DNA of 64,000 bases, from contig PBSN01000025.1 in the NCBI GenBank assembly GCA_002726235.1, positions 1-64,000 of the forward strand, in the 5' to 3' direction. The translations under genes were made by a program, and so were the position numbers. This document shows, one piece after another, positions 1 to 64,000 of the stretch; within the stretch, counting starts at the first letter, position 1, and every line of letters begins with the position of its first letter. Below the pieces are notes generated by a model that was given only the letters and a program-made list of their open reading frames with translations, was not told where the DNA came from and made no database searches. Source of the DNA: Nitrospiraceae bacterium (GTDB lineage Bacteria > Nitrospirota > Nitrospiria > Nitrospirales > UBA2166).

Positions 1-222
1 GATACTGATCCCGGGAAGCAGTGTTACCAGCGTAAATTCAATAACTCCGCCGGCCAACACCGCAGGTGCCATCGACAGAACAATTAGAAACTTGAGTGTT
101 CCTGCACTCAGTGACCACATTTCACGGAGATTTGGATTCTTGTAGGACGCAATGATAAGGATCGCGCCTACCAAAGAAACAAACACGGCAAGGAGAGGCC
201 TAAAGGAAAGGAACGTGTCCAT
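1..222 (-). CDS. Antiporter-like complex I / MrpD-type membrane subunit, N-terminal part
   Basis: The first 74 codons of a membrane protein that runs off the left edge. The translation starts MDTFLSFRPLLAVFVSLVGA and continues with a second hydrophobic stretch (about residues 45-74). This matches the N-termini of proton-conducting NuoL/NuoM/MrpD-type subunits, in which a short RPLLA...LVG helix precedes a loop of the NLREMWSL type. The start is preceded by GAGGT at suitable spacing. It lies directly downstream of nuoK on the same strand, where an antiporter-like subunit is expected in complex I operons. Whether it is NuoL, NuoM or an Mrp-like variant cannot be told from this fragment. Confidence 0.7.
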   Translation of the reverse strand, partial: MDTFLSFRPLLAVFVSLVGAILIIASYKNPNLREMWSLSAGTLKFLIVLSMAPAVLAGGVIEFTLVTLLPGISI

Positions 223-231
223 ACCTCGCCG

Positions 232-348
232 TCAGGTCTTCCGAAACGGGGCAAACCCAAGTGAAGGCGTTACACCAGAACCAAACACATATGGATGCAG
301 TTCTATTAATCCATGATTGCTGACGACTACCAGGATCATCGTCACCAT
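232..348 (-). CDS. Possible 38-aa small protein between nuoK and the antiporter subunit
   Basis: A 38-codon frame beginning MVTMILVVVSNHGLIELHPY. Its ATG overlaps the nuoK stop by 7 bases, and its stop lies 9 bases before the next start codon, so it fills the nuoK-to-antiporter gap almost exactly. I recognise no family. The tight packing favours translation or translational coupling, but there is no separate Shine-Dalgarno site and chance is possible for so short a frame. Confidence 0.25.
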   Translation of the reverse strand: MVTMILVVVSNHGLIELHPYVFGSGVTPSLGFAPFRKT

Positions 349-644
349 TTCATTAACCTAAATTCTTCGACATTGACCGTGGCATGGCCGCGATAGAGTG
401 CAATGACAATTGCCAATCCAACTGCAACTTCCGCCGCAGCGATGGTAAGAACAAACACCACGAACACCTGACCCGCGACATCCTGGAAATAGTGGGAGAA
501 CGCTACGAAATTAATGTTTGCAGCGTTGAACATAAGTTCGATGGACAACAACAGAATAATGAGATTGCGTCGGATCAAAACCCCGACAGTTCCAATCGTA
601 AACAAGACCGCACTTAATATGACATAGGCCGACAGTGGGACCAT
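342..644 (-). CDS. nuoK: NADH-quinone oxidoreductase subunit K
   Basis: A 100-residue protein, the usual NuoK length, with three predicted membrane helices. Key acidic residues of the proton path are present: the glutamate in helix 2 (SIELMFNAANINF) and that in helix 3 (AAAEVAVGLAIVIALYR). NuoK is a core membrane-arm subunit of respiratory complex I and works between NuoJ and the antiporter subunits. A GAGGGGA Shine-Dalgarno site precedes the ATG. It lies 31 bases after nuoJ on the minus strand and is followed by an antiporter-like subunit, the standard J-K-L/M order. Confidence 0.95.
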   Translation of the reverse strand: MVPLSAYVILSAVLFTIGTVGVLIRRNLIILLLSIELMFNAANINFVAFSHYFQDVAGQVFVVFVLTIAAAEVAVGLAIVIALYRGHATVNVEEFRLMKW

Positions 645-675
645 AATTTGTTCCCCTCAGGCTCCTGTGGAGCCC

Positions 676-1188
676 TTAAGATTCCTTCTCGAATATGTTC
701 TTTTTCGCCAAAAAGATCGCGCCGATCATGGCAACGAGCAAGATGAGGGACGCGACCTCAAACGGAAAAAGGTAACGCGTAAAGAGGAGATGCCCAATAG
801 ATTCGGTGGTGCCAGGTGGATCCTCTATCACTTTGGTTGTGGCGGTGAGTCCCTGCCCAAATGTCGAGCGGCCCAGAATGTAGATGATTTCCGCAATGAT
901 GGCGAATCCAAGTACGAGTCCAGCCACCAATTGTCGGTGATAACCTTCTTCAGCTTTGACATCGAGCAGCATCACAACAAATAGATAGAGAACTAATATC
1001 GCGCCGGCATATGCAATAACCTGGACTGCAAAGATAAATTCTGCGTCCAACAAGAGATAAATTCCCGCGACGTGAAAAAAGAGGACCAAAAGGGAAAGGG
1101 CGCTGTACATGGGATTGCGGAGTCCCACGACCATGACACCTGTGGCCACAATCACCCCTGCAAAATATGAGAATAGTAAAATTGCCAT
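676..1188 (-). CDS. nuoJ: NADH-quinone oxidoreductase subunit J
   Basis: A 170-residue NuoJ with five hydrophobic helices, starting MAILLFSYFAGVIVATGVMV. The conserved block with NPMYSALSLL and the following YLLLDAEFIFAVQVIAYAGA segment is characteristic of this membrane-arm subunit. The reading frame is open for another 94 codons upstream, but those codons look like a decayed second nuoJ copy. I placed the start at the Met that gives normal family length; the Shine-Dalgarno site there is weak, so expression as a longer fusion cannot be excluded. Upstream nuo genes are absent and the next gene is divergent, so this part of complex I begins a separate transcription unit. Confidence 0.85.
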   Translation of the reverse strand: MAILLFSYFAGVIVATGVMVVGLRNPMYSALSLLVLFFHVAGIYLLLDAEFIFAVQVIAYAGAILVLYLFVVMLLDVKAEEGYHRQLVAGLVLGFAIIAEIIYILGRSTFGQGLTATTKVIEDPPGTTESIGHLLFTRYLFPFEVASLILLVAMIGAIFLAKKNIFEKES

Positions 1189-1470
1189 ATCTTTAAGCTC
1201 TAAAGCCCTACAGTGCGGGGCAAAAGCCCTACCCAGAGGAGCAGAAATATACAATATCGCACAAATCCACGCAATCCTTATGTCCTTGGAGACAAACTCT
1301 GAGTCCAACAGAAGATGGAATTCCACTGATATGGGAGAAAACGGATCAATTCGAAAGTGCAATGAAAACGCGTCGCAAAGAGTAAGACATAACCAAGCGG
1401 CGACCAAAATGCTCGGATATATTTCTATCATCACTCCCTTCCTCAGTGTCAAAGGGAGAGGACGATTCAC
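1189..1470 (-). pseudogene. Decayed tandem copy of nuoJ upstream of nuoJ
   Basis: The 94 codons upstream of and in frame with nuoJ contain HLLLDSEFVSKDIRIAWICA followed by IL. This aligns without gaps to nuoJ YLLLDAEFIFAVQVIAYAGA followed by IL, sharing LLLD, EF, IA and AIL in register. The DNA is also similar: around 1293-1325 versus 1036-1067 both strands carry TCTG(A/C)GTCCAACA within an otherwise matching stretch. The remainder of the copy has lost hydrophobic character and the NPMYSALSLL motif. I read it as a partial duplication of nuoJ that has drifted; its frame happens to remain open into the intact gene. Confidence 0.55.
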
Positions 1471-1698
1471 ACAGAGTTACAGAATCTCTCGCCCACGATG
1501 CCTGTGGCGAAATACTTACAGGTCATCAAATCTTCATTTAAGGCTATGAAACTACACACACAAAAGAATTTAATGACGAAAACACTACGCCCGCATACCG
1601 CTAATCTTACCCACGATAAAAACCACATCACACTGAAGGCGTGGACAGTACGCCCTCCTCACGAAACTCACGAATCCCTCAAGTAAGTCGCGAGTTAT

Positions 1699-1727
1699 TT
1701 GCAACACCGTGTAAGTTTTGCTAGCAT
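1699..1727 (+). promoter_or_regulatory. Candidate promoter for the CNNM/CBS gene
   Basis: TTGCAA (4/6 match to the -35 consensus), a 17-bp spacer and TAGCAT (4/6 match to the -10). Initiation would fall about 9 bases before the ATG at 1743, leaving no room for a Shine-Dalgarno site, so the message would be nearly leaderless. It is only a consensus match in the region between the divergent nuo and CNNM genes. Confidence 0.25.
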
Positions 1728-1742
1728 GGTCGGACATACCCT

Positions 1743-3071
1743 ATGTGGCTATTGCTCTCAGCCATCTTCGTCCTCATTCTTCTGAACGGTTTCTTCGCCT
1801 GTGCCGAGCTTGCGGTGCTCAAGTCGCGGAGAAGCCGGATGCAGGAGCTTGCCGAAACAGGACAGGACAGCGCGAAACTTGTTCTCCAACTACAGGAGAA
1901 CTCCGATAGATTTCTAGCAACCGTTCAGATTGGAATTACCGTAGTCGGCGCTACTGCCGCTGCGCTCGGGGGTGTTGGCTCTGTCGGACTCCTCAAACCT
2001 GCCATTGAGCATCTCCCTAGCGAAATGCTGCAACAGGTGGCTGAAATTGTGGCGGTGGGAACGGTGATTCTCACCATTTCTTACCTCTCACTGGTATTGG
2101 GGGAACTATTTCCAAAATCACTTGCCTTAAGGAACCCGGAAAAGATGGCGCTGTGGGTGGTTCGTCCGATTTATCTGCTTTCCACCCTCGTCTCATCAGG
2201 CATCCGACCGCTCACCGCTTCAAGTCAATTATTGCTTAGAGTATTTGGACGTGCCCTTCCTGAAGAGAAGGTATCGGTATCTGAAGAGGAAATTAAGCAC
2301 CTAGTTGAAGAGGGCCTGGAAGAAGGAGTTTTCGATAAAACGGAGCAGGATCTCATTCGAAGTGTCTTTGAGTTTACCGATACATCTGTCAAGGAAATTA
2401 TCGTACCTCGACCAAAAATCTATGCGATCTCACGGGACATGCCAATTGATGATGTGTTGAGTTACATTGACGAACATAAATTCTCGCGATATCCCGTCTT
2501 TGAGCAAGGCCTGAACAATTTGAACGGAATACTCTATTACCGTGACCTTCTCGGGGTAATGGCCTCAGGACGTCCAGTACAAATCCTAGAACTGCTCCAC
2601 CCCGTGTATTACGTTCCAGAAACAATGAAGGTGAGTTTGCTACTCAAGGAAATGCAACGAAGGCGGGTGCATATGGCCATTGTTGTGAATGAGCATGGAA
2701 GTATTGAGGGGTTGGTGACGCTAGAGGACCTGATAGAGGAAATTGTTGGTGAGATCCATGATGAATATGATGACGGTGAAGAGCAGAAGGTGGAGCAACT
2801 GCAGGATGGCGCGTTGATCATTGATGCTGCGTGCACTGCGGACGATCTTCGAACTGAATATGAACTTCCTATTCAAGAGTCCCCGGAATATGAAACGCTT
2901 GGTGGATTTATGCTGGATAGATTGCAAAGCATGGCACGAGGCGGGGATGTCATCCGACATGATGGCTACAAGTTTACCGTCGTTGACATGGATGAGCGCC
3001 GGATCAAGAAGGTGAAGGTTGAACGTGAGACACCGGATGCTACACCAGCGATCCCTCAAGATTCAGCCTAG
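1743..3071 (+). CDS. CNNM/CorC-family membrane transporter with CBS pair
   Basis: A 442-residue protein of the HlyC/CorC (CNNM) family. Residues ~1-190 form the DUF21/CNNM membrane domain, opening with a hydrophobic helix and the typical NGFFACAELAVLKSRRSRMQ segment. Residues ~210-330 are a CBS pair, and residues ~350-425 a CorC/HlyC domain ending in a KVKVER-like strand. The acidic DEYDDGEEQ linker between the CBS pair and the CorC domain is typical. Family members are implicated in Mg2+/Co2+ efflux or Mg2+ homeostasis; the haemolysin name is historical. It stands alone, divergent from the nuo genes and convergent with the aminotransferase gene. Confidence 0.9.
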   Translation: MWLLLSAIFVLILLNGFFACAELAVLKSRRSRMQELAETGQDSAKLVLQLQENSDRFLATVQIGITVVGATAAALGGVGSVGLLKPAIEHLPSEMLQQVAEIVAVGTVILTISYLSLVLGELFPKSLALRNPEKMALWVVRPIYLLSTLVSSGIRPLTASSQLLLRVFGRALPEEKVSVSEEEIKHLVEEGLEEGVFDKTEQDLIRSVFEFTDTSVKEIIVPRPKIYAISRDMPIDDVLSYIDEHKFSRYPVFEQGLNNLNGILYYRDLLGVMASGRPVQILELLHPVYYVPETMKVSLLLKEMQRRRVHMAIVVNEHGSIEGLVTLEDLIEEIVGEIHDEYDDGEEQKVEQLQDGALIIDAACTADDLRTEYELPIQESPEYETLGGFMLDRLQSMARGGDVIRHDGYKFTVVDMDERRIKKVKVERETPDATPAIPQDSA

Positions 3072-3166
3072 TGTAATGTTCAATGTTCTATAAATAAAAG
3101 GGTCCAGCTTCACCAGTCTGCTCCACTATAAGAACCTTTAAGTTCGCTTTCACTTCTCATCTCGCA

Positions 3167-4054
3167 CTACGTATCTCTTTCGTATAATTTTGTCTCCGTA
3201 AGATGTTGATCAACATGTTGTCGAAATGCGTTGTGCAGATGGATCGTCATCTGGCCAGGATTTCCCTGTCCAATGACGTGAGAATCAACCTGAGTAACCG
3301 GCATCAGCTCCATTGACGTGTTGGTCATAAAACACTCATCTGCTGAATAGAGTGTATCAACTGTCAACGACTGCTGGCAGCATGAAATTCCATTTTCCTG
3401 TGCAATTCTGAGTACGGCATCTCGAGTAATTCCCTCCAATATTCCGCAGGTGGCGGCAGGAGTATAGAGACGCCCTTGCCTGACGAGAAAAAGATTGCTT
3501 GTCGTCGTTTCGGTGAGGTGATTGTGCTGATTGAGCATGATCGCGTCAAACGCGCATTTCCGAGTCGCTTCTACTTTTGCGAGGATATTGTTCAGGAAGT
3601 TAAGCGATTTGATGCTCGGTGGTACACTCTCAATCGGGTTTCGCTTGATCGTGACGATAACGAGAGACACTCCTTCCAAATAGCAAGTGGATGGGAAAGG
3701 TTGATAGGACCGTGTCGTGATAACCGTTGTGTGGTGGCTACCTGGCCCAGGGTCGAGCCCATGAGGGCCTACACCACGGGTGATCGTCATGCGAACAATG
3801 GCATCACCAAGCGTGTTGCGATCAATCAACTCTCGAAGAATCGCTGTAAAATCCTGCTTTGACTGTTGAATACACAGATCGATCATCTCCGCTGATTGAA
3901 ATAACCGTTCGAGATGTTGCTCAACCCACGCGATGCGTCCCTGATATGCCCGCATCGTCTCAAACACACCGTCCCCATAGAGAAACCCACGATCAAACAC
4001 TGAAATGGTCGCACACTTCTCGTCCACAAATTGACCGTTGAGGTAGATATACAT
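3167..4054 (-). CDS. Class IV PLP aminotransferase / aminodeoxychorismate lyase-like
   Basis: A 295-residue fold-type IV PLP enzyme. The catalytic lysine is K149 in PPSIKSLNFLNNILAK, and the cofactor glutamate is in the TETTTSNLFLV motif (E182). The N-terminal NGQFVDEKCATISVFDRGFL(YGDGVFET) region is family-typical. The class includes branched-chain aminotransferase (IlvE), D-amino-acid aminotransferase and 4-amino-4-deoxychorismate lyase (PabC), which are hard to separate by eye. It starts 2 bases after the chorismate-utilising enzyme gene, which argues for PabC (last step to p-aminobenzoate for folate). It is the last gene of the dnaE-accA operon. Confidence 0.8.
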   Translation of the reverse strand: MYIYLNGQFVDEKCATISVFDRGFLYGDGVFETMRAYQGRIAWVEQHLERLFQSAEMIDLCIQQSKQDFTAILRELIDRNTLGDAIVRMTITRGVGPHGLDPGPGSHHTTVITTRSYQPFPSTCYLEGVSLVIVTIKRNPIESVPPSIKSLNFLNNILAKVEATRKCAFDAIMLNQHNHLTETTTSNLFLVRQGRLYTPAATCGILEGITRDAVLRIAQENGISCCQQSLTVDTLYSADECFMTNTSMELMPVTQVDSHVIGQGNPGQMTIHLHNAFRQHVDQHLTETKLYERDT

Positions 4055-4056
4055 TG

Positions 4057-5487
4057 CTAGTTTCGAATCGCAGCAAACAAAGCCTCTGCCTTTAACAAAG
4101 TCTCTTCATATTCTCGCTCTGGGATTGAGTCTGCAACAATTCCTGCACCAACTTGAATATATCCATGAGTGCCTTTGACGATGATAGAGCGAATAAGAAT
4201 ATTAAGATCAAAATCTCCAGAGAGGCTCAGGTAGCCGAGTGATCCAGTATAGGGTCCGCGAGTGATAGGTTCGAGTTCGTCAAGAATTTCCATGCACCGA
4301 ATTTTTGGAACGCCAGTAATGGTTCCCCCAGGAAACATCGCTTGGATAAGATCAAAGGCATCCCGTGACTCTGACAGCTGACCTTGAACGGTCGAGGCAA
4401 TATGAGTGACATGCGAACACTGCTCAACAGCCATAAACTCTTTCGTCTGGACGCTTCCATAGCGACAAACACGTCCTAGATCGTTTCGTTCGAGATCCAC
4501 CAACATAACGTGCTCCGCTCGCTCTTTCGGGTCGGTAAGAAGTTCGTCAGTTAACCGAGAATCATCGTCCACCGTCTTTCCGCGCTGTTTTGTCCCAGCG
4601 AGAGGCCGGGTATCAGCGACGCGGTTATGCAATCGAACCAGCCGCTCAGGAGATACGCTCACGATTGTGACATCATCAAACTCAATGAATGCTCCAAATG
4701 GGGAAGGGTTCACTTCACGAAGCCGTTGGTACAGAGATCGTGGCTCGCACCCATCCAGATCCACAACAAACCGCTGTGATAGGTTGGCCTGATAAATATC
4801 TCCTGCGGCAATGTATTCTTGGCATTTTCGTACTCGATGCATGTAGGTTTCTTTCGAAAAGACTGAGGTCAGGGTTGAGGAAATTCCTGCGATATCTTTC
4901 GTGGACGATGGGGGTGTTTTCAGCCGTGCGTCAAGATCGGAGAGTTTCTCGTTCCACTCTGAGCAAAGAGTGTCCGGAGATTCTGTCGCGCAGCGGTCTT
5001 TGGGCGGAGCAAAGATAACATACATCTGTTGCTCAATATGATCAATTGCGACTACAAAATCCACAAAAATGAGGTGGATGTCGGGTAATTGAAGGTCGTC
5101 AGCGGCAATCCGTGGAAGATTTTCAAAATTGTGCACGAAGTCATAGGAGAAGTACCCCACAGCACCCCCGAAAAAAGGAGGTAGCGAATTTCGATTCTGA
5201 TACCCAATACGGGAGAAAATGTTTCGTAGTTCTGACAACGGATCCCCATGCAACACACGTGTTCCAGAAGGTTCTGCGAACTCAATTGTCGATCCCTTGC
5301 ACTTGAAGGAGAGGTAAGGATCTGTACCGATGAAGCTGTACCGTGCAATGTCCGGGGTGCCCTTCCCGCTTTCCAGCAGAAATGAATGTGCACCTGGCGT
5401 CGCAAGACGACAATAGATCTCGAATGGATTAAGGTCGGGAAGGGGGCGGGTCTGGTAGAAAGGAACGGATGTGTAGTTCTTATTCAT
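4057..5487 (-). CDS. pabB: Chorismate-utilising enzyme, PabB/TrpE family
   Basis: About 476 residues: an anthranilate-synthase-I N-terminal domain followed by the chorismate-binding domain. Visible signatures include AGDIYQANLSQRF, PSPFGAFIEF, DPKERAEHVMLVDLERNDLG and FPGGTITGVPKIRCMEILDE. The neighbour (class IV aminotransferase) suggests PabB, which with PabA makes aminodeoxychorismate. However, the loop where E. coli PabB has PIKGT with its reactive lysine reads PLAGT here, the TrpE-like alanine form, so anthranilate synthase is a real alternative. I chose the ATG that overlaps the accA stop by 8 bases because its MNKNYTSVPFYQTRPLPDLN start fits the family; longer starts run into accA. Confidence 0.75.
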   Translation of the reverse strand: MNKNYTSVPFYQTRPLPDLNPFEIYCRLATPGAHSFLLESGKGTPDIARYSFIGTDPYLSFKCKGSTIEFAEPSGTRVLHGDPLSELRNIFSRIGYQNRNSLPPFFGGAVGYFSYDFVHNFENLPRIAADDLQLPDIHLIFVDFVVAIDHIEQQMYVIFAPPKDRCATESPDTLCSEWNEKLSDLDARLKTPPSSTKDIAGISSTLTSVFSKETYMHRVRKCQEYIAAGDIYQANLSQRFVVDLDGCEPRSLYQRLREVNPSPFGAFIEFDDVTIVSVSPERLVRLHNRVADTRPLAGTKQRGKTVDDDSRLTDELLTDPKERAEHVMLVDLERNDLGRVCRYGSVQTKEFMAVEQCSHVTHIASTVQGQLSESRDAFDLIQAMFPGGTITGVPKIRCMEILDELEPITRGPYTGSLGYLSLSGDFDLNILIRSIIVKGTHGYIQVGAGIVADSIPEREYEETLLKAEALFAAIRN

Positions 5488-6430
5488 TGAAGCGGCCGAT
5501 ATGACGAAATTTTTCATACCGGAGATCCACCAATTCATCAATTGGGACAGCGGCAAGTTTTTGAAAGTGCGTCGTCAAGGACATCACGATCTGCTCAGCC
5601 ATACCCGATGGATTTTCATGCGCGCCTCCCACAGGTTCTGGAATAATCTCGTCAACGATGCCAAACGCGAGCAGGTCATCAGCGGTTAGTCGTAAGGCCT
5701 CCGCAGCCTCTGGCACTTTGTCTCCACTTCCCCACAAGATGGCTGCACAGCCTTCTGGGGAAATTACCGAATAGATAGAGTGTTCCAGCATGAGAATGCG
5801 ATCGGTGACACCCATGGCCAAGGCCCCGCCGCTACCGCCTTCTCCAATCACAAGTGAGATCGATGGCACCCGCAGGGCCGCCATCGCCATAAGATTTTGT
5901 GCAATTGCTTGCGCTTGACCACGCTCCTCTGCACCCATTCCTGGATTCCCTCCCGGAGAATCCAAGAGCGTCAAAATCGGTTTGTTAAACTTCTCCGCAA
6001 GCTTCATAAGGCGCAATGCTTTGCGATATCCTTCCGGATTAGGCATCCCAAAGTTTCGTTTGACCCTCTCTTTAAGCGTTCTTCCTTTGTGGTGTGCCAC
6101 GACCATGATCGATCGCCCAGCAAGTGTTGCGAGACCGCCAAGAATGGCGGGGTCATCCGAGAAAGTTCGATCGCCGTGGAGTTCGGTAAAGTTTTCAAAC
6201 AGAAGATTGGCATAGGCAAGGGCAGTTGGACGTTGAGGATGGCGTGCAACTTGGGTTCGCTCCCAGGGAGAGAGTTTCGCGTAGATATCTCGCTGTAGGC
6301 ACGCAAGCTGTGAACGAAGCTCCTTCAGTTCTTCGCGAACCGCTGGTGTGGGATTCATGGTCTTTGCCAGGGTATCGATTTTCGCTTTGATCGCATTGAG
6401 AGGCTTTTCGAAATTGAGATCGTCGGTCAT
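5480..6430 (-). CDS. accA: Acetyl-CoA carboxylase carboxyltransferase subunit alpha
   Basis: A 316-residue AccA of normal length. An N-terminal helical segment precedes the crotonase-like carboxyltransferase fold, with family blocks ARHPQRPTALAYANLLFENF, ELHGDRTFSDDPAILGG and LTLLDSPGGNPGMGAEERGQ. With AccD it transfers CO2 from carboxybiotin to acetyl-CoA, making malonyl-CoA for fatty acid synthesis. Its ATG overlaps the dnaE stop by 4 bases (ATGA), and pabB/trpE overlaps its own stop, so the genes are probably translationally coupled. dnaE-accA linkage is common in bacteria. Confidence 0.97.
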   Translation of the reverse strand: MTDDLNFEKPLNAIKAKIDTLAKTMNPTPAVREELKELRSQLACLQRDIYAKLSPWERTQVARHPQRPTALAYANLLFENFTELHGDRTFSDDPAILGGLATLAGRSIMVVAHHKGRTLKERVKRNFGMPNPEGYRKALRLMKLAEKFNKPILTLLDSPGGNPGMGAEERGQAQAIAQNLMAMAALRVPSISLVIGEGGSGGALAMGVTDRILMLEHSIYSVISPEGCAAILWGSGDKVPEAAEALRLTADDLLAFGIVDEIIPEPVGGAHENPSGMAEQIVMSLTTHFQKLAAVPIDELVDLRYEKFRHIGRFNE

Positions 6431-9400
6431 AAAATGGGATCCTCGCCAGAGAATTCCTCATGAAAATGAACCGTCCCCTCGCCAAGCAAGGCTTCAATAT
6501 CAACCAGACAATGCTCCGTTGGTTGGACATGAAATGACTGAGGTAACGTGATGGTCGCCACCGCCTGACTTGGAATTCGCAGGCGCAATGTCACAGGACA
6601 TGGCCCACGGTGCGCTTGAAGGAGGTGTTTCGTCTGAGTGAGAAGCTCTGAAGTGAGACGTTGAGTGTTCATCGAAATATGCATGTGGCCGATGGGCGGA
6701 TGATCGGGCAGCAACTCAATGGAAGTTGCTTTGACCTTCACCCCTGTTTCAACACGATCAATGGTACCAGTGACCACAATAAGCGTATCTTCGCTCAAAA
6801 GCTCTGCGGCAGTTCGAAAGGTCTGCGGAAAAACGATAACATCAGTGCGTCCATACAGGTCTTCTAATTGAAACATCGCCATCCGCTCACCCTTCTTGGT
6901 GGTGGTTTGGCGACAAGTCGCAACAATTCCACCAAGTCTGACTTGCTTCCCGTCAGCAATGTCTTGGACCGTTTCTGATGTTGCAGTTGCGATCTGCTTG
7001 AGTATCGAGGTGTAGGGTGCCAACGGATGAGAAGTAATATAGAACCCAACGAGTTCTTTTTCCCATTTTAGCCGTTCGTGTTGGTCCCACTCTGGGATGG
7101 CAGGAAGCGTCAAAGAATGGATTTTCTCACTGGCCGCTGTAGTGGCAAAGAGATTTGTTTGCCCAGCTTGTTTTTCACGCTGTGCACGCATGCCCTCATC
7201 CATGGCACGATCAAGTACGGCCATGAGCTGCGAACGCTTCGCCCCAGTCGAATCAAAAGCACCAGCCCTAATGAGGCCTTCAAGCACACGTTTGTTAAGT
7301 TTGCGAGAATCAACTTCTCTCGTGACGTTTATAAGGCTTGCAAAACTGCCCAGTTTTGCTCTTGCCACAAGAATGGCCTCAATGGCGCCTTCTCCCACAT
7401 TTTTGATTGCGGCAAGGCCAAACCGGATTCCATGTGGAGTTACGGTAAAATCCTTGTGGCTTTCATTGATGTCAGGAGGCAATATCGGAATCGCGAGTTC
7501 ATGGCATTCGTTGAGGTACCGGACGATTTTGTCTGAGTTTCCGCTTTCCGTTGTAAGTAACGCCGCCATAAACTCGTTTTGGAAGTGGGTCTTGAGGTAT
7601 GCGGTCTGGTAGGTGATGATCGCGTAGGCAGCGGAATGGGATTTGTTGAATCCATAGCCAGCAAAATAGGCGATGAGATCGAACATTTTTTCCGCTTTCG
7701 TCTTTTCCATGCCTTTCCCGGTGGCACCATCAATGAACTTTATTTTCTGCTTCTCCATCTCTTCAGGCTTCTTCTTACCCATCGCACGCCGAAGAAGGTC
7801 TGCCTGTCCGAGTGAGAATCCCGCGATTTTATTTGCGATGGTCATAACCTGTTCCTGATATACGATCACGCCGTAGGTATCACGAAGGATCTCCTCCAGC
7901 ATGGGAGCATCGTAGGAAATCGGAACGGTGCCGCGTTTTCGTTTGATAAAGTCGTCAACCATACCACTCCCAATTGGCCCTGGACGAAACAGAGCGAGAA
8001 TGGCAATCAAGTCTTCAAATGACTCTGGGCGTATTTTGGCGAGAAGATCTTGCATGCCAGCGCTTTCCAACTGAAAGATACCCGTTGCTTTTCCTGAGGA
8101 AAGAAGCGCATAAGTCTTGGAATCATCAAGCGGAATACTAGCGATTGAGAAGTCTTGGCTTTTCGAACCGCGGTGCTCCTGTTCAAGCGCGGAAAAGTGG
8201 TGTTGTTTGATTATTTCGACGGTCCGGTTGATCACAGTGAGTGTCTTGAGACCGAGAAAATCGAACTTGATGAGCCCAATTTTCTCGATGTCATTCATCG
8301 GAAATTGTGTGACCGTTTCACCATTGGCCCCACGGAACAGCGGGACATGGTTGGTGAGAGGTTCGTCGGAAATGACGATGCCGGCCGCATGCGTTGATGC
8401 GTGGCGCGCAATCCCTTCGAGGGTTTTCGCCGTCTCCATGAGTTCGTTGATTTGTGGATCTGCCTCAGTCAGTTTTGACAACTGCGGTTCGTTGTGTAAC
8501 GCATCCTGCAAGGTGATATTCAGTTGATTAGGAATGAGTTTCGCCACGCGATCCACATCGGCATAGGGGATTTCCATTACGCGACCGACATCACGCACAA
8601 CGGCTTTGGCTCCGAGGGTGCCAAAGGTGATAATTTGCGCGACGTGGTCTTTCCCATACCGGTCAATCACATAGTTAATCACTTCCTCTCTGCGATCCAT
8701 ACAGAAGTCCATGTCGATATCAGGCAGCGTGACACGCTCTGGATTCAAAAAACGTTCGAAGATAAGGTTATAGGTGAGTGGATCAATATCGGTGATTTGA
8801 AGCACATATGCGACGAGGCTACCAGCGGCAGACCCTCGACCAGGCCCAACTGGAATATTCCTAGACCGAGCGAACTTGATGATATCCCAGACAATCAGGA
8901 AATATCCGGCATACCCCATCGACGTGATGATGGCCAGTTCATCGGCAAGGCGCGCAAAATACACGGAGGGCGATTGTGTGCGAGAGGATTCGTGAAGACG
9001 TTTCTCTAACCCTTTACGTGCGAGTTGTTCCAGATACTCTTCCCGTGTAAGCCCAGGAGGTGGATTATACTTGGGAAGGCGAGTGTGGGAAAAATCCAAC
9101 TGCAAGTCACATTGCTCACTAATGGCATAGGTGTTGTGAGTCGCCCCCGGAACGTCAGCAAACGCTGCAACCATTTCCTCAGGTGTTTTCAGATACAACT
9201 CATGCGTGTGAAACCGCATACGATTGGGATCATTGACGGTCTTGCCGGTTTGAAGGCACAAAAGAATGTCGTGTGCTTTCGCGTCTTCCTTATTCAGGTA
9301 ATGGCAATCATTCGTCCCCACCACGGGGATACCGAGGTTGCGATGAATGTCGAGCAAACCTCGATTGGCAATAGCCTGTTCAGGAAGCCCATTAGCTTGA

Positions 9401-9930
9401 ATTTCTAAGTAATAGCTGCCGTTGCCGAACAGATCTTGATACTGACCGGCCACTCGTGCGGCCTCTTTTGGGTTTTTCTGCCCAATTAAGTGAGGAACCT
9501 CTCCGCTCAAGCATCCTGACAACCCGATAAGGCCGGTGTGGTGCTGACTCAGAAGCTCCTTATCGATTCGAGGTTTGTAGTAAAATCCGTCGAGATGTGA
9601 CGCTGCAACGAGTTTGATGAGATTATGATACCCGGTCTTATTTTTCGCGAGGAGTATAAGGTGATGGTATTCATTGTGTGCGAGATGCCCATTGCGATCA
9701 AATCGACTTCCCGGAGCCATATATACTTCGCACCCAATAATCGGTTTGATCCCGACTCTTGTCGCCGTTTCGTAAAACGAAATTGCTCCAAACAGATTGC
9801 CATGGTCGGTGATAGCTATGGCAGGCATTCCATTCCGCTTCGCTTGTTGCGTCAATTGATCAATTTTTGCAGCACCGTCGAGGAGACTGTACTCAGTGTG
9901 CAGATGAAGGTGGACAAACTCAGAAGCCAT
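6427..9930 (-). CDS. dnaE: DNA polymerase III subunit alpha
   Basis: A 1167-residue replicative polymerase (E. coli DnaE has 1160). Domains in order: PHP domain from residue 1 ([30 protein letters not shown]), the C-family polymerase core with [20 protein letters not shown] and the catalytic PDIDMDF, the later [11 protein letters not shown] block, then a helix-hairpin-helix segment, an OB fold ([20 protein letters not shown]) and a C-terminal tail. It is first in the minus-strand operon with accA, the PabB/TrpE-like gene and the class IV aminotransferase. About 320 bases separate it from the divergent NusG-like gene. No proofreading domain is present, as expected for DnaE. Confidence 0.98.
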
Positions 9931-10011
9931 TGTGCATACTTTCAGATGATGAGAATGAGAAGAATTGGTTCATTTTAACCAAAGACCATAGCTCCGGCAA
10001 GCGCCGAAATA

Positions 10012-10039
10012 TTGACAAACATTAGGCGTGGGGTATCAT
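10012..10039 (+). promoter_or_regulatory. Sigma-70-type promoter upstream of the NusG/RfaH-like gene
   Basis: TTGACA (6/6) and TATCAT (5/6) separated by 16 bp, the best promoter match I see in the window. Transcription would start near 10046 and run toward the gene at 10253, giving a leader of about 205 nt. That leader contains a copy of the dispersed palindromic repeat and a perfect 7-bp hairpin. Confidence 0.6.
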
Positions 10040-10070
10040 GTGGTGCGTGTCAATTCTCTCCGTAGTGCAT

Positions 10071-10185
10071 ATATTGAAAAGTCCGCCGACGGCATCTCGA
10101 CCCACGATCGTACTCACGTATTCCGTGTACATTTCGCATGCTAACGATCCTGCGGCCTTGCAGGATAAGCCATTTTGAACACCCC
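10071..10185 (-). repeat. Dispersed palindromic repeat, copy A
   Basis: Read on the minus strand, this ~115-bp stretch matches the repeat at 42238-42354 at both ends and in the middle: GGG(A/G)TGTT at one end, GCAAGGCC(G/T)CAG near the start, a GTAC-containing centre and TTCAATAT at the other end. Ends are imperfect inverted repeats. An internal hairpin has 7-bp arms ATCCTGC and GCAGGAT (10147-10166). It carries no gene and sits inside the leader of the NusG-like gene. Similar elements, as I recall them, are abundant in Nitrospira genomes. Confidence 0.55.
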
Positions 10186-10252
10186 GCATGTGACGAAATT
10201 TTAACGATCCCACTGACGCATTCTCATCGCGAATTCGGAGCCGGATAACCAT

Positions 10253-10759
10253 ATGATGGACGCACGCTGGTACGCCGTTTACACCCATGTGCAGAAAGAA
10301 TGGGTTGCACGTGACCATCTCGAACGGCAAGGGTTCATGTCGTACCTCCCGGTGTATCACAAAATCATTCGCCACGCACGAAACGTACGAGAGGTCGAAC
10401 GGCCTCTCTTTCCACGCTACCTGTTCGTTCGTGTCGCGCTTGAAGGGCGTGCCCATAACCCAATCCGCTCAACCATCGGAGTAAGTGAGATTGTCTGTCA
10501 TGGAGATGTTCCCATCCCCATTCCAAAGGAAATCATCGATTCCCTGAAGAGCAAAGAGGATCCCAAAGGCGTCATTGTGCTGGGAAATGCAATGGTATTC
10601 AAGAAAGGCGATCGAGTGCGTATCACGTCCGGCCAATTCGAGGGAATTGAAGCCATGTTTACTGAAATGAAGGATTCTGATCGTGTGGTCTTGCTATTGA
10701 GTATGCTGCATTCCTCATGGCGCGTGGTGGTCAAGACTGCCGAGGTGGAACGGGCATGA
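10253..10759 (+). CDS. NusG-family transcription factor, RfaH/UpxY-like paralogue
   Basis: A 168-residue protein with the two NusG domains. The NGN domain (residues ~4-105) opens with RWYAVYTHVQKEW and has the RPLFPRYLFVRV motif typical of specialised paralogues (RfaH, UpxY, LoaP). The C-terminal KOW domain has FKKGDRVRITSGQFEGIEAM. Such factors ride on RNA polymerase and suppress pausing or termination, often only in particular long operons recruited through a DNA element. Housekeeping nusG normally sits beside secE and rplK; this gene is alone, which favours a specialised role. GGAG lies 12 bases before the first ATG. No target polysaccharide operon is visible in this window. Confidence 0.8.
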   Translation: MMDARWYAVYTHVQKEWVARDHLERQGFMSYLPVYHKIIRHARNVREVERPLFPRYLFVRVALEGRAHNPIRSTIGVSEIVCHGDVPIPIPKEIIDSLKSKEDPKGVIVLGNAMVFKKGDRVRITSGQFEGIEAMFTEMKDSDRVVLLLSMLHSSWRVVVKTAEVERA

Positions 10760-11001
10760 GATGTCTTCATAAACTAAACACAGAGCGACGAACAACCCTG
10801 CTGGATACTCTGAAGACGAAGTTTGCTAGAAATACAATAGTACATTTGCTGGCCCCTAAGAATCGCTCATGGATGGAGTTGGATTTCACGATGTGGATCT
10901 TGAGGCGTATCGTGAACGATGCACCTATTCTCTTTCTACATCATGTCCTACAAGACATGTTGCTCTTCAGAAGAATGAGAATACGTGATGTTAATCCGTG
11001 A
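10760..11001 (+). pseudogene. Possible remnant of a transposase-like gene
   Basis: The 380 bases between the NusG-like gene and hspQ hold no intact gene. One frame reads HLLAPKNRSWMELDFTMWIL followed by RRIVNDA, which recalls the TPKHxSWLNxxExWFxIL end of IS630-type transposases, but the match is short and the expected glutamate is out of register. No terminal repeats are visible. A small inverted repeat (CATGTC/GACATG, 10942-10959) lies within it. From 11002 to 11140 I see nothing. Confidence 0.2.
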
Positions 11002-11140
11002 CTTCGCGCCTTTCTAAACCGTGGCTAGCAATCAACACTAATACTCTCGCCATCCTTGTCCCTTGTTTTATTAACGGTTACAATTTTACTCGTGCCAGAT
11101 TTCGATCCGCTATTCGCTCACTGAGGAAGATCCGTCCTGT

Positions 11141-11479
11141 ATGAAAAATGGAAATCATCACGTGTTCGATTCAAAAGCTCAGTTTTCCATCGGCCAGGTG
11201 ATCCACCACCGGCGTTCTCAGTATCGCGGTGTGATCGTCGACGTTGATCCAAACTTTCAACTCACGGATGAATGGTACGATGATGTCGCGTTGAGTCGAC
11301 CGCCCAAAGACAAGCCGTGGTACCACGTCTTGGTCCACAATAGTGACCAGCTGACATATGTTGCTGAACGCCATCTCGAACCTGATCACAGTGGAGAACC
11401 GGTCAATCACCCTTTTCTTCACCACTGCTTTGATATATTTGATAATGGCAGATATGACCGAAGTGGAGGTGTCAACTAA
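11141..11479 (+). CDS. hspQ: Heat shock protein HspQ (hemimethylated-DNA-binding YccV family)
   Basis: A 112-residue protein with the single YccV/HspQ domain: FSIGQVIHHRRSQYRGVIVD near the N-terminus, then TDEWY, RPPKDKPWYHVLV and YVAERHLEPDHSGEPVNHP. In E. coli HspQ is a heat-inducible protein that binds hemimethylated oriC DNA and acts as a specificity enhancer of the Lon protease. The first ~15 residues are an unconserved lead. It begins a rightward group with the lipoprotein, a small conserved gene and glnS. Confidence 0.9.
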   Translation: MKNGNHHVFDSKAQFSIGQVIHHRRSQYRGVIVDVDPNFQLTDEWYDDVALSRPPKDKPWYHVLVHNSDQLTYVAERHLEPDHSGEPVNHPFLHHCFDIFDNGRYDRSGGVN

Positions 11480-11557
11480 CCTTCTTCAGCTCTCGCACAC
11501 ACCTCGGTGAAAAATAACCTAATTCCCATTCCGTGTTTTGGCATTGAAAGGACCGGC

Positions 11558-11890
11558 ATGAACTCGACAAAAAAGCAACGTGCGGCCTCCTCGATCATGC
11601 TCCTGCTTGCAGCTAGTGTCCTACTCAGCGCGTGCCTCGCTGTGGGAAAATCATTTCCGGACTATGCAGTGCCGGATATCAAGATTGGCAAAACAACCGA
11701 AAGTGAGATTCGGAAATTGTTCGGGCCACCATGGCGAACGGGAATGGATGATGGGGACCGAACCTGGACATACGGTCACTACCAATACTCGCTGTTTCAG
11801 GCGGCAAAAACGGAGGATCTCGTCATTCGATTTGACAAGAACAAGGTGGTCAGCTCATACACATTTAACACGACAAATCCTACACCTTGA
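11558..11890 (+). CDS. Lipoprotein with SmpA/BamE-like domain
   Basis: A 110-residue lipoprotein. I start at the ATG preceded by GAAAGGA; an upstream in-frame ATG at 11507 would add 17 residues in front of the signal. The signal peptide ends in the lipobox LLSAC with C26. The mature part has DIKIGKTTESEIRKLFGPPW, the turn of the SmpA/OmlA (BamE) fold, then RTWTYGHYQYS and a short C-terminal strand. BamE belongs to the outer-membrane protein assembly machine, but many unrelated small lipoproteins share this fold, so the role is open. Confidence 0.75.
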   Translation: MNSTKKQRAASSIMLLLAASVLLSACLAVGKSFPDYAVPDIKIGKTTESEIRKLFGPPWRTGMDDGDRTWTYGHYQYSLFQAAKTEDLVIRFDKNKVVSSYTFNTTNPTP

Positions 11891-11903
11891 TATCTGAGCT
11901 CAT

Positions 11904-12200
11904 ATGACGTTGGACTTATTCAAAACCACGCTTGTCGATGATGCCCCTCCGCCCGAGATTGACCAAGCCCTTCTGGCACTCTGGCTAGAGGCTCGGGGGA
12001 ATTGGGATGAGGCCCATAAGATCATTCAAAATATGAATGGCCGGTCTGTGGCGTGGGCTCATGCCTATCTCCATCGGAAAGAGGGCGACCTCACCAATGC
12101 TGCCTATTGGTACTCCCATGCCAGTCGCAACATCTCTGAGTTGTCCCTGGCCTGTGAATGGGAAGAGATTGCAAAAGCGTTCCTGCCTCGTACGAAGTAA
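11904..12200 (+). CDS. Conserved small hypothetical protein (helical repeat)
   Basis: A 98-residue soluble protein with a pattern [20 protein letters not shown] followed by [21 protein letters not shown] recognise this as a widespread uncharacterised bacterial family with TPR-like helices; no activity is known to me. It begins 14 bases after the lipoprotein gene and ends 11 bases before the chosen glnS start, so it is co-transcribed with them. Confidence 0.7.
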
Positions 12201-12211
12201 TACACCCACCA

Positions 12212-13927
12212 ATGACCTACCCCGATTCATCCCAACCGTCTGACTTCATTCGCGCCATCATTTCCGAAGACCTTAGAACCAACAAAAATGATGGAAGATT
12301 GGTGACCCGCTTTCCTCCAGAGCCCAATGGGTATCTGCATATCGGACACGCAAAATCGATTTTTCTAAATTTCGGCGTGGCGTCAGAATACAAAGGAGGC
12401 ATCTGCAATCTTCGATTTGATGACACCAATCCGTCCAAGGAAGATGTGAAATACGTTGAATCCATTAAGGAGGATGTGAGATGGCTGGGCTTTGATTGGA
12501 ATGATCGCCTGTTCTATGCTTCAGACTATTTCGACACCCTCTACGACTACGCGGTTGAACTGATCAAGAAGGGCAAAGCATATGTCGATAGTTTGAACGC
12601 TGAAGAAATTAGAGCATACCGTGGCACACTGACTGAACCAGGGAAAAATAGTCCGTGGAGAGATCGTTCTGTCGAAGAAAACTTAAAACTGTTTGAACGA
12701 ATGCGTGCTGGCGAGTTTGATGAAGGAGCGCATGTCCTCCGAACCAAGATCGATATGGCTGCGCCGAATATAAACATGCGCGACCCTGCCCTCTATCGAA
12801 TACTCAAGGTTCCACATCACCGGACTGGTGACAAGTGGCATATCTACCCCATGTACGACTTTACACACTGCCTTTCGGATTCTATTGAAGGAGTGACACA
12901 TTCCCTCTGTACGTTAGAATTCCAGGATCATCGTCCATTGTATGACTGGGTGCTCGACGAGTTGGGCATTCAAAACCATCCGCAACAAATCGAATTTGCT
13001 CGCCTCAACATCAGTTATACTGTCATGAGCAAGCGCATGCTCCATAAACTTGTAGATCGAGGCGATGTCTCGGGGTGGAATGACCCTCGGATGCCAACAC
13101 TTCAGGGGTTACGGCGACGAGGCTATACCGCCAAGTCCATTCGGAACTTTTGCAATCGTATTGGAGTAGCCAAGCGAGATGCCGTAGTTGATATGGCACT
13201 ACTAGAGCATTCCGTCCGCGAAGACCTTAATCAACATGCTCCGCGTGTGATGGCGGTATTGCACCCGCTCCGTCTGATCATCGAAAACTATCCGGAAAAC
13301 CAAGTTGAAGAACTAGATGCGGCCAACCATCCAAATGATGAGACTATGGGCACACGAAAAATACTCTTCTCACGAGTGTTGTATGTTGACCAAGATGATT
13401 TTCGTGAAACTCCACCGAAAAAATTTTACCGTTTAACTCCTGGCCACGAAGTTCGCCTTCGCTATGCCTACTTGATCACCTGTGTTGGGGTGGTGAAAGA
13501 TGAACAGACAGGTCAAATCATTGAACTTCGCTGCACCTATGACCCCGCAACCCGTGGAGGATCATCGCCAGACGGACGAAAGGTGAAAGCCACCATTCAT
13601 TGGGTATCTGCGACCCATTCACTCCCTGCCGAAGTGCGCTTGTACGACCATCTCTTCGCAACATCCAATCCAAATGCTGTCGAGAGTGGTAAGGATTTCA
13701 TCTCGAACTTGAATCCTGCCTCCCTGAAAACGTTGCGAGATGCTCGAGTGGAACTAAGTCTGAAAGATGCAGTGCCAGGTACTCGCTACCAGTTCGAGCG
13801 ACATGCCTATTTCTGTGTCGACCAGGTGGACTCATCCGACGACGCCCTCGTCTTTAACCGAACGGTAGCCCTCAGGGATACATGGGCAAAGGTCCAGCAG
13901 ATACAAACGAAGAGCGAAGACAAATAG
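12212..13927 (+). CDS. glnS: Glutaminyl-tRNA synthetase
   Basis: A 571-residue class Ib synthetase. HIGH motif at residues 43-46 in [25 protein letters not shown] counterpart VMSKR in [15 protein letters not shown]; the acceptor-binding and distal beta-barrel domains follow, ending near QIQTKSEDK. It charges tRNA-Gln directly. I start at the ATG after the stop of the small upstream gene; an earlier in-frame ATG at 12158 would overlap that gene. No gatCAB genes are in this window, so whether the indirect route also exists cannot be judged. Confidence 0.96.
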
Positions 13928-14315
13928 CAACACTTTTACGGTTCCTTCCTAAACAAGTTTTTGATGATCTGGCACGCAACCTTCATCAACAATCCATATA
14001 GATTGTGAACACTGTTGAAACAGATACATGCGGAGAATACGTCATCCCTAGTCTGCTCAAGTCTAGCCGGGCAACAACCTTCATTTGCTCGCCGAAGAAA
14101 AACCAGAGGTTCGAAGGTCCACGAAAGATTAATGCACCTATTTTGCACGAATTTCAGGCCACGAAAAATTCTCCTCAGAAAGCCGGAGCCTCACGCATTT
14201 TTTTGGCAATGCCCATGACTTCCCAGTCAAACTCAGTTTCAATAGCACCGATCAGCGTCTCAGAACCCCGGCAACTTCCATGCCTTCCTCAAACTTGTTT
14301 CTGAACTGGTGCAAC
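13928..14315. other. 388-base gap between convergent glnS and the DciA-like gene
   Basis: No intact gene. A short decayed or frameshifted reading frame lies on the minus strand at 14175-14281 (separate entry). Otherwise I see only AT-rich DNA and a minor inverted repeat (CTGTT GA AACAG near 14010). No terminator with a T-run is visible on either strand. Confidence 0.5.
14175..14281 (-). pseudogene. Possible frameshifted mini-gene after dciA
   Basis: An ATG at 14281 with a good Shine-Dalgarno site (GAGGAAGG) starts MEVAG and then hits a stop within 10 codons. If one base is added in the GGGG run, equivalent to a -1 shift, the frame continues as GSETLIGAIETEFDWEVMGI then AKKMREAPAF and a stop, a coherent protein-like sequence. 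I do not recognise the family. It could be a decayed small gene, a sequencing error or chance. Confidence 0.25.
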
Positions 14316-14648
14316 CTAGGAGCGTGAGGGAGGCTGGAGTCCAAGTCGAAAGATAATGTCTTTTATAATGTTTTCATTCATGTTGTTCTCGATCTTCCGT
14401 ATGAGCTCTGGCTTGAGAAAGGTAAGTTGCTGAAGCCACGCTGAACTATCCACCAACACGTAAAGTGTTCCGAACCGAATCGTATCCGGCCTAGCATGGC
14501 TTGATATCGGTTCACCCACGATTTCGTCCCAACGGTCCTTGAGCGTGTATTCTCGCAATTTTCCCTCGAGGCCGCAATTCCGGATGAAGTGATTGACGGC
14601 AACCGAAAGCGGCGTGAAGGGAAACAGCATTTTTTTCGATTGCGTCAT
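14316..14648 (-). CDS. DUF721 / DciA-like protein
   Basis: A 110-residue protein with the DUF721 pattern: an N-terminal helix (PFTPLSVAVNHFIRNCGLEG), W in DRWDEIVGEPISSHARPDTI, a strand giving LYVLVDSSAWLQQLTFLKPE and a final helix ending in IIKDIIFRLG. DciA proteins of this family help load or support the replicative helicase DnaB in bacteria without DnaC. The family is broad, so DciA function is inferred. radA lies upstream on the same strand, about 360 bases away. Confidence 0.75.
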   Translation of the reverse strand: MTQSKKMLFPFTPLSVAVNHFIRNCGLEGKLREYTLKDRWDEIVGEPISSHARPDTIRFGTLYVLVDSSAWLQQLTFLKPELIRKIENNMNENIIKDIIFRLGLQPPSRS

Positions 14649-15004
14649 CTATCCACTCGAATTAAACACATCCGCTTGGCACGATTGCTCCGGTGGCATC
14701 CAGATTATTCAGCCTTGAGGTTAGCTCACAAAATCTATTAGCTAGGATATTGAGAAGAAAGACAAGCGCACAGAGGAACGTGGCCACGGCCTCAACCGTA
14801 TTTTCCATAAACAACCCTGCATGGGATGCGCCTCCTATTTTATTTAGATAATATCGCATAAAATGGTGAACATAATACGGCCAATCCTGCTTGATCGTTT
14901 GTCATGGGATTCATCTCTACTCCCGCAAAAAGTGTGCTAGGAAAATTGACCGCAGAAAACACGAGATAGCCGTTACTCACATAACGCTCGCAATATATCC
15001 TGCG
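14649..15004. other. 356-base gap between radA and the DciA-like gene
   Basis: One minus-strand frame (14662-14859) could encode a ~48-65-residue protein with a single hydrophobic helix (ATFLCALVFLLNILA), but no Shine-Dalgarno site serves its starts. An AGGAGG at about 14829-14834 serves only a 26-codon frame in another phase. I cannot support a gene here; the region may hold the promoter of the DciA-like gene. Confidence 0.4.
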
Positions 15005-16375
15005 TTACAAGAAGAGAGCATCCTGGGCTTCTCCAACGTGTTTGACGCCTACCAATGCTATGTGCTGTTGATTCTCCAATAAACTAAGGTTCCCTTCAGG
15101 GAGCGCGCATCGTTTAAAGCCAAGTTTTGCCGCTTCCCTTATTCGAATATCGGCGGCGCTAACGGTTCTGATTTCCCCACCTAAGCCGACTTCTCCACAC
15201 ACCAAGGTCTTAGTATCAATCGGGAGCTCGCGGATGCTCGATATCACAGCCGCCACAATCCCTAAATCACTCGCCGTTTCGTCTATTCGCATTCCTCCAA
15301 CCACGTTGATGTACACATCCTGCCCAGAAAGGCGTAGTCCAAGATGTTTCTCGAGTACTGCCAGCAAGATTGAAACTCGATTACTTTCCACGCCTGTAGC
15401 GACACGCTTAGGATTGGCGAAGTGCGTCGGTGCAACGAGGGCCTGAACCTCAACCAAGATAGGCCGGGTCCCCTCCATCATCGCAACCACCACTGATCCA
15501 GCGCTCTCACGCGACCGGTCTTCAAGAAATAGTGCCGATGGATTCCCAACCTCTTGGAGACCAGATTCGGTCATCTCAAATACACCAATCTCGTTGGTGG
15601 CTCCAAAACGATTTTTCACAGCCCGAAGGATACGATGCGAATGACCACGAGCGCCTTCGAAGTACAAAACAGTATCAACAATGTGTTCCAGGAGCCGTGG
15701 TCCGGCAATCGCACCTTCTTTCGTCACATGTCCGATGATAAACACCGGAATATCTCGTTGTTTTGCAAAGGCCATTAGTTGTGCCGCAACCTCTTGAACT
15801 TGAGTGATGCTCCCCGGCGTGGAGGTCAGTTGCGTAGAAAAAGTAGTCTGAATAGAATCAACGACGATCGCGGCAGGATTAAGTTCTTGCGCCGATTGCA
15901 AAATGGATTCAAGCTCCGTTTCAGAAAGCAGATAGAGAAACGCATTATCGATACCTAACCGATGCCCTCGCATCTTGACTTGAGTCGTCGACTCCTCGCC
16001 GGAAACATAGAGAACTGCTGAACCTTCCTGAGAGAGCTGAGGAAGTGTTTGAAGGAGCAAGGTCGTTTTCCCGATACCTGGATCTCCCCCGACGAGCGTA
16101 ACCGAACCATACACCACTCCCCCGCCAAGCACTCGGTCAAACTCACTGATGCCGGTGAGGATTCTAGGCTCGACATTAAATTGCAAATCCCTAATGGGTA
16201 CGGGTTTTGTCTCCAGATTACTTCTTCCTGATCCACGCCGGTGTGTCGTGGATATTGGCACCTCCTCTTTAAAGCTATTCCAGCTGGCACATTCCGGACA
16301 CCGGCCATGCCAACGCGGCGATTCATGGCCACATTGTTGACACCGAAATACCGCCTTCATCTTCGCCCTTGACAT
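15005..16375 (-). CDS. radA: DNA repair protein RadA (Sms)
   Basis: About 457 residues. A C4 zinc finger (C12, C15, C26, C29) is followed by a RecA-like core with Walker A GGDPGIGKTTLL (residues ~96-107), the RadA-specific KNRFG motif (VKNRFGATNEIGVFEM) and a C-terminal Lon-protease-like domain with NVVGGMRIDETASDLGI. RadA is a branch-migration helicase acting in recombination and in repair of stalled forks. The start at 16375 matches E. coli RadA in alignment; the Met five codons later (16360) has a better Shine-Dalgarno site (AAGGGCG). Confidence 0.96.
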   Translation of the reverse strand: MSRAKMKAVFRCQQCGHESPRWHGRCPECASWNSFKEEVPISTTHRRGSGRSNLETKPVPIRDLQFNVEPRILTGISEFDRVLGGGVVYGSVTLVGGDPGIGKTTLLLQTLPQLSQEGSAVLYVSGEESTTQVKMRGHRLGIDNAFLYLLSETELESILQSAQELNPAAIVVDSIQTTFSTQLTSTPGSITQVQEVAAQLMAFAKQRDIPVFIIGHVTKEGAIAGPRLLEHIVDTVLYFEGARGHSHRILRAVKNRFGATNEIGVFEMTESGLQEVGNPSALFLEDRSRESAGSVVVAMMEGTRPILVEVQALVAPTHFANPKRVATGVESNRVSILLAVLEKHLGLRLSGQDVYINVVGGMRIDETASDLGIVAAVISSIRELPIDTKTLVCGEVGLGGEIRTVSAADIRIREAAKLGFKRCALPEGNLSLLENQQHIALVGVKHVGEAQDALFL

Positions 16376-16765
16376 GCTTTCAGAGTATGAGATGGATACC
16401 AGAAAATCAAACACATCGGCGTTCTTCCATGCTGCACACACGCCATGAAACTGGACATAGCCCGTGAGTGTTCGATACAATCGCGTGGTTTATACTCTAT
16501 ATTTTTCAAATATGTGATGGTGCTATTTGCATTGCATATTTCCATCCCTAGCGGCCAGATATGAGAAATCCCATTCGTAATAAAGGCCGCTATCCGATAC
16601 ATAAGAATGCGAATCGGCAACAAGCAGTGGTTTCTACCATAACCCGTTGCGGCTTGTTGGATACGAACTTTACTTTGTGGATGTCATGTTTGATCATTAT
16701 GTTGACTCAACCGGCATACTTCGTTGCATCGCTCGCCACACCTGCCCTCAAATGTACCGTTGAAG
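16376..16765. other. 390-base gap between divergent radA and the TPR lipoprotein gene
   Basis: No gene that I can support. A TTGACT hexamer at 16702-16707 may be a -35 element for the rightward gene, but the -10 partner (TTGCAT, 16 bp on) is poor. Nothing else stands out. Confidence 0.4.
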
Positions 16766-17944
16766 ATGCGATCCTTGGAGATTCCTAGCCTCACCACGCA
16801 TCCCTATGGTTTCCCTTCGTTTCTGCCTTGGATTCTTTTTACCGCCATAGCTTTCCTCGCTGCATGTGGAGGGACTGCTCCGTTTCAGAACCTGCCGGAG
16901 AAAGTCGTCAAGCAACCACAGTCTGAGGTTCTTGACCCTATAAAATTTGTCAATGGATCTCTGTGCGATAATGGGGATCAAGTTCTCAAGTCACTCGACA
17001 GCAATACCCTGACAAGCACTTCATGGGGGGTAGGCCGTGAGGTTGTAGTATCGCTTCCGGTAGGATCCAAACAAAGCGAATTTCACCTCTTTCTTGATAA
17101 CCGTGACAAGCTCGTTGGAATCATCTCTATTACTCGTGACGGATTAGAACTTGGACCGTACCCGGAAATCCGTCGGTGGCTCACACAAACTAAGAAAACT
17201 GGCTTTATTGTCGAATCGAATGTTGATACATCCGCCGAAGGGATACAACATGCCTCGTATCATCTGGAGCGAGGGGAAAAATACCTTCATAGCGTCGTAG
17301 CTTTATCCCGGACTGCTACACCCATCTTGTACATTGACTCAAGAGTGCTTCCGGGATTCGCAGGCATTCTAGCCGCCAACTCAAAGAGGTTTCTTCAACG
17401 CATTGAGGGCGTCGGCGCATCCACACTCGTAGAGGAACAGGAAGATTTTCTCGCGCTCCAGCAATTTGCTGGCGCGGAAATCGATCGGGTTGGGTTGTGT
17501 GATGATCCGAGTCCAGACCGTGCTGTGGAAGGATACCGAAACGCGCTCAAGATTGGATTTCAGAACACGCTTTATGAGGCCGAATCATATCACCGCACTG
17601 GGCTCGCCTATCGAGACCAAGAAAAATTTTCCCAAGCGATCGCGGCAATGCAAAAGTCGTTAAAAGTTCGTCCAGCCATCGCAGAGGTCCACCATCACAT
17701 GGGAACCGTTTACGAGCGCATGAGTGACGCCAAGCGAGCCATTGAGTCCTATTTAACCGCTGTCAGGCTTCGGCCAAACTATCTAGTCGCACGATTTCAC
17801 TTGGCAACTGCGTATGTCGAGGTCGATCCAAAGAGGTCGATTCGAGAATTCGAAACATATCTCGCGCTGGCTGAAAACAGGAAACGTGAGCAAAATCGTC
17901 TCCAAAAAGCCAAAGAACACTTGATACGGTTAAAACAGAATTAG
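16766..17944 (+). CDS. Lipoprotein with C-terminal TPR repeats
   Basis: About 392 residues. The signal peptide ends in a lipobox FLAAC with C34, so the protein is probably membrane-anchored. Residues ~55-215 form a domain I do not recognise (GREVVVSLPVGSKQSEFHLF; RDGLELGPYPEIRRWLTQ). The C-terminal ~150 residues are TPR helices (ESYHRTGLAYRDQEKFSQAI, AEVHHHMGTVYERMSDAKRA, LVARFHLATAYVEVDPKRSI), ending in a charged helix. TPR lipoproteins commonly scaffold envelope complexes; the partner is unknown. I chose the Met giving a compact signal peptide; one 14 codons earlier is possible. Confidence 0.65.
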   Translation: MRSLEIPSLTTHPYGFPSFLPWILFTAIAFLAACGGTAPFQNLPEKVVKQPQSEVLDPIKFVNGSLCDNGDQVLKSLDSNTLTSTSWGVGREVVVSLPVGSKQSEFHLFLDNRDKLVGIISITRDGLELGPYPEIRRWLTQTKKTGFIVESNVDTSAEGIQHASYHLERGEKYLHSVVALSRTATPILYIDSRVLPGFAGILAANSKRFLQRIEGVGASTLVEEQEDFLALQQFAGAEIDRVGLCDDPSPDRAVEGYRNALKIGFQNTLYEAESYHRTGLAYRDQEKFSQAIAAMQKSLKVRPAIAEVHHHMGTVYERMSDAKRAIESYLTAVRLRPNYLVARFHLATAYVEVDPKRSIREFETYLALAENRKREQNRLQKAKEHLIRLKQN

Positions 17945-18030
17945 GAATCGCCACGAAACAACGAACCCAGTGACCTAAAACAATTGTGGAGTGAAACGTG
18001 GTTTTACTGAGGGTAGCGTAGAACGTACTC

Positions 18031-18588
18031 TTATCCCAGCCGGATGTTTTCCTTTTCCTCCTCAATCGTTTTACATTCGATACATAGCGTGGTAACGGGT
18101 CTGGCTTTCAATCTCGGGTAAGGAATGGGGTTCTCGCAACTCTGGCAAATGCCATATGTTCCTTGGTTGATTCGCTCAATCGTCTCAACAATTTTGGTGA
18201 CAAGCCTCTGTTCCCGCTCTTTGAGTTTCAGCACAAACGCTTGATCGCTTTCCGCAGAAGCCTGGTCTGTGAGGTCTGGGCAACTCCCCACGCGAACGAT
18301 AGTATTATTGGTCACCATCCCAGCCTTGGACAGGAGGGCTTCACGCTGTAGGATGAGCTCTCTCTTGATGTCCTCGAAATGAGAGACATTTTTGGTTTGT
18401 TGCTTCGATTTTCCCAAAATTTTCGGTTTGGGATTGACAGGGAGCTTGCCCATTGATTTTCCCACCGCCTTGGGCAGTTTCGCTTTGGATTTCACCACCG
18501 CCTTGGGCAGTTTCGCTTTGGATTTCACCACCGCCTTGGGCAGTTTCGCTTTGGATTTCACCACCGCCTTGGGCGCTTTTCTGGCCAT
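18031..18588 (-). CDS. DksA/TraR-family zinc-finger protein with repeated Lys/Ala/Pro N-terminal tail
   Basis: A 185-residue protein. The C-terminal ~125 residues are a DksA/TraR domain: a helical hairpin (HFEDIKRELILQREALLSKA) and a C4 zinc finger (CQSC ... CIEC). Such proteins bind the RNA polymerase secondary channel and tune initiation, often with ppGpp. The N-terminal ~50 residues are four copies of an 11-residue lysine-rich unit (PKAVVKSKAKL and variants), encoded by exact 33-bp DNA repeats. This basic tail resembles the AKP-rich tails of histone H1-like proteins and could bind DNA or RNA; that is inference. Confidence 0.85.
   Translation of the reverse strand: MARKAPKAVVKSKAKLPKAVVKSKAKLPKAVVKSKAKLPKAVGKSMGKLPVNPKPKILGKSKQQTKNVSHFEDIKRELILQREALLSKAGMVTNNTIVRVGSCPDLTDQASAESDQAFVLKLKEREQRLVTKIVETIERINQGTYGICQSCENPIPYPRLKARPVTTLCIECKTIEEEKENIRLG
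18462..18575 (-). repeat. 33-bp tandem repeat inside the DksA-like gene
   Basis: Three exact 33-bp copies (starting at 18462, 18495 and 18528) and a partial fourth at 18561. The unit is 11 codons long, so copy changes keep the frame. Exact identity, including third codon positions, points to recent slippage or recombination and predicts length variation between strains. Confidence 0.95.
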
Positions 18589-18750
18589 AAACGGTCCTCG
18601 CTACACAGAAATAATGAGATGGTCTATACCGAAGAATCGAGGACGATATCAAGTTTTTTGCAAGTAAGTCAATAAGGTGACGATTTTCCGTGCGAGTATG
18701 TGGCGAAGACGGGAACGATTGAACACTGACACTCAAAATAATCTCATTTA

Positions 18751-19554
18751 CTATTGTTGTGCATTTTGACCAGCGAGAAGTGCATCAAATAGTTGGGAAA
18801 AACGTGCAAACGGCTGTGCGCCGCTGATGAGTGTGCCTTGAATCGCGGCTCCCTTTCTTGTCAACCCCAGGAAAAATCCTGGAGTGCCGGTCACTCCGGC
18901 GAGTGTTCCATCCTGATAGTCTTTCTCAACTTCTTTCCCGTATTTCCCTGAGTGAACACATCTGTCCAAACGAGCAACATCCAAGCCGAGGTTATGTCCA
19001 AGCCTTTTGAGATCTGGGAATTCGCTGTCTTTCGATTCAAAAATCAAATCATGCATTTCCCAGAATTTCCCTTGTTCCTGAGCGCAATGCGCCGCTTCAG
19101 CTGCCTTACGAGCATTCGGATGAATGGCATCAAGCGGATAATCACGGAATACATAGCGTACTTTCCCAGTATCGATATAGGTGGACTTGATTTTTGGAAA
19201 CGTCTGCATGAAAAATCGACGGCAGAACGGACAATGGTAATCGGAAAACTCAATGAGAGTGAGCGGAGCGTTTCGGTTTCCCAGCATGGGATCATCATCA
19301 ATACTGACTGTCGCCTTCACCGACCCTCCTGCAGATCGCTTTCGCGCCCGCTCAAGAATTTTCCGGATTTCCTGTACATCCTGTTTAATGCTATCTAAGT
19401 CATGTTTCATCGTATCCAATTGGCGACGAAGATCATCACTGTCATCAGCCCAAACAGGTGCTACAACACAGAGAATTAAAACGGCAATACTCACCACCAT
19501 GGCACACACACACACCAACCGCCATTGCAGAGATACGCTTCGCACTTGCTTCAT
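18751..19554 (-). CDS. Periplasmic DsbA-like thioredoxin-fold protein
   Basis: About 267 residues. An N-terminal signal (MKQVRSVSLQWRL then a long hydrophobic core ending APVWADDS) is followed by a coiled-coil stretch (residues ~40-75, LRRQLDTMKHDLDSIKQDVQ) and a DsbA/thioredoxin domain with active site CPFC in FSDYHCPFCRRFFMQTFPKI and the cis-proline loop TGTPGFF. It probably oxidises, isomerises or reduces disulphides in the periplasm; the coiled coil might allow dimerisation as in DsbC/G, which is inference. I use the Met with AAGGA about 10 bases upstream; two earlier Mets are in frame. Confidence 0.85.
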   Translation of the reverse strand: MKQVRSVSLQWRLVCVCAMVVSIAVLILCVVAPVWADDSDDLRRQLDTMKHDLDSIKQDVQEIRKILERARKRSAGGSVKATVSIDDDPMLGNRNAPLTLIEFSDYHCPFCRRFFMQTFPKIKSTYIDTGKVRYVFRDYPLDAIHPNARKAAEAAHCAQEQGKFWEMHDLIFESKDSEFPDLKRLGHNLGLDVARLDRCVHSGKYGKEVEKDYQDGTLAGVTGTPGFFLGLTRKGAAIQGTLISGAQPFARFSQLFDALLAGQNAQQ

Positions 19555-19708
19555 AATAAGTATATCCTTCATCAGCCGGCCACGGTAGCACGCTTCCGCA
19601 AACGTGGTCAATTTGAAAGACTGGTTCTTCAATCAACCTTGACGATACGAGAATGCCCAGGCTGCGATATACTAGTGCACTGTTAAGGCAAGGCACAAAA
19701 GATAACTA

Positions 19709-22700
19709 ATGTCTAAATTTTCAGGTCTCCAGGGATCACTCATAGGTGCGGTTGGATTGTTCCTTTTTGCCGGACTCGCCTTGCTTATCTTGATTATTCT
19801 TCCCCGCCTCATTGGTATTGATTCCTATAAGGCGTATGTATTAGCCAAAATTGAGTCCCAGCTCGATAATGCCCTTCAAGTCTCGGACATTTCTCTCAGT
19901 GTGTTTCCAAGAACACGAGTCGATTTGGAGCACATCGCTCTCCTAGACCCTGTGAGCGCAATACCAGTATTCTCCGCTGATCGCCTCACCCTTGATCTAA
20001 GTTTGTTGTCACTGCTACGCAGGGAAATTGTGGTGAAACGCTTGGAGTTGGATCGTCCACGGCTCAATCTCCATAGCGAGCACCTTGAACACCTTCACTT
20101 TTCAGACCTTTTTTCTAGTGAAGGTAACGGCAGAACACCCATGGTTAATGTCCTGATGTTTTCCTCAAGTGTGAGGGAGGTGGCGGTCCGAAACGGACAG
20201 ATCGGTATCACGCCACATGGGCAAAACGGCGGCATGCCCGACATACAGATCGACCGGGTAAACCTGACCGTCATCACCCCAAACCCTGGAACGCCATCGA
20301 AATTCTCGATGAGAGGAATTCTGCCGCATGACAATGACCATGCCAAAATCCATGTAACAGGAAAGTTTTCATCAGAGACCATACAGCCATCACCATCCAC
20401 TGGAGCACAACACGAGTACCGGCTGGTCGGGACGACGCGCATCTCGTCGCTAGACCTCGCTCGTCTTCACCCATACCTTGGAACCAATGATGATGAAGAA
20501 TTCTATGGCCTAGCTGATCTTGAAGGTACGGTGGCGGGTACCCTCACCTCAACGTCTCGGCGACTGAGTATTCAGGATATCAGCCTTCATTTGAAAACTG
20601 GGAACCTCACCGGATCTATAGCGTTCCAACAGACTAACGACGAACCCTGGACAGTCCAAGGCGAGGTCAATACGTCTCCATTCAATATTCAAACAGTACT
20701 CACTGTGTTTTCACCTCACCTCGATAAGACGACATTCTATGACACAGTGGCTGAATCTGAGGTATCAGGAAACGTGCGTATTGTTCAAGCTTCTGTTTCC
20801 AGCGTCCTAAACATGATCCCCCCATCTGATATCGCAGTGACAGCCGAGTTTGAACTTAAAGACATGCATGGCAGGCTCTTCGAAAAAACATTTGAAAACA
20901 TCAACGCATCGGTGATTCTGCAGGATGACACATTAGAACTTCGGTCGCTTTCTGGACGGTATGGTAAAACTGACGTTCTACGAGGCATTGGAATTGTCAC
21001 TGCTTTGCATGACGAGGCAGATATCGACTCAACCATTACGTTCATGGTGCCTACCTCTGAATTTATGGATCATTTGGGAGCAGATGCCCCACGACAAGAA
21101 GAACAAGAAGGGTCCGAGAATATTTGGGAATATGGATCCCCCACAGGCAACGGAATTTTAACATTAGAGATACTGGGATCTCTTCACTCTGATGACCTGG
21201 AGTTTGAAGGAGTGTTTCAAAGTCGAGGCATGGGATTCCATAGCGCCTGGTTGGGATTACCAGTCTCAAAGCTTTTCGGACAATTGTCTTTCTCGCCCGA
21301 TGGCATCAAGCTGAAGAAGGCGAAAGGCAGAATAGGACGGTCACGCGTACAGGTCAACGCACATTTTGCCGAAGATGATTCAACTGTTCAACTCCAATCA
21401 CACGCAGACGCAAAAGAACTCGTAAGCTTTCTTCTTTCAAAAACCGGTTTTTCTCCGCTTTCGCCAGACATACTTATCCAAGGGACGACATCTTTAAATC
21501 TCAAGATGGACCAGCATGCCAATGACACCGTGATCTCCGCGAAGCTCGACTTGAAAAAAACGGGATATCACAGGGAATCCGGCATCAGCAAGCCAGTAGG
21601 TGTTGCAGCGAGTGCTGATGCTGATGTGGTACTACAAGGAGATACACAGGTGAAGATCCAACGAATAAGGTTTGGTCTTGCGCCACTTCTTCTCACGGCT
21701 TCGGGCCATATCGCGCTCACGGCACCACCTCAGTATTCCTTTTCGGTCGCGAGTAACCCAGTCAGGCTCGATGAATTTCATGAACGAGCCCCGCGTGTCA
21801 CCGTTCGAGGCCTTCACCCAGAGGCCGGGTTATTCAAAACAAGGCTGAACATCACAGGAGTTGGAATGGAACGAAAGGCGATGAAAATTGAAGGGAAGGC
21901 CTCTTTGCTTCATGGCCGGATAAGTGTTCCTGAAACACCTGGAGCGAAGCCGCTCACTATTGGGGATGTTAACACCGCCATACAATTTAGCCACAAAGAT
22001 GACGGCCGCATAGAAATCAGAGAATTTTCTGCGGCATTCAACAACTCTTCAGTGCATATCACCGGAGAGGTAACGGGGCTTCACACCTTGCCTCGCATTC
22101 AGGTGTCCATTGATGCTCCGCAATTTGACTTTGAGTCAGTCATTCCCCAGAACAAATCATCACCACTTCGAGAACTGATCACCTCGCTCAGTCGCACGAC
22201 CATTCTTCAGTCCGATATCCATGTTGAAGAGGCTCAGTACCACGGTGTGGTGTGGAGCGATATACATCTAGCGGCCACTGGGATGGGGGGCGTGATCACT
22301 CTCGAAGTTCGCAAAGCGCAGAGCGGTGACGGAAACCTCCAAGCGCACGCGACTATTCACATGCCGAAGAATGCATCAATTCAAATGAATGGCCACACAC
22401 AATTCACGGCCGTTCCGGCACAGGATATCGTGACACTTCTCGGCGGAAATGAACGCCTGATGTTTGGCCATGCGAATATTAAAGGAGAGCTTGCCGGAAA
22501 TGGGGGTCATAAAGATGGCGTGTCAGCGACGCTCGATGGGCAAGTTCACCTCGCGCTTTCCGATGGACGAATTCGAAAATTCACGGCGCTGTCAAAGATG
22601 CTGAATCTTTTGAACCTTCCTCAACTCCTTTCAGGACATGTCCCTGATTTGTCATCGAAAGGATTGGCCTTTGACTCCATTGAATCCACACTGGTCATAA

Positions 22701-23077
22701 AGAAGGGAATCGTGACCATCGAGAACCTCTCCATAAATAGTCCGATCATGAAAATCGGAGGAGTGGGACACTACGACATCCCGAACGACAACGTAAATGT
22801 CGTAATGGCAATGAGTCCGCTCGGATCATATGAGAATATCCTCAATAAAATTCCAGTTCTTAACAAGATCTTTGCCGGTGGAAATCAACGACGCGGGATA
22901 TTGACAACGCTTTTTGAAGTTAAAGGCCCCCTCAACGATCCCCAAGTAACGGTGATGCCAGGCGAGTCGGTAACCTCTGGTCTCACGGGTCTCGGAGAAT
23001 TAGCATTCGATATTTTGAGAAATACAATCCTTCTCCCAAAAGAACTCATTGCGCCAACAGTTCCAAGCAAACAGTAG
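19709..23077 (+). CDS. AsmA-family envelope protein
   Basis: A 1122-residue protein anchored by one N-terminal helix (LIGAVGLFLFAGLALLILII) with a long, beta-rich periplasmic part. The N-terminal segment (AYVLAKIESQLDNALQVSDI, FPRTRVDLEHIALLDP, SADRLTLDLSLLSLLRREIV) and the C-terminal segment (KMLNLLNLPQLLSGHVPDLS, VGHYDIPNDNVNVVMAMSPL, PLNDPQVTVMPG) are AsmA/DUF3971 hallmarks. Members of this superfamily (AsmA, TamB, YhdP) are thought to bridge the periplasm and carry lipids to the outer membrane. It is divergent from the DsbA-like gene and overlaps the convergent TPR gene by 32 bases. Confidence 0.85.
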   Translation: MSKFSGLQGSLIGAVGLFLFAGLALLILIILPRLIGIDSYKAYVLAKIESQLDNALQVSDISLSVFPRTRVDLEHIALLDPVSAIPVFSADRLTLDLSLLSLLRREIVVKRLELDRPRLNLHSEHLEHLHFSDLFSSEGNGRTPMVNVLMFSSSVREVAVRNGQIGITPHGQNGGMPDIQIDRVNLTVITPNPGTPSKFSMRGILPHDNDHAKIHVTGKFSSETIQPSPSTGAQHEYRLVGTTRISSLDLARLHPYLGTNDDEEFYGLADLEGTVAGTLTSTSRRLSIQDISLHLKTGNLTGSIAFQQTNDEPWTVQGEVNTSPFNIQTVLTVFSPHLDKTTFYDTVAESEVSGNVRIVQASVSSVLNMIPPSDIAVTAEFELKDMHGRLFEKTFENINASVILQDDTLELRSLSGRYGKTDVLRGIGIVTALHDEADIDSTITFMVPTSEFMDHLGADAPRQEEQEGSENIWEYGSPTGNGILTLEILGSLHSDDLEFEGVFQSRGMGFHSAWLGLPVSKLFGQLSFSPDGIKLKKAKGRIGRSRVQVNAHFAEDDSTVQLQSHADAKELVSFLLSKTGFSPLSPDILIQGTTSLNLKMDQHANDTVISAKLDLKKTGYHRESGISKPVGVAASADADVVLQGDTQVKIQRIRFGLAPLLLTASGHIALTAPPQYSFSVASNPVRLDEFHERAPRVTVRGLHPEAGLFKTRLNITGVGMERKAMKIEGKASLLHGRISVPETPGAKPLTIGDVNTAIQFSHKDDGRIEIREFSAAFNNSSVHITGEVTGLHTLPRIQVSIDAPQFDFESVIPQNKSSPLRELITSLSRTTILQSDIHVEEAQYHGVVWSDIHLAATGMGGVITLEVRKAQSGDGNLQAHATIHMPKNASIQMNGHTQFTAVPAQDIVTLLGGNERLMFGHANIKGELAGNGGHKDGVSATLDGQVHLALSDGRIRKFTALSKMLNLLNLPQLLSGHVPDLSSKGLAFDSIESTLVIKKGIVTIENLSINSPIMKIGGVGHYDIPNDNVNVVMAMSPLGSYENILNKIPVLNKIFAGGNQRRGILTTLFEVKGPLNDPQVTVMPGESVTSGLTGLGELAFDILRNTILLPKELIAPTVPSKQ

Positions 23078-23567
23078 CGGGCATCGCATCAAGATGTTCA
23101 TTGATTAAACTCTCAAGATCAGGGTGTGTAGTCAAACGCAGTGCCTCTACATAGCTCACACACGCAGCATCCAAGTGTCCTTGATTTTGGAGCAACTCGC
23201 CTATGTTGTTTAGCGCTTGAGCTTTGGTTTCTGGATGCTGTGTCAGTATGAGAACTTCTTCAAATTTCGCCTGAGCAACCATTGTATCGCCAAGTGTAGT
23301 GAGCGCTAATCCTATGTTTCCCAAGGCGGCGGCTTTCATTTCCGGATCCTCTGCGATGCTAAGGACTTCCTCGTACGATCTGATCGCAGCTTCAGGATCC
23401 CCACCAATATGGAGATTGACTCCACTATCAAGGAGTGCAAGGGCGCGGTTCCCGTCCGCACGTTCAGACCATGTTTCACAACCCGCTCCGAAAAATAGTG
23501 GCAGAGCGACAAACATGCTTGTCGCGAACAAGGAGAACCAATTTGGCATCACGTGCGCGGGAATCAT
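23046..23567 (-). CDS. Small TPR-repeat lipoprotein
   Basis: 173 residues: signal peptide with lipobox FFGAGC (C30) and about three TPR units (RALALLDSGVNLHIGGDPEA, MKAAALGNIGLALTTLGDTM, AQALNNIGELLQNQGHLDAA). The ATG overlaps the upstream gene stop by 4 bases and has AGAGG at good spacing. It is the last gene of a three-gene minus-strand operon of envelope proteins and overlaps the 3' end of the convergent AsmA gene by 32 bases. Function is unknown. Confidence 0.75.
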   Translation of the reverse strand: MIPAHVMPNWFSLFATSMFVALPLFFGAGCETWSERADGNRALALLDSGVNLHIGGDPEAAIRSYEEVLSIAEDPEMKAAALGNIGLALTTLGDTMVAQAKFEEVLILTQHPETKAQALNNIGELLQNQGHLDAACVSYVEALRLTTHPDLESLINEHLDAMPATVCLELLAQ

Positions 23568-23944
23568 CGGAAGCCTCTGCCCCCACCGCCACCGCCAGAG
23601 GAAAATCCGCCTCCACCACCGGAACTAAATCCTCTGCGTGACGATCGGCCTTCCCCGGAGCTTGCACGGCCTCCTCGAAACGATCGGCCGTGTGAACCTC
23701 TACTACGTCCACCATCATGCAAGTGCCCGTAATAGCCATAATAGGGATACCCATAATAAGGATACCCGTAATAGGGATAGTAGGCGTAATAGTCGTGTGG
23801 ATAATAAAAATATGGGAAGGACCTTTCAGGGTAGACGGAACGCTCCTCCTTGACCTGCGCGCGCTCGATCAGATGGCACCCCTGAAGCATCATGAGCATT
23901 CCGATGACGCCTCCTACCCGAAGCCATGTACTGTTCAATGCCAT
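23564..23944 (-). CDS. Tyrosine-rich, glycine-rich low-complexity lipoprotein
   Basis: 126 residues. Lipobox MLQGC with C23. Residues ~43-72 are dominated by Tyr (PHDYYAYYPYYGYPYYGYPY then YGYYG), formed by a tandem YPYYG unit. Residues ~77-126 are Gly/Ser/Arg-rich and end in GGGGGGRGFR. I know no defined family; Tyr- and Gly-rich segments of this type occur in surface or adhesive proteins and in proteins prone to phase separation. It sits between a putative outer-membrane barrel and a TPR lipoprotein, and overlaps the latter by 4 bases. Confidence 0.7.
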   Translation of the reverse strand: MALNSTWLRVGGVIGMLMMLQGCHLIERAQVKEERSVYPERSFPYFYYPHDYYAYYPYYGYPYYGYPYYGYYGHLHDGGRSRGSHGRSFRGGRASSGEGRSSRRGFSSGGGGGFSSGGGGGGRGFR

Positions 23945-23953
23945 AGGACTACG

Positions 23954-24748
23954 TTAGAAGTTCAATCGAAACGCGGCGCTAAATGATGCCTCGTCGATCA
24001 GACTGATTTCTAGATTAATCCCCGCTTTCTCTTGTTGATCGAAGAACAGCGTGGTGCCTGCAAATAGCCCAAAATTAGAGGTTTCTTCAAGATCTAGTTT
24101 TCGCCGATCTGCAGTTTCAAAACCGGCCCCGGGGCGAAAGGTAACCGTATCGCTCCCATCAACCCTGGAAAGCCGGATTCCACCATACGGACGATCGAGA
24201 ACCGGATGGACCATAGACACTCCAAGCTTCACTGTATATTCGGTCCATCGAATTTTCTCGTCTGCGACGCGGCGGACAAAACTTTCCTCTCCAGTCGTCC
24301 CATCGAAAACGAAATTGCTTGCAATCCTATCTTCCGCGTTAAACGTCAGTGCGCTAAAATCAGTGAAGGCGGAAAGTCTGGAGGGGCTGGGGGAGGTATA
24401 CCAATTGACCTTCAAGCCACCCCCGAGCATCACATCAACGTCTCCACGAAAATCATCAAATGCAGCCCCCCCTCTCAGATTGACCCCGCCAACGTTTCCA
24501 TACAATTGGACCCGATCTCCAAAGGTCCATCCAATTTCTGCAAGGACACGAGTCGAGTCGACGTTACCCTCTTGAACACCCGTTGCCGGATCGACGAGGG
24601 TTGTTTCCCCTTCTGCAGTTAATCCTTCTTCAGCAACGCTACGAGTAGTCACCCCAGCTCCGAATTCGATATAAGGGCCCGCAATGCTATAAGGTGCGCT
24701 AAAACACAGGAACAGAAGAACGGCAAGCGTAAGATGCATCAATGGCAT
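23954..24748 (-). CDS. Putative outer-membrane beta-barrel protein
   Basis: 264 residues. A cleavable signal (LTLAVLLFLCFSAPYSIAGP) is followed by alternating strands such as PYIEFGAGVTTRSV, RVQLYGNVGGVNLRGG, YTVKLGVSMVHPVLDRPYGG and NFGLFAGTTLFFDQQEKAGI, ending ...SAAFRLNF with the C-terminal phenylalanine typical of BAM substrates. I do not recognise a specific family. It starts a minus-strand operon with the tyrosine-rich and TPR lipoproteins, so the three may form one envelope structure. Confidence 0.65.
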   Translation of the reverse strand: MPLMHLTLAVLLFLCFSAPYSIAGPYIEFGAGVTTRSVAEEGLTAEGETTLVDPATGVQEGNVDSTRVLAEIGWTFGDRVQLYGNVGGVNLRGGAAFDDFRGDVDVMLGGGLKVNWYTSPSPSRLSAFTDFSALTFNAEDRIASNFVFDGTTGEESFVRRVADEKIRWTEYTVKLGVSMVHPVLDRPYGGIRLSRVDGSDTVTFRPGAGFETADRRKLDLEETSNFGLFAGTTLFFDQQEKAGINLEISLIDEASFSAAFRLNF

Positions 24749-24882
24749 GAAAAGGCAACCTAACCCTAGAAAAACTCTAGCAGAGTGCTGTCAGTGGTGT
24801 CGATAGGACAACGTAACATGGGGATTTGGTTGATCTTTCTGTCCAACCCCAAAAGGGCTTGTGCTGAGTGAAAACGTATTCC

Positions 24883-24911
24883 TTTAACTTCTGATCGTTA
24901 TCTAGTATACT
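24883..24911 (+). promoter_or_regulatory. Candidate promoter for the desaturase pair
   Basis: TTTAAC (3/6) and TATACT (5/6) separated by 17 bp in the 287-base region between the barrel gene and the first desaturase. The implied leader is about 118 nt and includes a 5-bp hairpin (AGCGA/TCGCT near 24973-24990). No known riboswitch is recognisable. Confidence 0.35.
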
Positions 24912-25035
24912 GACCGGATTTTGCGGTGTGAAACTTTAGGGATTCTCTGCCTCGGCCAGCCTGCCAGCTAGGAGCGAAAGCCTCGCTACTGCCCGTCTGA
25001 GATGCCTATTTGCTAAAAAATAAGGAAACGAACGA

Positions 25036-25932
25036 ATGCCTGAAAAAGATACACGCTCTGAAAATTACCCGACGCTTATGCAGGCAGCAACAGCGTGTGT
25101 CTTTTGGACGGTACACCTCACATGTCTTTTAGCCATCTGGGTTGGTGTCAGCTGGGTTGCGGTCGCAGTCTGCCTTGCCCTATACGGCATCCGAATGTTC
25201 GCCATCACTGGGGGATATCATCGATATTTTTCGCACCGAAGTTTCCAGACAAGCCGTCCTTTTCAATTTGTGTTAGCACTGCTAGGTTGTACATCGGCGC
25301 AAAAAGGCCCAATATGGTGGGCTTCGCATCACCGGCATCACCACAAGTATTCCGATACTGAAAACGATGTCCATTCCCCAAAGGTATCCGGCCTCTATCA
25401 TGCCCACATGGGTTGGGTACTCAGTAAGCAATACAAACACACGGAAACTGCCCTAGTGAAAGATCTCGACAGGTTCCCAGAACTGCAATTCCTTGGGCGT
25501 CTATACATGCTTCCACCAATTCTCCTCGCGACCGCCACGTATTATTTAGGGGCGGGGTTGGATAACGCGTTTCCTGCACTTCAGACCTCCGGGCCGCAGA
25601 TGCTTGTGTGGGGATTTTTCGTGAGCACTGTACTGCTCTACCATGGGACGTTCTCTATCAACTCGTTCACACATCTGATTGGGAAGCAACGCTTTAACAC
25701 AAGCGACGACAGCCGCAATCATTGGCTGTTAGCATTAATCACATTGGGGGAAGGCTGGCACAACAACCACCATCGATATCCAGGTTCCGAGCGCCAAGGA
25801 ATGTATTGGTGGGAAATTGATATGACGCACTATGGACTTGTGGTACTCTCGAAAATCGGGCTTGTGTGGGACCTGCGCTCATATCCACAGATAATATATG
25901 CAGAGGCCGCATCCAATCGACTAGCAGCGTAA
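25036..25932 (+). CDS. Membrane acyl-CoA/fatty acid desaturase (Delta9 type), first copy
   Basis: 298 residues with four or more membrane helices and the three histidine boxes of the di-iron OLE1/SCD family: HRYFSH (H62...H67), HHRHHH (98-103) and HNNHH in GEGWHNNHHRYPG. The WWEIDMTHY segment after the third box is also typical. The enzyme inserts a cis double bond into a saturated acyl chain using O2 and an electron donor, so the organism is expected to live with oxygen. A second desaturase gene follows after a short gap, presumably in one operon. Confidence 0.92.
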   Translation: MPEKDTRSENYPTLMQAATACVFWTVHLTCLLAIWVGVSWVAVAVCLALYGIRMFAITGGYHRYFSHRSFQTSRPFQFVLALLGCTSAQKGPIWWASHHRHHHKYSDTENDVHSPKVSGLYHAHMGWVLSKQYKHTETALVKDLDRFPELQFLGRLYMLPPILLATATYYLGAGLDNAFPALQTSGPQMLVWGFFVSTVLLYHGTFSINSFTHLIGKQRFNTSDDSRNHWLLALITLGEGWHNNHHRYPGSERQGMYWWEIDMTHYGLVVLSKIGLVWDLRSYPQIIYAEAASNRLAA

Positions 25933-25953
25933 TTCAATATGAGGAACGAAAAA

Positions 25954-27075
25954 ATGAACAAACCACCACTTATTGTAACGCGTGCATTGATATTGTTTGG
26001 CACACCATTATTAGCAGTCACACTTGTCCCGTATTATGGTTTCCACGTCGGATTTGGTGTATTCGAATGGAGCATGGGCGTGCTGTTTGGCATCATGACA
26101 TTACATTCTATCTCGGCCGGCTATCACCGTCTGTGGTCCCATAAGGCCTACCAAGCACATGCCATTGTGCGCCTATTCTATGCAATTTGTGGCGCCTGCA
26201 CCATTCAGAACAGTATTCTGCATTGGTCCTCCGATCATCGAAATCATCACAAGTTCGTTGATAACCAAGATCGCGACCCCTATGCTGCAACACGGGGATT
26301 TTGGTTTTCACACATGGGGTGGATGATTCGTGATTACAAAAGTGGAAAAGTTGATTTCTCGAACGTGAAAGATTTGGTTCGAGACCCTATCGTGATGTGG
26401 CAACACAAATACTATATCGAACTCGTGCTGGTAACAAACGTTGGCCTTCCGCTTCTACTCGGATACCTGTTTGGATCGGCTTTGGGGGTATTTCTCCTTG
26501 CTGGTGTATTGCGATTGGTTGTCATACACCATTTTACCTTCCTCATTAACTCCCTTGCCCATATATGGGGAAGTCAGCCCTACTCTGATACAAACTCCTC
26601 CCGTGACAGTCTGGTCCTCGCACTGTTGACCTTTGGTGAGGGATATCATAACTATCACCACAGTTTTCAAGGTGATTACAGAAACGGGATACGATGGTGG
26701 CATTTTGATCCGACAAAATGGATCATTACAGCCCTCGCCTGGGTTGGGCTAACCAGCCGATTGAAACGGGCACCTCAGCTCCACATCGAAAAAGCACGCC
26801 TGGCGATGCAATACAATCATGCCCTGCGAAAGGCGGCACATCTTCAGGAAGCGGACCGATGGTGCCAACATCTCGAGGAGCGATACGCGCAATTTCTAGT
26901 TGCCCTAGAAGAATGGGCAACGTTTAAACGGGAATGGTACCGGAGCAAGAAAGACGAACTCTTAGCCACCATAGAACGTGCGGAATTAAAACAGAGATAT
27001 GCCGAACTCAAACGGAATGTAAAGTTTCAGCGCCAAGAGTGGCACCTCCTTACCTCACAACTTGCCGCAACCTAG
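25954..27075 (+). CDS. Membrane fatty acid desaturase, second copy with coiled-coil tail
   Basis: 373 residues. Residues ~1-275 are an OLE1/SCD-type desaturase with boxes HRLWSH, HRNHH and HNYHH. The last ~100 residues are a charged helix likely to form a coiled coil (HALRKAAHLQEADRWCQHLE; LLATIERAELKQRYAELKRN), absent from the first copy. I start at the Met preceded by GAGGAACGAAAAA; one five codons earlier is possible. The two copies share layout but are diverged, so they probably differ in substrate or chain position. The tail may dock a redox partner; that is inference. Confidence 0.9.
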   Translation: MNKPPLIVTRALILFGTPLLAVTLVPYYGFHVGFGVFEWSMGVLFGIMTLHSISAGYHRLWSHKAYQAHAIVRLFYAICGACTIQNSILHWSSDHRNHHKFVDNQDRDPYAATRGFWFSHMGWMIRDYKSGKVDFSNVKDLVRDPIVMWQHKYYIELVLVTNVGLPLLLGYLFGSALGVFLLAGVLRLVVIHHFTFLINSLAHIWGSQPYSDTNSSRDSLVLALLTFGEGYHNYHHSFQGDYRNGIRWWHFDPTKWIITALAWVGLTSRLKRAPQLHIEKARLAMQYNHALRKAAHLQEADRWCQHLEERYAQFLVALEEWATFKREWYRSKKDELLATIERAELKQRYAELKRNVKFQRQEWHLLTSQLAAT

Positions 27076-27114
27076 CGGGGTGGTGAAAAAGGTCCCAGCA
27101 GCCTTCTCACCCCG
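27076..27114 (+). terminator. Hairpin directly after the second desaturase
   Basis: Seven-base arms CGGGGTG (27076-27082) and CACCCCG (27108-27114), with further pairing AAGG/CCTT inside, starting right after the stop codon. There is no T-run after it, so it is at best a non-canonical terminator or an mRNA-stabilising stem. Confidence 0.35.
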
Positions 27115-27281
27115 TTGTCGTGCGCCAATACCAAGTGTGCTCCACGCACCAACGACCCTACAGCAGTTCTGAGTTTTTAACAGTCTTCTAATCCTCTTCT
27201 CGCACTACCCCCCGCGTGAGATGAGTTTCACACTCGCATAGATCATCCCATGCATACGAAAGAATGGCATTGGAAAAGAGA

Positions 27282-27650
27282 TTACGTTTTACTCGGAACT
27301 TGGCGGCTAATCAGCGTTGCAATTCCTTCAAAGGTGCCGAAGCAGGGAAATAGGGTAATTGCAAGGTGAGGATATTGATTGGTCAATCGAGCAACAATTT
27401 CCGGAATATCTCTCAGTACATGCCTGCCCGAGTTCAAGAAATAGGGCAAGATATATATTGTCGTTGCCCCCTTAGCAATTACATGCTCCACCGTCTCGAC
27501 GAGTGACGGGACCGCAATTTCAAGGAAACAATAGTCAACGAAGTCGTATTTCGCTCCTGCATCGGCTTTCACACTCTTCACCAGTGCAATAAATTCTGCG
27601 TTAGCTTCTCTTCTCCGACTCCCATGAGCAATCATGACTAGGGCTTTCAT
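27282..27650 (-). CDS. Short CbiX/SirB-type chelatase
   Basis: 122 residues, a single CbiX domain. The metal-binding histidines are visible as H9 in MIAHGSRR and H77 in PYFLNSGRHVLRDIP. Small CbiX-type proteins insert Co2+, Ni2+ or Fe2+ into sirohydrochlorin, giving precursors for cobalamin, F430 or siroheme. Metal and pathway cannot be read from the sequence. It lies about 100 bases downstream of the broken alkyltransferase gene. Confidence 0.8.
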   Translation of the reverse strand: MKALVMIAHGSRRREANAEFIALVKSVKADAGAKYDFVDYCFLEIAVPSLVETVEHVIAKGATTIYILPYFLNSGRHVLRDIPEIVARLTNQYPHLAITLFPCFGTFEGIATLISRQVPSKT

Positions 27651-27751
27651 CTGCGCCTCAACTCGACGTACTGCCCCCTACACCATGTACTAGGCACAAG
27701 CACAGTTTCATCGCAGTGGTAGATGTACACACGCCTGCATTGCATTTCGTG

Positions 27752-28603
27752 TTATCCACATCGCGTAGCTTCCCACATCAACATTGCCTTCTTGCGAACC
27801 TTCCCCCATCGATAGTTTCCAATCGCACCTGTACTTTGAATCACTCTATGGCAAGGAATCAAGAATGACACGGGATTAGCTCCTACCGCATTCCCGACCG
27901 CTCGTACGGCTTTAGGGTGACCAATCGCGGTTGCGATATGTTGATATGTTACGAGGTGGCCTACTGGAATCCCTAACAATGCCTCCCAAACCTTTAGTTG
28001 AAAGTTCGTCCCCCGAAGAAAAAGGTGTGAGTAAAGTACGTGTTGATTATCGGTTCTCGAAAAGATTCTATGCAGATACGGTTTTGTCTCGTTCATATTT
28101 TTCTGCAACCTGGCGCAAGGCCATCGTCGTTGCAAATCATGCACTAGTGCCTCTGCGTCGCCATTGTCGGAGAATGATAGGTGAATAATTCTTCTTTTTG
28201 TCAGTGCGAGCAAGCAATCTCCAAATATCGTCGGATACATGCCGTGGGAAATAGCTAATCCTTTTCCTCGTAATTTACACCATCCCTGCGCAGACACGTC
28301 GACATTCACCATATGGGCATGATGTTCTGAAACTCCAACCGCATATGAGGCATCCAGAACGCTCTGCAATTGGTCACGATAGGGCTCTGCAAAGTTTGGG
28401 GGCAGCGACGCAAGAACACGCTTCGAACTCACCCCTGCCCATCGCGCAAGCAGATGTTGTGTGTGGAACGGACTCAAAGCCAGCACTCCGGCGATATCGT
28501 CAAGGCTTAGCTAGCCTTTGGCATGGACATCAATCCAGCAGATGATTTGTTCGATACGATCATAATCAGTCCCATCTGAAATTTCGATATGCGAAGTTAG
28601 CAT
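27752..28603 (-). pseudogene. Ada/Ogt-type O6-methylguanine-DNA methyltransferase gene with in-frame amber stop
   Basis: Reading from the ATG at 28603, the frame encodes an AraC-like helix-turn-helix start (DYDRIEQIICWIDVHAKG), then a TAG at 28511-28513, then LSLDDIAGVLALSPFHTQHL and a full methyltransferase domain with the acceptor cysteine in IPCHRVIQSTGAIGNYRWG. Intact homologues read continuously across this point, so the TAG probably replaces a sense codon such as CAG. A GTG at 28486 could restart a protein lacking half of the AraC domain but keeping the catalytic domain (residues ~155-244). A TATAAT at 28611-28616 places initiation almost at the ATG. Alternatives are a pseudogene, a restart product, read-through or an assembly error. 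Confidence 0.75.
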
Positions 28604-28862
28604 GTCCCAAATTATATCATCGGAAAACTGTTGCTCCCCAAGAACATTCCACAACCTTTTTCTACACCCACAATATCGTTCTGTTCATCGTTCAATTCGC
28701 TGTACCGAAATGCAAAAACCTCATCGAAAGTTTTCGAGTTTCCTAGATAACTCTTTGGGGTGAGGAAAGCGTTGCCGTACACGGCGAAAAGTATGCTCTG
28801 AATTGCCAGATGCAGTACGCTTTGTTAGTCTGGATCGCGTTACGAAAGAAAGGGAAGAGTCT

Positions 28863-30122
28863 GTGATTAAAGCGATTAAAGGAGTCAAAGATATTCTGCC
28901 GGATGATGCGTTGGTGTGGCAGAAGATCGAGTCTGTCGCACGTGATGTGTTTTATCGATATGGGTATCAGGAGATCCGAATTCCGATCTTCGAACAGACA
29001 GAACTGTTTGCTCGGAGTATTGGGGCTGATACAGATATCGTTGGGAAAGAAATGTACACGTTTCCTGATCGCGACGGCACCTCCTTAACTCTCCGGCCTG
29101 AAGGAACAGCCAGCGTAGTTCGAGCATACATCGAGCATTCACTTCATCAGCACGCCAGAATGTGGAAGTTGTTCTACTTCGGCCCAATGTTCCGACATGA
29201 GCGACCTCAGGCCGGGAGGCTTCGGCAATTTCACCAAGCTGGAGTGGAGGTATTTGGATATTCAGAACCGCATGTCGATGTTGAGGTTATTGCACTACTT
29301 CATCGCTACTTCACGCAACTCGGAGTTCCCACATTTCGGACAAATGTGAACAGCTTGGGAGATGAAGCTTGCCGGCCTTCGTATCTGAAAGAGCTGAAAA
29401 AGTTTCTGGAAAAGATCGCAAACCTCTTGTGCGAAAACTGCGCTCGACGAGCCCAAACCAACCCTTTACGTGTGTTGGATTGCAAAGTCGAAAAATGCAA
29501 GGCTGTACTAACCGATGCTCCAATCATGCTTGACCATTTATGCGAGCATTGCCTGTTTCATTTTGATGCAGTGAAAGCGGGATTGGAGCAGCTTGAGATT
29601 CCTTACTCGCTCAATTCGAGATTGGTGCGAGGGCTAGACTACTACAACCGAACGGCATTTGAAGTGGTCAGTACGAACCTTGGCGCACAAGATGCGGTTG
29701 CGGCGGGCGGACGCTATGATGGCCTGGTCAAAGCGCTTGGTGGCCCTATGATTCCGGGTATCGGGTTTGCCATCGGTCTAGAACGGTTGGCCTTGTTGGT
29801 CAGGGAAACGGTAAATCATACCTCAAAGGTTGACATCTTTATTGTCGCACTTGGAGAAAACGCTATAAAGGAGATGCTTCCTGTGTTGGATTGGCTACGC
29901 ACTCAAGGTGTTGCAACTGATATGGATTATGCTGGCGGCAGCCTCAAGAGCCAAATGAAACAAGCGGATCGTGCGGGAGCGCGTTTGACGGTAATCGTTG
30001 GTGACGACGAGTTGAAAAAGCGGTCTGTGGTCGTTCGAGACATGCAGACGAAGGAGCAGCAGGACCTTGGTCTTTTGGATTTAGCCGCGACGCTTATCAA
30101 ACGATGTGCGGAGTTTCGATAA
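28863..30122 (+). CDS. hisS: Histidyl-tRNA synthetase
   Basis: About 419 residues of class II synthetase: IKAIKGVKDILPDDALVWQK at the start, motif 2 region FRHERPQAGRLRQFHQAGVE, the histidine-specific RGLDYYNRTAFEV, motif 3 GIGFAIGLERLALL and a C-terminal anticodon-binding domain. I place the start at GTG 28863, which has GGGAAG about 5 bases before it and gives the usual MIKAIKG-type beginning; an ATG 20 codons upstream (28803) is in frame but adds unconserved residues. Confidence 0.95.
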   Translation: MIKAIKGVKDILPDDALVWQKIESVARDVFYRYGYQEIRIPIFEQTELFARSIGADTDIVGKEMYTFPDRDGTSLTLRPEGTASVVRAYIEHSLHQHARMWKLFYFGPMFRHERPQAGRLRQFHQAGVEVFGYSEPHVDVEVIALLHRYFTQLGVPTFRTNVNSLGDEACRPSYLKELKKFLEKIANLLCENCARRAQTNPLRVLDCKVEKCKAVLTDAPIMLDHLCEHCLFHFDAVKAGLEQLEIPYSLNSRLVRGLDYYNRTAFEVVSTNLGAQDAVAAGGRYDGLVKALGGPMIPGIGFAIGLERLALLVRETVNHTSKVDIFIVALGENAIKEMLPVLDWLRTQGVATDMDYAGGSLKSQMKQADRAGARLTVIVGDDELKKRSVVVRDMQTKEQQDLGLLDLAATLIKRCAEFR

Positions 30123-30200
30123 ACATCCTCAGCCTCTCTTGCAAAAGAGGCATTACCGAATGGATTGAATATTGAGCTTCATCAAGGAAACTCCCTACCC

Positions 30201-30231
30201 CACTGCTCCCTTGGTTCAAGGGAGCAGTGGC
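30201..30231. terminator. Perfect 14-bp stem, 3-nt loop hairpin after hisS
   Basis: Arms CCACTGCTCCCTTG and CAAGGGAGCAGTGG with loop GTT, a perfect palindrome of 31 bases. A weaker hairpin (GCCTCT/AGAGGC, 30133-30152) precedes it. Neither is followed by a T-run. The position after hisS and before phoH suggests a terminator or transcript end, but a repeat-type palindrome is also possible. Confidence 0.55.
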
Positions 30232-30355
30232 CCTACTCTTGATTGCCCTGCCCCCTCGTGGTAGCGTTACGTGAGAGGCCCTGCCTATGCTGACATTCCC
30301 CGACATACATTGCCGATTCACCTCGGCGGTTCAGTAGAAGGAACTTCCTCCAACC

Positions 30356-31363
30356 TTGGACAATACGACCACTCTCAAGGTGAAGCTTCAAGAGGGGACG
30401 GATACGGCCCTCCTCTTCGGCAACCACGATCGTCATCTCAAGGCTATTGAACAGGGCTTGGGAATTCGCATTTCGGCGCGTGGCGAAATGGTCATGCTAA
30501 AAGGATCGCGCACCGCGGTCAATGGAGCCGGGCGACTTATCACTGACTTGAGTGAACTGGTCAATCAAGGGCTTCGTATCGACACCGATGACGTGCACTC
30601 TGCAATTCAGCACATCCGGGATGTTCCAGAGGTCTCACTTCGTTCGCTCTTTTCAGATGGTCCACATATTTCCACGGCGAAACGATCAATCCACCCAAAG
30701 TCGATCACTCAGCGAACCTATCTTCAAGCCATCGCAAAATCAGATATCGTGGTCGGGATCGGCCCAGCAGGAACCGGAAAAACCTATTTGGCGATGGGTG
30801 CAGCTATTTCGGCCCTCAACAAAAGACTGGTTCAACGAATCGTCCTCACTCGCCCCGCAGTTGAAGCGGGTGAACGCCTTGGGTTTTTACCTGGCGATTT
30901 GAACGCCAAAATCGATCCCTATCTTCGGCCACTTTATGACGCGTTGTTTGATATGGTCGAGATGGAACAGGCCACTCGCCTCATTGAAATTGGAAATATT
31001 GAAATTGCTCCACTCGCATTCATGCGTGGGCGCACACTGAATGATTCGTTTGTCATTCTAGATGAGGCGCAGAATACCACCTCCGAACAGATGAAGATGT
31101 TACTTACCCGACTTGGCTTCAATTCCCAATTGGTGGTGACAGGGGATGTGACACAAATTGACCTCCCACGAGATCGCAATTCTGGACTGGAGGAGATCCG
31201 GGAGATACTGGCCGATATTGAAGGAATTGAATTTGTCCACTTCAGCGATCAAGACGTGGTTCGCCATCAATTGGTGAAGGAGATCATTAAGGCGTACGAT
31301 AAGCACGGACGAAAAGCATCCAAGATATGCGATTCACGTCATAAAACATCCCACGAACCATGA
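30356..31363 (+). CDS. phoH: PhoH-like ATPase
   Basis: 335 residues: an N-terminal KH-like region (residues ~1-115), then a P-loop ATPase with Walker A GIGPAGTGKTYLAMGAA and Walker B SFVILDEAQNTTSEQMKMLL. PhoH-type proteins are ATPases linked to RNA metabolism and are commonly next to ybeY, as here. An in-frame stop at 30335 and the lack of a nearby ATG force a TTG start at 30356, with AAGGAA 11 bases upstream. It overlaps ybeY by 4 bases. Confidence 0.92.
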   Translation: MDNTTTLKVKLQEGTDTALLFGNHDRHLKAIEQGLGIRISARGEMVMLKGSRTAVNGAGRLITDLSELVNQGLRIDTDDVHSAIQHIRDVPEVSLRSLFSDGPHISTAKRSIHPKSITQRTYLQAIAKSDIVVGIGPAGTGKTYLAMGAAISALNKRLVQRIVLTRPAVEAGERLGFLPGDLNAKIDPYLRPLYDALFDMVEMEQATRLIEIGNIEIAPLAFMRGRTLNDSFVILDEAQNTTSEQMKMLLTRLGFNSQLVVTGDVTQIDLPRDRNSGLEEIREILADIEGIEFVHFSDQDVVRHQLVKEIIKAYDKHGRKASKICDSRHKTSHEP

Positions 31364-31857
31364 CAATGGTGGGACAGCCATTGGCCGAGCCACTCACCGT
31401 CTATCTCTCCAACCGCCAGCGGACTTTCAGAATACGTTCTCAGTTTCTCATCTCGACAGCGGAAACTATTCTGTGTCACGCGGGACAAACCACAGGAGAG
31501 TTGAGCGTGCTGTTGATCAATGATCGCGCAATGCGGGTGTTGAACGCACAGTATCGAGGAAAGGATCGCCCAACGGATGTATTGTCTTTTCCCCAATCTT
31601 CCCCACAGGGTTGCGCGGAGCAATTAATTGGTGATGTCGTGATTTCGCTCCAGACGGCAACACGGCAAGCGCAAGAACGACAATCGACGCTTCATGGGGA
31701 GATTGTCCGGCTACTTGTTCACGGAATCCTTCATCTCTTAGGATATGACCATGAGCACAGTCCGCAAGAACTCCAACTCATGGAGGACAAAGAACGTATG
31801 ATTATTCGATGCCTTATCGCGGAAGGCATCACGGTGAGCGGACCTAAGTCATGGTAG
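31360..31857 (+). CDS. ybeY: Endoribonuclease YbeY
   Basis: 165 residues with the zinc site HGILHLLGYDHEH (H121, H125, H131) and the conserved YRGKDRPTDVLSFP. YbeY is a single-strand RNase acting in 16S rRNA 3'-end maturation and ribosome quality control. The start overlaps phoH by 4 bases and its end overlaps ftsY by 7, so the three genes form one coupled operon. Confidence 0.95.
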   Translation: MTMVGQPLAEPLTVYLSNRQRTFRIRSQFLISTAETILCHAGQTTGELSVLLINDRAMRVLNAQYRGKDRPTDVLSFPQSSPQGCAEQLIGDVVISLQTATRQAQERQSTLHGEIVRLLVHGILHLLGYDHEHSPQELQLMEDKERMIIRCLIAEGITVSGPKSW

Positions 31858-32783
31858 GGTGGTTTAAACGACTCGGCAAAAAACTGACAAAGGAGCGAGG
31901 CACCCTTGCGGACAATTTAACCCACCTCATACTAGGGAGTCCTAAAATCGATGCCACACTCATCGAAGGACTCGAAGCAATTCTGATCCAAGCAGATTTA
32001 GGTGTGAATGTGACCAATAGAATTCTTGACCGCATTCAAAAAAATAATACTCTGGCTCTAGGTTATGACGCGAGTGAAGTCCGAGAACTGGTATACGCGG
32101 TCATCATCGACATTCTCAGACTGAGCCGAGGTTATACCGATGTTGTTCCTCCTCCCGCAGCACCAAGTCCCTATGTCTATATGATGGTTGGGGTGAACGG
32201 TGTTGGGAAAACTACCACTATCGCGAAACTCGCACATCGAGCCCGTGAGGGAGGAAAGGAGGTGTTACTCGTTGCCGCCGATACCTTTCGTGCGGCGGCC
32301 ATAGAGCAGCTCGAGATTTGGGGCCAGCGGCTCAACGTCGAGGTGATTCGCCATCGACAAGGTGCTGATCCCTCTGCGGTTATTCACGATGGCCTGACAG
32401 CGGCCAAGAACCGAAAAACCGATGTGGTGATTATTGATACTGCGGGTCGTCTTCAGACCAAACAAAATCTCATGAGCGAACTCGAAAAGATGCATCGGGT
32501 AATGGCAAAGATCCTTCCAGGCACACCTCACGATGTGCTTCTGGTACTTGATGCCACCACCGGACAGAATGCTCTTTCGCAAGCACGCCTTTTTAAAGAA
32601 GCAGTGGGCGTGACCGGCATCGTACTCACCAAACTCGATAGCACTTCAAAGGGTGGAATTGTCGTCGCCATTGTGGAAGAACTCAACATTCCAGTGAAAT
32701 GGATTGGTGTTGGAGAAAGCCACGCGGATTTCTCCAGTTTTGATGTCGAAGAGTTTGCAGATAGCTTGGTACAGGCACATTGA
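31851..32783 (+). CDS. ftsY: Signal recognition particle receptor FtsY
   Basis: 310 residues: a short helical N domain and the SRP GTPase NG core with G1 [15 protein letters not shown] (residues ~114-128), the insertion-box motif [21 protein letters not shown]3 DTAGR and G4 TKLD, ending in [20 protein letters not shown]. It docks ribosome-SRP complexes at the inner membrane. There is no acidic A domain; the protein starts with an amphipathic [12 protein letters not shown] helix that probably serves as the membrane anchor. Confidence 0.96.
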
Positions 32784-33481
32784 AAACTGATATTACTGCA
32801 CTTGGTCCATGGCCTGATTGGGATGATATCGATCACGTCCTTTTGGACATGGACGGCACCCTTTTGAATCTTGGATTTGATAACGAATTCTTCAGTGAGT
32901 TTCTCCCGGCGCAATACGCATTGGCCAACAATATCACCAAGGATGTCGCACAAGAGGACTTGTTTGCGAGGTACAAAGCCGTGGAAGACACCTTGCAGTG
33001 GTTTGACATCGAATATTGGGGACGCGAATTGGGGTTGGACGTGGTTAGGCTGACCGAACAACAATCACACAAGGTATCACTGCATCCTGACGCCAATGCG
33101 TTTCTCAAGCACGTGAAAACGCTCGGCAAGCCGGCATCCCTCATCACCAACGCACATCACACCACGCTGAAGATCAAGATAAAGCGTACGGGGATCGATC
33201 AGTATTTGGAAAAGATGCTGTGCTCCAGCGAGGTTGGTGTTCCCAAGCACCATCTCAAATTCTGGGATTATGCACAGAAAAAAATTGGCTACGATCCAGC
33301 GCGCACATTGTTCATCGACGATTCAGAAAAGGTTCTTTTGGCCGCACGCAAGCACGGTATCCGCTATCTTCTGCACCGGTCCAAGCCCAGTATGACCGAC
33401 CCCCCACGCCCATCCGACAAGTTCCACTCCATCGAAGATTTTCATCCCCTGATGCATCCCCGTCAGTACCCCTGTCTCTGA
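32780..33481 (+). CDS. HAD-superfamily nucleotidase, YrfG-like
   Basis: 233 residues of a HAD hydrolase: motif I DHVLLDMDGTLLNL with the two catalytic aspartates, motif II ITNAHH, motif III lysine in EVGVPKHHLKFW and motif IV TLFIDDSEK. The closest known type is YrfG, a GMP/IMP 5'-nucleotidase, judged from the WDDIDHVLLDMDGTLLNLGF beginning. The start is a TTG overlapping the ftsY stop by 4 bases (TTGA), so translation is probably coupled. The last codons and stop lie in the left arm of a long inverted repeat. Confidence 0.8.
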   Translation: MKTDITALGPWPDWDDIDHVLLDMDGTLLNLGFDNEFFSEFLPAQYALANNITKDVAQEDLFARYKAVEDTLQWFDIEYWGRELGLDVVRLTEQQSHKVSLHPDANAFLKHVKTLGKPASLITNAHHTTLKIKIKRTGIDQYLEKMLCSSEVGVPKHHLKFWDYAQKKIGYDPARTLFIDDSEKVLLAARKHGIRYLLHRSKPSMTDPPRPSDKFHSIEDFHPLMHPRQYPCL

Positions 33482-33579
33482 GCTCAAAGACACATTCTTT
33501 GCCTCTTTTTCATACCCAGTCTGCCCCTCCTGTTCAGGGCAGGTCACACAAAGGATCGCATGCCTAACCTCAGAGACAG
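33472..33579. repeat. Inverted-repeat element at the end of the HAD gene
   Basis: Perfect 11-bp arms CTGTCTCTGAG (33472-33482) and CTCAGAGACAG (33569-33579) enclose a second hairpin, CTGCCC (33521-33526) with GGGCAG (33537-33542). The left arm includes the HAD stop codon. It could be a small non-autonomous element or a large terminator-like fold. No coding frame lies inside. Confidence 0.5.
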
Positions 33580-33599
33580 TCCGTGAAACACTTTCTTCT

Positions 33600-33630
33600 A
33601 AGATCCTTCGCCTACGCCTCAGAATGACGT
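33600..33630. repeat. Fragment resembling a dispersed intergenic repeat
   Basis: AGATCCTTCGCCTACGCCTC then AGAATGACGT resembles the GTCATTCTGAGC...GAAGAATCTT type of repeat that is scattered between genes in many bacterial phyla. Only one copy is visible in this window, so the identity is recalled rather than shown. Confidence 0.35.
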
Positions 33631-33658
33631 TTGCCTACACCGACAACAGGTAGGAAAT

Positions 33659-34255
33659 CTACAAGTCAAAATTCACCACTTGCTGTTGCGGCTGCCGAGT
33701 TTTAGCGTCTAACGAGGGTTGTGGCAATTCCCGTATTGGGGGAAGGTCTTTGAGATTGTTAAGTCCAAAGGTTTTCAAAAAGTCGTTGGTTGTCCCGTAG
33801 ATCACAGGGCGTCCCACGCCCTCCCGGCGACCAAGAATCCGAACTAATCTCCGCTCCAGCAGTGTCCGCATCACCCCGCCAGTGTCAACGCCTCGCACGT
33901 CTTCAATTTCCGGTCGCGTAATGGGCTGCTTATAGGCGACAATAGCCAACACCTCCAATCCAGAACGAGAAAGTTTTGGTTTTCCTGCAACAAAACGTTT
34001 TACCCATGGGCCACAATCTGGCTGGGTGGTAAAACTAAATCCTCCTGCAACTTCGACGCACTGAATACCGCGTCCAGGCTTGTCGCATTCCTCTTGAATC
34101 AATCGAATGGCAATTTCGATGTCGCCTAGTGGTGTTCCATCAATCATCTGGCTAATCTGTTTGAGCGACATGGGCTCTGGTGACACGAAGAGCAATGACT
34201 CGATGATCGCTTTGAGATCCTGTGCTTGCATCTTTGGCGCTGAATTTTCATTCAT
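33659..34255 (-). CDS. scpB: Segregation and condensation protein B
   Basis: About 198 residues with two winged-helix domains: LKAIIESLLFVSPEPMSLKQ at the start and LSRSGLEVLAIVAYKQPITR followed by EIEDVRGVDTGGVMRTLLER and GRPVIYGTT, the ScpB signature. ScpB with ScpA and SMC compacts and segregates the chromosome. I start at the ATG with GGAGGAG 7 bases upstream, which overlaps the PP2C gene stop by 4 bases. scpA is not in the window. Confidence 0.94.
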   Translation of the reverse strand: MNENSAPKMQAQDLKAIIESLLFVSPEPMSLKQISQMIDGTPLGDIEIAIRLIQEECDKPGRGIQCVEVAGGFSFTTQPDCGPWVKRFVAGKPKLSRSGLEVLAIVAYKQPITRPEIEDVRGVDTGGVMRTLLERRLVRILGRREGVGRPVIYGTTNDFLKTFGLNNLKDLPPIRELPQPSLDAKTRQPQQQVVNFDL

Positions 34256-35010
34256 TCGCACTCTCCTCCGATAATATCAATAACGATCACGGTGACGTTA
34301 TCTTCTCCTCCCATACGATTTGCCTCGTCGACCAAGAGTAATACACACGGCTCAGCCTCTTTGATCTCGGACAATATTGCAGAAAGTTGATTATCGTCAA
34401 GCATATTCCACAGCCCGTCGGAGCAAAATAGCAACCGGTCTTTTGGCTGAATGTTGATCGTTCGCACATCTGCACGAAGTTCCTCCATTATTCCGACCGC
34501 ACGTTCGAGCACATAGTGGTTGGGATGACTCATGTCTGCAACGATAGTGTGGTCTGTCGTGAGTTGTCTAAGGGTACCCGCACGCCATTGATACGCGCGG
34601 CAATCCCCAACCTGACCAATAGTCACACGGGAGGTGTGAAAAATAGCGGCTAACAACGTACATCCCATGCCGGTCAGCGCCACATTTTTTTTTGCTTCAG
34701 CACGAACGATCTCATTCGCTTCGCCCATCGCGTTGAGAACGGCCGTTTCTACGTACCAAGTTTCCGTATCGCAGGAGAGGTCATTGAGGATTGCTAACAA
34801 TGAATCGTCGATCGACCCGCAGGCGAGTTGACTCGCAACTTCTCCAGCTACATGACCACCGAGGCCGTCAGCGACGACAAATCCTCCGCGCGATCCATAT
34901 TGAATAGAGTACGTATCTTCATTGTGCTCACGTTGTCTTCCACGATCCGTTCCTCCTGCAAATCGAAGCGTGAGCATGAGATTTTCAGCTAGCTGGAAGC
35001 TTCCAGACAT
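34252..35010 (-). CDS. PP2C-family Ser/Thr protein phosphatase
   Basis: 252 residues with the metal-binding PP2C motifs in order: GTDRGRQREHNEDTYSIQYG, VADGLGGHVAGEVASQLACG, VGDCRAYQWRAGTLRQLTTD, DRLLFCSDGLWNMLDDNQLS and GGEDNVTVIVIDI. It dephosphorylates Ser/Thr residues; no cognate kinase is encoded nearby. It overlaps scpB by 4 bases, suggesting joint expression. The start could be the Met 11 codons later. Confidence 0.93.
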   Translation of the reverse strand: MSGSFQLAENLMLTLRFAGGTDRGRQREHNEDTYSIQYGSRGGFVVADGLGGHVAGEVASQLACGSIDDSLLAILNDLSCDTETWYVETAVLNAMGEANEIVRAEAKKNVALTGMGCTLLAAIFHTSRVTIGQVGDCRAYQWRAGTLRQLTTDHTIVADMSHPNHYVLERAVGIMEELRADVRTINIQPKDRLLFCSDGLWNMLDDNQLSAILSEIKEAEPCVLLLVDEANRMGGEDNVTVIVIDIIGGECE

Positions 35011-35090
35011 GCATTATTGGAAAAAGCATGGAAACTTCCCAAATGAACACTGAACGAGAAACGCACATTGCTTTTTATCTGCCAAACCAC

Positions 35091-35609
35091 TTACATGGGT
35101 GGACGATGTTTGAGATACCTCTCTGGGCATGTTTCCCATAAACCAATTTTTGATTCACGCGCCACACGCTCAATCTCGATGTACTCTGCCTTCTTATCGG
35201 CAGGATATTTTCTTGGCACCCATGCATTGCCCCGACGAATAACGTCAGCATTGACATCCTTCCCGTCGATCTCCGCATACACAAGAAGCCGCCCACGACG
35301 ATCTATTTTGTCGGCACTATCCCACGTGATGACAATATCTTTATCGAAAATCAAAGACCTCAAGAACTCCGCGGCCTCAAGCGCATAGCACGAGCCTCCA
35401 TCTTCACCCCACCCAGCCGCATCGACTGCCATAAGATTCGCTTCGTAATTTCCTGATTTTCCCGGCAAGGTCACAACAATAGTATCCCCATCAAACACCC
35501 AAACAACATGCGCAGTCTGGCGCGTAAAGTCCGCATCCGACACCGACCCATAAGCCTCCAGGCCAACGCTAACTATCGTAAGCATGAAGATCCAAGCTAC
35601 TTTGTGCAT
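35091..35609 (-). CDS. Secreted thermonuclease-like (SNase) protein with altered active site
   Basis: 172 residues: a signal peptide (VAWIFMLTIVSVGLEAYGSV) and an SNase domain with FDGDTIVV (D40) and the DRRGRLLVYAEIDGKDVN block (R105 or R107). Typical nucleases have RLxGIDxPE between these; here the region reads NLMAVDAAGWGED, so the catalytic Arg and Glu of staphylococcal nuclease have no obvious counterpart. C74 occurs there instead. The protein may be a binding domain or a divergent enzyme. Confidence 0.75.
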   Translation of the reverse strand: MHKVAWIFMLTIVSVGLEAYGSVSDADFTRQTAHVVWVFDGDTIVVTLPGKSGNYEANLMAVDAAGWGEDGGSCYALEAAEFLRSLIFDKDIVITWDSADKIDRRGRLLVYAEIDGKDVNADVIRRGNAWVPRKYPADKKAEYIEIERVARESKIGLWETCPERYLKHRPPM

Positions 35610-35621
35610 TTTCTTCTTCTC

Positions 35622-37409
35622 TCAGGAGATGGTATCTTCAAGGGTACCAACCATATCCGCAATGGTATCGAAGCCCGACTGCCAGAAGGTTACCGATCTC
35701 ATATTAATCCCCATCGCCGTGAGAATCGTTTCAGGGCTCTCTGACCCACCCGTTGCGAGCAAGCCCAGATAACGAGGCACAAATGCCTGACCTTCCTGGA
35801 TGTATCGTCGATGCAATGCTAGTGCCAAGAGAGTTCCAAAACTATAGGCATAACAATAGAATGGCATATGATAAAAGTGTGGAATAGTGAGCCACTCCCA
35901 CTGAAAGTCGTCAGGAACCCCGACCTGTTTTCCAAACTGATCTCGCAAGTCGGCCAGATAGACGCCACAGAGATCTGCCGTCGTTGCGCCCTCTCCAATC
36001 ATTCGATGCGCCTGCATTTCAAACTGTGTAAAAAACGCCTGTCTGAGAACTGTTGCATAGAGATCATCCAGCTGAGAGATCAGCAGTTGTTGTCTGACCG
36101 TTGCACTTCGCTCGTTGGCCAGAAGAAAGTCTGCCAGTAGACGCTCCCCGAAAACCGAAGCGGTTTCAGCTAGTGGCAACGTCGAGTGGAAACTAAGCAC
36201 CGACTGATCTGCCGCCATCATGCCGTGAACGGCATGGCCAAGTTCGTGTGCCACAGTAGCCACATCTCTGGGATCTCCACGAAAATTCAACATCACATAT
36301 GGGGTAATGTCAGGAAGAACGCTGTAGCAGTAAGCACCAGCCATTTTCCCTTGCCGAGTTTCTGCGTCAATATGATTTTCCAAAAACACCTGCTCGGCAC
36401 GGTCGGCAAGATCAGGTGAAAAGCTCCGATAGGCTGCCAAGACCATATGTACGGCATCCTGATATCGATATCGCGTGGCAGTTTTCCTGAAAGGGGCATA
36501 AATGTGAAAGCGGTCCATTTTTTTCATCCCACACAATCGCGCTTTGAGTACAAAGTAGCGTTGAAAAATGTGGGCGTTTTTTCGACACACCTTCAGGAGC
36601 ACGTTGACAACATCATCCGGAATGTCGTTGCTCATATTTCTGACCGAAATAGGAGAGCGATGTCTCCGCAGAGATAACTGCTCGTTCTTCCAATCCATAA
36701 CGCGCGTTTTATACAACTCGCCAATGACAACACTCTGTCCTGAAAATACCCGGAAGAGTTCTGTGTACGCGCGCACTCGCAAGGAAGGATCAACATGACG
36801 CATATAGCCGGTTAATTCCTCCCGCGTCATTGATGCTTTCGTCTTGCCTTTCCTTTTCAGAAGTTCGAAAGTGAATCCGCTCGTCAGAACATCAAATATC
36901 GTGATGATGGCGCTCGACCCGGTGATGTTCTTAATGGTCAAAATTTTCTCCTCAGCCTCAGAACGCGTATGAGGCCGGAAGAGCCGAATGGTTTCTAAAC
37001 GATAGCGATGCAAACCAGCAGCATTTAGGAGTTGCCGCGCCTTCAAATCCTCGACCGATTGCCACCAGAGATCAAAGAAGAGCATACGATTAGCGATCTC
37101 TGCGCCAAACTGTTCGACCTTCGCTTTGAAGACTAATGCCCGCTGATTCCCGGTATCCTCAGAGAACCAAAGGTAGCTAAAGGCCTCTAACTTATGGATA
37201 AGGCGGGCTATACGCTCGGCTCGCTGCAACGCCTCGAGGAAGGCCGGTCGAGGACGTGACGATATGAGACGGCTTTGCAAAGACTCAAAGGCCTTAACCT
37301 CGCGGATGATGGTCCGATTGATGGTCTGAAATTCTCGCCCTGGATTCCGAAGCAAATCCGTCAGGTTCCATTTCATTTCAAGTGCTGGTCGTTTTGTCCG
37401 AGTGGACAT
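35622..37409 (-). CDS. M3-family oligoendopeptidase (PepF-like)
   Basis: 595 residues of the M3 metallopeptidase family. The zinc motif is VAHELGHAVHGM (HExxH), with the third ligand in PLAETASVFGERLLADFLLA. The helical N-terminal half and the final TIPHFYHMPFYCYAYSFGTL region match PepF/M3B. No signal peptide, so it is a cytosolic enzyme cleaving short peptides. It starts 2 bases after the der stop on the same strand. Confidence 0.92.
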   Translation of the reverse strand: MSTRTKRPALEMKWNLTDLLRNPGREFQTINRTIIREVKAFESLQSRLISSRPRPAFLEALQRAERIARLIHKLEAFSYLWFSEDTGNQRALVFKAKVEQFGAEIANRMLFFDLWWQSVEDLKARQLLNAAGLHRYRLETIRLFRPHTRSEAEEKILTIKNITGSSAIITIFDVLTSGFTFELLKRKGKTKASMTREELTGYMRHVDPSLRVRAYTELFRVFSGQSVVIGELYKTRVMDWKNEQLSLRRHRSPISVRNMSNDIPDDVVNVLLKVCRKNAHIFQRYFVLKARLCGMKKMDRFHIYAPFRKTATRYRYQDAVHMVLAAYRSFSPDLADRAEQVFLENHIDAETRQGKMAGAYCYSVLPDITPYVMLNFRGDPRDVATVAHELGHAVHGMMAADQSVLSFHSTLPLAETASVFGERLLADFLLANERSATVRQQLLISQLDDLYATVLRQAFFTQFEMQAHRMIGEGATTADLCGVYLADLRDQFGKQVGVPDDFQWEWLTIPHFYHMPFYCYAYSFGTLLALALHRRYIQEGQAFVPRYLGLLATGGSESPETILTAMGINMRSVTFWQSGFDTIADMVGTLEDTIS

Positions 37410-37411
37410 GG

Positions 37412-38755
37412 TTAAATCGTTCCCTGTTTTCTTCCTTTGGATTTTATTCGAATGCGCACCGGAGTTCCGTCAAACCCCCATTCTTCACGGATACGGTTTT
37501 CAAGAAAACGAATATACGTTGCGCCAAATGCTTTTGGGTTACCCGTAAAAAGGACAAAGGTCGGCGGCTTCACAGAGACCTGCACCATAAAAGATGCGGT
37601 TGCACTCCCCCCTTTCTTCGCGGGAGGCGGAGTTTTCTCGATAAGATCCTGAAAGAACCGGTTCAGCTGCCCCGTCGAGACTCGCTGCGAATACTTTTCC
37701 ATCACCTGATCAATCAACTTGAACACCTGTGGAACCGTTTTTGGTTTCATCCCGGCCCCGAACAAAAACGGTGCCCAGTAGAGAAACGGCATTTGGCGGT
37801 GTAAGTTTTGACGGTACGCGACACGCAACTCTTCCCCAGACTCCTGAAGATCCCACTTATTAATCATCAAGATCATGGCTCGCCCCATACGTAAGGCAAG
37901 TCCAGCAATCTTGGTGTCCTGCTCAGTCGGACCCTCCATACTATCAAGCACCAGAATCGCGATATCCGCCTGACCTAAACTCTTCAATGCGCGAAGCACA
38001 CTGTAACGTTCGACCCCGCGATCGATGCTCCCACGTCGACGGATGCCAGCAGTGTCAATAAACCGGTAGGACTTTTTGTAATACGTCACTAGGGTGTCGA
38101 TGGAATCGCGAGTTGTTCCAGGGAGATCGCTCACTACCATACGATCTTCTCGTGCAATCGTATTGATGAGAGTCGATTTGCCAACGTTTGGCCGGCCAAC
38201 AATAGCAATCTGTGGAATACCATCGTGCCCACCATCGAAATTTTCATCATGGTTTTTGATCAGAGGATATACCTCTTCGAGAAGATCATCGACCCCCAGG
38301 CCATGTTCTGCTGAAACTGGATAGAGCATGTCGACTCCCAACTCGCAAAAATCGGCTACCAGCTCCTCTTTTGCTGGAATATCTATCTTATTCACGACAA
38401 CAAAGACCGGTTTCGGGTTTCCACGCACAATATTCATAATTTCACGATCCGTCGGCGTCAGCCCAGCACGTCCATCCATCAGAAAAATAATCACATCCGC
38501 CTCTGCAATCGCCAATTCCGATTGCCGTTTGACCAACCCCAACATGCCCTCATCTCGGGTAGGTTCTAGGCCCCCCGTATCCATGAGCTGAAAGACTTTG
38601 CCCCGAAAGGATGCCTCGGCACAAAGCCGATCGCGTGTAACTCCAGCCAAGTCATCAACAATCGCCTTGCGCTTTTCCACAATTCGATTGAACAAGGTCG
38701 ATTTGCCAACATTCGGCCGCCCAATGATGGCAATGAGAGGGATTCTAGATTTCAT
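37412..38755 (-). CDS. der: Ribosome biogenesis GTPase Der (EngA)
   Basis: About 447 residues with two tandem GTPase domains and a KH-like C-terminal domain. G1 motifs GRPNVGKSTLFNRIV and GRPNVGKSTLINTIA; DTGG and DTAG; NKID and NKWD. The C-terminal KH-like part has VLFTGNPKAFGATYIRFLEN and a basic tail ending in KGRKQGTI. Der assists 50S assembly. I use the ATG at 38755; an upstream in-frame TTG would add four residues. Confidence 0.96.
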   Translation of the reverse strand: MKSRIPLIAIIGRPNVGKSTLFNRIVEKRKAIVDDLAGVTRDRLCAEASFRGKVFQLMDTGGLEPTRDEGMLGLVKRQSELAIAEADVIIFLMDGRAGLTPTDREIMNIVRGNPKPVFVVVNKIDIPAKEELVADFCELGVDMLYPVSAEHGLGVDDLLEEVYPLIKNHDENFDGGHDGIPQIAIVGRPNVGKSTLINTIAREDRMVVSDLPGTTRDSIDTLVTYYKKSYRFIDTAGIRRRGSIDRGVERYSVLRALKSLGQADIAILVLDSMEGPTEQDTKIAGLALRMGRAMILMINKWDLQESGEELRVAYRQNLHRQMPFLYWAPFLFGAGMKPKTVPQVFKLIDQVMEKYSQRVSTGQLNRFFQDLIEKTPPPAKKGGSATASFMVQVSVKPPTFVLFTGNPKAFGATYIRFLENRIREEWGFDGTPVRIRIKSKGRKQGTI

Positions 38756-38998
38756 GATGGACACCAACGATATCGAGACTGGAAATGGGAAACTAGCATA
38801 GGGATAGGCTCATGACAAGGACGTGACAACGAAATACGTCGCCAGTTCTAGCAACCGAGAAATGGCTTCCAAGTAAAAATTGAATCCTTAGCATGGCAAC
38901 TTTTGTTGACCGCGTAGACATAACAGGTGTAATCCCTTTTACCTTGCGGCGTTTTTCTTCATCTGCAATAATGCTCCCCTGCTAACGTTTTGAATCCT

Positions 38999-39712
38999 AT
39001 GGCGAAACTCGGCGTCAATGTTGATCACGTCGCAACGTTGCGACAAGCCCGCGGCGGAAATGAACCCGATCCCGTCACCGTTGCGTCTCTCGCTGAACTA
39101 GGCGGGGCCGATGGCATTGTCGTTCACCTTCGCGAAGACCGCCGTCATATTCAGGAACGCGATCTGCATCTCCTCAAGGCGATGGTTAAAACAAAACTGA
39201 ATATGGAAATGGCGGCTACGGACGAGATGGCTCACATTGCCATGAACATCCGGCCTGATCTCGTAACCTTGGTTCCAGAACGACGCGCGGAATTGACGAC
39301 AGAAGGTGGCGTTGATGTCATCGGACGCAAGGATGATTTTAAGACGATCATCAAGACACTTCACGAATCAGAAATCCCGGTCAGTTTGTTCATTGACCCA
39401 TCCATTGACCAAGTCAAGGCTGCGCACAAAGTTGATGCGGATACCGTGGAAATTCATACCGGCCCGTTTGCCAATACCAGCGACCCGGAATCAGAGAGAA
39501 CTGAACTCGATGCGATCGCCAACTGTGTGCGCCTTGCGTACAAGCTACAGCTTGGCGTGAGTGTTGGGCACGGACTCAATTACCACAATATTACGATGCT
39601 GACACCTCTTGAGGAAATCGAGGAATACAACATCGGCCACAGCATTGTCGCTCGTGCAGTTCTCGTCGGTTTCGACCGAGCAGTGGGCGAGATGAAAACC
39701 CTGCTTGTATAG
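38999..39712 (+). CDS. pdxJ: Pyridoxine 5'-phosphate synthase
   Basis: 237 residues starting MAKLGVNVDHVATLRQARGG, with GIVVHLREDRRHIQERDL, TLVPERRAELTTEGGVDV and VSVGHGLNYHNI, the PdxJ TIM-barrel signatures. It condenses 1-deoxyxylulose 5-phosphate with 3-amino-2-oxopropyl phosphate to pyridoxine phosphate. An in-frame TTG three codons upstream is less likely than the ATG. It is followed by acpS, a frequent neighbour. Confidence 0.96.
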   Translation: MAKLGVNVDHVATLRQARGGNEPDPVTVASLAELGGADGIVVHLREDRRHIQERDLHLLKAMVKTKLNMEMAATDEMAHIAMNIRPDLVTLVPERRAELTTEGGVDVIGRKDDFKTIIKTLHESEIPVSLFIDPSIDQVKAAHKVDADTVEIHTGPFANTSDPESERTELDAIANCVRLAYKLQLGVSVGHGLNYHNITMLTPLEEIEEYNIGHSIVARAVLVGFDRAVGEMKTLLV

Positions 39713-39802
39713 TCTGTTGACACGCAACATCTATCCCATCCAAATGTTAGGCAACATCCCTGTTGCTCCAACGCAAATACCCGGACCCCACGAACGCCTG
39801 CC

Positions 39803-40195
39803 ATGATCATTGGTATTGGGATCGACCTAGTGCGAATCGATCGCCTTCAAGCTATCGCCACGCGCTGGGAAGATCGTTTTCTCGCTCGCGTGTACACATG
39901 CGCTGAACGTGATGAATGCTTTGCACGGGCAACTCCGTTTCCCGCACTTGCCGGTCGCTTTGCACTCAAGGAGGCAATGTTCAAAGCCCTTGGCACCGGG
40001 TGGAACTCAGGCATCAGCTGGGTGGAAGTCGAAGTCTTTACCGATGGCACAGGAAAACCAATGATTCGCACATCAGGAAAAGTACACGAGTTGCTAGATT
40101 CAAAAAAAGCATCAACTATCCATGTAACCGCATCACATGATGGGGACTATGCAATTGGTCAGGTCATTCTGACGAAAGATGACTGCGAAAAGTAA
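39803..40195 (+). CDS. acpS: Holo-[acyl-carrier-protein] synthase
   Basis: 130 residues with the AcpS signatures IIGIGIDLVRIDRLQAI at the N-terminus (metal-binding Asp8) and LAGRFALKEAMFKALGTG (metal Glu). It transfers 4'-phosphopantetheine from CoA to apo-ACP. It lies between pdxJ and the NAD(P)HX repair gene, a common order. Confidence 0.95.
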   Translation: MIIGIGIDLVRIDRLQAIATRWEDRFLARVYTCAERDECFARATPFPALAGRFALKEAMFKALGTGWNSGISWVEVEVFTDGTGKPMIRTSGKVHELLDSKKASTIHVTASHDGDYAIGQVILTKDDCEK

Positions 40196-40204
40196 CGGTT
40201 CTCC

Positions 40205-41788
40205 ATGAAAGTTGTCACAGCAAAAGAAATGCAGGCACTTGACCGCAAAGCGGTCAAGGAGTGCGGAATTCCGAGTCTTCAACTGATGGAGCGGGCAGGT
40301 GAAGGCGTTGTCCACGCTCTCGAGCAGGCGCACGGACCCATGCGAGAAAAAAGCGTCTCGATCGTCGTAGGGAAAGGCAACAATGGGGGTGACGGACTGG
40401 TTGTCGGACGCCTTTTGATGAAGCGAGGCGCAAAGGTGCAAGTCCATATACTCGTAGATCCTACAACGTTCATAGGTGACACACTCGCAAACTTCACACG
40501 ATATCGAGACCTCGGCGGAATGTTCATTGCTCCCCCACCATTCTCTCCTTCGTATATCCTGACATCACTTAAAGAGAGTGAACTCATCGTCGACGCCATC
40601 TTCGGAACTGGATTGAGCAAACCCATTGAAGGGATGTTCGCCGAGGTTGTTGAGTCCATAAACGAAAGCCATCGCCCAATTGTGTCTATTGATATTCCCT
40701 CCGGCTTGTCCGGGGATACCGGAACCGTGTTGGGATCGGTCATTCACGCGACTCAAACCGTGACTCTGGCAGTACCAAAACGCGGGCTGTTTCTCGGCCA
40801 AGGCATTACATGTTCTGGAGATATCGTCGTTGCTGACATCGGCATCCCACCCGTCTATACCGATGAAGCGGTGGTCATGACGCAACTGATCACCGGATCA
40901 TATGTGGCTACACAACTTCCCCCTCGGCCACGTGATGCACACAAAGGCACATTCGGACATGTGGGCATTATTGCAGGATCGGTCGGAAAGACTGGAGCCG
41001 CAGTTCTGACGAGCCAGGCAGCGTTGCGTACCGGCGCAGGGCTTGTCTCGCTCGCAACACCGGAAACCCTCAACGATACTCTTGAATCCATGCTGATTGA
41101 GGTAATGACTGTCCCCATTCCCGATATTCCCATCCGCGCATTTGGGTTGTCCTCTGTCACACCATTGCTTGAATTTGCCAACAAGAAGACAGCTGTGGCA
41201 ATCGGGCCGGGTATCGGAACCCATCAAGAAACCATTGCTGTCGTCATGGCACTCATCCCTCAACTCACCGTACCGTATGTGATCGATGCAGATGGACTCA
41301 CCGCGATCGCCATGAATCTTGCCATCCTCAATGCCGCCAGTACACCTATCATCCTCACGCCACACCCCGGAGAAATGGCAAAGCTCCTAGGCTGCACTAA
41401 TGCCGATGTCTCTCACAACCGACTCGGAGCTGCAACGGAACTCTCGCAAAAAACTGAAACAATAGTTATTCTGAAGGGTGCGCGAACGCTGATTGCCTGC
41501 CCCGATGGCTCTGTTGATATCTGCCCTACCGGAAACTCTGGGATGGCGACCGGAGGCACAGGAGATGTGTTGACCGGAATCATTACTGGACTCCTCGGTC
41601 AAGGGCTATCGCCAAGAACCGCAGCAATGGTCGGCGTCTATCTGCACGGATTAGCCGGTGATATCGCGGCAACGGCCCACGGCTCCTGTGGCATAATTGC
41701 AAGCGATCTCGTAGCATCAATTCCGCAAGCCATCACCACAGCTAAAACCACAGCGACAGGACCGCTTGGCCAACATATAGGCGAATGA
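40205..41788 (+). CDS. nnr: Bifunctional NAD(P)H-hydrate epimerase / ADP-dependent dehydratase
   Basis: 527 residues in two parts. Residues ~1-215 are the YjeF_N epimerase (MKVVTAKEMQALDRKAVKEC, GKGNNGGDGLVVGR). Residues ~225-510 are the ribokinase-like dehydratase (AHKGTFGHVGIIAGSVGKTG, LTPHPGEMAKLLG, GNSGMATGGTGDVLTGIITG). Together they restore damaged NAD(P)HX to NAD(P)H. Length and order match E. coli Nnr. It starts 9 bases after acpS and tsaE follows after 13 bases. Confidence 0.95.
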   Translation: MKVVTAKEMQALDRKAVKECGIPSLQLMERAGEGVVHALEQAHGPMREKSVSIVVGKGNNGGDGLVVGRLLMKRGAKVQVHILVDPTTFIGDTLANFTRYRDLGGMFIAPPPFSPSYILTSLKESELIVDAIFGTGLSKPIEGMFAEVVESINESHRPIVSIDIPSGLSGDTGTVLGSVIHATQTVTLAVPKRGLFLGQGITCSGDIVVADIGIPPVYTDEAVVMTQLITGSYVATQLPPRPRDAHKGTFGHVGIIAGSVGKTGAAVLTSQAALRTGAGLVSLATPETLNDTLESMLIEVMTVPIPDIPIRAFGLSSVTPLLEFANKKTAVAIGPGIGTHQETIAVVMALIPQLTVPYVIDADGLTAIAMNLAILNAASTPIILTPHPGEMAKLLGCTNADVSHNRLGAATELSQKTETIVILKGARTLIACPDGSVDICPTGNSGMATGGTGDVLTGIITGLLGQGLSPRTAAMVGVYLHGLAGDIAATAHGSCGIIASDLVASIPQAITTAKTTATGPLGQHIGE

Positions 41789-41801
41789 CATTCGTAACGA
41801 C

Positions 41802-42236
41802 ATGAACTTCGGATCACACGAGACAACAGGCCCTGATCAAACCCGCCACATAGGCAACACACTTGGAAAAACGCTCAGTGGAGGGGAGGTACTCGCAATC
41901 ACAGGCGATCTCGGCGCTGGGAAAACTTGCCTCATCCAAGGTATTGCCCAAGGTTTAGGGATCGCATCCTCTGATATCACGAGCCCAACATTCACACTCA
42001 TTCACGAACATGAAGGGCGAATTCCATTGTTCCACATCGATCTCTATCGCCTTGAGAAACCTACTGAAGTTGAGGCGATCGGACTCGAAGAATATTTTTC
42101 ACGCGATGGAGTCACCGCCATCGAATGGGCAGAACGTGCCACACCCTTGCTCCCGCAGAACAGAGTTGATATTACCCTTTCACACGAGGGTGGAAACAAT
42201 CGCCGGATTACCATTACAAAAAAGGGGGAGCTTTAA
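41802..42236 (+). CDS. tsaE: tRNA threonylcarbamoyladenosine biosynthesis ATPase TsaE
   Basis: 144 residues with Walker A ITGDLGAGKTCLIQGIAQGL, the SPTFTLIHEHEG segment, HIDLYRLEKPTEVEAIGLEE and the IEWAER motif. TsaE is needed with TsaB and TsaD for the t6A37 modification of ANN-decoding tRNAs. A dispersed repeat begins 2 bases after its stop. Confidence 0.95.
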   Translation: MNFGSHETTGPDQTRHIGNTLGKTLSGGEVLAITGDLGAGKTCLIQGIAQGLGIASSDITSPTFTLIHEHEGRIPLFHIDLYRLEKPTEVEAIGLEEYFSRDGVTAIEWAERATPLLPQNRVDITLSHEGGNNRRITITKKGEL

Positions 42237-42237
42237 C

Positions 42238-42354
42238 GGGATGTTGAAACAGCCAGCCCAGCAAGGCCTCAGCAAGCGAGAAGGCAAATCGTACTGCTGT
42301 GGGTTGAGCTTCAGAACGAAGCGAAAACGAAGCTGGCAAAATGGTTCAATATCC
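42238..42354 (+). repeat. Dispersed palindromic repeat, copy B
   Basis: A ~117-bp element with imperfect terminal inverted repeats GGATGTTGAA and TTCAATATCC (9 of 10 bases pair). Shared blocks with copy A (10071-10185, opposite orientation) include GCAAGGCC(T/G)CAG, a GTAC core and TTCAATAT. It fills the gap between tsaE and the HIT gene almost completely. I recall very similar GATGTTGAAAAAGCC-type elements in large numbers in Nitrospira genomes; copy number must be checked against the genome. Confidence 0.6.
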
Positions 42355-42371
42355 TTTGGCTTAAGAAGATC

Positions 42372-42899
42372 ATGAAACAGATTTGGGCTCCTTGGCGAAT
42401 GAATTACATCAAAAGCGCGGACACTGCTCCTAGTTGCATTTTCTGCGATAAACCCGGGATGTCACGCTCCAGAGACAAAGAGAGTTATATTTTCCATCGA
42501 GGCCAACGCGCATTCGTGATGATGAATATTTATCCGTATGCCAACGGACACCTTCTCATCGCGCCCTACCTCCATCTCCCAAGCCTTGAAGATCTCCCTG
42601 CGATCGTCAGCCATGACCTGATGGACCTTACTCGGCACTCTCTTGCAGTATTGCGCGCCACTCTCGCTCCAGATGGATTTAATGTTGGCATGAATCTCGG
42701 ACATGCTGCTGGCGCAGGGGTCAAATCCCATGTCCACCTACATATCGTTCCTCGGTGGAAGGGAGATAGCAACTTCATGCCCATCCTCGCCGAAACCCTC
42801 GTTGTGCCAGAGCACCTCAACACAACCTATAATAAGTTGCTACCTTACTTTCGCCGGAAACCGTTCATGCCATCGCCCAAGACCAGAAAAACCTCTTGA
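42372..42899 (+). CDS. HIT-family nucleotide hydrolase/phosphorylase
   Basis: 175 residues. The opening IWAPWRMNYI with a CxxC pair (C22, C25) and the histidine triad HVHLHIVPRW are typical of Ap4A-phosphorylase-like HIT proteins that start WAPWR. The middle block NIYPYANGHLLIAPYLHLPS is also family-specific. Substrate is probably a dinucleoside polyphosphate or AMP derivative; not provable from sequence. It lies after tsaE, separated by repeat copy B. Confidence 0.9.
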   Translation: MKQIWAPWRMNYIKSADTAPSCIFCDKPGMSRSRDKESYIFHRGQRAFVMMNIYPYANGHLLIAPYLHLPSLEDLPAIVSHDLMDLTRHSLAVLRATLAPDGFNVGMNLGHAAGAGVKSHVHLHIVPRWKGDSNFMPILAETLVVPEHLNTTYNKLLPYFRRKPFMPSPKTRKTS

Positions 42900-42950
42900 G
42901 AGTTCATCGCCCATACTATACGACACACATTCTTTAACGAAGGGTACATA

Positions 42951-43961
42951 ATGAAAAAACAGTCCCCATGGATGGAGATTCCCGAAGTGCGCACGTTCGA
43001 ACATCTACGTGCCGCCGTAAATGGGTATACATACTCGCGCGTCATTCTCACCGCACTTGATTTAGACCTCTTCAGTGTGATCGGCGAGAAAACATGGACG
43101 ATACGCCGACTCGCTCGAACCGTGGATGCTAGTGAACGCGGCATCGACATTCTGTGTCGGAACTTGGCCAGTCTTGGATTGCTTGATAGCCAGAACGGCC
43201 GATACAAAAACTCTCCACTAGGCGCGACGGCCCTCAACAGGAAAAATCCAGAATATCGGGGTGCTTACTTATCCCTCCTTCAGCAACACTGGGATGCATG
43301 GTCTGGACTGACAAACTCAGTAAGATCAGGCACTCCGCATGATGATGGCGAACCGATCCATCAGGAAGAGTATCGTCGCGCATTCACCTGGGCCATGCAT
43401 CATCGCAGTCGCGACATCGCCCCACGCATCGCTAAACACATTGATCTTCGTGGATCCACTACCCTCTTGGATGTCGGCGGCGGCCCAGGTACCTATACCC
43501 TGGCCATGTTGGCGAGGTGGCCCAAACTGCATGGAACAATTGGGGATCGACCAGCAGCATTACAAGTCGCTCGCGCAGTCGCACGAAAACATCCTGCAGG
43601 TAAACGTCTTTCCTATCTTCCACTCGACTTCATGGCAGAGGACATTTCTGGTAGCTACGACGTGATCTTTCTCTCAAATGTGATTCATATTTATGGACCG
43701 GATGAAAACATCGAATTATTGAAAAAGATCAAAGCCGCTCTCAATCCTGGCGGACGAATCATTATCCAAGACTTCTTCTTATGGGACAAAAAAGGACTTC
43801 GCCCAATTGAAACGAACCTCTTTGCCATCACGATGCTCCTGTACACTGATACAGGCAACACCTATACCGCCCAAGAAGTAAAGAAGTGGATGACGAAAGC
43901 CGGATTCCGAGCACTGACGATAATCCAAATGCCAGACGAACCTTTGCTTGAGGGACGTTAG
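42951..43961 (+). CDS. SAM-dependent methyltransferase (O-methyltransferase type with dimerisation domain)
   Basis: 336 residues: an N-terminal winged-helix dimerisation domain (residues ~18-95, LFSVIGEKTWTIRRLARTVD) and a class I methyltransferase domain with the SAM motif TTLLDVGGGPGTYTLAMLAR (D174) and LNPGGRIIIQDFF. This layout is that of O-methyltransferases acting on small aromatic or quinone-like molecules, and of CrtF/AcsF-neighbour type enzymes. Substrate unknown. AAGGGT lies shortly before the ATG. It opens a group followed by a thioredoxin-like protein and a permease. Confidence 0.8.
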   Translation: MKKQSPWMEIPEVRTFEHLRAAVNGYTYSRVILTALDLDLFSVIGEKTWTIRRLARTVDASERGIDILCRNLASLGLLDSQNGRYKNSPLGATALNRKNPEYRGAYLSLLQQHWDAWSGLTNSVRSGTPHDDGEPIHQEEYRRAFTWAMHHRSRDIAPRIAKHIDLRGSTTLLDVGGGPGTYTLAMLARWPKLHGTIGDRPAALQVARAVARKHPAGKRLSYLPLDFMAEDISGSYDVIFLSNVIHIYGPDENIELLKKIKAALNPGGRIIIQDFFLWDKKGLRPIETNLFAITMLLYTDTGNTYTAQEVKKWMTKAGFRALTIIQMPDEPLLEGR

Positions 43962-44038
43962 TGATAGCTTTATTTCTTACATGCCCCATCGCACAACCGG
44001 GGCAGTATCCTTAACCATTTCACTCCAAAGGACAACCC

Positions 44039-44614
44039 ATGGCATCGAAGTATTCTGTAATGCTTCCGTTAGGAACCCCGGCTCCGCCGTTTTCGCTGAC
44101 GGATGTCGTTTTGGGCCGAATCGTCACCTTGGATGATTTTTCGGGACAGCCCGGCCTCCTTGTCATGTTCATTTGCAACCACTGCCCATACGTCATTCAC
44201 GTTCGGAAAACTCTCGCAAAAATCGGAAAAGACTATGTGCCTAAGGACATTGGGATCGTGGCCATTAGCAGTAACGATGTCAACAACTACCCAGATGATT
44301 CCCCTGAGAAGCTGAAGGCAATGGCCGAATCTCTAAAGTTTAATTTCCCCGTCTGCTACGACGAGACCCAAGAAGTTGCAAAAGCATATCGCGCGGTATG
44401 CACTCCTGATTTTTTCCTTTTCGACAAGGAAAGACGGCTAGTATACCGAGGCCAACTCGACGACAGCCGGCCAGGAAACAATAAACCGGTTGATGGAGCA
44501 TCTCTCCGGTCGGCCATAGGTGCCGTCCTGACCGGCCACACTGTTGCAGTTAAACAAAAGCCAAGTGTAGGGTGTAGTATCAAGTGGAAACCCGACAACG
44601 AACCTGACACCTAA
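44039..44614 (+). CDS. Thioredoxin-fold (AhpC/TSA-type) protein
   Basis: 191 residues, cytosolic, with the AhpC/TSA-like thioredoxin fold: PLGTPAPPFSLTDVVLGRIV, MFICNHCPYV with C46 and C49 as a CxxC redox pair, and CTPDFFLFDKERRLVYRGQL. Proteins with the CNHCPYV motif are widespread but uncharacterised thiol-disulphide or peroxiredoxin-like enzymes. A further cysteine (VGCSIKWK) is near the C-terminus, as in relatives. Confidence 0.85.
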   Translation: MASKYSVMLPLGTPAPPFSLTDVVLGRIVTLDDFSGQPGLLVMFICNHCPYVIHVRKTLAKIGKDYVPKDIGIVAISSNDVNNYPDDSPEKLKAMAESLKFNFPVCYDETQEVAKAYRAVCTPDFFLFDKERRLVYRGQLDDSRPGNNKPVDGASLRSAIGAVLTGHTVAVKQKPSVGCSIKWKPDNEPDT

Positions 44615-44624
44615 AACCAACGAC

Positions 44625-45713
44625 ATGGGCGAACACACTTCCACAGACATCATGACGACAGGACGATTCTGGGCCAGCGCCGCCCTTACCTTAACAATTG
44701 CCCTCTTCCTAGCAGGACTCTTCTTCACTGTCATGCTGCCTTTTCTTGGTGCAGTTGTGTGGGCAGCAATTCTCGCCGATGCGCTATATCCTGTACACCG
44801 CCGTCTCACCGCATTGCTCAAAGGTCGAGATGGCTTGAGTGCCTTGCTAACCTGTCTAGGCATGATTCTTTTGATCATCATGCCCGCCGTGTATCTCGCA
44901 ATGCTCCTCGGCCAAGAATTACTTCGAGGTATCACGATTTTCCAAGAGGCTCTTCGGACAGGTTCATTCCCTTTGCTTGATTGGTTAAACCAGCAACCCC
45001 TTGCGCGAGAATTTGTATCTCGAGTTGAGGAATACTTTCACCAGACAGGAAAAGACGTTCGCACGGTCATCCTTGACAATGTCAGGCAAGTAGGCGGAAC
45101 GGCGGCGGCCATCGTTTCTGCAGCGGTAGGAAATATTGTAATGGGCACGCTGTCACTGGCAATTACGGTCGTCACTGTATTTTTCTTTTTGAGAGATGGA
45201 AAAGAACTCATGGGCTGGCTGTGTGAAGTGCTCCCATTTCACCAAGAACGCCAACGTCTACTCATGGAAAGGATGCACATGGTCGTGCGTGCAACGGTCT
45301 ATGGCGTTGGTATAGTTGCACTCACCGAAGGCCTGCTGGGAGGATTGGCCTTTTGGGCCCTAGGACTACCCACTCCAGTCTTGTGGGGTACGGTGATCAC
45401 CATCATGGCCTTTCTTCCCGTGTTGGGAGCATCAGTCGTGTGGGCACCTGCCGCCATCATGCTAGCCATGCAGGGCGCTTATCTCAAAGCGATTCTCCTC
45501 ACAGTCTGGGGAATCGTCGCAATAGGGTTCCTCGTTGACTACGTTCTTCGTACCCTACTCATCGGTCGCGGAGCGCAACTGCACGTACTCTTAGTCTTTT
45601 TCAGTGTGTTGGGAGGAATCGCAGCGTTTGGTCTTGTCGGCATCGTCGCTGGCCCATTGATCATGGCGACTGGCCTCGCCTTAATTGAATCGGCAAAATC
45701 CGATCCAGCCTAA
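44625..45713 (+). CDS. AI-2E family transporter
   Basis: 362 residues with about seven or eight membrane helices. The N-terminal pair (ALTLTIALFLAGLFFTVMLP, FLGAVVWAAILADALYPVHR) and the C-terminal VTVFFFLRDGKE and PVLWGTVITIMAFLPVLGAS blocks are typical of the AI-2E (PerM/TqsA-like) exporter family. Members differ widely in cargo, so no substrate is assigned. Its stop is 2 bases from the stop of the convergent SDR gene. The start could be the Met at codon 10. Confidence 0.88.
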   Translation: MGEHTSTDIMTTGRFWASAALTLTIALFLAGLFFTVMLPFLGAVVWAAILADALYPVHRRLTALLKGRDGLSALLTCLGMILLIIMPAVYLAMLLGQELLRGITIFQEALRTGSFPLLDWLNQQPLAREFVSRVEEYFHQTGKDVRTVILDNVRQVGGTAAAIVSAAVGNIVMGTLSLAITVVTVFFFLRDGKELMGWLCEVLPFHQERQRLLMERMHMVVRATVYGVGIVALTEGLLGGLAFWALGLPTPVLWGTVITIMAFLPVLGASVVWAPAAIMLAMQGAYLKAILLTVWGIVAIGFLVDYVLRTLLIGRGAQLHVLLVFFSVLGGIAAFGLVGIVAGPLIMATGLALIESAKSDPA

Positions 45714-45715
45714 CG

Positions 45716-46498
45716 TCAAGCGATTTGTGCCCTGAGCTTCCTCATTCGATGGGCTGCTGCACTTCGCAGCAAGGCCCGAGGAAGAAGTGACATGATGAGT
45801 GCATTGACTCGATTGATCGCCCCTGGAACACAAATAACTTTGTCTTTCTGAAGTGCACACAGTGATTCATCAACGACCAGTTTCGGATCCATCCAACTAG
45901 ATAGCTGATTGGTCGTGTCGATGCCTGCCTGTTCATGAAACTCAGTGCGTGTTCGGCTAGGGCATAGTGCCTGCACCTTCACTCCCGTCCCTTTGAGTTC
46001 CTCATGAATTGCTTCGGTGAAGCTCTTTACATATGCTTTGCTCGCGGAATAGGTCGCAAGAAAGGGCACCGGTAACAACGCCACAATTGATGATACATTG
46101 ATAATCGCACCCCGTTGCCTAACAACCATTCCATGAATCGCAGCATGGGTCAGTCGCATCAAGGCGAGAATATTAAGCCGAATTTCTTCATCTTCAATAT
46201 CAAGATCGAGATCGCCGTAGGCTCCAATCTTTCCAAATCCAGCATTATTCACCAGCAATTCAATGCTGGAATCTTCATGGATTTTTTGCTCGACCGCCTT
46301 GAGATCAGATGAATTCGTTAAATCGGCTGGTAAGACATCAATCGCTACGCCGCATGTATCCCTGAGAACACTTGCAAGTGCTTCAAGTCTCTCACGCCGT
46401 CTAGCGACCAAAACCACATCATAGCCATCATTGGCCAGGCGCTCTGCAAACGCCTGGCCAATGCCTGATGATGCTCCCGTAATCACAGCACGCTTCAT
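45716..46498 (-). CDS. Short-chain dehydrogenase/reductase
   Basis: 260 residues, classical SDR. NAD(P)-binding TGASSGIGQAFAERL at residues 7-21 and LVARRRERLEAL after strand 2 (favours NADPH), NNAGFG, and the catalytic Ser...YSASKAYV. The substrate cannot be inferred. It is a single gene on the minus strand, convergent with the AI-2E transporter gene. Confidence 0.9.
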   Translation of the reverse strand: MKRAVITGASSGIGQAFAERLANDGYDVVLVARRRERLEALASVLRDTCGVAIDVLPADLTNSSDLKAVEQKIHEDSSIELLVNNAGFGKIGAYGDLDLDIEDEEIRLNILALMRLTHAAIHGMVVRQRGAIINVSSIVALLPVPFLATYSASKAYVKSFTEAIHEELKGTGVKVQALCPSRTRTEFHEQAGIDTTNQLSSWMDPKLVVDESLCALQKDKVICVPGAINRVNALIMSLLPRALLRSAAAHRMRKLRAQIA

Positions 46499-46765
46499 CT
46501 CTCAGCACACCTTGAACTCACACAGGGAATCATCCCACACACTTCTCGCAAAGCGACGTATCTGATATTTACTAAACAGGATTGTTGTCCAGAGAAAATT
46601 GATGTGAACATTCCATTTCCTCACAGCAGATCAATATGCGTAGAAACCGACGTCTCATCATGACAGCATGGCGGTTCCACGACAAACATTTTTTCGACAA
46701 CTACCCTCCTCGAATTTCCCTCTTCTCTAGAAAACATTTGACGCCAGATCACATTATGCAGTAAA

Positions 46766-46780
46766 TAGTAATTATTACTA
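46766..46780. promoter_or_regulatory. PerR/Fur-type operator
   Basis: TAGTAATTATTACTA, a perfect 7-1-7 inverted repeat, 14 bases before the PerR-like gene start. It agrees with the Bacillus Per box (TTATAATNATTATAA) at 11 of 14 defined positions. A TTGACG hexamer lies at 46738-46743, so the operator would overlap the -10 region (TAAATA at 46762-46767 with an 18-bp spacer). This arrangement fits repression of perR and, by read-through, ahpC. Confidence 0.65.
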
Positions 46781-46794
46781 AATTGAGAATTTAA

Positions 46795-47247
46795 ATGACT
46801 ATTGCCGCCATCCAAAAACTATTTCGCGAAAAACGTCTTAAGGTAACACCACAACGCTGTGCTATTTATAACATGATGATACATACGCAATCTCACCCGA
46901 CAGCTGAAGAAATTATCTCTCACGTGAAGCAGGCACTTCCAATGATTTCACTAAATACCGTCTACTACACGCTCAACGTCTTTGAAACTGCTGGCCTCAT
47001 CATGTCTATTAACAACACACATACCCGTTATGACACCAACCTTGAACCACATCACCATTTAATTTGTGTCTCCTGCCGAAAGATCGAGGACGTGTTTGAC
47101 GATGCCCTAAACCAACTACATCTTTCCCAGAAGTCTGACTTTGAAATTAGAGGCTATCGAGTAGAATTTTACGGGCACTGCCTCAACTGCCAAAAGCCTG
47201 GAACTTCAATACGTAGAAATAAGCGACTAGCGATCACGCACCTGTAA
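46795..47247 (+). CDS. perR: Fur-family peroxide regulator, PerR-like
   Basis: 150 residues. A winged helix (LKVTPQRCAIYNMMIHTQSH, ISLNTVYYTLNVFETAGLI) is followed by a dimerisation domain with the structural zinc site C91-x2-C94 and C129-x2-C132. The regulatory metal ligands line up with PerR: H34, D80 in TRYDTNLEPHHH, H86-H88, and D99 in CRKIEDVF, where Fur has Glu. In PerR, Fe2+ bound here catalyses histidine oxidation by peroxide and releases DNA. The adjacent ahpC-type gene and upstream palindrome support this role. Confidence 0.85.
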   Translation: MTIAAIQKLFREKRLKVTPQRCAIYNMMIHTQSHPTAEEIISHVKQALPMISLNTVYYTLNVFETAGLIMSINNTHTRYDTNLEPHHHLICVSCRKIEDVFDDALNQLHLSQKSDFEIRGYRVEFYGHCLNCQKPGTSIRRNKRLAITHL

Positions 47248-47275
47248 CTTTAAACACAAGAAGGAGATTGAGCTG

Positions 47276-47920
47276 ATGAGCGATGATTACACGGACATTG
47301 ATGATTGTTGTACAAATTTTGCAGGTGTATTAGTGACAAAAGAAGCTCCTGATTTTGTGGCACCAACCGTCATGTCTGATGGTACCGTAAAAGAGGATTT
47401 TAGACTCTCTGACTTGAAGGGAAAATACGTAGTGCTCTTCTTCTGGCCTCTTGACTTCACCTTCGTATGTCCTACGGAAATAATCGCCCATGACCATCGC
47501 ATTGATGAGTTCAAAAAACGCGGTGTTGAAGTCGTGGGAGTGTCCATCGATTCGCAGTTCACTCATTGCGCATGGCGGAACACGCCTCCAGAGAAAGGGG
47601 GCATTGGTCAAGTCCGGTTTCCGATGGTGGCCGACGTGAAACACACTATCGCCCAAGCATATGGTGTCGAGCACCCAGCAGGCGTTGCTCTTCGAGCGTC
47701 ATTTCTTATTGACAAGGCTGGCATCGTACAACATCAGGTTGTGAACAATCTTCCCCTTGGAAGAAACGTTGATGAGATGCTACGGATTGTTGATGCGTTG
47801 CAGTTCACCGAAAAACACGGGGAAGTATGCCCTGCTGGATGGAACAAAGACAAAGAGGGTATGAAGGCAACAGCAGAGGGCGTCGCAAAGTATCTCATTG
47901 CACACTCAAAAGATCTTTGA
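47276..47920 (+). CDS. ahpC: Typical 2-Cys peroxiredoxin (AhpC/Prx1)
   Basis: 214 residues. Peroxidatic cysteine C65 in WPLDFTFVCPTEIIAHDHRI, resolving cysteine C185 in GEVCPAGWN, and SIDSQFTHCAWRNTPPEKGG. An extra N-terminal stretch with a CC pair (C11, C12) precedes the usual start KEAPDFVAPT. It reduces H2O2 and organic peroxides with a thiol donor. A strong AAGGAG site precedes the ATG, 28 bases after perR, so the two form a peroxide-response operon. No ahpF is nearby; thioredoxin is the probable reductant. Confidence 0.95.
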   Translation: MSDDYTDIDDCCTNFAGVLVTKEAPDFVAPTVMSDGTVKEDFRLSDLKGKYVVLFFWPLDFTFVCPTEIIAHDHRIDEFKKRGVEVVGVSIDSQFTHCAWRNTPPEKGGIGQVRFPMVADVKHTIAQAYGVEHPAGVALRASFLIDKAGIVQHQVVNNLPLGRNVDEMLRIVDALQFTEKHGEVCPAGWNKDKEGMKATAEGVAKYLIAHSKDL

Positions 47921-47980
47921 TTTGGAAAATCCAAATAATAGCCCATCGCAAAATACCAGGGACTAGCAGAATTTAATAAT

Positions 47981-49309
47981 ATGTCTGAACCTCGACTTCT
48001 TAAATATCGCCACTCCCCTTCTTGGGATATCGATGCCTATGTCAAGAATGGGGGGTACCAGGCCCTACAAACCTGTGTCACTACACTCACCCAGAATGAG
48101 ATCATCACACAGGTGAAACAGGCCGGGCTTCGAGGCCGCGGAGGGGCGGCATTCCCCACTTGGCTTAAATTCGACAAAGTCCTGAACCACGAGACAACTG
48201 AACATCATTTCGTCTGCAACGCCGGCGAACACGAGCCAGGAACGTTCAAAGACCGGCATCTTCTTCGTACCAATCCACACCAAATCATCGAGGGGTGCGC
48301 CATTGCAGCATACGCGGTAAATGCGACAACGGCATCAGTCTATATCAACAACGACTATGCCGAGGAAATTGGCATTTTCAGAAAAGCATTGGCACTAGCC
48401 AAGGACGGTGGGTATCTGAGAAGGACAGTGTTCGGAAGTGATGCTGATTTGAACATCGAAGTCTTCGTTGGAGCAGGAAGTTACGTAGCCGGCGAGGAAA
48501 CGGCAATGCTGGAATCGATGCAAGGCCGCCCGGCCATACCGCGACAGAAACCGCCATTCTACCCAACAGAATTTGGTCTACACGGAAAACCTACTTTGGT
48601 AAACAACGTAGAAACCATTTCGAATCTTCCTCATATTATTCAACACGGAGCTGCGTGGTTCTCAAGCGTTGGAACGGCAAAAAACCCCGGCACGATGTTG
48701 TTCTCACTCAGCGGAGCGGTGAATCGCCCTGGAGTGTATGAACTATCTTTGGGCACACCCCTAAAAACGCTCATTGATGAGTATGGCAACGGCATCCCCG
48801 GTGGCCACGAGGTCAAAGCGGTCTTTCCGGGCGGACCGTCGTTTGCGATGTTACCCGGCACACAACTGGACGTGCCACTCGACACTGAAGCACTCAAGCA
48901 AGCTGGATCGGGCTTAGGTTCAGCAGGCGTAATCGTGATTGATGATCAGACCTGCATGATTGATACGATGTTACATTTTATGCGCTTTTTTCAGAGAGAA
49001 AGCTGTGGGCAATGTCCGCCCTGCCGCCTAGGAACGATTAATCTCAAATCGGGCATCCACAAAATTCATTCTGGAAAAGGCAGTGAACGCGATATCGACA
49101 CCTTAATTGAACTCTGCAGATTTGCAAAGGGACAAGGGTATTGTACATTGGTCACGGGAGCAAGCGTTCTGCTGGAAAGTAGCATTCGCTATTTTCGAAA
49201 TGAATATGAAGCCCATATCCATGGGGCACCATGTACCCTTCGCCCCTACTCGCCAGCCACCTCGCACGCTGTTGAAATTGTTGACCAAGCGCAGACCGGC
49301 ACAGCATAA
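47981..49309 (+). CDS. NuoF-like NADH-binding flavoprotein
   Basis: 442 residues, the length of NuoF. FMN-binding GLRGRGGAAFPTWLKFDKV, the nucleotide loop VGAGSYVAGEETAMLESMQG, a SLBB-like segment and the N3-type [4Fe-4S] cysteines C342, C345, C348 and C388 (ESCGQCPPCRLG). The usual CNADEGEPGTFKDR reads CNAGEHEPGTFKDR. No nuoE or nuoG is adjacent; instead a ferredoxin follows 5 bases later and an A-type Fe-S carrier after that. It may be the NADH subunit of complex I encoded away from the rest, or part of a small NADH-ferredoxin system; I cannot tell which. Confidence 0.85.
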   Translation: MSEPRLLKYRHSPSWDIDAYVKNGGYQALQTCVTTLTQNEIITQVKQAGLRGRGGAAFPTWLKFDKVLNHETTEHHFVCNAGEHEPGTFKDRHLLRTNPHQIIEGCAIAAYAVNATTASVYINNDYAEEIGIFRKALALAKDGGYLRRTVFGSDADLNIEVFVGAGSYVAGEETAMLESMQGRPAIPRQKPPFYPTEFGLHGKPTLVNNVETISNLPHIIQHGAAWFSSVGTAKNPGTMLFSLSGAVNRPGVYELSLGTPLKTLIDEYGNGIPGGHEVKAVFPGGPSFAMLPGTQLDVPLDTEALKQAGSGLGSAGVIVIDDQTCMIDTMLHFMRFFQRESCGQCPPCRLGTINLKSGIHKIHSGKGSERDIDTLIELCRFAKGQGYCTLVTGASVLLESSIRYFRNEYEAHIHGAPCTLRPYSPATSHAVEIVDQAQTGTA

Positions 49310-49314
49310 GTGTT

Positions 49315-49626
49315 ATGATGCCACACATTGAATTTGTTCATCCCAACGGCACATCCGGCGAAGTCGAGATGAACATCACGCTTTTGGAAGCAGCTCAACA
49401 ACTCGGATTTCCTCTCAAACACGAATGTGGTGGAAGTGCAGCATGTTCCACATGCCGCGTCGAGGTCAAAGAAGGGGCAGAAAACCTTAATGAGATTGGT
49501 TTCGATGAGCAAGACCTTCTCGACCGTGAGGAAATCGGTGAACCGTGGCGGCTGGGGTGCCAAGCGCGGCTCCTTGGTGATGTGAAAGTCTGTGTCCCAA
49601 GCCATGCGGAGAGCCATATCAGCTAA
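49315..49626 (+). CDS. [2Fe-2S] ferredoxin, adrenodoxin type
   Basis: 103 residues with cluster ligands C38-x5-C44-x2-C47 and C82 (HECGGSAACSTCRVEV; RLGCQARL). The C-x5-C-x2-C spacing is that of the adrenodoxin/ISC ferredoxin group rather than the plant type (x4). Such proteins supply electrons for Fe-S assembly or to oxygenases. It begins 5 bases after the NuoF-like gene, so the two are co-translated and the flavoprotein could reduce it. The first or second ATG may be used. Confidence 0.92.
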   Translation: MMPHIEFVHPNGTSGEVEMNITLLEAAQQLGFPLKHECGGSAACSTCRVEVKEGAENLNEIGFDEQDLLDREEIGEPWRLGCQARLLGDVKVCVPSHAESHIS

Positions 49627-49722
49627 TCTCTACCCAAAAACTCACATGATGATTCCCAATATGATATCCTTAACAGCTACGGTGCTGTTGCAGTCTTTAA
49701 TGCATGGCAAGGAGAAAAAACC

Positions 49723-50043
49723 ATGGTTACCGTCACTGAAAAAGCCGAACACAAAATTAAGGAATTGATGAATGAAGAAGAAGACATGATTGGCCTTCGC
49801 GTGTACGTCAAAGGGGGAGGATGCCACGGATTCTCATACGGAATGTCATTTGAGTCTGAGCCCACTGATGAGGACAATATTTTCGAGAAAGCCGGCGTCA
49901 AAGTCATCATCGATCCTCAGAGTTCCCCATTGCTTTTAGGATGTGAGATCGACTATGTTGACAGCCTTCAAGGCTCAGGGTTTTCGGTCAAGAACCCTCA
50001 GGCAAAAACTACCTGTGGATGTGGGTCGTCATTCGGCGTCTAA
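49723..50043 (+). CDS. A-type iron-sulfur carrier (ErpA/IscA family)
   Basis: 106 residues of the HesB/IscA/ErpA fold with the three conserved cysteines: C34 in KGGGCHGFSYGMSFE and C98, C100 in TTCGCGSSFGV. It delivers Fe-S clusters to apoproteins. A strong AAGGAG site precedes the ATG. Placement 96 bases after the ferredoxin gene suggests it helps mature Fe-S proteins, perhaps the two just upstream. ErpA and IscA cannot be separated by eye. Confidence 0.92.
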   Translation: MVTVTEKAEHKIKELMNEEEDMIGLRVYVKGGGCHGFSYGMSFESEPTDEDNIFEKAGVKVIIDPQSSPLLLGCEIDYVDSLQGSGFSVKNPQAKTTCGCGSSFGV

Positions 50044-50140
50044 CCGTTAACGAATACCTAACCCTGCTAAGGACAGCGTTCCCACCCCCTGACTGACGAC
50101 AGTCGGCCGGTGGCCTTTTACTTCTTGTACGAGCACACGA

Positions 50141-51001
50141 ATGAGTAATGTTTTCCTGACAAAACGGGTCGAGTTCTGCGCATCACACCGCTATTACCAG
50201 CCACACTGGTCTGACGAGCAGAATCTGATCACCTTTGGCCACGCGTACAAGCTACATGGACATGGCCATAACTATCTTCTTGAAGTAAGCGTTGGCGGCC
50301 CTGTCAACGCAGTGACGGGAATGGTACTCAACATGTACGATCTCAAGCACATTCTCGAAATCGTTCTCTCTGAATTCGACCACAAGGATCTCGATAGAGA
50401 TACGCCGTATTTCACAACAACAATCGCGACACCCGAAAACCTTGCATTGGTCCTTAGCAAACGGATTGCATCACACCTACAATGGGCGTATCTTGAGCGG
50501 GTTCGCCTCTTTGAAGATGAGGATCTCTATGTCGATTATCCTAACAATAACGGACGTCAGATGAATACCGTTTTCCTCACGCGGCGCTATCATTTTTCAG
50601 CCGCTCATCGGCTTCACACTGATCGCCTTTCACCAGAGAAAAATAAAGAAATTTTTGGGAAGTGCAACAACCCAAATGGACACGGACATAACTACACCAT
50701 TGAAATAACCATTTGCGGCCAACCTCACCAAGATACGGGAACCATTTACAATCTTCCGCACCTCGACCAAGTGGTGAATGATACGATTGTGAAGCGCTTT
50801 GACCATCAACATATCAACTATGATCCCGCGTTCCGTGATACCACCACGACCGGTGAGAACCTCTTGGTGCTGATGTGGGACCTTCTCTCCAAAGAGATCC
50901 CTGTTGAAACGTTATACAAAGTTGGCCTCATCGAAACCAGGGACAACTATTTCGAATATTATGGGCAAATCCCCACCCAGTCGGCTACCTCAGCATCCTA
51001 G
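50141..51001 (+). CDS. Tandem 6-pyruvoyl-tetrahydropterin synthase/QueD-like protein
   Basis: 286 residues made of two PTPS domains of ~140 residues, both beginning VFLT(K/R)R. Each has the zinc histidines (domain 1: H16, HGHGH at 39-43; domain 2: H156, HGHGH counterpart at 181-183) and an FDH(K/Q) motif. Domain 2 keeps the catalytic cysteine C175 in FGKCNNPNGHGHNY. Domain 1 reads FGHAYKLHGHGHNY, with Ala35 in place of that Cys, so it is probably non-catalytic or altered. The stop abuts the folE start with no gap, linking it to GTP-derived dihydroneopterin triphosphate: tetrahydropterin or queuosine-precursor synthesis. Confidence 0.9.
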   Translation: MSNVFLTKRVEFCASHRYYQPHWSDEQNLITFGHAYKLHGHGHNYLLEVSVGGPVNAVTGMVLNMYDLKHILEIVLSEFDHKDLDRDTPYFTTTIATPENLALVLSKRIASHLQWAYLERVRLFEDEDLYVDYPNNNGRQMNTVFLTRRYHFSAAHRLHTDRLSPEKNKEIFGKCNNPNGHGHNYTIEITICGQPHQDTGTIYNLPHLDQVVNDTIVKRFDHQHINYDPAFRDTTTTGENLLVLMWDLLSKEIPVETLYKVGLIETRDNYFEYYGQIPTQSATSAS

Positions 51002-51610
51002 ATGTCATCACTCATGGATTCTCTAACGCAAATCACCCTTGACATTCGAACATTAGTTGAGCATTTGCTCATTTCGGTGGGGGAAAACCCCTCCCGCGAG
51101 GGGTTAAAAAAGACCCCGGAACGAGTAGAGAAAGCGTTCCAATTTATGACCAAAGGCTATCAGGAGGACGTCGACGACGTTCTGAACAAAGCCTTATTCC
51201 CAATTGATTACGATGAAATGGTAATCGTCAAAGATATTGATTTCTACAGCCTGTGCGAGCATCATCTTCTCCCGTTTTTTGGGAAATGTCATGTCGCCTA
51301 CATTCCCAACGGAAAAATTGTCGGACTGAGCAAGATTCCTCGGCTTGTTGAGGTCTTCAGCCGCCGGCTACAGGTTCAAGAACGCCTCACCGTGCAAATT
51401 GCTGAAGCCCTAGAAACGCGCCTTCAGCCTCAAGGAGTTGCGGTTGTCGTCGAAGGATTCCACCTCTGCATGATGATGCGAGGAGTACAAAAACAGAATG
51501 CGTACGCCACCACAAGTTCAATGCTTGGGGAATTTCGCAATCAGCAAAAAACACGCGAGGAGTTCTTGCAACTTCTGCGGCACAACGTTCGCCGAGATGT
51601 CAGAGAATAG
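51002..51610 (+). CDS. folE: GTP cyclohydrolase I
   Basis: 202 residues of the type IA enzyme. Zinc ligands are in [20 protein letters not shown] and [34 protein letters not shown] is the conserved core. It converts GTP to dihydroneopterin triphosphate, the entry to folate, tetrahydropterin and queuosine pathways. It follows the tandem PTPS gene with zero spacing, so the two are almost certainly translated together. Confidence 0.97.
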
Positions 51611-51681
51611 CCGTCGAAGCTTTTTCGCAGACGGGACTGACAGTGACAGCCATCACTTTCAGCCCATGTCAGGAGACAATT

Positions 51682-52332
51682 GTGCGCCCATTTGATGCTG
51701 AGGCACAGCGGCTAAAAGACCGCCTTCTTTCCATGGGGGAACTCGTGGAGAAGCAAATTGTCCACGCAAAACACGCATTGCTAGAATCAGACAAAGCGCT
51801 TGCCAATAAAATTATTGCAAACGACCACAAGGTCAATGCGATGGATGTCGAAATTGATGAGGCTGCTCTTCAACTTTTAGCACTTCATAATCCAACTGCA
51901 CGTGATCTCCGATCAATCACCACGGCGATGAAAATAGCGACGGAACTCGAACGCATAAGCGACCTCGCAGAAAATATTTGCGAACGTGTCATCGAACTAG
52001 CCGATGAACCCAAACTGAAACCATATACTGATATTAGCCAGATGGCAGAGTCATCAATTCATATGGTAAAAGGCTCCCTCCAATCCTTTGTCAATGAAGA
52101 TTCGACACTCGCGCGGCAAGTGTGCGACAACGACGACCTCGTCGACAATCTGACAGAACAAGTCTTCAGGGAACTACTCTCATTTATGCTAGAAGAACCC
52201 AAAAGCATCACACGCGGAATTCGCGTCATGTTTGTGGCCAAGTATATTGAACGCATTGCGGACCATGCAACGAACATTGCGGAATTGGTTGTATATCTTG
52301 TTGAAGGGAAAATTATTCGTCATACAACGTAA
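51682..52332 (+). CDS. phoU: Phosphate-specific transport regulator PhoU
   Basis: About 216 residues, two repeats of the PhoU three-helix bundle (FDAEAQRLKDRLLSMGELVE; RDLRSITTAMKIATELERIS; second repeat RVMFVAKYIERIADHATNIA). PhoU adjusts PstSCAB and PhoR signalling in response to phosphate. I use the GTG at 51682, which has AGGAG 6 bases upstream and gives a family-type RPFDAEAQ start; a GTG 13 codons earlier is less convincing. No pst genes are adjacent; neighbours are folE and rplI. Confidence 0.92.
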   Translation: MRPFDAEAQRLKDRLLSMGELVEKQIVHAKHALLESDKALANKIIANDHKVNAMDVEIDEAALQLLALHNPTARDLRSITTAMKIATELERISDLAENICERVIELADEPKLKPYTDISQMAESSIHMVKGSLQSFVNEDSTLARQVCDNDDLVDNLTEQVFRELLSFMLEEPKSITRGIRVMFVAKYIERIADHATNIAELVVYLVEGKIIRHTT

Positions 52333-52351
52333 TGTAATACGGAGAGATAAC

Positions 52352-52807
52352 ATGAAAATTATTCTTCAGGAAGAGGTTGAGAACGTCGGACACATCGGTG
52401 ACATGATTGATGTCTCGAAAGGATTCGCGAGAAACTTTCTCTTGCCCAAAGGAAAAGCGATTGAGGCCACAACTCGCAACCTCAAACAACTTGAACATGC
52501 CAAACGCATGGTGGCAGATAAGGCAAAAAAAGCGAAGGGAGAGAGCGAATCATTCGCCAGAAAATTAGTTGAAACGCCAGTCACTATCACCGTTGCGGCA
52601 GGTCCAGACGGAAAACTTTTTGGATCAGTGTCCGGAAAAGATATTACGGATGCCCTTGCCAAACAGGGCATCGAATTGGATAAACGAAAAATTACCATGG
52701 AGCATCCGCTCAAGGAATTGGGAAGTTTCGTTCTCCCAGTGAAATTGCCCAATGATGTGATGGCCTCATTAACCGTCAACGTCGTCCCAGAAACGCCTGA
52801 GGACTAA
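52352..52807 (+). CDS. rplI: 50S ribosomal protein L9
   Basis: 151 residues: N-terminal domain [20 protein letters not shown] and [17 protein letters not shown], a connecting helix rich in Lys/Ala, and a C-terminal domain with [26 protein letters not shown] site precedes the ATG. In many bacteria rplI follows rpsF, ssb and rpsR; here it lies between phoU and glyA, so the usual cluster is split. Confidence 0.97.
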
Positions 52808-52817
52808 CGGATACATT

Positions 52818-54062
52818 ATGACCTCTCTTTCCCACGTTGATGCTGATGTCCATCAAGCGATCATACGGGAAATTGATCGTCAACAACATCGCCTTATCCT
52901 TATTGCATCAGAAAACCTCGCCAGCCAAGCCGTGATGGAAGCGCAAGGCTCCCTAATGACGAACAAATATGCTGAGGGATATCCCGGGCGACGATATTAC
53001 GGGGGATGTGAGAACGTCGACATCGTTGAACGCTTGGCTATCGAACGTGCGAAGCAACTGTTTGGCGCCGACCACGTGAACGTACAACCGCATTCTGGCT
53101 CTTCTGCAAACATGGCCGCCTACCTATCCGTTCTTAAACCAGGTGATCCTATTTTAGGAATGGATCTTCCCAACGGAGGACATCTTACCCACGGGCATCC
53201 TGTCAATTTTTCGGGGATCTTGTTTCAGTCATTCTCGTATGGAGTCGATCGCAACACGCAACTGATTGATTACGATGTGGTGGAACGCATCGCCAAGGAA
53301 TGTAGACCAAAGATGATCGTTGTCGGTGCCAGCGCTTACGCGCAAACCCTTGACTTCAAGCGATTTCGTGCCATCGCAACATCAATCGGTGCCTATCTTC
53401 TTGCCGATATCGCACACATTGCAGGCTTAGTCGCCGCCGGGTTACACCCCAGCCCCATTCCCCACGCTGACTTTGTCACAACGACGACACACAAAACCCT
53501 ACGTGGTCCCCGCGGAGGTATAATCATGTGCCGGCAGGAATTCGCAAAAGCCGTGGACAAAGCCGTTTTCCCGGGATTGCAAGGCGGGCCGCTCATGCAC
53601 GTGATTGCTGCAAAAGCAGTTGCACTGAAGGAAGCGCAATCACAGAATTTTCGAGCGTATCAGCAACAGGTGATTACGAACGCAAAAGTGTTAGCCGGAG
53701 AACTCCGGCAAAGAGGCTATACGATCGTCTCCGGTGATACGGACACCCATCTCTTCCTGGTAGACCTGAGCCCAAAGGGCATTTCTGGAAAAGCTGCCGA
53801 ATTAGCTTTAGATGCCTCAGGAATCACCGTCAACAAAAACACAATCCCGTATGACCCTCAGCCCCCAGCCATCGCCAGTGGAATTCGCCTTGGAACGCCA
53901 ATCGTATCATCTCAAGGGATGGGTCCATCGGAGATGGCACTGATCGCGGCATTGATCGACCGGGTCATTGGGAACCTCAATGATCCCACGATACATGAAA
54001 CCGTCAAATTAGAAATACAATCACTGTGTGGGAAGTTTCCCAATAAGAGGTTGACCACGTGA
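52818..54062 (+). CDS. glyA: Serine hydroxymethyltransferase
   Basis: 414 residues. PLP-dependent fold type I enzyme with [40 protein letters not shown] and the lysine motif [16 protein letters not shown]. It interconverts serine and glycine while loading the one-carbon unit on tetrahydrofolate, so it ties in with the folE/PabB-type genes of the window. It overlaps nrdR by 4 bases. Confidence 0.97.
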
Positions 54063-54511
54063 AATGCCCATTTTGCCATCACCTTGATGACCGCGTCGTT
54101 GACTCACGACTCGCCAAGGAAGGAGAAGTTATCCGCCGTCGCCGTGAGTGCCTCAACTGCAAACGAAGAGTCACTACCTACGAACGTTTTGATGACGTTC
54201 TCCCCATGGTAATCAAAAAAGATGGCCGCCGTGAAGCCTACGATCGCCGAAAAGTTATTTCCGGACTTCGTAAAGCCTGCGAGAAAAGGTCCATCAGCCA
54301 CGCGACCATCGAAGGCGTTGCAGACCGCATTGAGAAAAAACTCCAGGAACAAGGAGAATCCGAGATCCCGAGCCAGCCAATTGGGGAATTGGTTATGATC
54401 GAGTTGCATCACCTCGACCCCGTTGCCTACGTTAGGTTTGCTTCAGTCTACCGAGAGTTTAAGGATATCCAAGAATTTTCTGAGACCATCAGAAAACTCT
54501 CAGTAGACTGA
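54059..54511 (+). CDS. nrdR: Transcriptional repressor NrdR
   Basis: 150 residues: a zinc ribbon (C3, C6, C31, C34; [16 protein letters not shown] and [15 protein letters not shown]) followed by an ATP-cone ([20 protein letters not shown]). NrdR senses ATP/dATP and represses ribonucleotide reductase genes. The start is a GTG overlapping the glyA stop (GTGA). glyA-nrdR pairing is common. Confidence 0.96.
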
Positions 54512-54561
54512 GAAACAAGCACTAAGGACGTAACCCTCTCCACTCATCGAACGTTATCTGC

Positions 54562-55713
54562 ATGACGCCACAACACGTTCAATCTAAAAAACCAGAGCCC
54601 CTCACTAATGTGGCCATTATCGGCTGTGGCAACGGCGGCAAGGCCCTGATGGAGATGTTTGCCGGCGATGCACTGGTTCGCATCGTAGGGATAGCCGAAA
54701 TAAGCCCAACCGCTATGGGCGTACCTCTCGCAAAAAAATTAGGGATTCCGATACGAAAAAACTTCCGCACGATTCTCAATTCCAGCGACATCGACTTAGT
54801 GATCGATGTGTCCGGCAACCCCACCGTCGAAGCTGCATTACTCAACGTCAACCGGCCAGACATGGCTATCATCGGGGGACCGAACGCGAAGTATATGTGG
54901 CAACTGATCGATGCCAGAATCCGTGCGAAGCAAGAAACTGAGCAACAACTGAATAAATACCAGCATCTTGCACGTCTCTATGTAAAAGAGGCAGCTTCTG
55001 CCGTCTCTGAGGAACGTACCCGTATTGCCTGCGACATCCACGACGGCCTGATCCAAACCTTGGTCGGATTGAATTATAAACTTGACTTGTGCCAAGCTCT
55101 TGCAGAACAAGATAGCGCACAATGCCTTGAGGTGCTCACTGAAATCAAAACTCAACTCAGGAGTAGCATTGAGGAGGCTCGCTATGTAATTTTCAACCTG
55201 AGACCGTTGCTCTCAAGTCAACTCGACATGATCCCAGCAGTCAAAAACTACCTAAAGTCATTTGAGGCGCAGGCGCGCATTAAGACTGTCTTTTGGTCTG
55301 AGGGCCATGAACGGGCACTCGGCTCCAAAACGAAAATCTTTCTATTCCGCATCATTCAAGAGTCCCTAAGCAACGTACGCAAACATGCAAAGGCAACCCA
55401 AGTCAAAGTGAGCGTTGACATACAGAATCATCGCGTCCTCACCACCATTGAGGACAATGGAATCGGATTCGACGCTGAGATGGCATTTCAAAATGCCTTC
55501 ACTTGGGATTCATTTGGTTTGAGGGCCATTATCGAGCGGGCACGAATCATCGGCGGCGATGCAACCATCGAATCTCAGCACGGAAATGGAACACGAATTA
55601 CTGTTGAGAGCCCGATCAGCAGACCACGATCGAAAACCTCAACGCGCAGTTCCCTCCCGATGGTCTCCTCAGTAAAACGCGTGTCAAGAATAAAGAAGAA
55701 ACACCGTGGATAG
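54562..55713 (+). CDS. Soluble histidine kinase with N-terminal Rossmann (dehydrogenase-like) domain
   Basis: 383 residues and no membrane helix. Residues ~14-118 are a Rossmann fold: a GxGxxG loop (VAIIGCGNGGKALMEMF, G21, G23, G26) and DIDLVIDVSGNPTVEAALLN, like the nucleotide-binding domain of aspartate/homoserine dehydrogenases. A helical linker (~118-150) leads to a HisKA_3 dimerisation domain with H160 in EERTRIACDIHDGLIQTLVG, then a HATPase with N-box RIIQESLSNVRKHAKAT and G-boxes EDNGIGFDAE and SFGLRAIIERARIIGG. It overlaps the LuxR-type regulator gene by 8 bases. I infer that it senses a dinucleotide or a metabolite; the ligand is unknown. Confidence 0.85.
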   Translation: MTPQHVQSKKPEPLTNVAIIGCGNGGKALMEMFAGDALVRIVGIAEISPTAMGVPLAKKLGIPIRKNFRTILNSSDIDLVIDVSGNPTVEAALLNVNRPDMAIIGGPNAKYMWQLIDARIRAKQETEQQLNKYQHLARLYVKEAASAVSEERTRIACDIHDGLIQTLVGLNYKLDLCQALAEQDSAQCLEVLTEIKTQLRSSIEEARYVIFNLRPLLSSQLDMIPAVKNYLKSFEAQARIKTVFWSEGHERALGSKTKIFLFRIIQESLSNVRKHAKATQVKVSVDIQNHRVLTTIEDNGIGFDAEMAFQNAFTWDSFGLRAIIERARIIGGDATIESQHGNGTRITVESPISRPRSKTSTRSSLPMVSSVKRVSRIKKKHRG

Positions 55714-56407
55714 CCAGGACATCATTAAAGTCCTCATCGTTGACGATCACCACGTCGTTCGAGAAGGCATTTCTTCAATCCTGAACATCGTGGATGGTAT
55801 CGAGGTATCCGGGGAAGCGAAAGATGGGCGAGAGGCGATTGAACAAGCCAGAGCACTGCTTCCCGACGTCATACTGATTGATATCAGCATGCCTCAGATG
55901 GACGGAGTGATAGCCACACGCGCAATAAAGAGCGAGCACCCTCATATAAGCATCATCGCGCTCACCATGTACGAAGAAGAACAGTACATTTATGACATGA
56001 TCCGTGCCGGCGCAACAGGATACCTCCTGAAAGACACCGATTCATCTGACCTCATCAAAGCTATCCGAGCGGTCTATCGCGGAGACTCCATGATCAATCC
56101 ATCGGTCGCGAGCAAGATATTGTCCGAGTTCTCTCAATTGTCAGAAGAAAAAGGGAAACGGACTCGCGTCGACCACGCCCTCACCGAGCGTGAACTCTCG
56201 GTCATCCGGCTCCTCGCTGAAGGAAAAACAAACAAAGAAATTGCCAATGCCTTAGACCTCAGTGAGAAAACGGTTAAGAATCACGTACGTAATATCTTTC
56301 ACAAGCTTCACGCCTACGATCGCACGCACGCCGCCATGCTGGCCCTTCGAAAAGGCTTAATTGATCTAGACGAACTCGACGTTACGCCATATGACGCTGA
56401 ATCATAG
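55706..56407 (+). CDS. NarL/FixJ-type response regulator
   Basis: 233 residues. Receiver domain with acidic pair D13/D14, phospho-acceptor D59 (DVILIDISMPQMDGV), T87 and K109; output domain LuxR-type helix-turn-helix (ALTERELSVIRLLAEGKTNK, SEKTVKNHVRNIFHKLHAYD). The GTG start overlaps the kinase gene by 8 bases, so this is the kinase's partner. HisKA_3 kinases pair with NarL-type regulators. Target genes are unknown. Confidence 0.95.
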   Translation: MDSQDIIKVLIVDDHHVVREGISSILNIVDGIEVSGEAKDGREAIEQARALLPDVILIDISMPQMDGVIATRAIKSEHPHISIIALTMYEEEQYIYDMIRAGATGYLLKDTDSSDLIKAIRAVYRGDSMINPSVASKILSEFSQLSEEKGKRTRVDHALTERELSVIRLLAEGKTNKEIANALDLSEKTVKNHVRNIFHKLHAYDRTHAAMLALRKGLIDLDELDVTPYDAES

Positions 56408-56506
56408 GATCGTGTTCCAAGCGCCTTTTCCCACAATTGTCATTTCGAACTCAACCCTTAGCCATTCAGGAAACAACTATTGAGATTTCTGATCGCATGT
56501 TTGCGT

Positions 56507-58372
56507 TTACGGAAGTTCCTCGAGAACTTCTCTCTGCATAATCTGAATTGCCTGAGTAGCTACAGCTGCAAGGTCAGGGTGGGTTGCCGAGAGGAATCGA
56601 ATTTGCGAAAGATACTCGATGTTCCGGGCTAATAGACGATAAATATCGCCTTCTGCCATGCTCGTCATTCTACAGAGATCAGCCCACGTCATCGTGGGAT
56701 CCCCAATCCAACGCTCCGGAAGAGCCGCAACATCAGCGCGAAGAAGAGGGAGCTCTTCATAGGCCTCAAGTGAGTGTGCCAATCGCCTCACGTGGATAAA
56801 GCGTTCTGCGAGTTCTTGCCTGATCCTTGGAAATACCGCAGGGCGATCATCATCGAAGGCAATGCTTGCCATAACTCCAGCGAGTATCGGAGGATCCATG
56901 CTTTTGAGCACTTCCGTTCGAATGAGTTCTGTCACCAGCAGTGAAGGGTTAATGCGAATATATCTTGCCCATTCACCGGCATCCGTAAGCTCATAGGTAC
57001 TGGTCAGATACCCGAGATGTTGGAGGACATTCATGCGCTTTTGAAACGTTCTCCACAGACCCGTCTGAAGTTGCTGAATGGAGTTGACGTGGTGATGAAG
57101 TTGCGTACGATCAGCATATGCGGTCGTGAATTCTACCCCACATGGTTTTTGCGAGGGACACATCGGACAAGGAAAATGCTCACCTAGAGTATGAAACATG
57201 TCTGGCGTCAGCGTTTCCATCAGGTACGGGTTGATATCTAGCGTGATAGCTGGAATTTGCGGTGCAAGAGGTTGAAGCTTCTTTGGAAGCGCTTGTGACT
57301 GGGCAGGTGCGGCTCCCTTCTCGTACTTTCCTGTGGGGATAGGTACGGTCGCATTGATAATTTTTTTGATCGCTCTTACAGGATACTGGGCAATGGTTCC
57401 GTCAAATCGCATCGCCGTGATCATGGGGGTGTTGTTTCCCCGGGTATAGTACAGGCGCAATACCACGACTCGCCGTTTAGACATCGAGACAACTTGTCCG
57501 GGAGTTAAATAAGGAATTCGCGCGGCAATTTCAGGCGAAGAAGCCCCATGAGGACGAAGTCGCTTGGTGGTGTCAAAGACAGCCTGTTGAAAACTGTGCC
57601 ACTGATGGATCCAATCTACACACGGTCTTGGAGCATAGCTGGAGAGAGAATTTTCCAGTGCATCAATTTTTGTCTGCAGGGCTTCGGCTTTGGCATTGAG
57701 CTGAAATTGCGCGAAGCTTTTATCAAGAATAGTCTGGATGTGGTCTTGAGGGTAGGCTTTGAGAAGATTGAGGACCATGGAATATGAAATTTCGAATTGA
57801 CTGCGCAGTGGCTCAGGACAACCAGTCAGTTTCTCCGCCAATCCGACAAGATCGATATACGGAGAAGGAGTTATGATGGCAAACCCAACCTTGTCCTTGC
57901 TGCGTCTCCCAGCGCGGCCTGCGATTTGTTGAACTTCCCCAACCGTAAGGTCGACAAATCCATGACTTTTTCGAATATTGGATTGCGTAATGATGACTGT
58001 CCGCGCGGGGAAGTCGACACCAGCCGCCAACGTGGTTGTTGCAAAAACCGCATCAAGTGCCCCTTTGCGCATCAGTTCTTCGATCACGATTTTCCATGAT
58101 GGGAGATGCCCCGCATGATGAGCGGCCACGCCACACTGAATTACACACTCACGGAACGGATGATTCTGAATGCTAGGATATGTCAGTGTCCACTGATCAA
58201 TGAGTCTGGCAATTGCTTCCTGTCGTTTCGGCGAAATGGTTTGAGGACCATGAGTAAACGCCTTCACCGCATTGTCGCAGGAGCGACGTGATGTCAAAAA
58301 CACAATCGCGGGAGTCAACTGCTTGGACTTCAGAGTCCGAATCAAATCAATGGGATGAATCGATGGGGGCAT
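56507..58372 (-). CDS. Ski2-like helicase C-terminal half, lacking the first RecA domain
   Basis: 621 residues. It begins directly in the second RecA domain (AIVFLTSRRSCDNAVKAF), with motif V TTTLAAGVDFPARTV and motif VI QQIAGRAGRRSKDKVGFAI, followed by a long helical C-terminal region with a CPMCPSQKPCG cysteine cluster. Complete relatives have a RecA1 domain with Walker A and DExH boxes upstream; none is visible in the 450 bases before the start, where the frame closes at a stop. The gene is therefore truncated, split from its other half, or a remnant. Helicase activity alone is unlikely. Confidence 0.7.
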   Translation of the reverse strand: MPPSIHPIDLIRTLKSKQLTPAIVFLTSRRSCDNAVKAFTHGPQTISPKRQEAIARLIDQWTLTYPSIQNHPFRECVIQCGVAAHHAGHLPSWKIVIEELMRKGALDAVFATTTLAAGVDFPARTVIITQSNIRKSHGFVDLTVGEVQQIAGRAGRRSKDKVGFAIITPSPYIDLVGLAEKLTGCPEPLRSQFEISYSMVLNLLKAYPQDHIQTILDKSFAQFQLNAKAEALQTKIDALENSLSSYAPRPCVDWIHQWHSFQQAVFDTTKRLRPHGASSPEIAARIPYLTPGQVVSMSKRRVVVLRLYYTRGNNTPMITAMRFDGTIAQYPVRAIKKIINATVPIPTGKYEKGAAPAQSQALPKKLQPLAPQIPAITLDINPYLMETLTPDMFHTLGEHFPCPMCPSQKPCGVEFTTAYADRTQLHHHVNSIQQLQTGLWRTFQKRMNVLQHLGYLTSTYELTDAGEWARYIRINPSLLVTELIRTEVLKSMDPPILAGVMASIAFDDDRPAVFPRIRQELAERFIHVRRLAHSLEAYEELPLLRADVAALPERWIGDPTMTWADLCRMTSMAEGDIYRLLARNIEYLSQIRFLSATHPDLAAVATQAIQIMQREVLEELP

Positions 58373-58895
58373 ACAGTTCGATGGCGAAATTTCGTATGGA
58401 TTTCACTGTATCCAAGCACACACAGCTTACCACAGGGAAAAGATTTGGTGAACGCAGCATTGCTTCACCTGAATGCGTTCTATAAAACAGTTGACTCACG
58501 GATTGCAAATCTCTATTCTCAAAGCATGCTCATTTATTGATGATCCTAGGGGCAAAATACATTAGTCGCTCGAGGGTCAGCGATTCCTAGGTATCGCCAT
58601 TCCAAGACTTCACCCTCCCCTACAAATTGAACAGGTGCAAGAGACACAGTAGCAAGATGCACAAAGGCGGAAAAGGGCGAAGTCGCTTTTTTTATGAGCA
58701 AAGACGTTAGATCGTATTGCTATCACTGCTTCAGATATTCATACCGCATTAGGTAAAAATGCTGTCAAAACTCTAATCCGTGATCATCTGAGCAACTTAG
58801 TTCGATAATTCCCGCTACCGTTTTTGACTTTTTTCGACAAATGTTTAGTCCAGCGTTACCACCTCTGTTCTCTCCTGCACATAGAGACATCTCTG
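58373..58895. other. 523-base gap between the helicase half and the YyaL-like gene
   Basis: No gene that I can support. On the minus strand TTGCAA-18-TATAGA (about 58476-58505) may be a promoter for the helicase half. On the plus strand a weak hairpin (GCGA/TCGC, 58677-58686) is followed by a run of seven T (58687-58693), which could end an unannotated short transcript. Two CCTAGG sites lie around 58546 and 58590. Confidence 0.35.
58677..58693 (+). terminator. Possible intrinsic terminator
   Basis: A short stem GCGA-TCGC, extendable by AAAA/TTTT with bulged Gs, followed by TTTTTTT. No annotated rightward gene lies upstream, so if real it would terminate a small RNA or antisense transcript. 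The stem is weak. Confidence 0.25.
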
Positions 58896-60935
58896 ATGCG
58901 ACATGAGCATACCAATCGACTGATTGACGAAACGAGTCCATACCTCCTGCAACACGCGCACAATCCCGTTGATTGGTACCCATGGGGAGAAGAAGCGCTT
59001 GCCCGTGCAAAAGTGGAAAACAAACCAATTCTTCTCTCGATTGGCTATTCCGCATGCCACTGGTGTCATGTCATGGAGCGAGAATCATTTGAAAACATCG
59101 AAACCGCCACGCTCATGAATGCCAACTTCATCAATATCAAGGTCGATCGTGAAGAACGTCCAGATCTCGACGATATCTACCAGAAAGCAGTCCAAGCATT
59201 CATCGGGAGAGGAGGGGGATGGCCTCTGACAACATTTTTGACTCCAGATCAAGAACCGTTCTACGGTGGAACCTATTTCCCGCCAACACCCCGATACAAA
59301 ATGCCTGCGTTTCCAGACCTTCTTGCAGGCATTGCTGAGGCCTATCGCGACAAACAAGCTGATGTGCGACAGAACGTTCGGCAAGTAACGGCCGGGCTAC
59401 GTCGTATAGGAACACCGCGACCCTCCGAAGGGCCTCTCGATACTGCTCTCATTGATGATGCGGTCAAGGGTTTCACGTCGTTTTACGAACCAGTCGATGG
59501 AGGATTCGGCACAGGGCCAAAGTTTCCAACAGCTCAACCCTTTCAACTGCTACTTCGACACCACCATCGCACCAAAACGGAAACATCGCTTGAGATGACG
59601 ATCCATTCACTCCGAAAGATTGCGGCCGGTGGGGTCTATGATCACCTCGGAGGAGGCTTCCATCGCTACTCTGTCGATAGCAAGTGGCTGGTGCCACATT
59701 TTGAAAAGATGCTGTACGACAACGCCCAGCTTATCCGGCTCTACCTTGATGGATGGCGCCTAACACAGGCCGTTCGATTCCGCCAGGTCGTTGAAGAAAC
59801 AATCGAATATGTACGTCGTGAAATGATCTCGCCGGAGGGCGGCTTTTATACCGCGCAGGACGCGGACAGCGAAGGGGTCGAAGGAAAATACTTCGTATGG
59901 ACACCGGAAGAAATCAATGCAATTCTTGGCCCTGAACTCGGCGCAGAAATGTGTCGCATCTACAATGTGACTGAGAGCGGGAATTTTGAAGGCTCCGCTA
60001 TTCTCAACCGCATTGCAAGTTCGGATTTTGACGAGAACGAAATGGGCAGGATTGAGGCGTTGCTTGCTCCTGCGAGAACACAATTACGTGAAGCGCGTGA
60101 GCCAAGAAGCAAGCCACAACGCGATGAAAAAATCATCACCGGATGGAACGGTCTGATGATTTCTGGAATGCTGGATGCATATCAGACATTGGACAATCAA
60201 TCCTACCTCACGATGGCTGAGAACGCGCTCAATTTCTTGCTGGCTGAGGCCTATAAGAATGGCCACTTGTATAGGACGGTCACCAAGGGTCAAGGCAAAC
60301 TGAACGGCTACCTTGACGACTATGCGTTCTTGACTGCGGCATTGCTCGATGCGCATGAGTCCACCTTCAACAACACCTATTTAGAGGTTGCTCGAGAACT
60401 CACCTCAGTGATGGTTGAACAATTTTGGGATCCCCAAGTTGGCGGATGCTTCTTTACCGCCAACAACCACGAGACGTTGATTCAACGCATGAAATCCGGA
60501 AGCGACGGGCCGATTCCATCAGGGAACGCCATCGCGGCAATGAATTTCCTTCGCCTCTTTTCGCTGACCGGTGAACAGGCTTATCATGATCGAGCCGAAA
60601 AAACGTTCACTCTTTTTCGCACTGAGATGACCGACAACGGATATGGGAGTGCCGCGATGCTCAATGCGCTGGACTTTTACCTCGAGAAACCCAAAGAAAT
60701 TGTGCTCTTCGGGGATCGCATATCCCAAGAAATGAAAGCCCTCCTAACGAGAATTCACGCCACATATGTTCCAAATAAAGTCTTGATTCTCGTAGATGAT
60801 AAAAATTCCAACACCCTGCCTCCGATCGCCCAGGGGAAAACTACGCTGGATGGAAAACCTACGGTATACGTTTGCCATAACTTTTCCTGCTCTAGGCCAG
60901 TAACGTCATGGGCCAACTTGGAACCGCTTCTCTAA
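58896..60935 (+). CDS. YyaL/SSP411-type thioredoxin-domain protein
   Basis: About 679 residues. N-terminal DUF255 thioredoxin-like domain with [40 protein letters not shown] (CxxC) and [16 protein letters not shown]; then an (alpha/alpha)6 six-hairpin domain similar to N-acylglucosamine 2-epimerases ([36 protein letters not shown]). The family is found in all domains of life and lacks an assigned reaction. I start at the MRHEHTNRL Met; an in-frame ATG 24 codons earlier is possible. It is a single gene upstream of the pur operon. Confidence 0.88.
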
Positions 60936-61023
60936 TGCCCCCACCCCTAAGACCTAATAGGTAGGAAAATCACGCCGGGAACATTGGATTTGGGAAAGTC
61001 AACCGCAGGAGTTCCTTTCCGAG

Positions 61024-61052
61024 TTGAATTCACCACAGGCGGGTGCTATCCT
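61024..61052 (+). promoter_or_regulatory. Candidate promoter of the purHDE operon
   Basis: TTGAAT (4/6) and TATCCT (4/6) with a 17-bp spacer, about 36 bases before the purH start, in the gap after the YyaL-like gene. No PurR box or purine riboswitch is recognisable in the short leader. Confidence 0.4.
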
Positions 61053-61087
61053 CTGCCCTCTGTCATTTGGTTTGTCACGGAAATGAT

Positions 61088-62671
61088 ATGGAAAAACTTG
61101 AAAAAGCACTGATCAGTGTTTCTGATAAGGCTGGGATCGTCGATCTCGCTCAGGGTTTACACAACCTTGGCGTCGAAATCTACTCCACAGGAGGAACTGC
61201 CCAGACGCTACGGTCTGCGGGAATTCCTGTGACTGATGTTGCGTCCTATACCGAATCACCTGAGATTCTCGATGGACGTGTGAAGACGCTACATCCCAGA
61301 GTTCATGGAGGAATTTTAGGTAAAGCCAACAATCTCAAACATCTCGGCGAAATGAAACAGCATAAAATTAGTCAAATTGGACTTGTCGTGGTGAACCTCT
61401 ATCCGTTTGAGAAGGCCATAGCACGACCGGAATGTTCTATCGATGAAGCCATCGAAAATATCGATATTGGTGGTGTCGCGTTGCTACGATCTGCCGGGAA
61501 AAACCACGCATTCGTCACCGTACTTGTCGATCCAGATGATTATCGTGCTGTGATGGAAGAACTGCAGAACGATGGGAAGCAGGTATCCACAGAGACACGT
61601 CGCCGTTTAGCTATCAAGGCGTTTCAGCACACCGCGCACTACGATAGTGTGATCACAAATTATCTCGATCGTGATACGTCCACCAAGGAAAATAATTTTC
61701 CGACATTCCTTCCAGTCCGCTTTGAGAAACTCAATACCCTGCGGTATGGCGAAAATATGCATCAACAGGGAGCGTTTTACCGTGAGATGGGTGCTGCAGG
61801 TCCCTCGATCGCAACCGCAACGCAACATCATGGAAAAGCCATGTCATTTAACAACGTGTTGGATGCTAACGCCGCCATGGAGCTGGCACTTGAGTTTGCT
61901 GAACCGGCAGCGGCGATCATCAAACATGTGAACCCGTGTGGTGTAGCAGTCAACGGGCGTCTGGTGGATGCTTTCATCAGTGCACGCGACACCGATCCCC
62001 TCTCTGCATTTGGTGGTGTCATCGGACTCAATCGGTCCGTGGATCTAGAAACCGCCAAGGAAATAACCAGTAACTTTGTTGAAGTAATTGTTGCCCCAGG
62101 ATTTCATGATGACGCGCTAGCTCACTTGAAACAGAAACGTGATCTGCGCGTGTTGGACCTTGGCCTTGAGACAAGTACGACAACGGCGTCAATTCAAGGG
62201 TGGTCCCTTGGAGTAGATGTGAAACGAGTAAAGGGAGGCCTCCTGATTCAGGAATTTGATCCGGCAGTAGATGAAGATTTGAAACACCTCAAAATCGTGA
62301 GTCAACGTACACCCACCGATGACGAATTGTCTGCCCTTCGATTTGCTTGGAGGGTCACCAAGCATGTCCGCTCGAATGCTATCGTTTATGCAAAAGGCAC
62401 CAAAACGATTGGCATTGGAGCTGGGCAAATGAGCCGGGTGGATTCGGTCCAGCTTGCAGGAAAAAAAGCATTACGGTCACTCAAAGGCACTGTGATGGCA
62501 TCCGATGCATTTTTTCCGTTCCGTGACGGCATTGACGAAGCGGCAAAGGGTGGCATCACTGCAGTGATTCAACCGGGTGGATCACTGCGTGATGATGAGG
62601 TAATTCAGTCCGTGAATGAACATGATATGGCCATGGTTCTCACCGGTGTCCGGCATTTCCGCCATGCCTAG
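61088..62671 (+). CDS. purH: Bifunctional AICAR formyltransferase / IMP cyclohydrolase
   Basis: 527 residues. Residues ~1-200 form the IMP cyclohydrolase (MGS-like) domain (LISVSDKAGIVDLAQGLHNL, GRVKTLHPRVHGGIL). The C-terminal AICAR transformylase has KLNTLRYGENMHQQGAFYRE, the catalytic KHVNPCG motif and SDAFFPFRDGIDEAA. It performs the last two steps to IMP using 10-formyl-THF. The ATG at 61088 gives the standard MEKLEKALISVSDK start; a start 15 codons upstream is unlikely. Confidence 0.97.
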   Translation: MEKLEKALISVSDKAGIVDLAQGLHNLGVEIYSTGGTAQTLRSAGIPVTDVASYTESPEILDGRVKTLHPRVHGGILGKANNLKHLGEMKQHKISQIGLVVVNLYPFEKAIARPECSIDEAIENIDIGGVALLRSAGKNHAFVTVLVDPDDYRAVMEELQNDGKQVSTETRRRLAIKAFQHTAHYDSVITNYLDRDTSTKENNFPTFLPVRFEKLNTLRYGENMHQQGAFYREMGAAGPSIATATQHHGKAMSFNNVLDANAAMELALEFAEPAAAIIKHVNPCGVAVNGRLVDAFISARDTDPLSAFGGVIGLNRSVDLETAKEITSNFVEVIVAPGFHDDALAHLKQKRDLRVLDLGLETSTTTASIQGWSLGVDVKRVKGGLLIQEFDPAVDEDLKHLKIVSQRTPTDDELSALRFAWRVTKHVRSNAIVYAKGTKTIGIGAGQMSRVDSVQLAGKKALRSLKGTVMASDAFFPFRDGIDEAAKGGITAVIQPGGSLRDDEVIQSVNEHDMAMVLTGVRHFRHA

Positions 62672-62690
62672 ACACCTCTAAGTTACGTCC

Positions 62691-63965
62691 ATGCGGGTTC
62701 TTGTAATTGGCGGAGGAGGCCGAGAACACGCTATCGTATGGAAAATTGTCCAAAGTTCTCGTGTCACGAACATCTTCTGCGCCCCTGGAAATCCTGGGAT
62801 TGCGACACTTGCCGAGTGTGTTCCGATCCAAGCTGACAATATTCAAGATCTCCTGTCCTTTGCGCAAGATCAAGCCATTGACCTCACCATTGTAGGCCCT
62901 GAGGCTCCACTTGCCGACGGAATCGCTGATCATTTTCGCCAGGCACGCTTGCGTATTTTTGGTCCTGGTCGGATGGCTGCCAGAATCGAAACAAGCAAGG
63001 TTTTTGCCAAAGATCTCATGCGTCGAAGTGGAATTCCTACACCATCGGCAGAAACGTTTACCAATGTCATTCGAGCCCAAGAATACCTCCGCAGACACAA
63101 CATGCCTGTAGTCATCAAGGCAGATGGCCTTGCGCAAGGAAAGGGAGTCGTAGTCGCCACAACATTGGCCGAAGCTCAAAAGGCAGTGACGGACCTACTC
63201 GAACAGAATGTTCTTGGAGCCAGTGGGGCCACCATTATGATTGAGGAATTCGTTGCAGGAGATGAACTAAGTGTGATGGCTTTAACAGATGGAAACACCG
63301 TCGTCCCTTTGCTCGCCTCACGCGATTACAAACGTATTTTTGACAACGATCAGGGGCCAAATACTGGAGGAATGGGCTCGTTTGCTCCGGTAGATTCAGT
63401 GGACACTGCTCTGATGAATCGCATCTTAAACGAGATTCTCCAACCGATCGTCGATGCGCTGTCGTCTCTTGGAAGCCCGTATCGCGGGGTGTTATATGCC
63501 GGAATCATGTTGGCATCTGACGGACCAAAAGTTCTGGAATGCAATGCGAGATTTGGTGATCCGGAGACTCAAGTTGTACTATCGCTTCTTAAGACGGACC
63601 TCGTTGATCTTCTCGGGGCCGTGGTGGATCACCAGCTAGATGCCCTTTCGCCAATTGAATGGCATGAAGGCGCGGCGGTATGCGTCGTATTGGCATCCGG
63701 CAACTATCCTAGTCGTCCCAATGTTGGAAAAATAATTCACGGCGTGGCCAAAGCTGAAAATATCGATGACGTCAATGTATTCCACGCGGGGACAAAAATA
63801 GGGGACATGGGTTTGATGACAGCGGGTGGGAGGGTGCTTGGAGTCACAGCGACTAGTACTGACCACAGAGGGGCACGTGCAAAAGCGTACGAAGCAGTGG
63901 CCCACATCATATTTGATGACATGCAATATCGAAGAGATATCTGTCATAAAGGAGTTGAAACATGA
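62691..63965 (+). CDS. purD: Phosphoribosylamine-glycine ligase
   Basis: 424 residues, ATP-grasp ligase: MRVLVIGGGGREHAIVWKIV at the N-terminus, MRRSGIPTPSAETF, VVIKADGLAQGKGVVVATTL, DNDQGPNTGGMGSFAP and NARFGDPETQVVL. It couples glycine to phosphoribosylamine in purine synthesis. It follows purH by 19 bases and overlaps purE by 4. Confidence 0.98.
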   Translation: MRVLVIGGGGREHAIVWKIVQSSRVTNIFCAPGNPGIATLAECVPIQADNIQDLLSFAQDQAIDLTIVGPEAPLADGIADHFRQARLRIFGPGRMAARIETSKVFAKDLMRRSGIPTPSAETFTNVIRAQEYLRRHNMPVVIKADGLAQGKGVVVATTLAEAQKAVTDLLEQNVLGASGATIMIEEFVAGDELSVMALTDGNTVVPLLASRDYKRIFDNDQGPNTGGMGSFAPVDSVDTALMNRILNEILQPIVDALSSLGSPYRGVLYAGIMLASDGPKVLECNARFGDPETQVVLSLLKTDLVDLLGAVVDHQLDALSPIEWHEGAAVCVVLASGNYPSRPNVGKIIHGVAKAENIDDVNVFHAGTKIGDMGLMTAGGRVLGVTATSTDHRGARAKAYEAVAHIIFDDMQYRRDICHKGVET

Positions 63966-64000
63966 GCAACGCGCAGGTCGCCATTTTTATGGGAAGCAAA
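63962..64000 (+). CDS. purE: N5-carboxyaminoimidazole ribonucleotide mutase, N-terminal fragment
   Basis: Thirteen codons at the right edge read MSNAQVAIFMGSK. This matches the N-terminus of PurE (V-x-I-x-MGS followed by SD), and the ATG overlaps the purD stop (ATGA), as expected in a purHDE operon. The rest lies outside the window. Confidence 0.75.
   Translation, partial: MSNAQVAIFMGSK

Follow-up and report, generated by a model that had tools for sequence, protein, structure and literature searches.

What does a cytoplasmic histidine kinase sense if the only module ahead of its kinase core is a dehydrogenase-like Rossmann fold? This question is raised by a two-gene locus of a Nitrospiraceae bacterium, located in the stretch of 64,000 nucleotides analysed here (contig PBSN01000025.1, hereafter the window). 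The original prediction, made from the sequence alone, described a cytosolic two-component system of this layout, suggested that the module binds NAD(P)(H) or a related ligand for sensing, and named as checks a Rossmann fold in residues 14-118, conservation of the GxGxxG loop in homologues, and conservation of the fusion and its neighbours.

52352..52807, + strand: rplI, upstream neighbour conserved within the order (gene order in relatives)
52818..54062, + strand: glyA, conserved upstream neighbour (gene order in relatives)
54059..54511, + strand: nrdR, conserved upstream neighbour (gene order in relatives)
54562..55713, + strand: sensor histidine kinase, 383 aa, ATG start (Pfam domains and structure model; full-length orthologue in 40/40 relatives)
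54601..54915, + strand: Rossmann input domain, residues 14-118 (Pfam, N-domain model with pLDDT 90.4, Foldseek, profile family)
54901..55011, + strand: linker helix from sensor to kinase, residues 114-150 (part of one modelled helix, residues 107-183)
55012..55206, + strand: HisKA_3 dimerisation/phosphoacceptor domain with His160 (Pfam; H160 invariant)
55336..55617, + strand: HATPase_c domain, residues 259-352 (Pfam; N271, D298, G300 and G302 invariant)
55706..55713, + strand: overlap of the kinase and regulator genes, 8 bases (ORF coordinates)
55706..56407, + strand: NarL/LuxR-type response regulator, 233 aa, GTG start, with REC at residues 9-121 and GerE at 158-213 (Pfam Response_reg and GerE)

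A soluble two-component system conserved across Nitrospirales

Pfam searches and structure modelling show that the kinase consists of the Rossmann input domain, a helix, HisKA_3 (residues 151-215, E 5.5e-15) and HATPase_c (residues 259-352, E 1.2e-11), in this order. No PAS or GAF match was listed in the Pfam search, and the full-length model (pLDDT 77) depicts a soluble protein in which the alpha/beta domain leads directly into the kinase helix and the kinase core is DesK-like, being closest to the DesK fold. The catalytic residues H160, N271, D298, G300 and G302 are invariant in 37 orthologues. With its conserved N and G1 motifs and an adjacent REC-GerE regulator, in which we take Asp59 to be the phosphoacceptor by its position, the pair constitutes a two-component system of the HisKA_3/NarL type; autophosphorylation and phosphotransfer are inferred. 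The predicted coordinates, layout, 8-base overlap and kinase-regulator unit were confirmed by the ORFs, Pfam and gene order in relatives, as was the claim of a soluble kinase with the Rossmann module as its only input and no PAS or GAF domain.

All 40 Nitrospirales relatives searched, representing 14 genera and four families of this one order, encode a full-length orthologue of the kinase, with identities of 49-88% where complete, and at each orthologous locus inspected the regulator adjoins the kinase. Every inspected Nitrospirales locus, from 54 genomes by our own count, has the gene order glyA-nrdR-kinase-regulator, which also occurs in genomes of four further families of the same class. 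The kinase-regulator pair occurs without an adjacent nrdR in eight other genomes; in G201, nrdR is located 3.7 kb away. Only rplI-glyA-nrdR is conserved beside the kinase. No conserved downstream target gene was found, as the genes 3' of the regulator vary between the loci of relatives, and no common regulatory element was evident by eye in the nrdR-kinase gap of 68 loci, some of them from the same genomes.

The source genome (1.87 Mb, 91% complete) encodes this kinase as its single HisKA_3 kinase, alongside two HisKA kinases. That a genome with just three identified histidine kinases retains it points to a role preserved through streamlining. Because the genome is a 27-contig draft, the fusion could be an artefact of chance, mis-assembly or pseudogenisation in one metagenome-assembled genome. 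However, this is all but excluded by the orthologues in 40 of 40 relatives of 14 genera, which include independent MAG records and two single-contig genomes, and by the HisKA_3 version of the domain forming one supported clade (99/94).

Fold, nearest enzymes and conserved residues of the input domain

The only Pfam match over its cut-off at the kinase N-terminus is the generic GFO_IDH_MocA NAD-binding fold (residues 16-86), which with an E-value of 5.2e-5 passes just barely. The N-domain alone, modelled from 45 diverse members, reached a mean pLDDT of 90.4, and the check for a Rossmann fold in residues 14-118 was thereby passed. The best Foldseek matches in the PDB are the acetaldehyde dehydrogenase DmpF (1nvm; E 1.7e-5, TMq 0.60) and 4lrt (TMq 0.66), followed by Gfo/Idh enzymes, inositol dehydrogenase and homoserine dehydrogenase, all of which are NAD(P) enzymes. 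Sequence-profile searches retrieved the same enzymes and, in addition, Rex (5zz5, E 0.0028). The models contain no ligand, and these E-values and TM-scores (~0.6 on the query) indicate a fold relation rather than membership. The predicted likeness to aspartate or homoserine dehydrogenase held in part: the NAD(P) dehydrogenase fold is right, but DmpF-type acetaldehyde dehydrogenases and Gfo/Idh enzymes score better by both sequence and fold, and aspartate and homoserine dehydrogenase were rejected as the nearest enzymes.

The C-terminal catalytic or substrate domain of dehydrogenases is absent from the kinase, as had been predicted; the helix and HisKA_3 follow directly after the N-domain. PDB sequence matches to the domain profile stop at or before profile position 94, ahead of a GGxSAKxMWxLI segment that no solved chain among these matches covers. 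Compared with a full Rossmann dehydrogenase, the domain is also missing the final strand, and dinucleotide binding could therefore be weak. No Pfam or NCBIfam family naming the domain was found.

Residue conservation was counted over 115 distinct near-full domains:

54622..54639, + strand: dinucleotide loop GCGNGG, residues 21-26 (G21 in 115/115, G23 97%, G25 95%, G26 93%)
54697..54699, + strand: Glu46, the acidic residue closing beta-2 and presumed contact for the adenosine ribose of NAD (Asp or Glu in 115/115)
54805..54819, + strand: DVSGN loop after beta-4, residues 82-86 (G85 98%, D82 as D/N 99%)
54874..54900, + strand: GGPNAKYMW signature at the N-terminal end of the output helix, residues 105-113 (G106 97%, A109 90%, W113 98%)

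A57 is likewise invariant (115/115). Both the GCGNGG and the IDVSGNP motifs are present as claimed, and the check for conservation of the GxGxxG loop in homologues was passed at the frequencies listed for G21, G23 and G26. The usual form of the loop is GAGxGG, with the Cys being peculiar to the source genus, and a departure from GxGxxG is seen in the f31 and f32 hybrids. The C-terminal signature, GGxSAKxMWxLI in its family form, leads into the output helix and is absent from the nearest NAD enzymes.

In Rossmann enzymes, NAD(H) is favoured over NADP(H) where beta-2 ends in an acidic residue, which NADP binders usually lack. A sensor for NADP(H), or for a different nucleotide-type ligand (SAM, UDP-sugar, F420), would be consistent with weak matches of F420_oxidored, PglD_N, DapB_N and Sacchrp_dh_NADP in some of the 45 members. 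However, the acidic beta-2 end is invariant here and the other matches are few, which makes this alternative unlikely.

A family of signalling proteins and its sigma54 branch

The N-domain profile found matches at E<=1e-8 in 165 of 296 Nitrospirota genomes, and a signalling output directly follows the input domain in 114 of 115 distinct copies. The outputs comprise HisKA_3 and HisKA kinases, GGDEF proteins, sigma54 activators, hybrid kinases and one chemoreceptor. The HisKA kinases often adjoin a receiver gene (five loci), the diguanylate cyclases are of the GAF-GGDEF type (three loci and others), sigma54 activators were identified in eight loci, and hybrid proteins of ~1,100 aa with the order GAF-PAS-HisKA-HATPase-REC-GGDEF in a further eight. 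The N-domain of the window kinase fits the family definition in its match to profile A4, GxGxxG, acidic residue 46, D(V/I)(S/T)G, GGxSAKxMWxL and direct output junction. Since the catalytic domain is absent and an output comes directly next in 114/115 copies, we conclude that the Rossmann piece is an input domain dedicated to signalling, as yet without a name, which six or more types of signalling protein share. This is shown for the architecture, whereas sensing is inferred. That the domain is not special to the kinase goes beyond the original prediction.

The lone exception (L058:2836-3645, - strand, in a single-contig genome) encodes the N-terminal part of a REC domain, the Rossmann domain and the C-terminal part of REC in one gene.

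Outside Nitrospirota, one MCP-type chemoreceptor with the input domain was identified in Acetoanaerobium in the plasmid collection searched. No copy was found in viral contigs, nor in any of 150 Methanobacteriota genomes at 1e-8, which are rich in Rossmann enzymes, although this set lacked a positive control. The wider collection of genome contigs was scanned with a single sequence only, and breadth in other phyla is therefore under-sampled. The Acetoanaerobium record (NZ_CP154629.1) is listed as a plasmid, yet it comprises 2.63 Mb with 4 annotated features and is probably a mislabelled chromosome.

The domain might no longer bind a small molecule and instead act in dimerisation or in docking another protein, for example a dehydrogenase or flavoprotein. 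The Rossmann domain is short, W113 and the output-side signature match the loop in their degree of conservation, and in the sigma54 activator RtcR it is bound proteins that control the CARF Rossmann domain (PMC9650030). However, G21, acidic residue 46 and A57 are kept in 115/115 copies across outputs without a common partner, which would be unexpected without a ligand, and we regard a pure docking role as improbable.

In the domain tree, the HisKA_3 version forms one clade (99/94), which groups with the sigma54 clade (100/98) and with one diguanylate cyclase (92/92). The deep forks are weak because few columns are available. The computation shows a single, ancient origin of the kinase fusion.

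The genes surrounding the sister sigma54 proteins provide a link to NADH that belongs to these proteins and not to the window kinase. The sigma54-type regulator is located directly downstream of a gene of the lactate/malate dehydrogenase family (NAD-type mdh) in 8/8 loci and precedes a gene for a NuoF-like NADH-oxidising flavoprotein (Complex1_51K) in six of the seven loci with a readable contig. A correctly oriented -24/-12 sigma54 promoter was identified just downstream of the regulator in 7/7 loci; it matches the consensus at 11-12 of 12 positions in six of them and at 10 in L128, compared with a shuffled background of 0.01 per kb at >=11 positions. In all seven loci, this promoter lies 56-94 bp upstream of a gene for a small CxxC protein, which is followed by nuoF except in L070, a locus that retains the CxxC gene but lacks nuoF. 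Because the loci share a common ancestry, they do not represent seven independent events. The mdh and NuoF-like flanks together with the sigma54 promoter suggest that these domain proteins probably control an NADH-oxidising operon beside an NADH-making enzyme, and the sigma54 activators with this input domain likely represent a local NADH-linked regulon.

A CoA or acyl-CoA thioester is a further candidate ligand, in which case the system would report acyl-CoA supply rather than NAD(H). The Pfam model CoA_binding matches the window domain weakly (E 2e-4, at or below its cut-off) as well as 10 of the 45 members, and the nearest enzymes are CoA-acylating aldehyde dehydrogenases, which also use CoA. 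However, NAD(P)-type models have the wider coverage (GFO_IDH_MocA 41, DapB_N 34 and NAD_binding_3 21 of 45), the invariant acidic beta-2 end is an NAD-binding feature of classical dehydrogenases, and the sister paralogues are flanked by NADH enzymes, not by acyl-CoA enzymes. A CoA ligand is thus unlikely, although it remains, with the ligand-free docking module, a main rival to NAD(H) sensing.

Proposed function and comparison with known systems

We propose that the kinase reads the cytoplasmic NAD+/NADH state through its Rossmann domain, a reading to which we assign a probability of roughly 0.6. It is favoured because of the fold, the invariant G21 and acidic residue 46, the genes and promoter of the sister clade, and the near-absence of Rex, the usual NADH sensor: of 118 Nitrospirota genomes, a single one had its domain PF06971 over the cut-off, none of the listed Nitrospirales did, and the source genome gave no match. 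The predicted sensing of NAD(P)(H) or a related ligand is thereby supported for NAD(H), specifically by the acidic beta-2 end and the neighbours of the sister sigma54 proteins, but no ligand assay or other ligand evidence exists, and the ligand, the activating redox form and the targets are inferred. Mechanistically, NAD+ or NADH would bind the Rossmann cleft via the GxGxxG loop and Glu46, and the difference between bound states would pass via the GGxSAKxMWxLI segment (W113) into the 77-residue helix that runs to the dimerisation domain. The change in this helix may alter autophosphorylation of His160 or phosphatase activity, and phosphotransfer to Asp59 in the REC domain of the paired GerE regulator would then alter transcription.

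The kinase shares the HisKA_3-HATPase_c core and the REC-GerE regulator with known systems of the NarL/UhpA family, such as NarX/NarQ, UhpB, DesK/DesR and LiaS. Unlike these, it lacks a membrane sensor and has a cytosolic Rossmann domain as its sole input. What is new is hence an unrecognised class of input domain, whereas the two-component type is already known. The nearest Rossmann domains by sequence and fold, those of DmpF/BphJ acetaldehyde dehydrogenases and Gfo/Idh/MocA oxidoreductases, have GxGxxG in common with the kinase, but the kinase lacks their catalytic domain, the similarity ends before GGxSAKxMWxLI, and membership of a dehydrogenase family is not met. Rex resembles the kinase by profile and likewise has a Rossmann domain, which in Rex senses the NADH/NAD+ state; for the kinase this role is inferred, and the invariant acidic beta-2 end is compatible with it. 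However, Rex is a one-component DNA-binding repressor, while the kinase signals by phosphorylation; the N-terminal winged-helix DNA-binding domain of Rex (PF06971) was not found in the kinase, and Rex membership is likewise not met. RtcR-type sigma54 activators also place a Rossmann-type input on a sigma54 activator, but CARF is a different Rossmann family and RtcR, which binds RtcAB, is linked to RNA repair (PMC9650030). A full-text search of open-access papers retrieved no Rossmann-input histidine kinase, and no domain of this kind was seen in the relevant passages of a survey of clostridial sigma54 activators (PMC6615313). Within this literature, the earlier claim that no system of this layout has been characterised held.

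How redox state is coupled to gene expression in Nitrospira and its relatives is poorly known. If the domain senses NAD(H), it would supply the missing redox sensor in Nitrospirota and define a reusable sensor domain so far unnamed in Pfam and NCBIfam. To our knowledge, no histidine kinase has previously been reported to read NADH directly, and the window kinase would be the first. In a bolder version of this hypothesis, which we consider as likely to fail as to hold, the domain would replace Rex in Nitrospirota as a general module for sensing NADH/NAD+, with one redox readout feeding phosphorelay, sigma54 transcription and c-di-GMP, as well as chemotaxis in a Bacillota relative; the window kinase would represent its core version, passed on vertically in all Nitrospirales, including the nitrite oxidisers.

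A positional tie of the kinase itself to NADH genes was considered and rejected. A nuoF-like/ferredoxin/erpA operon lies 5 kb upstream of the kinase only in the window and in the genus relative G003 (L021, L167); it is not near the kinase in other Nitrospirales and was therefore not used as evidence for the kinase. In the window (47276-50043), ahpC, the nuoF-like gene, a 2Fe-2S ferredoxin gene and an erpA-like gene follow a fur-like gene in a row, which is a relative of the operon bearing the sigma54 promoter in other Nitrospiria.
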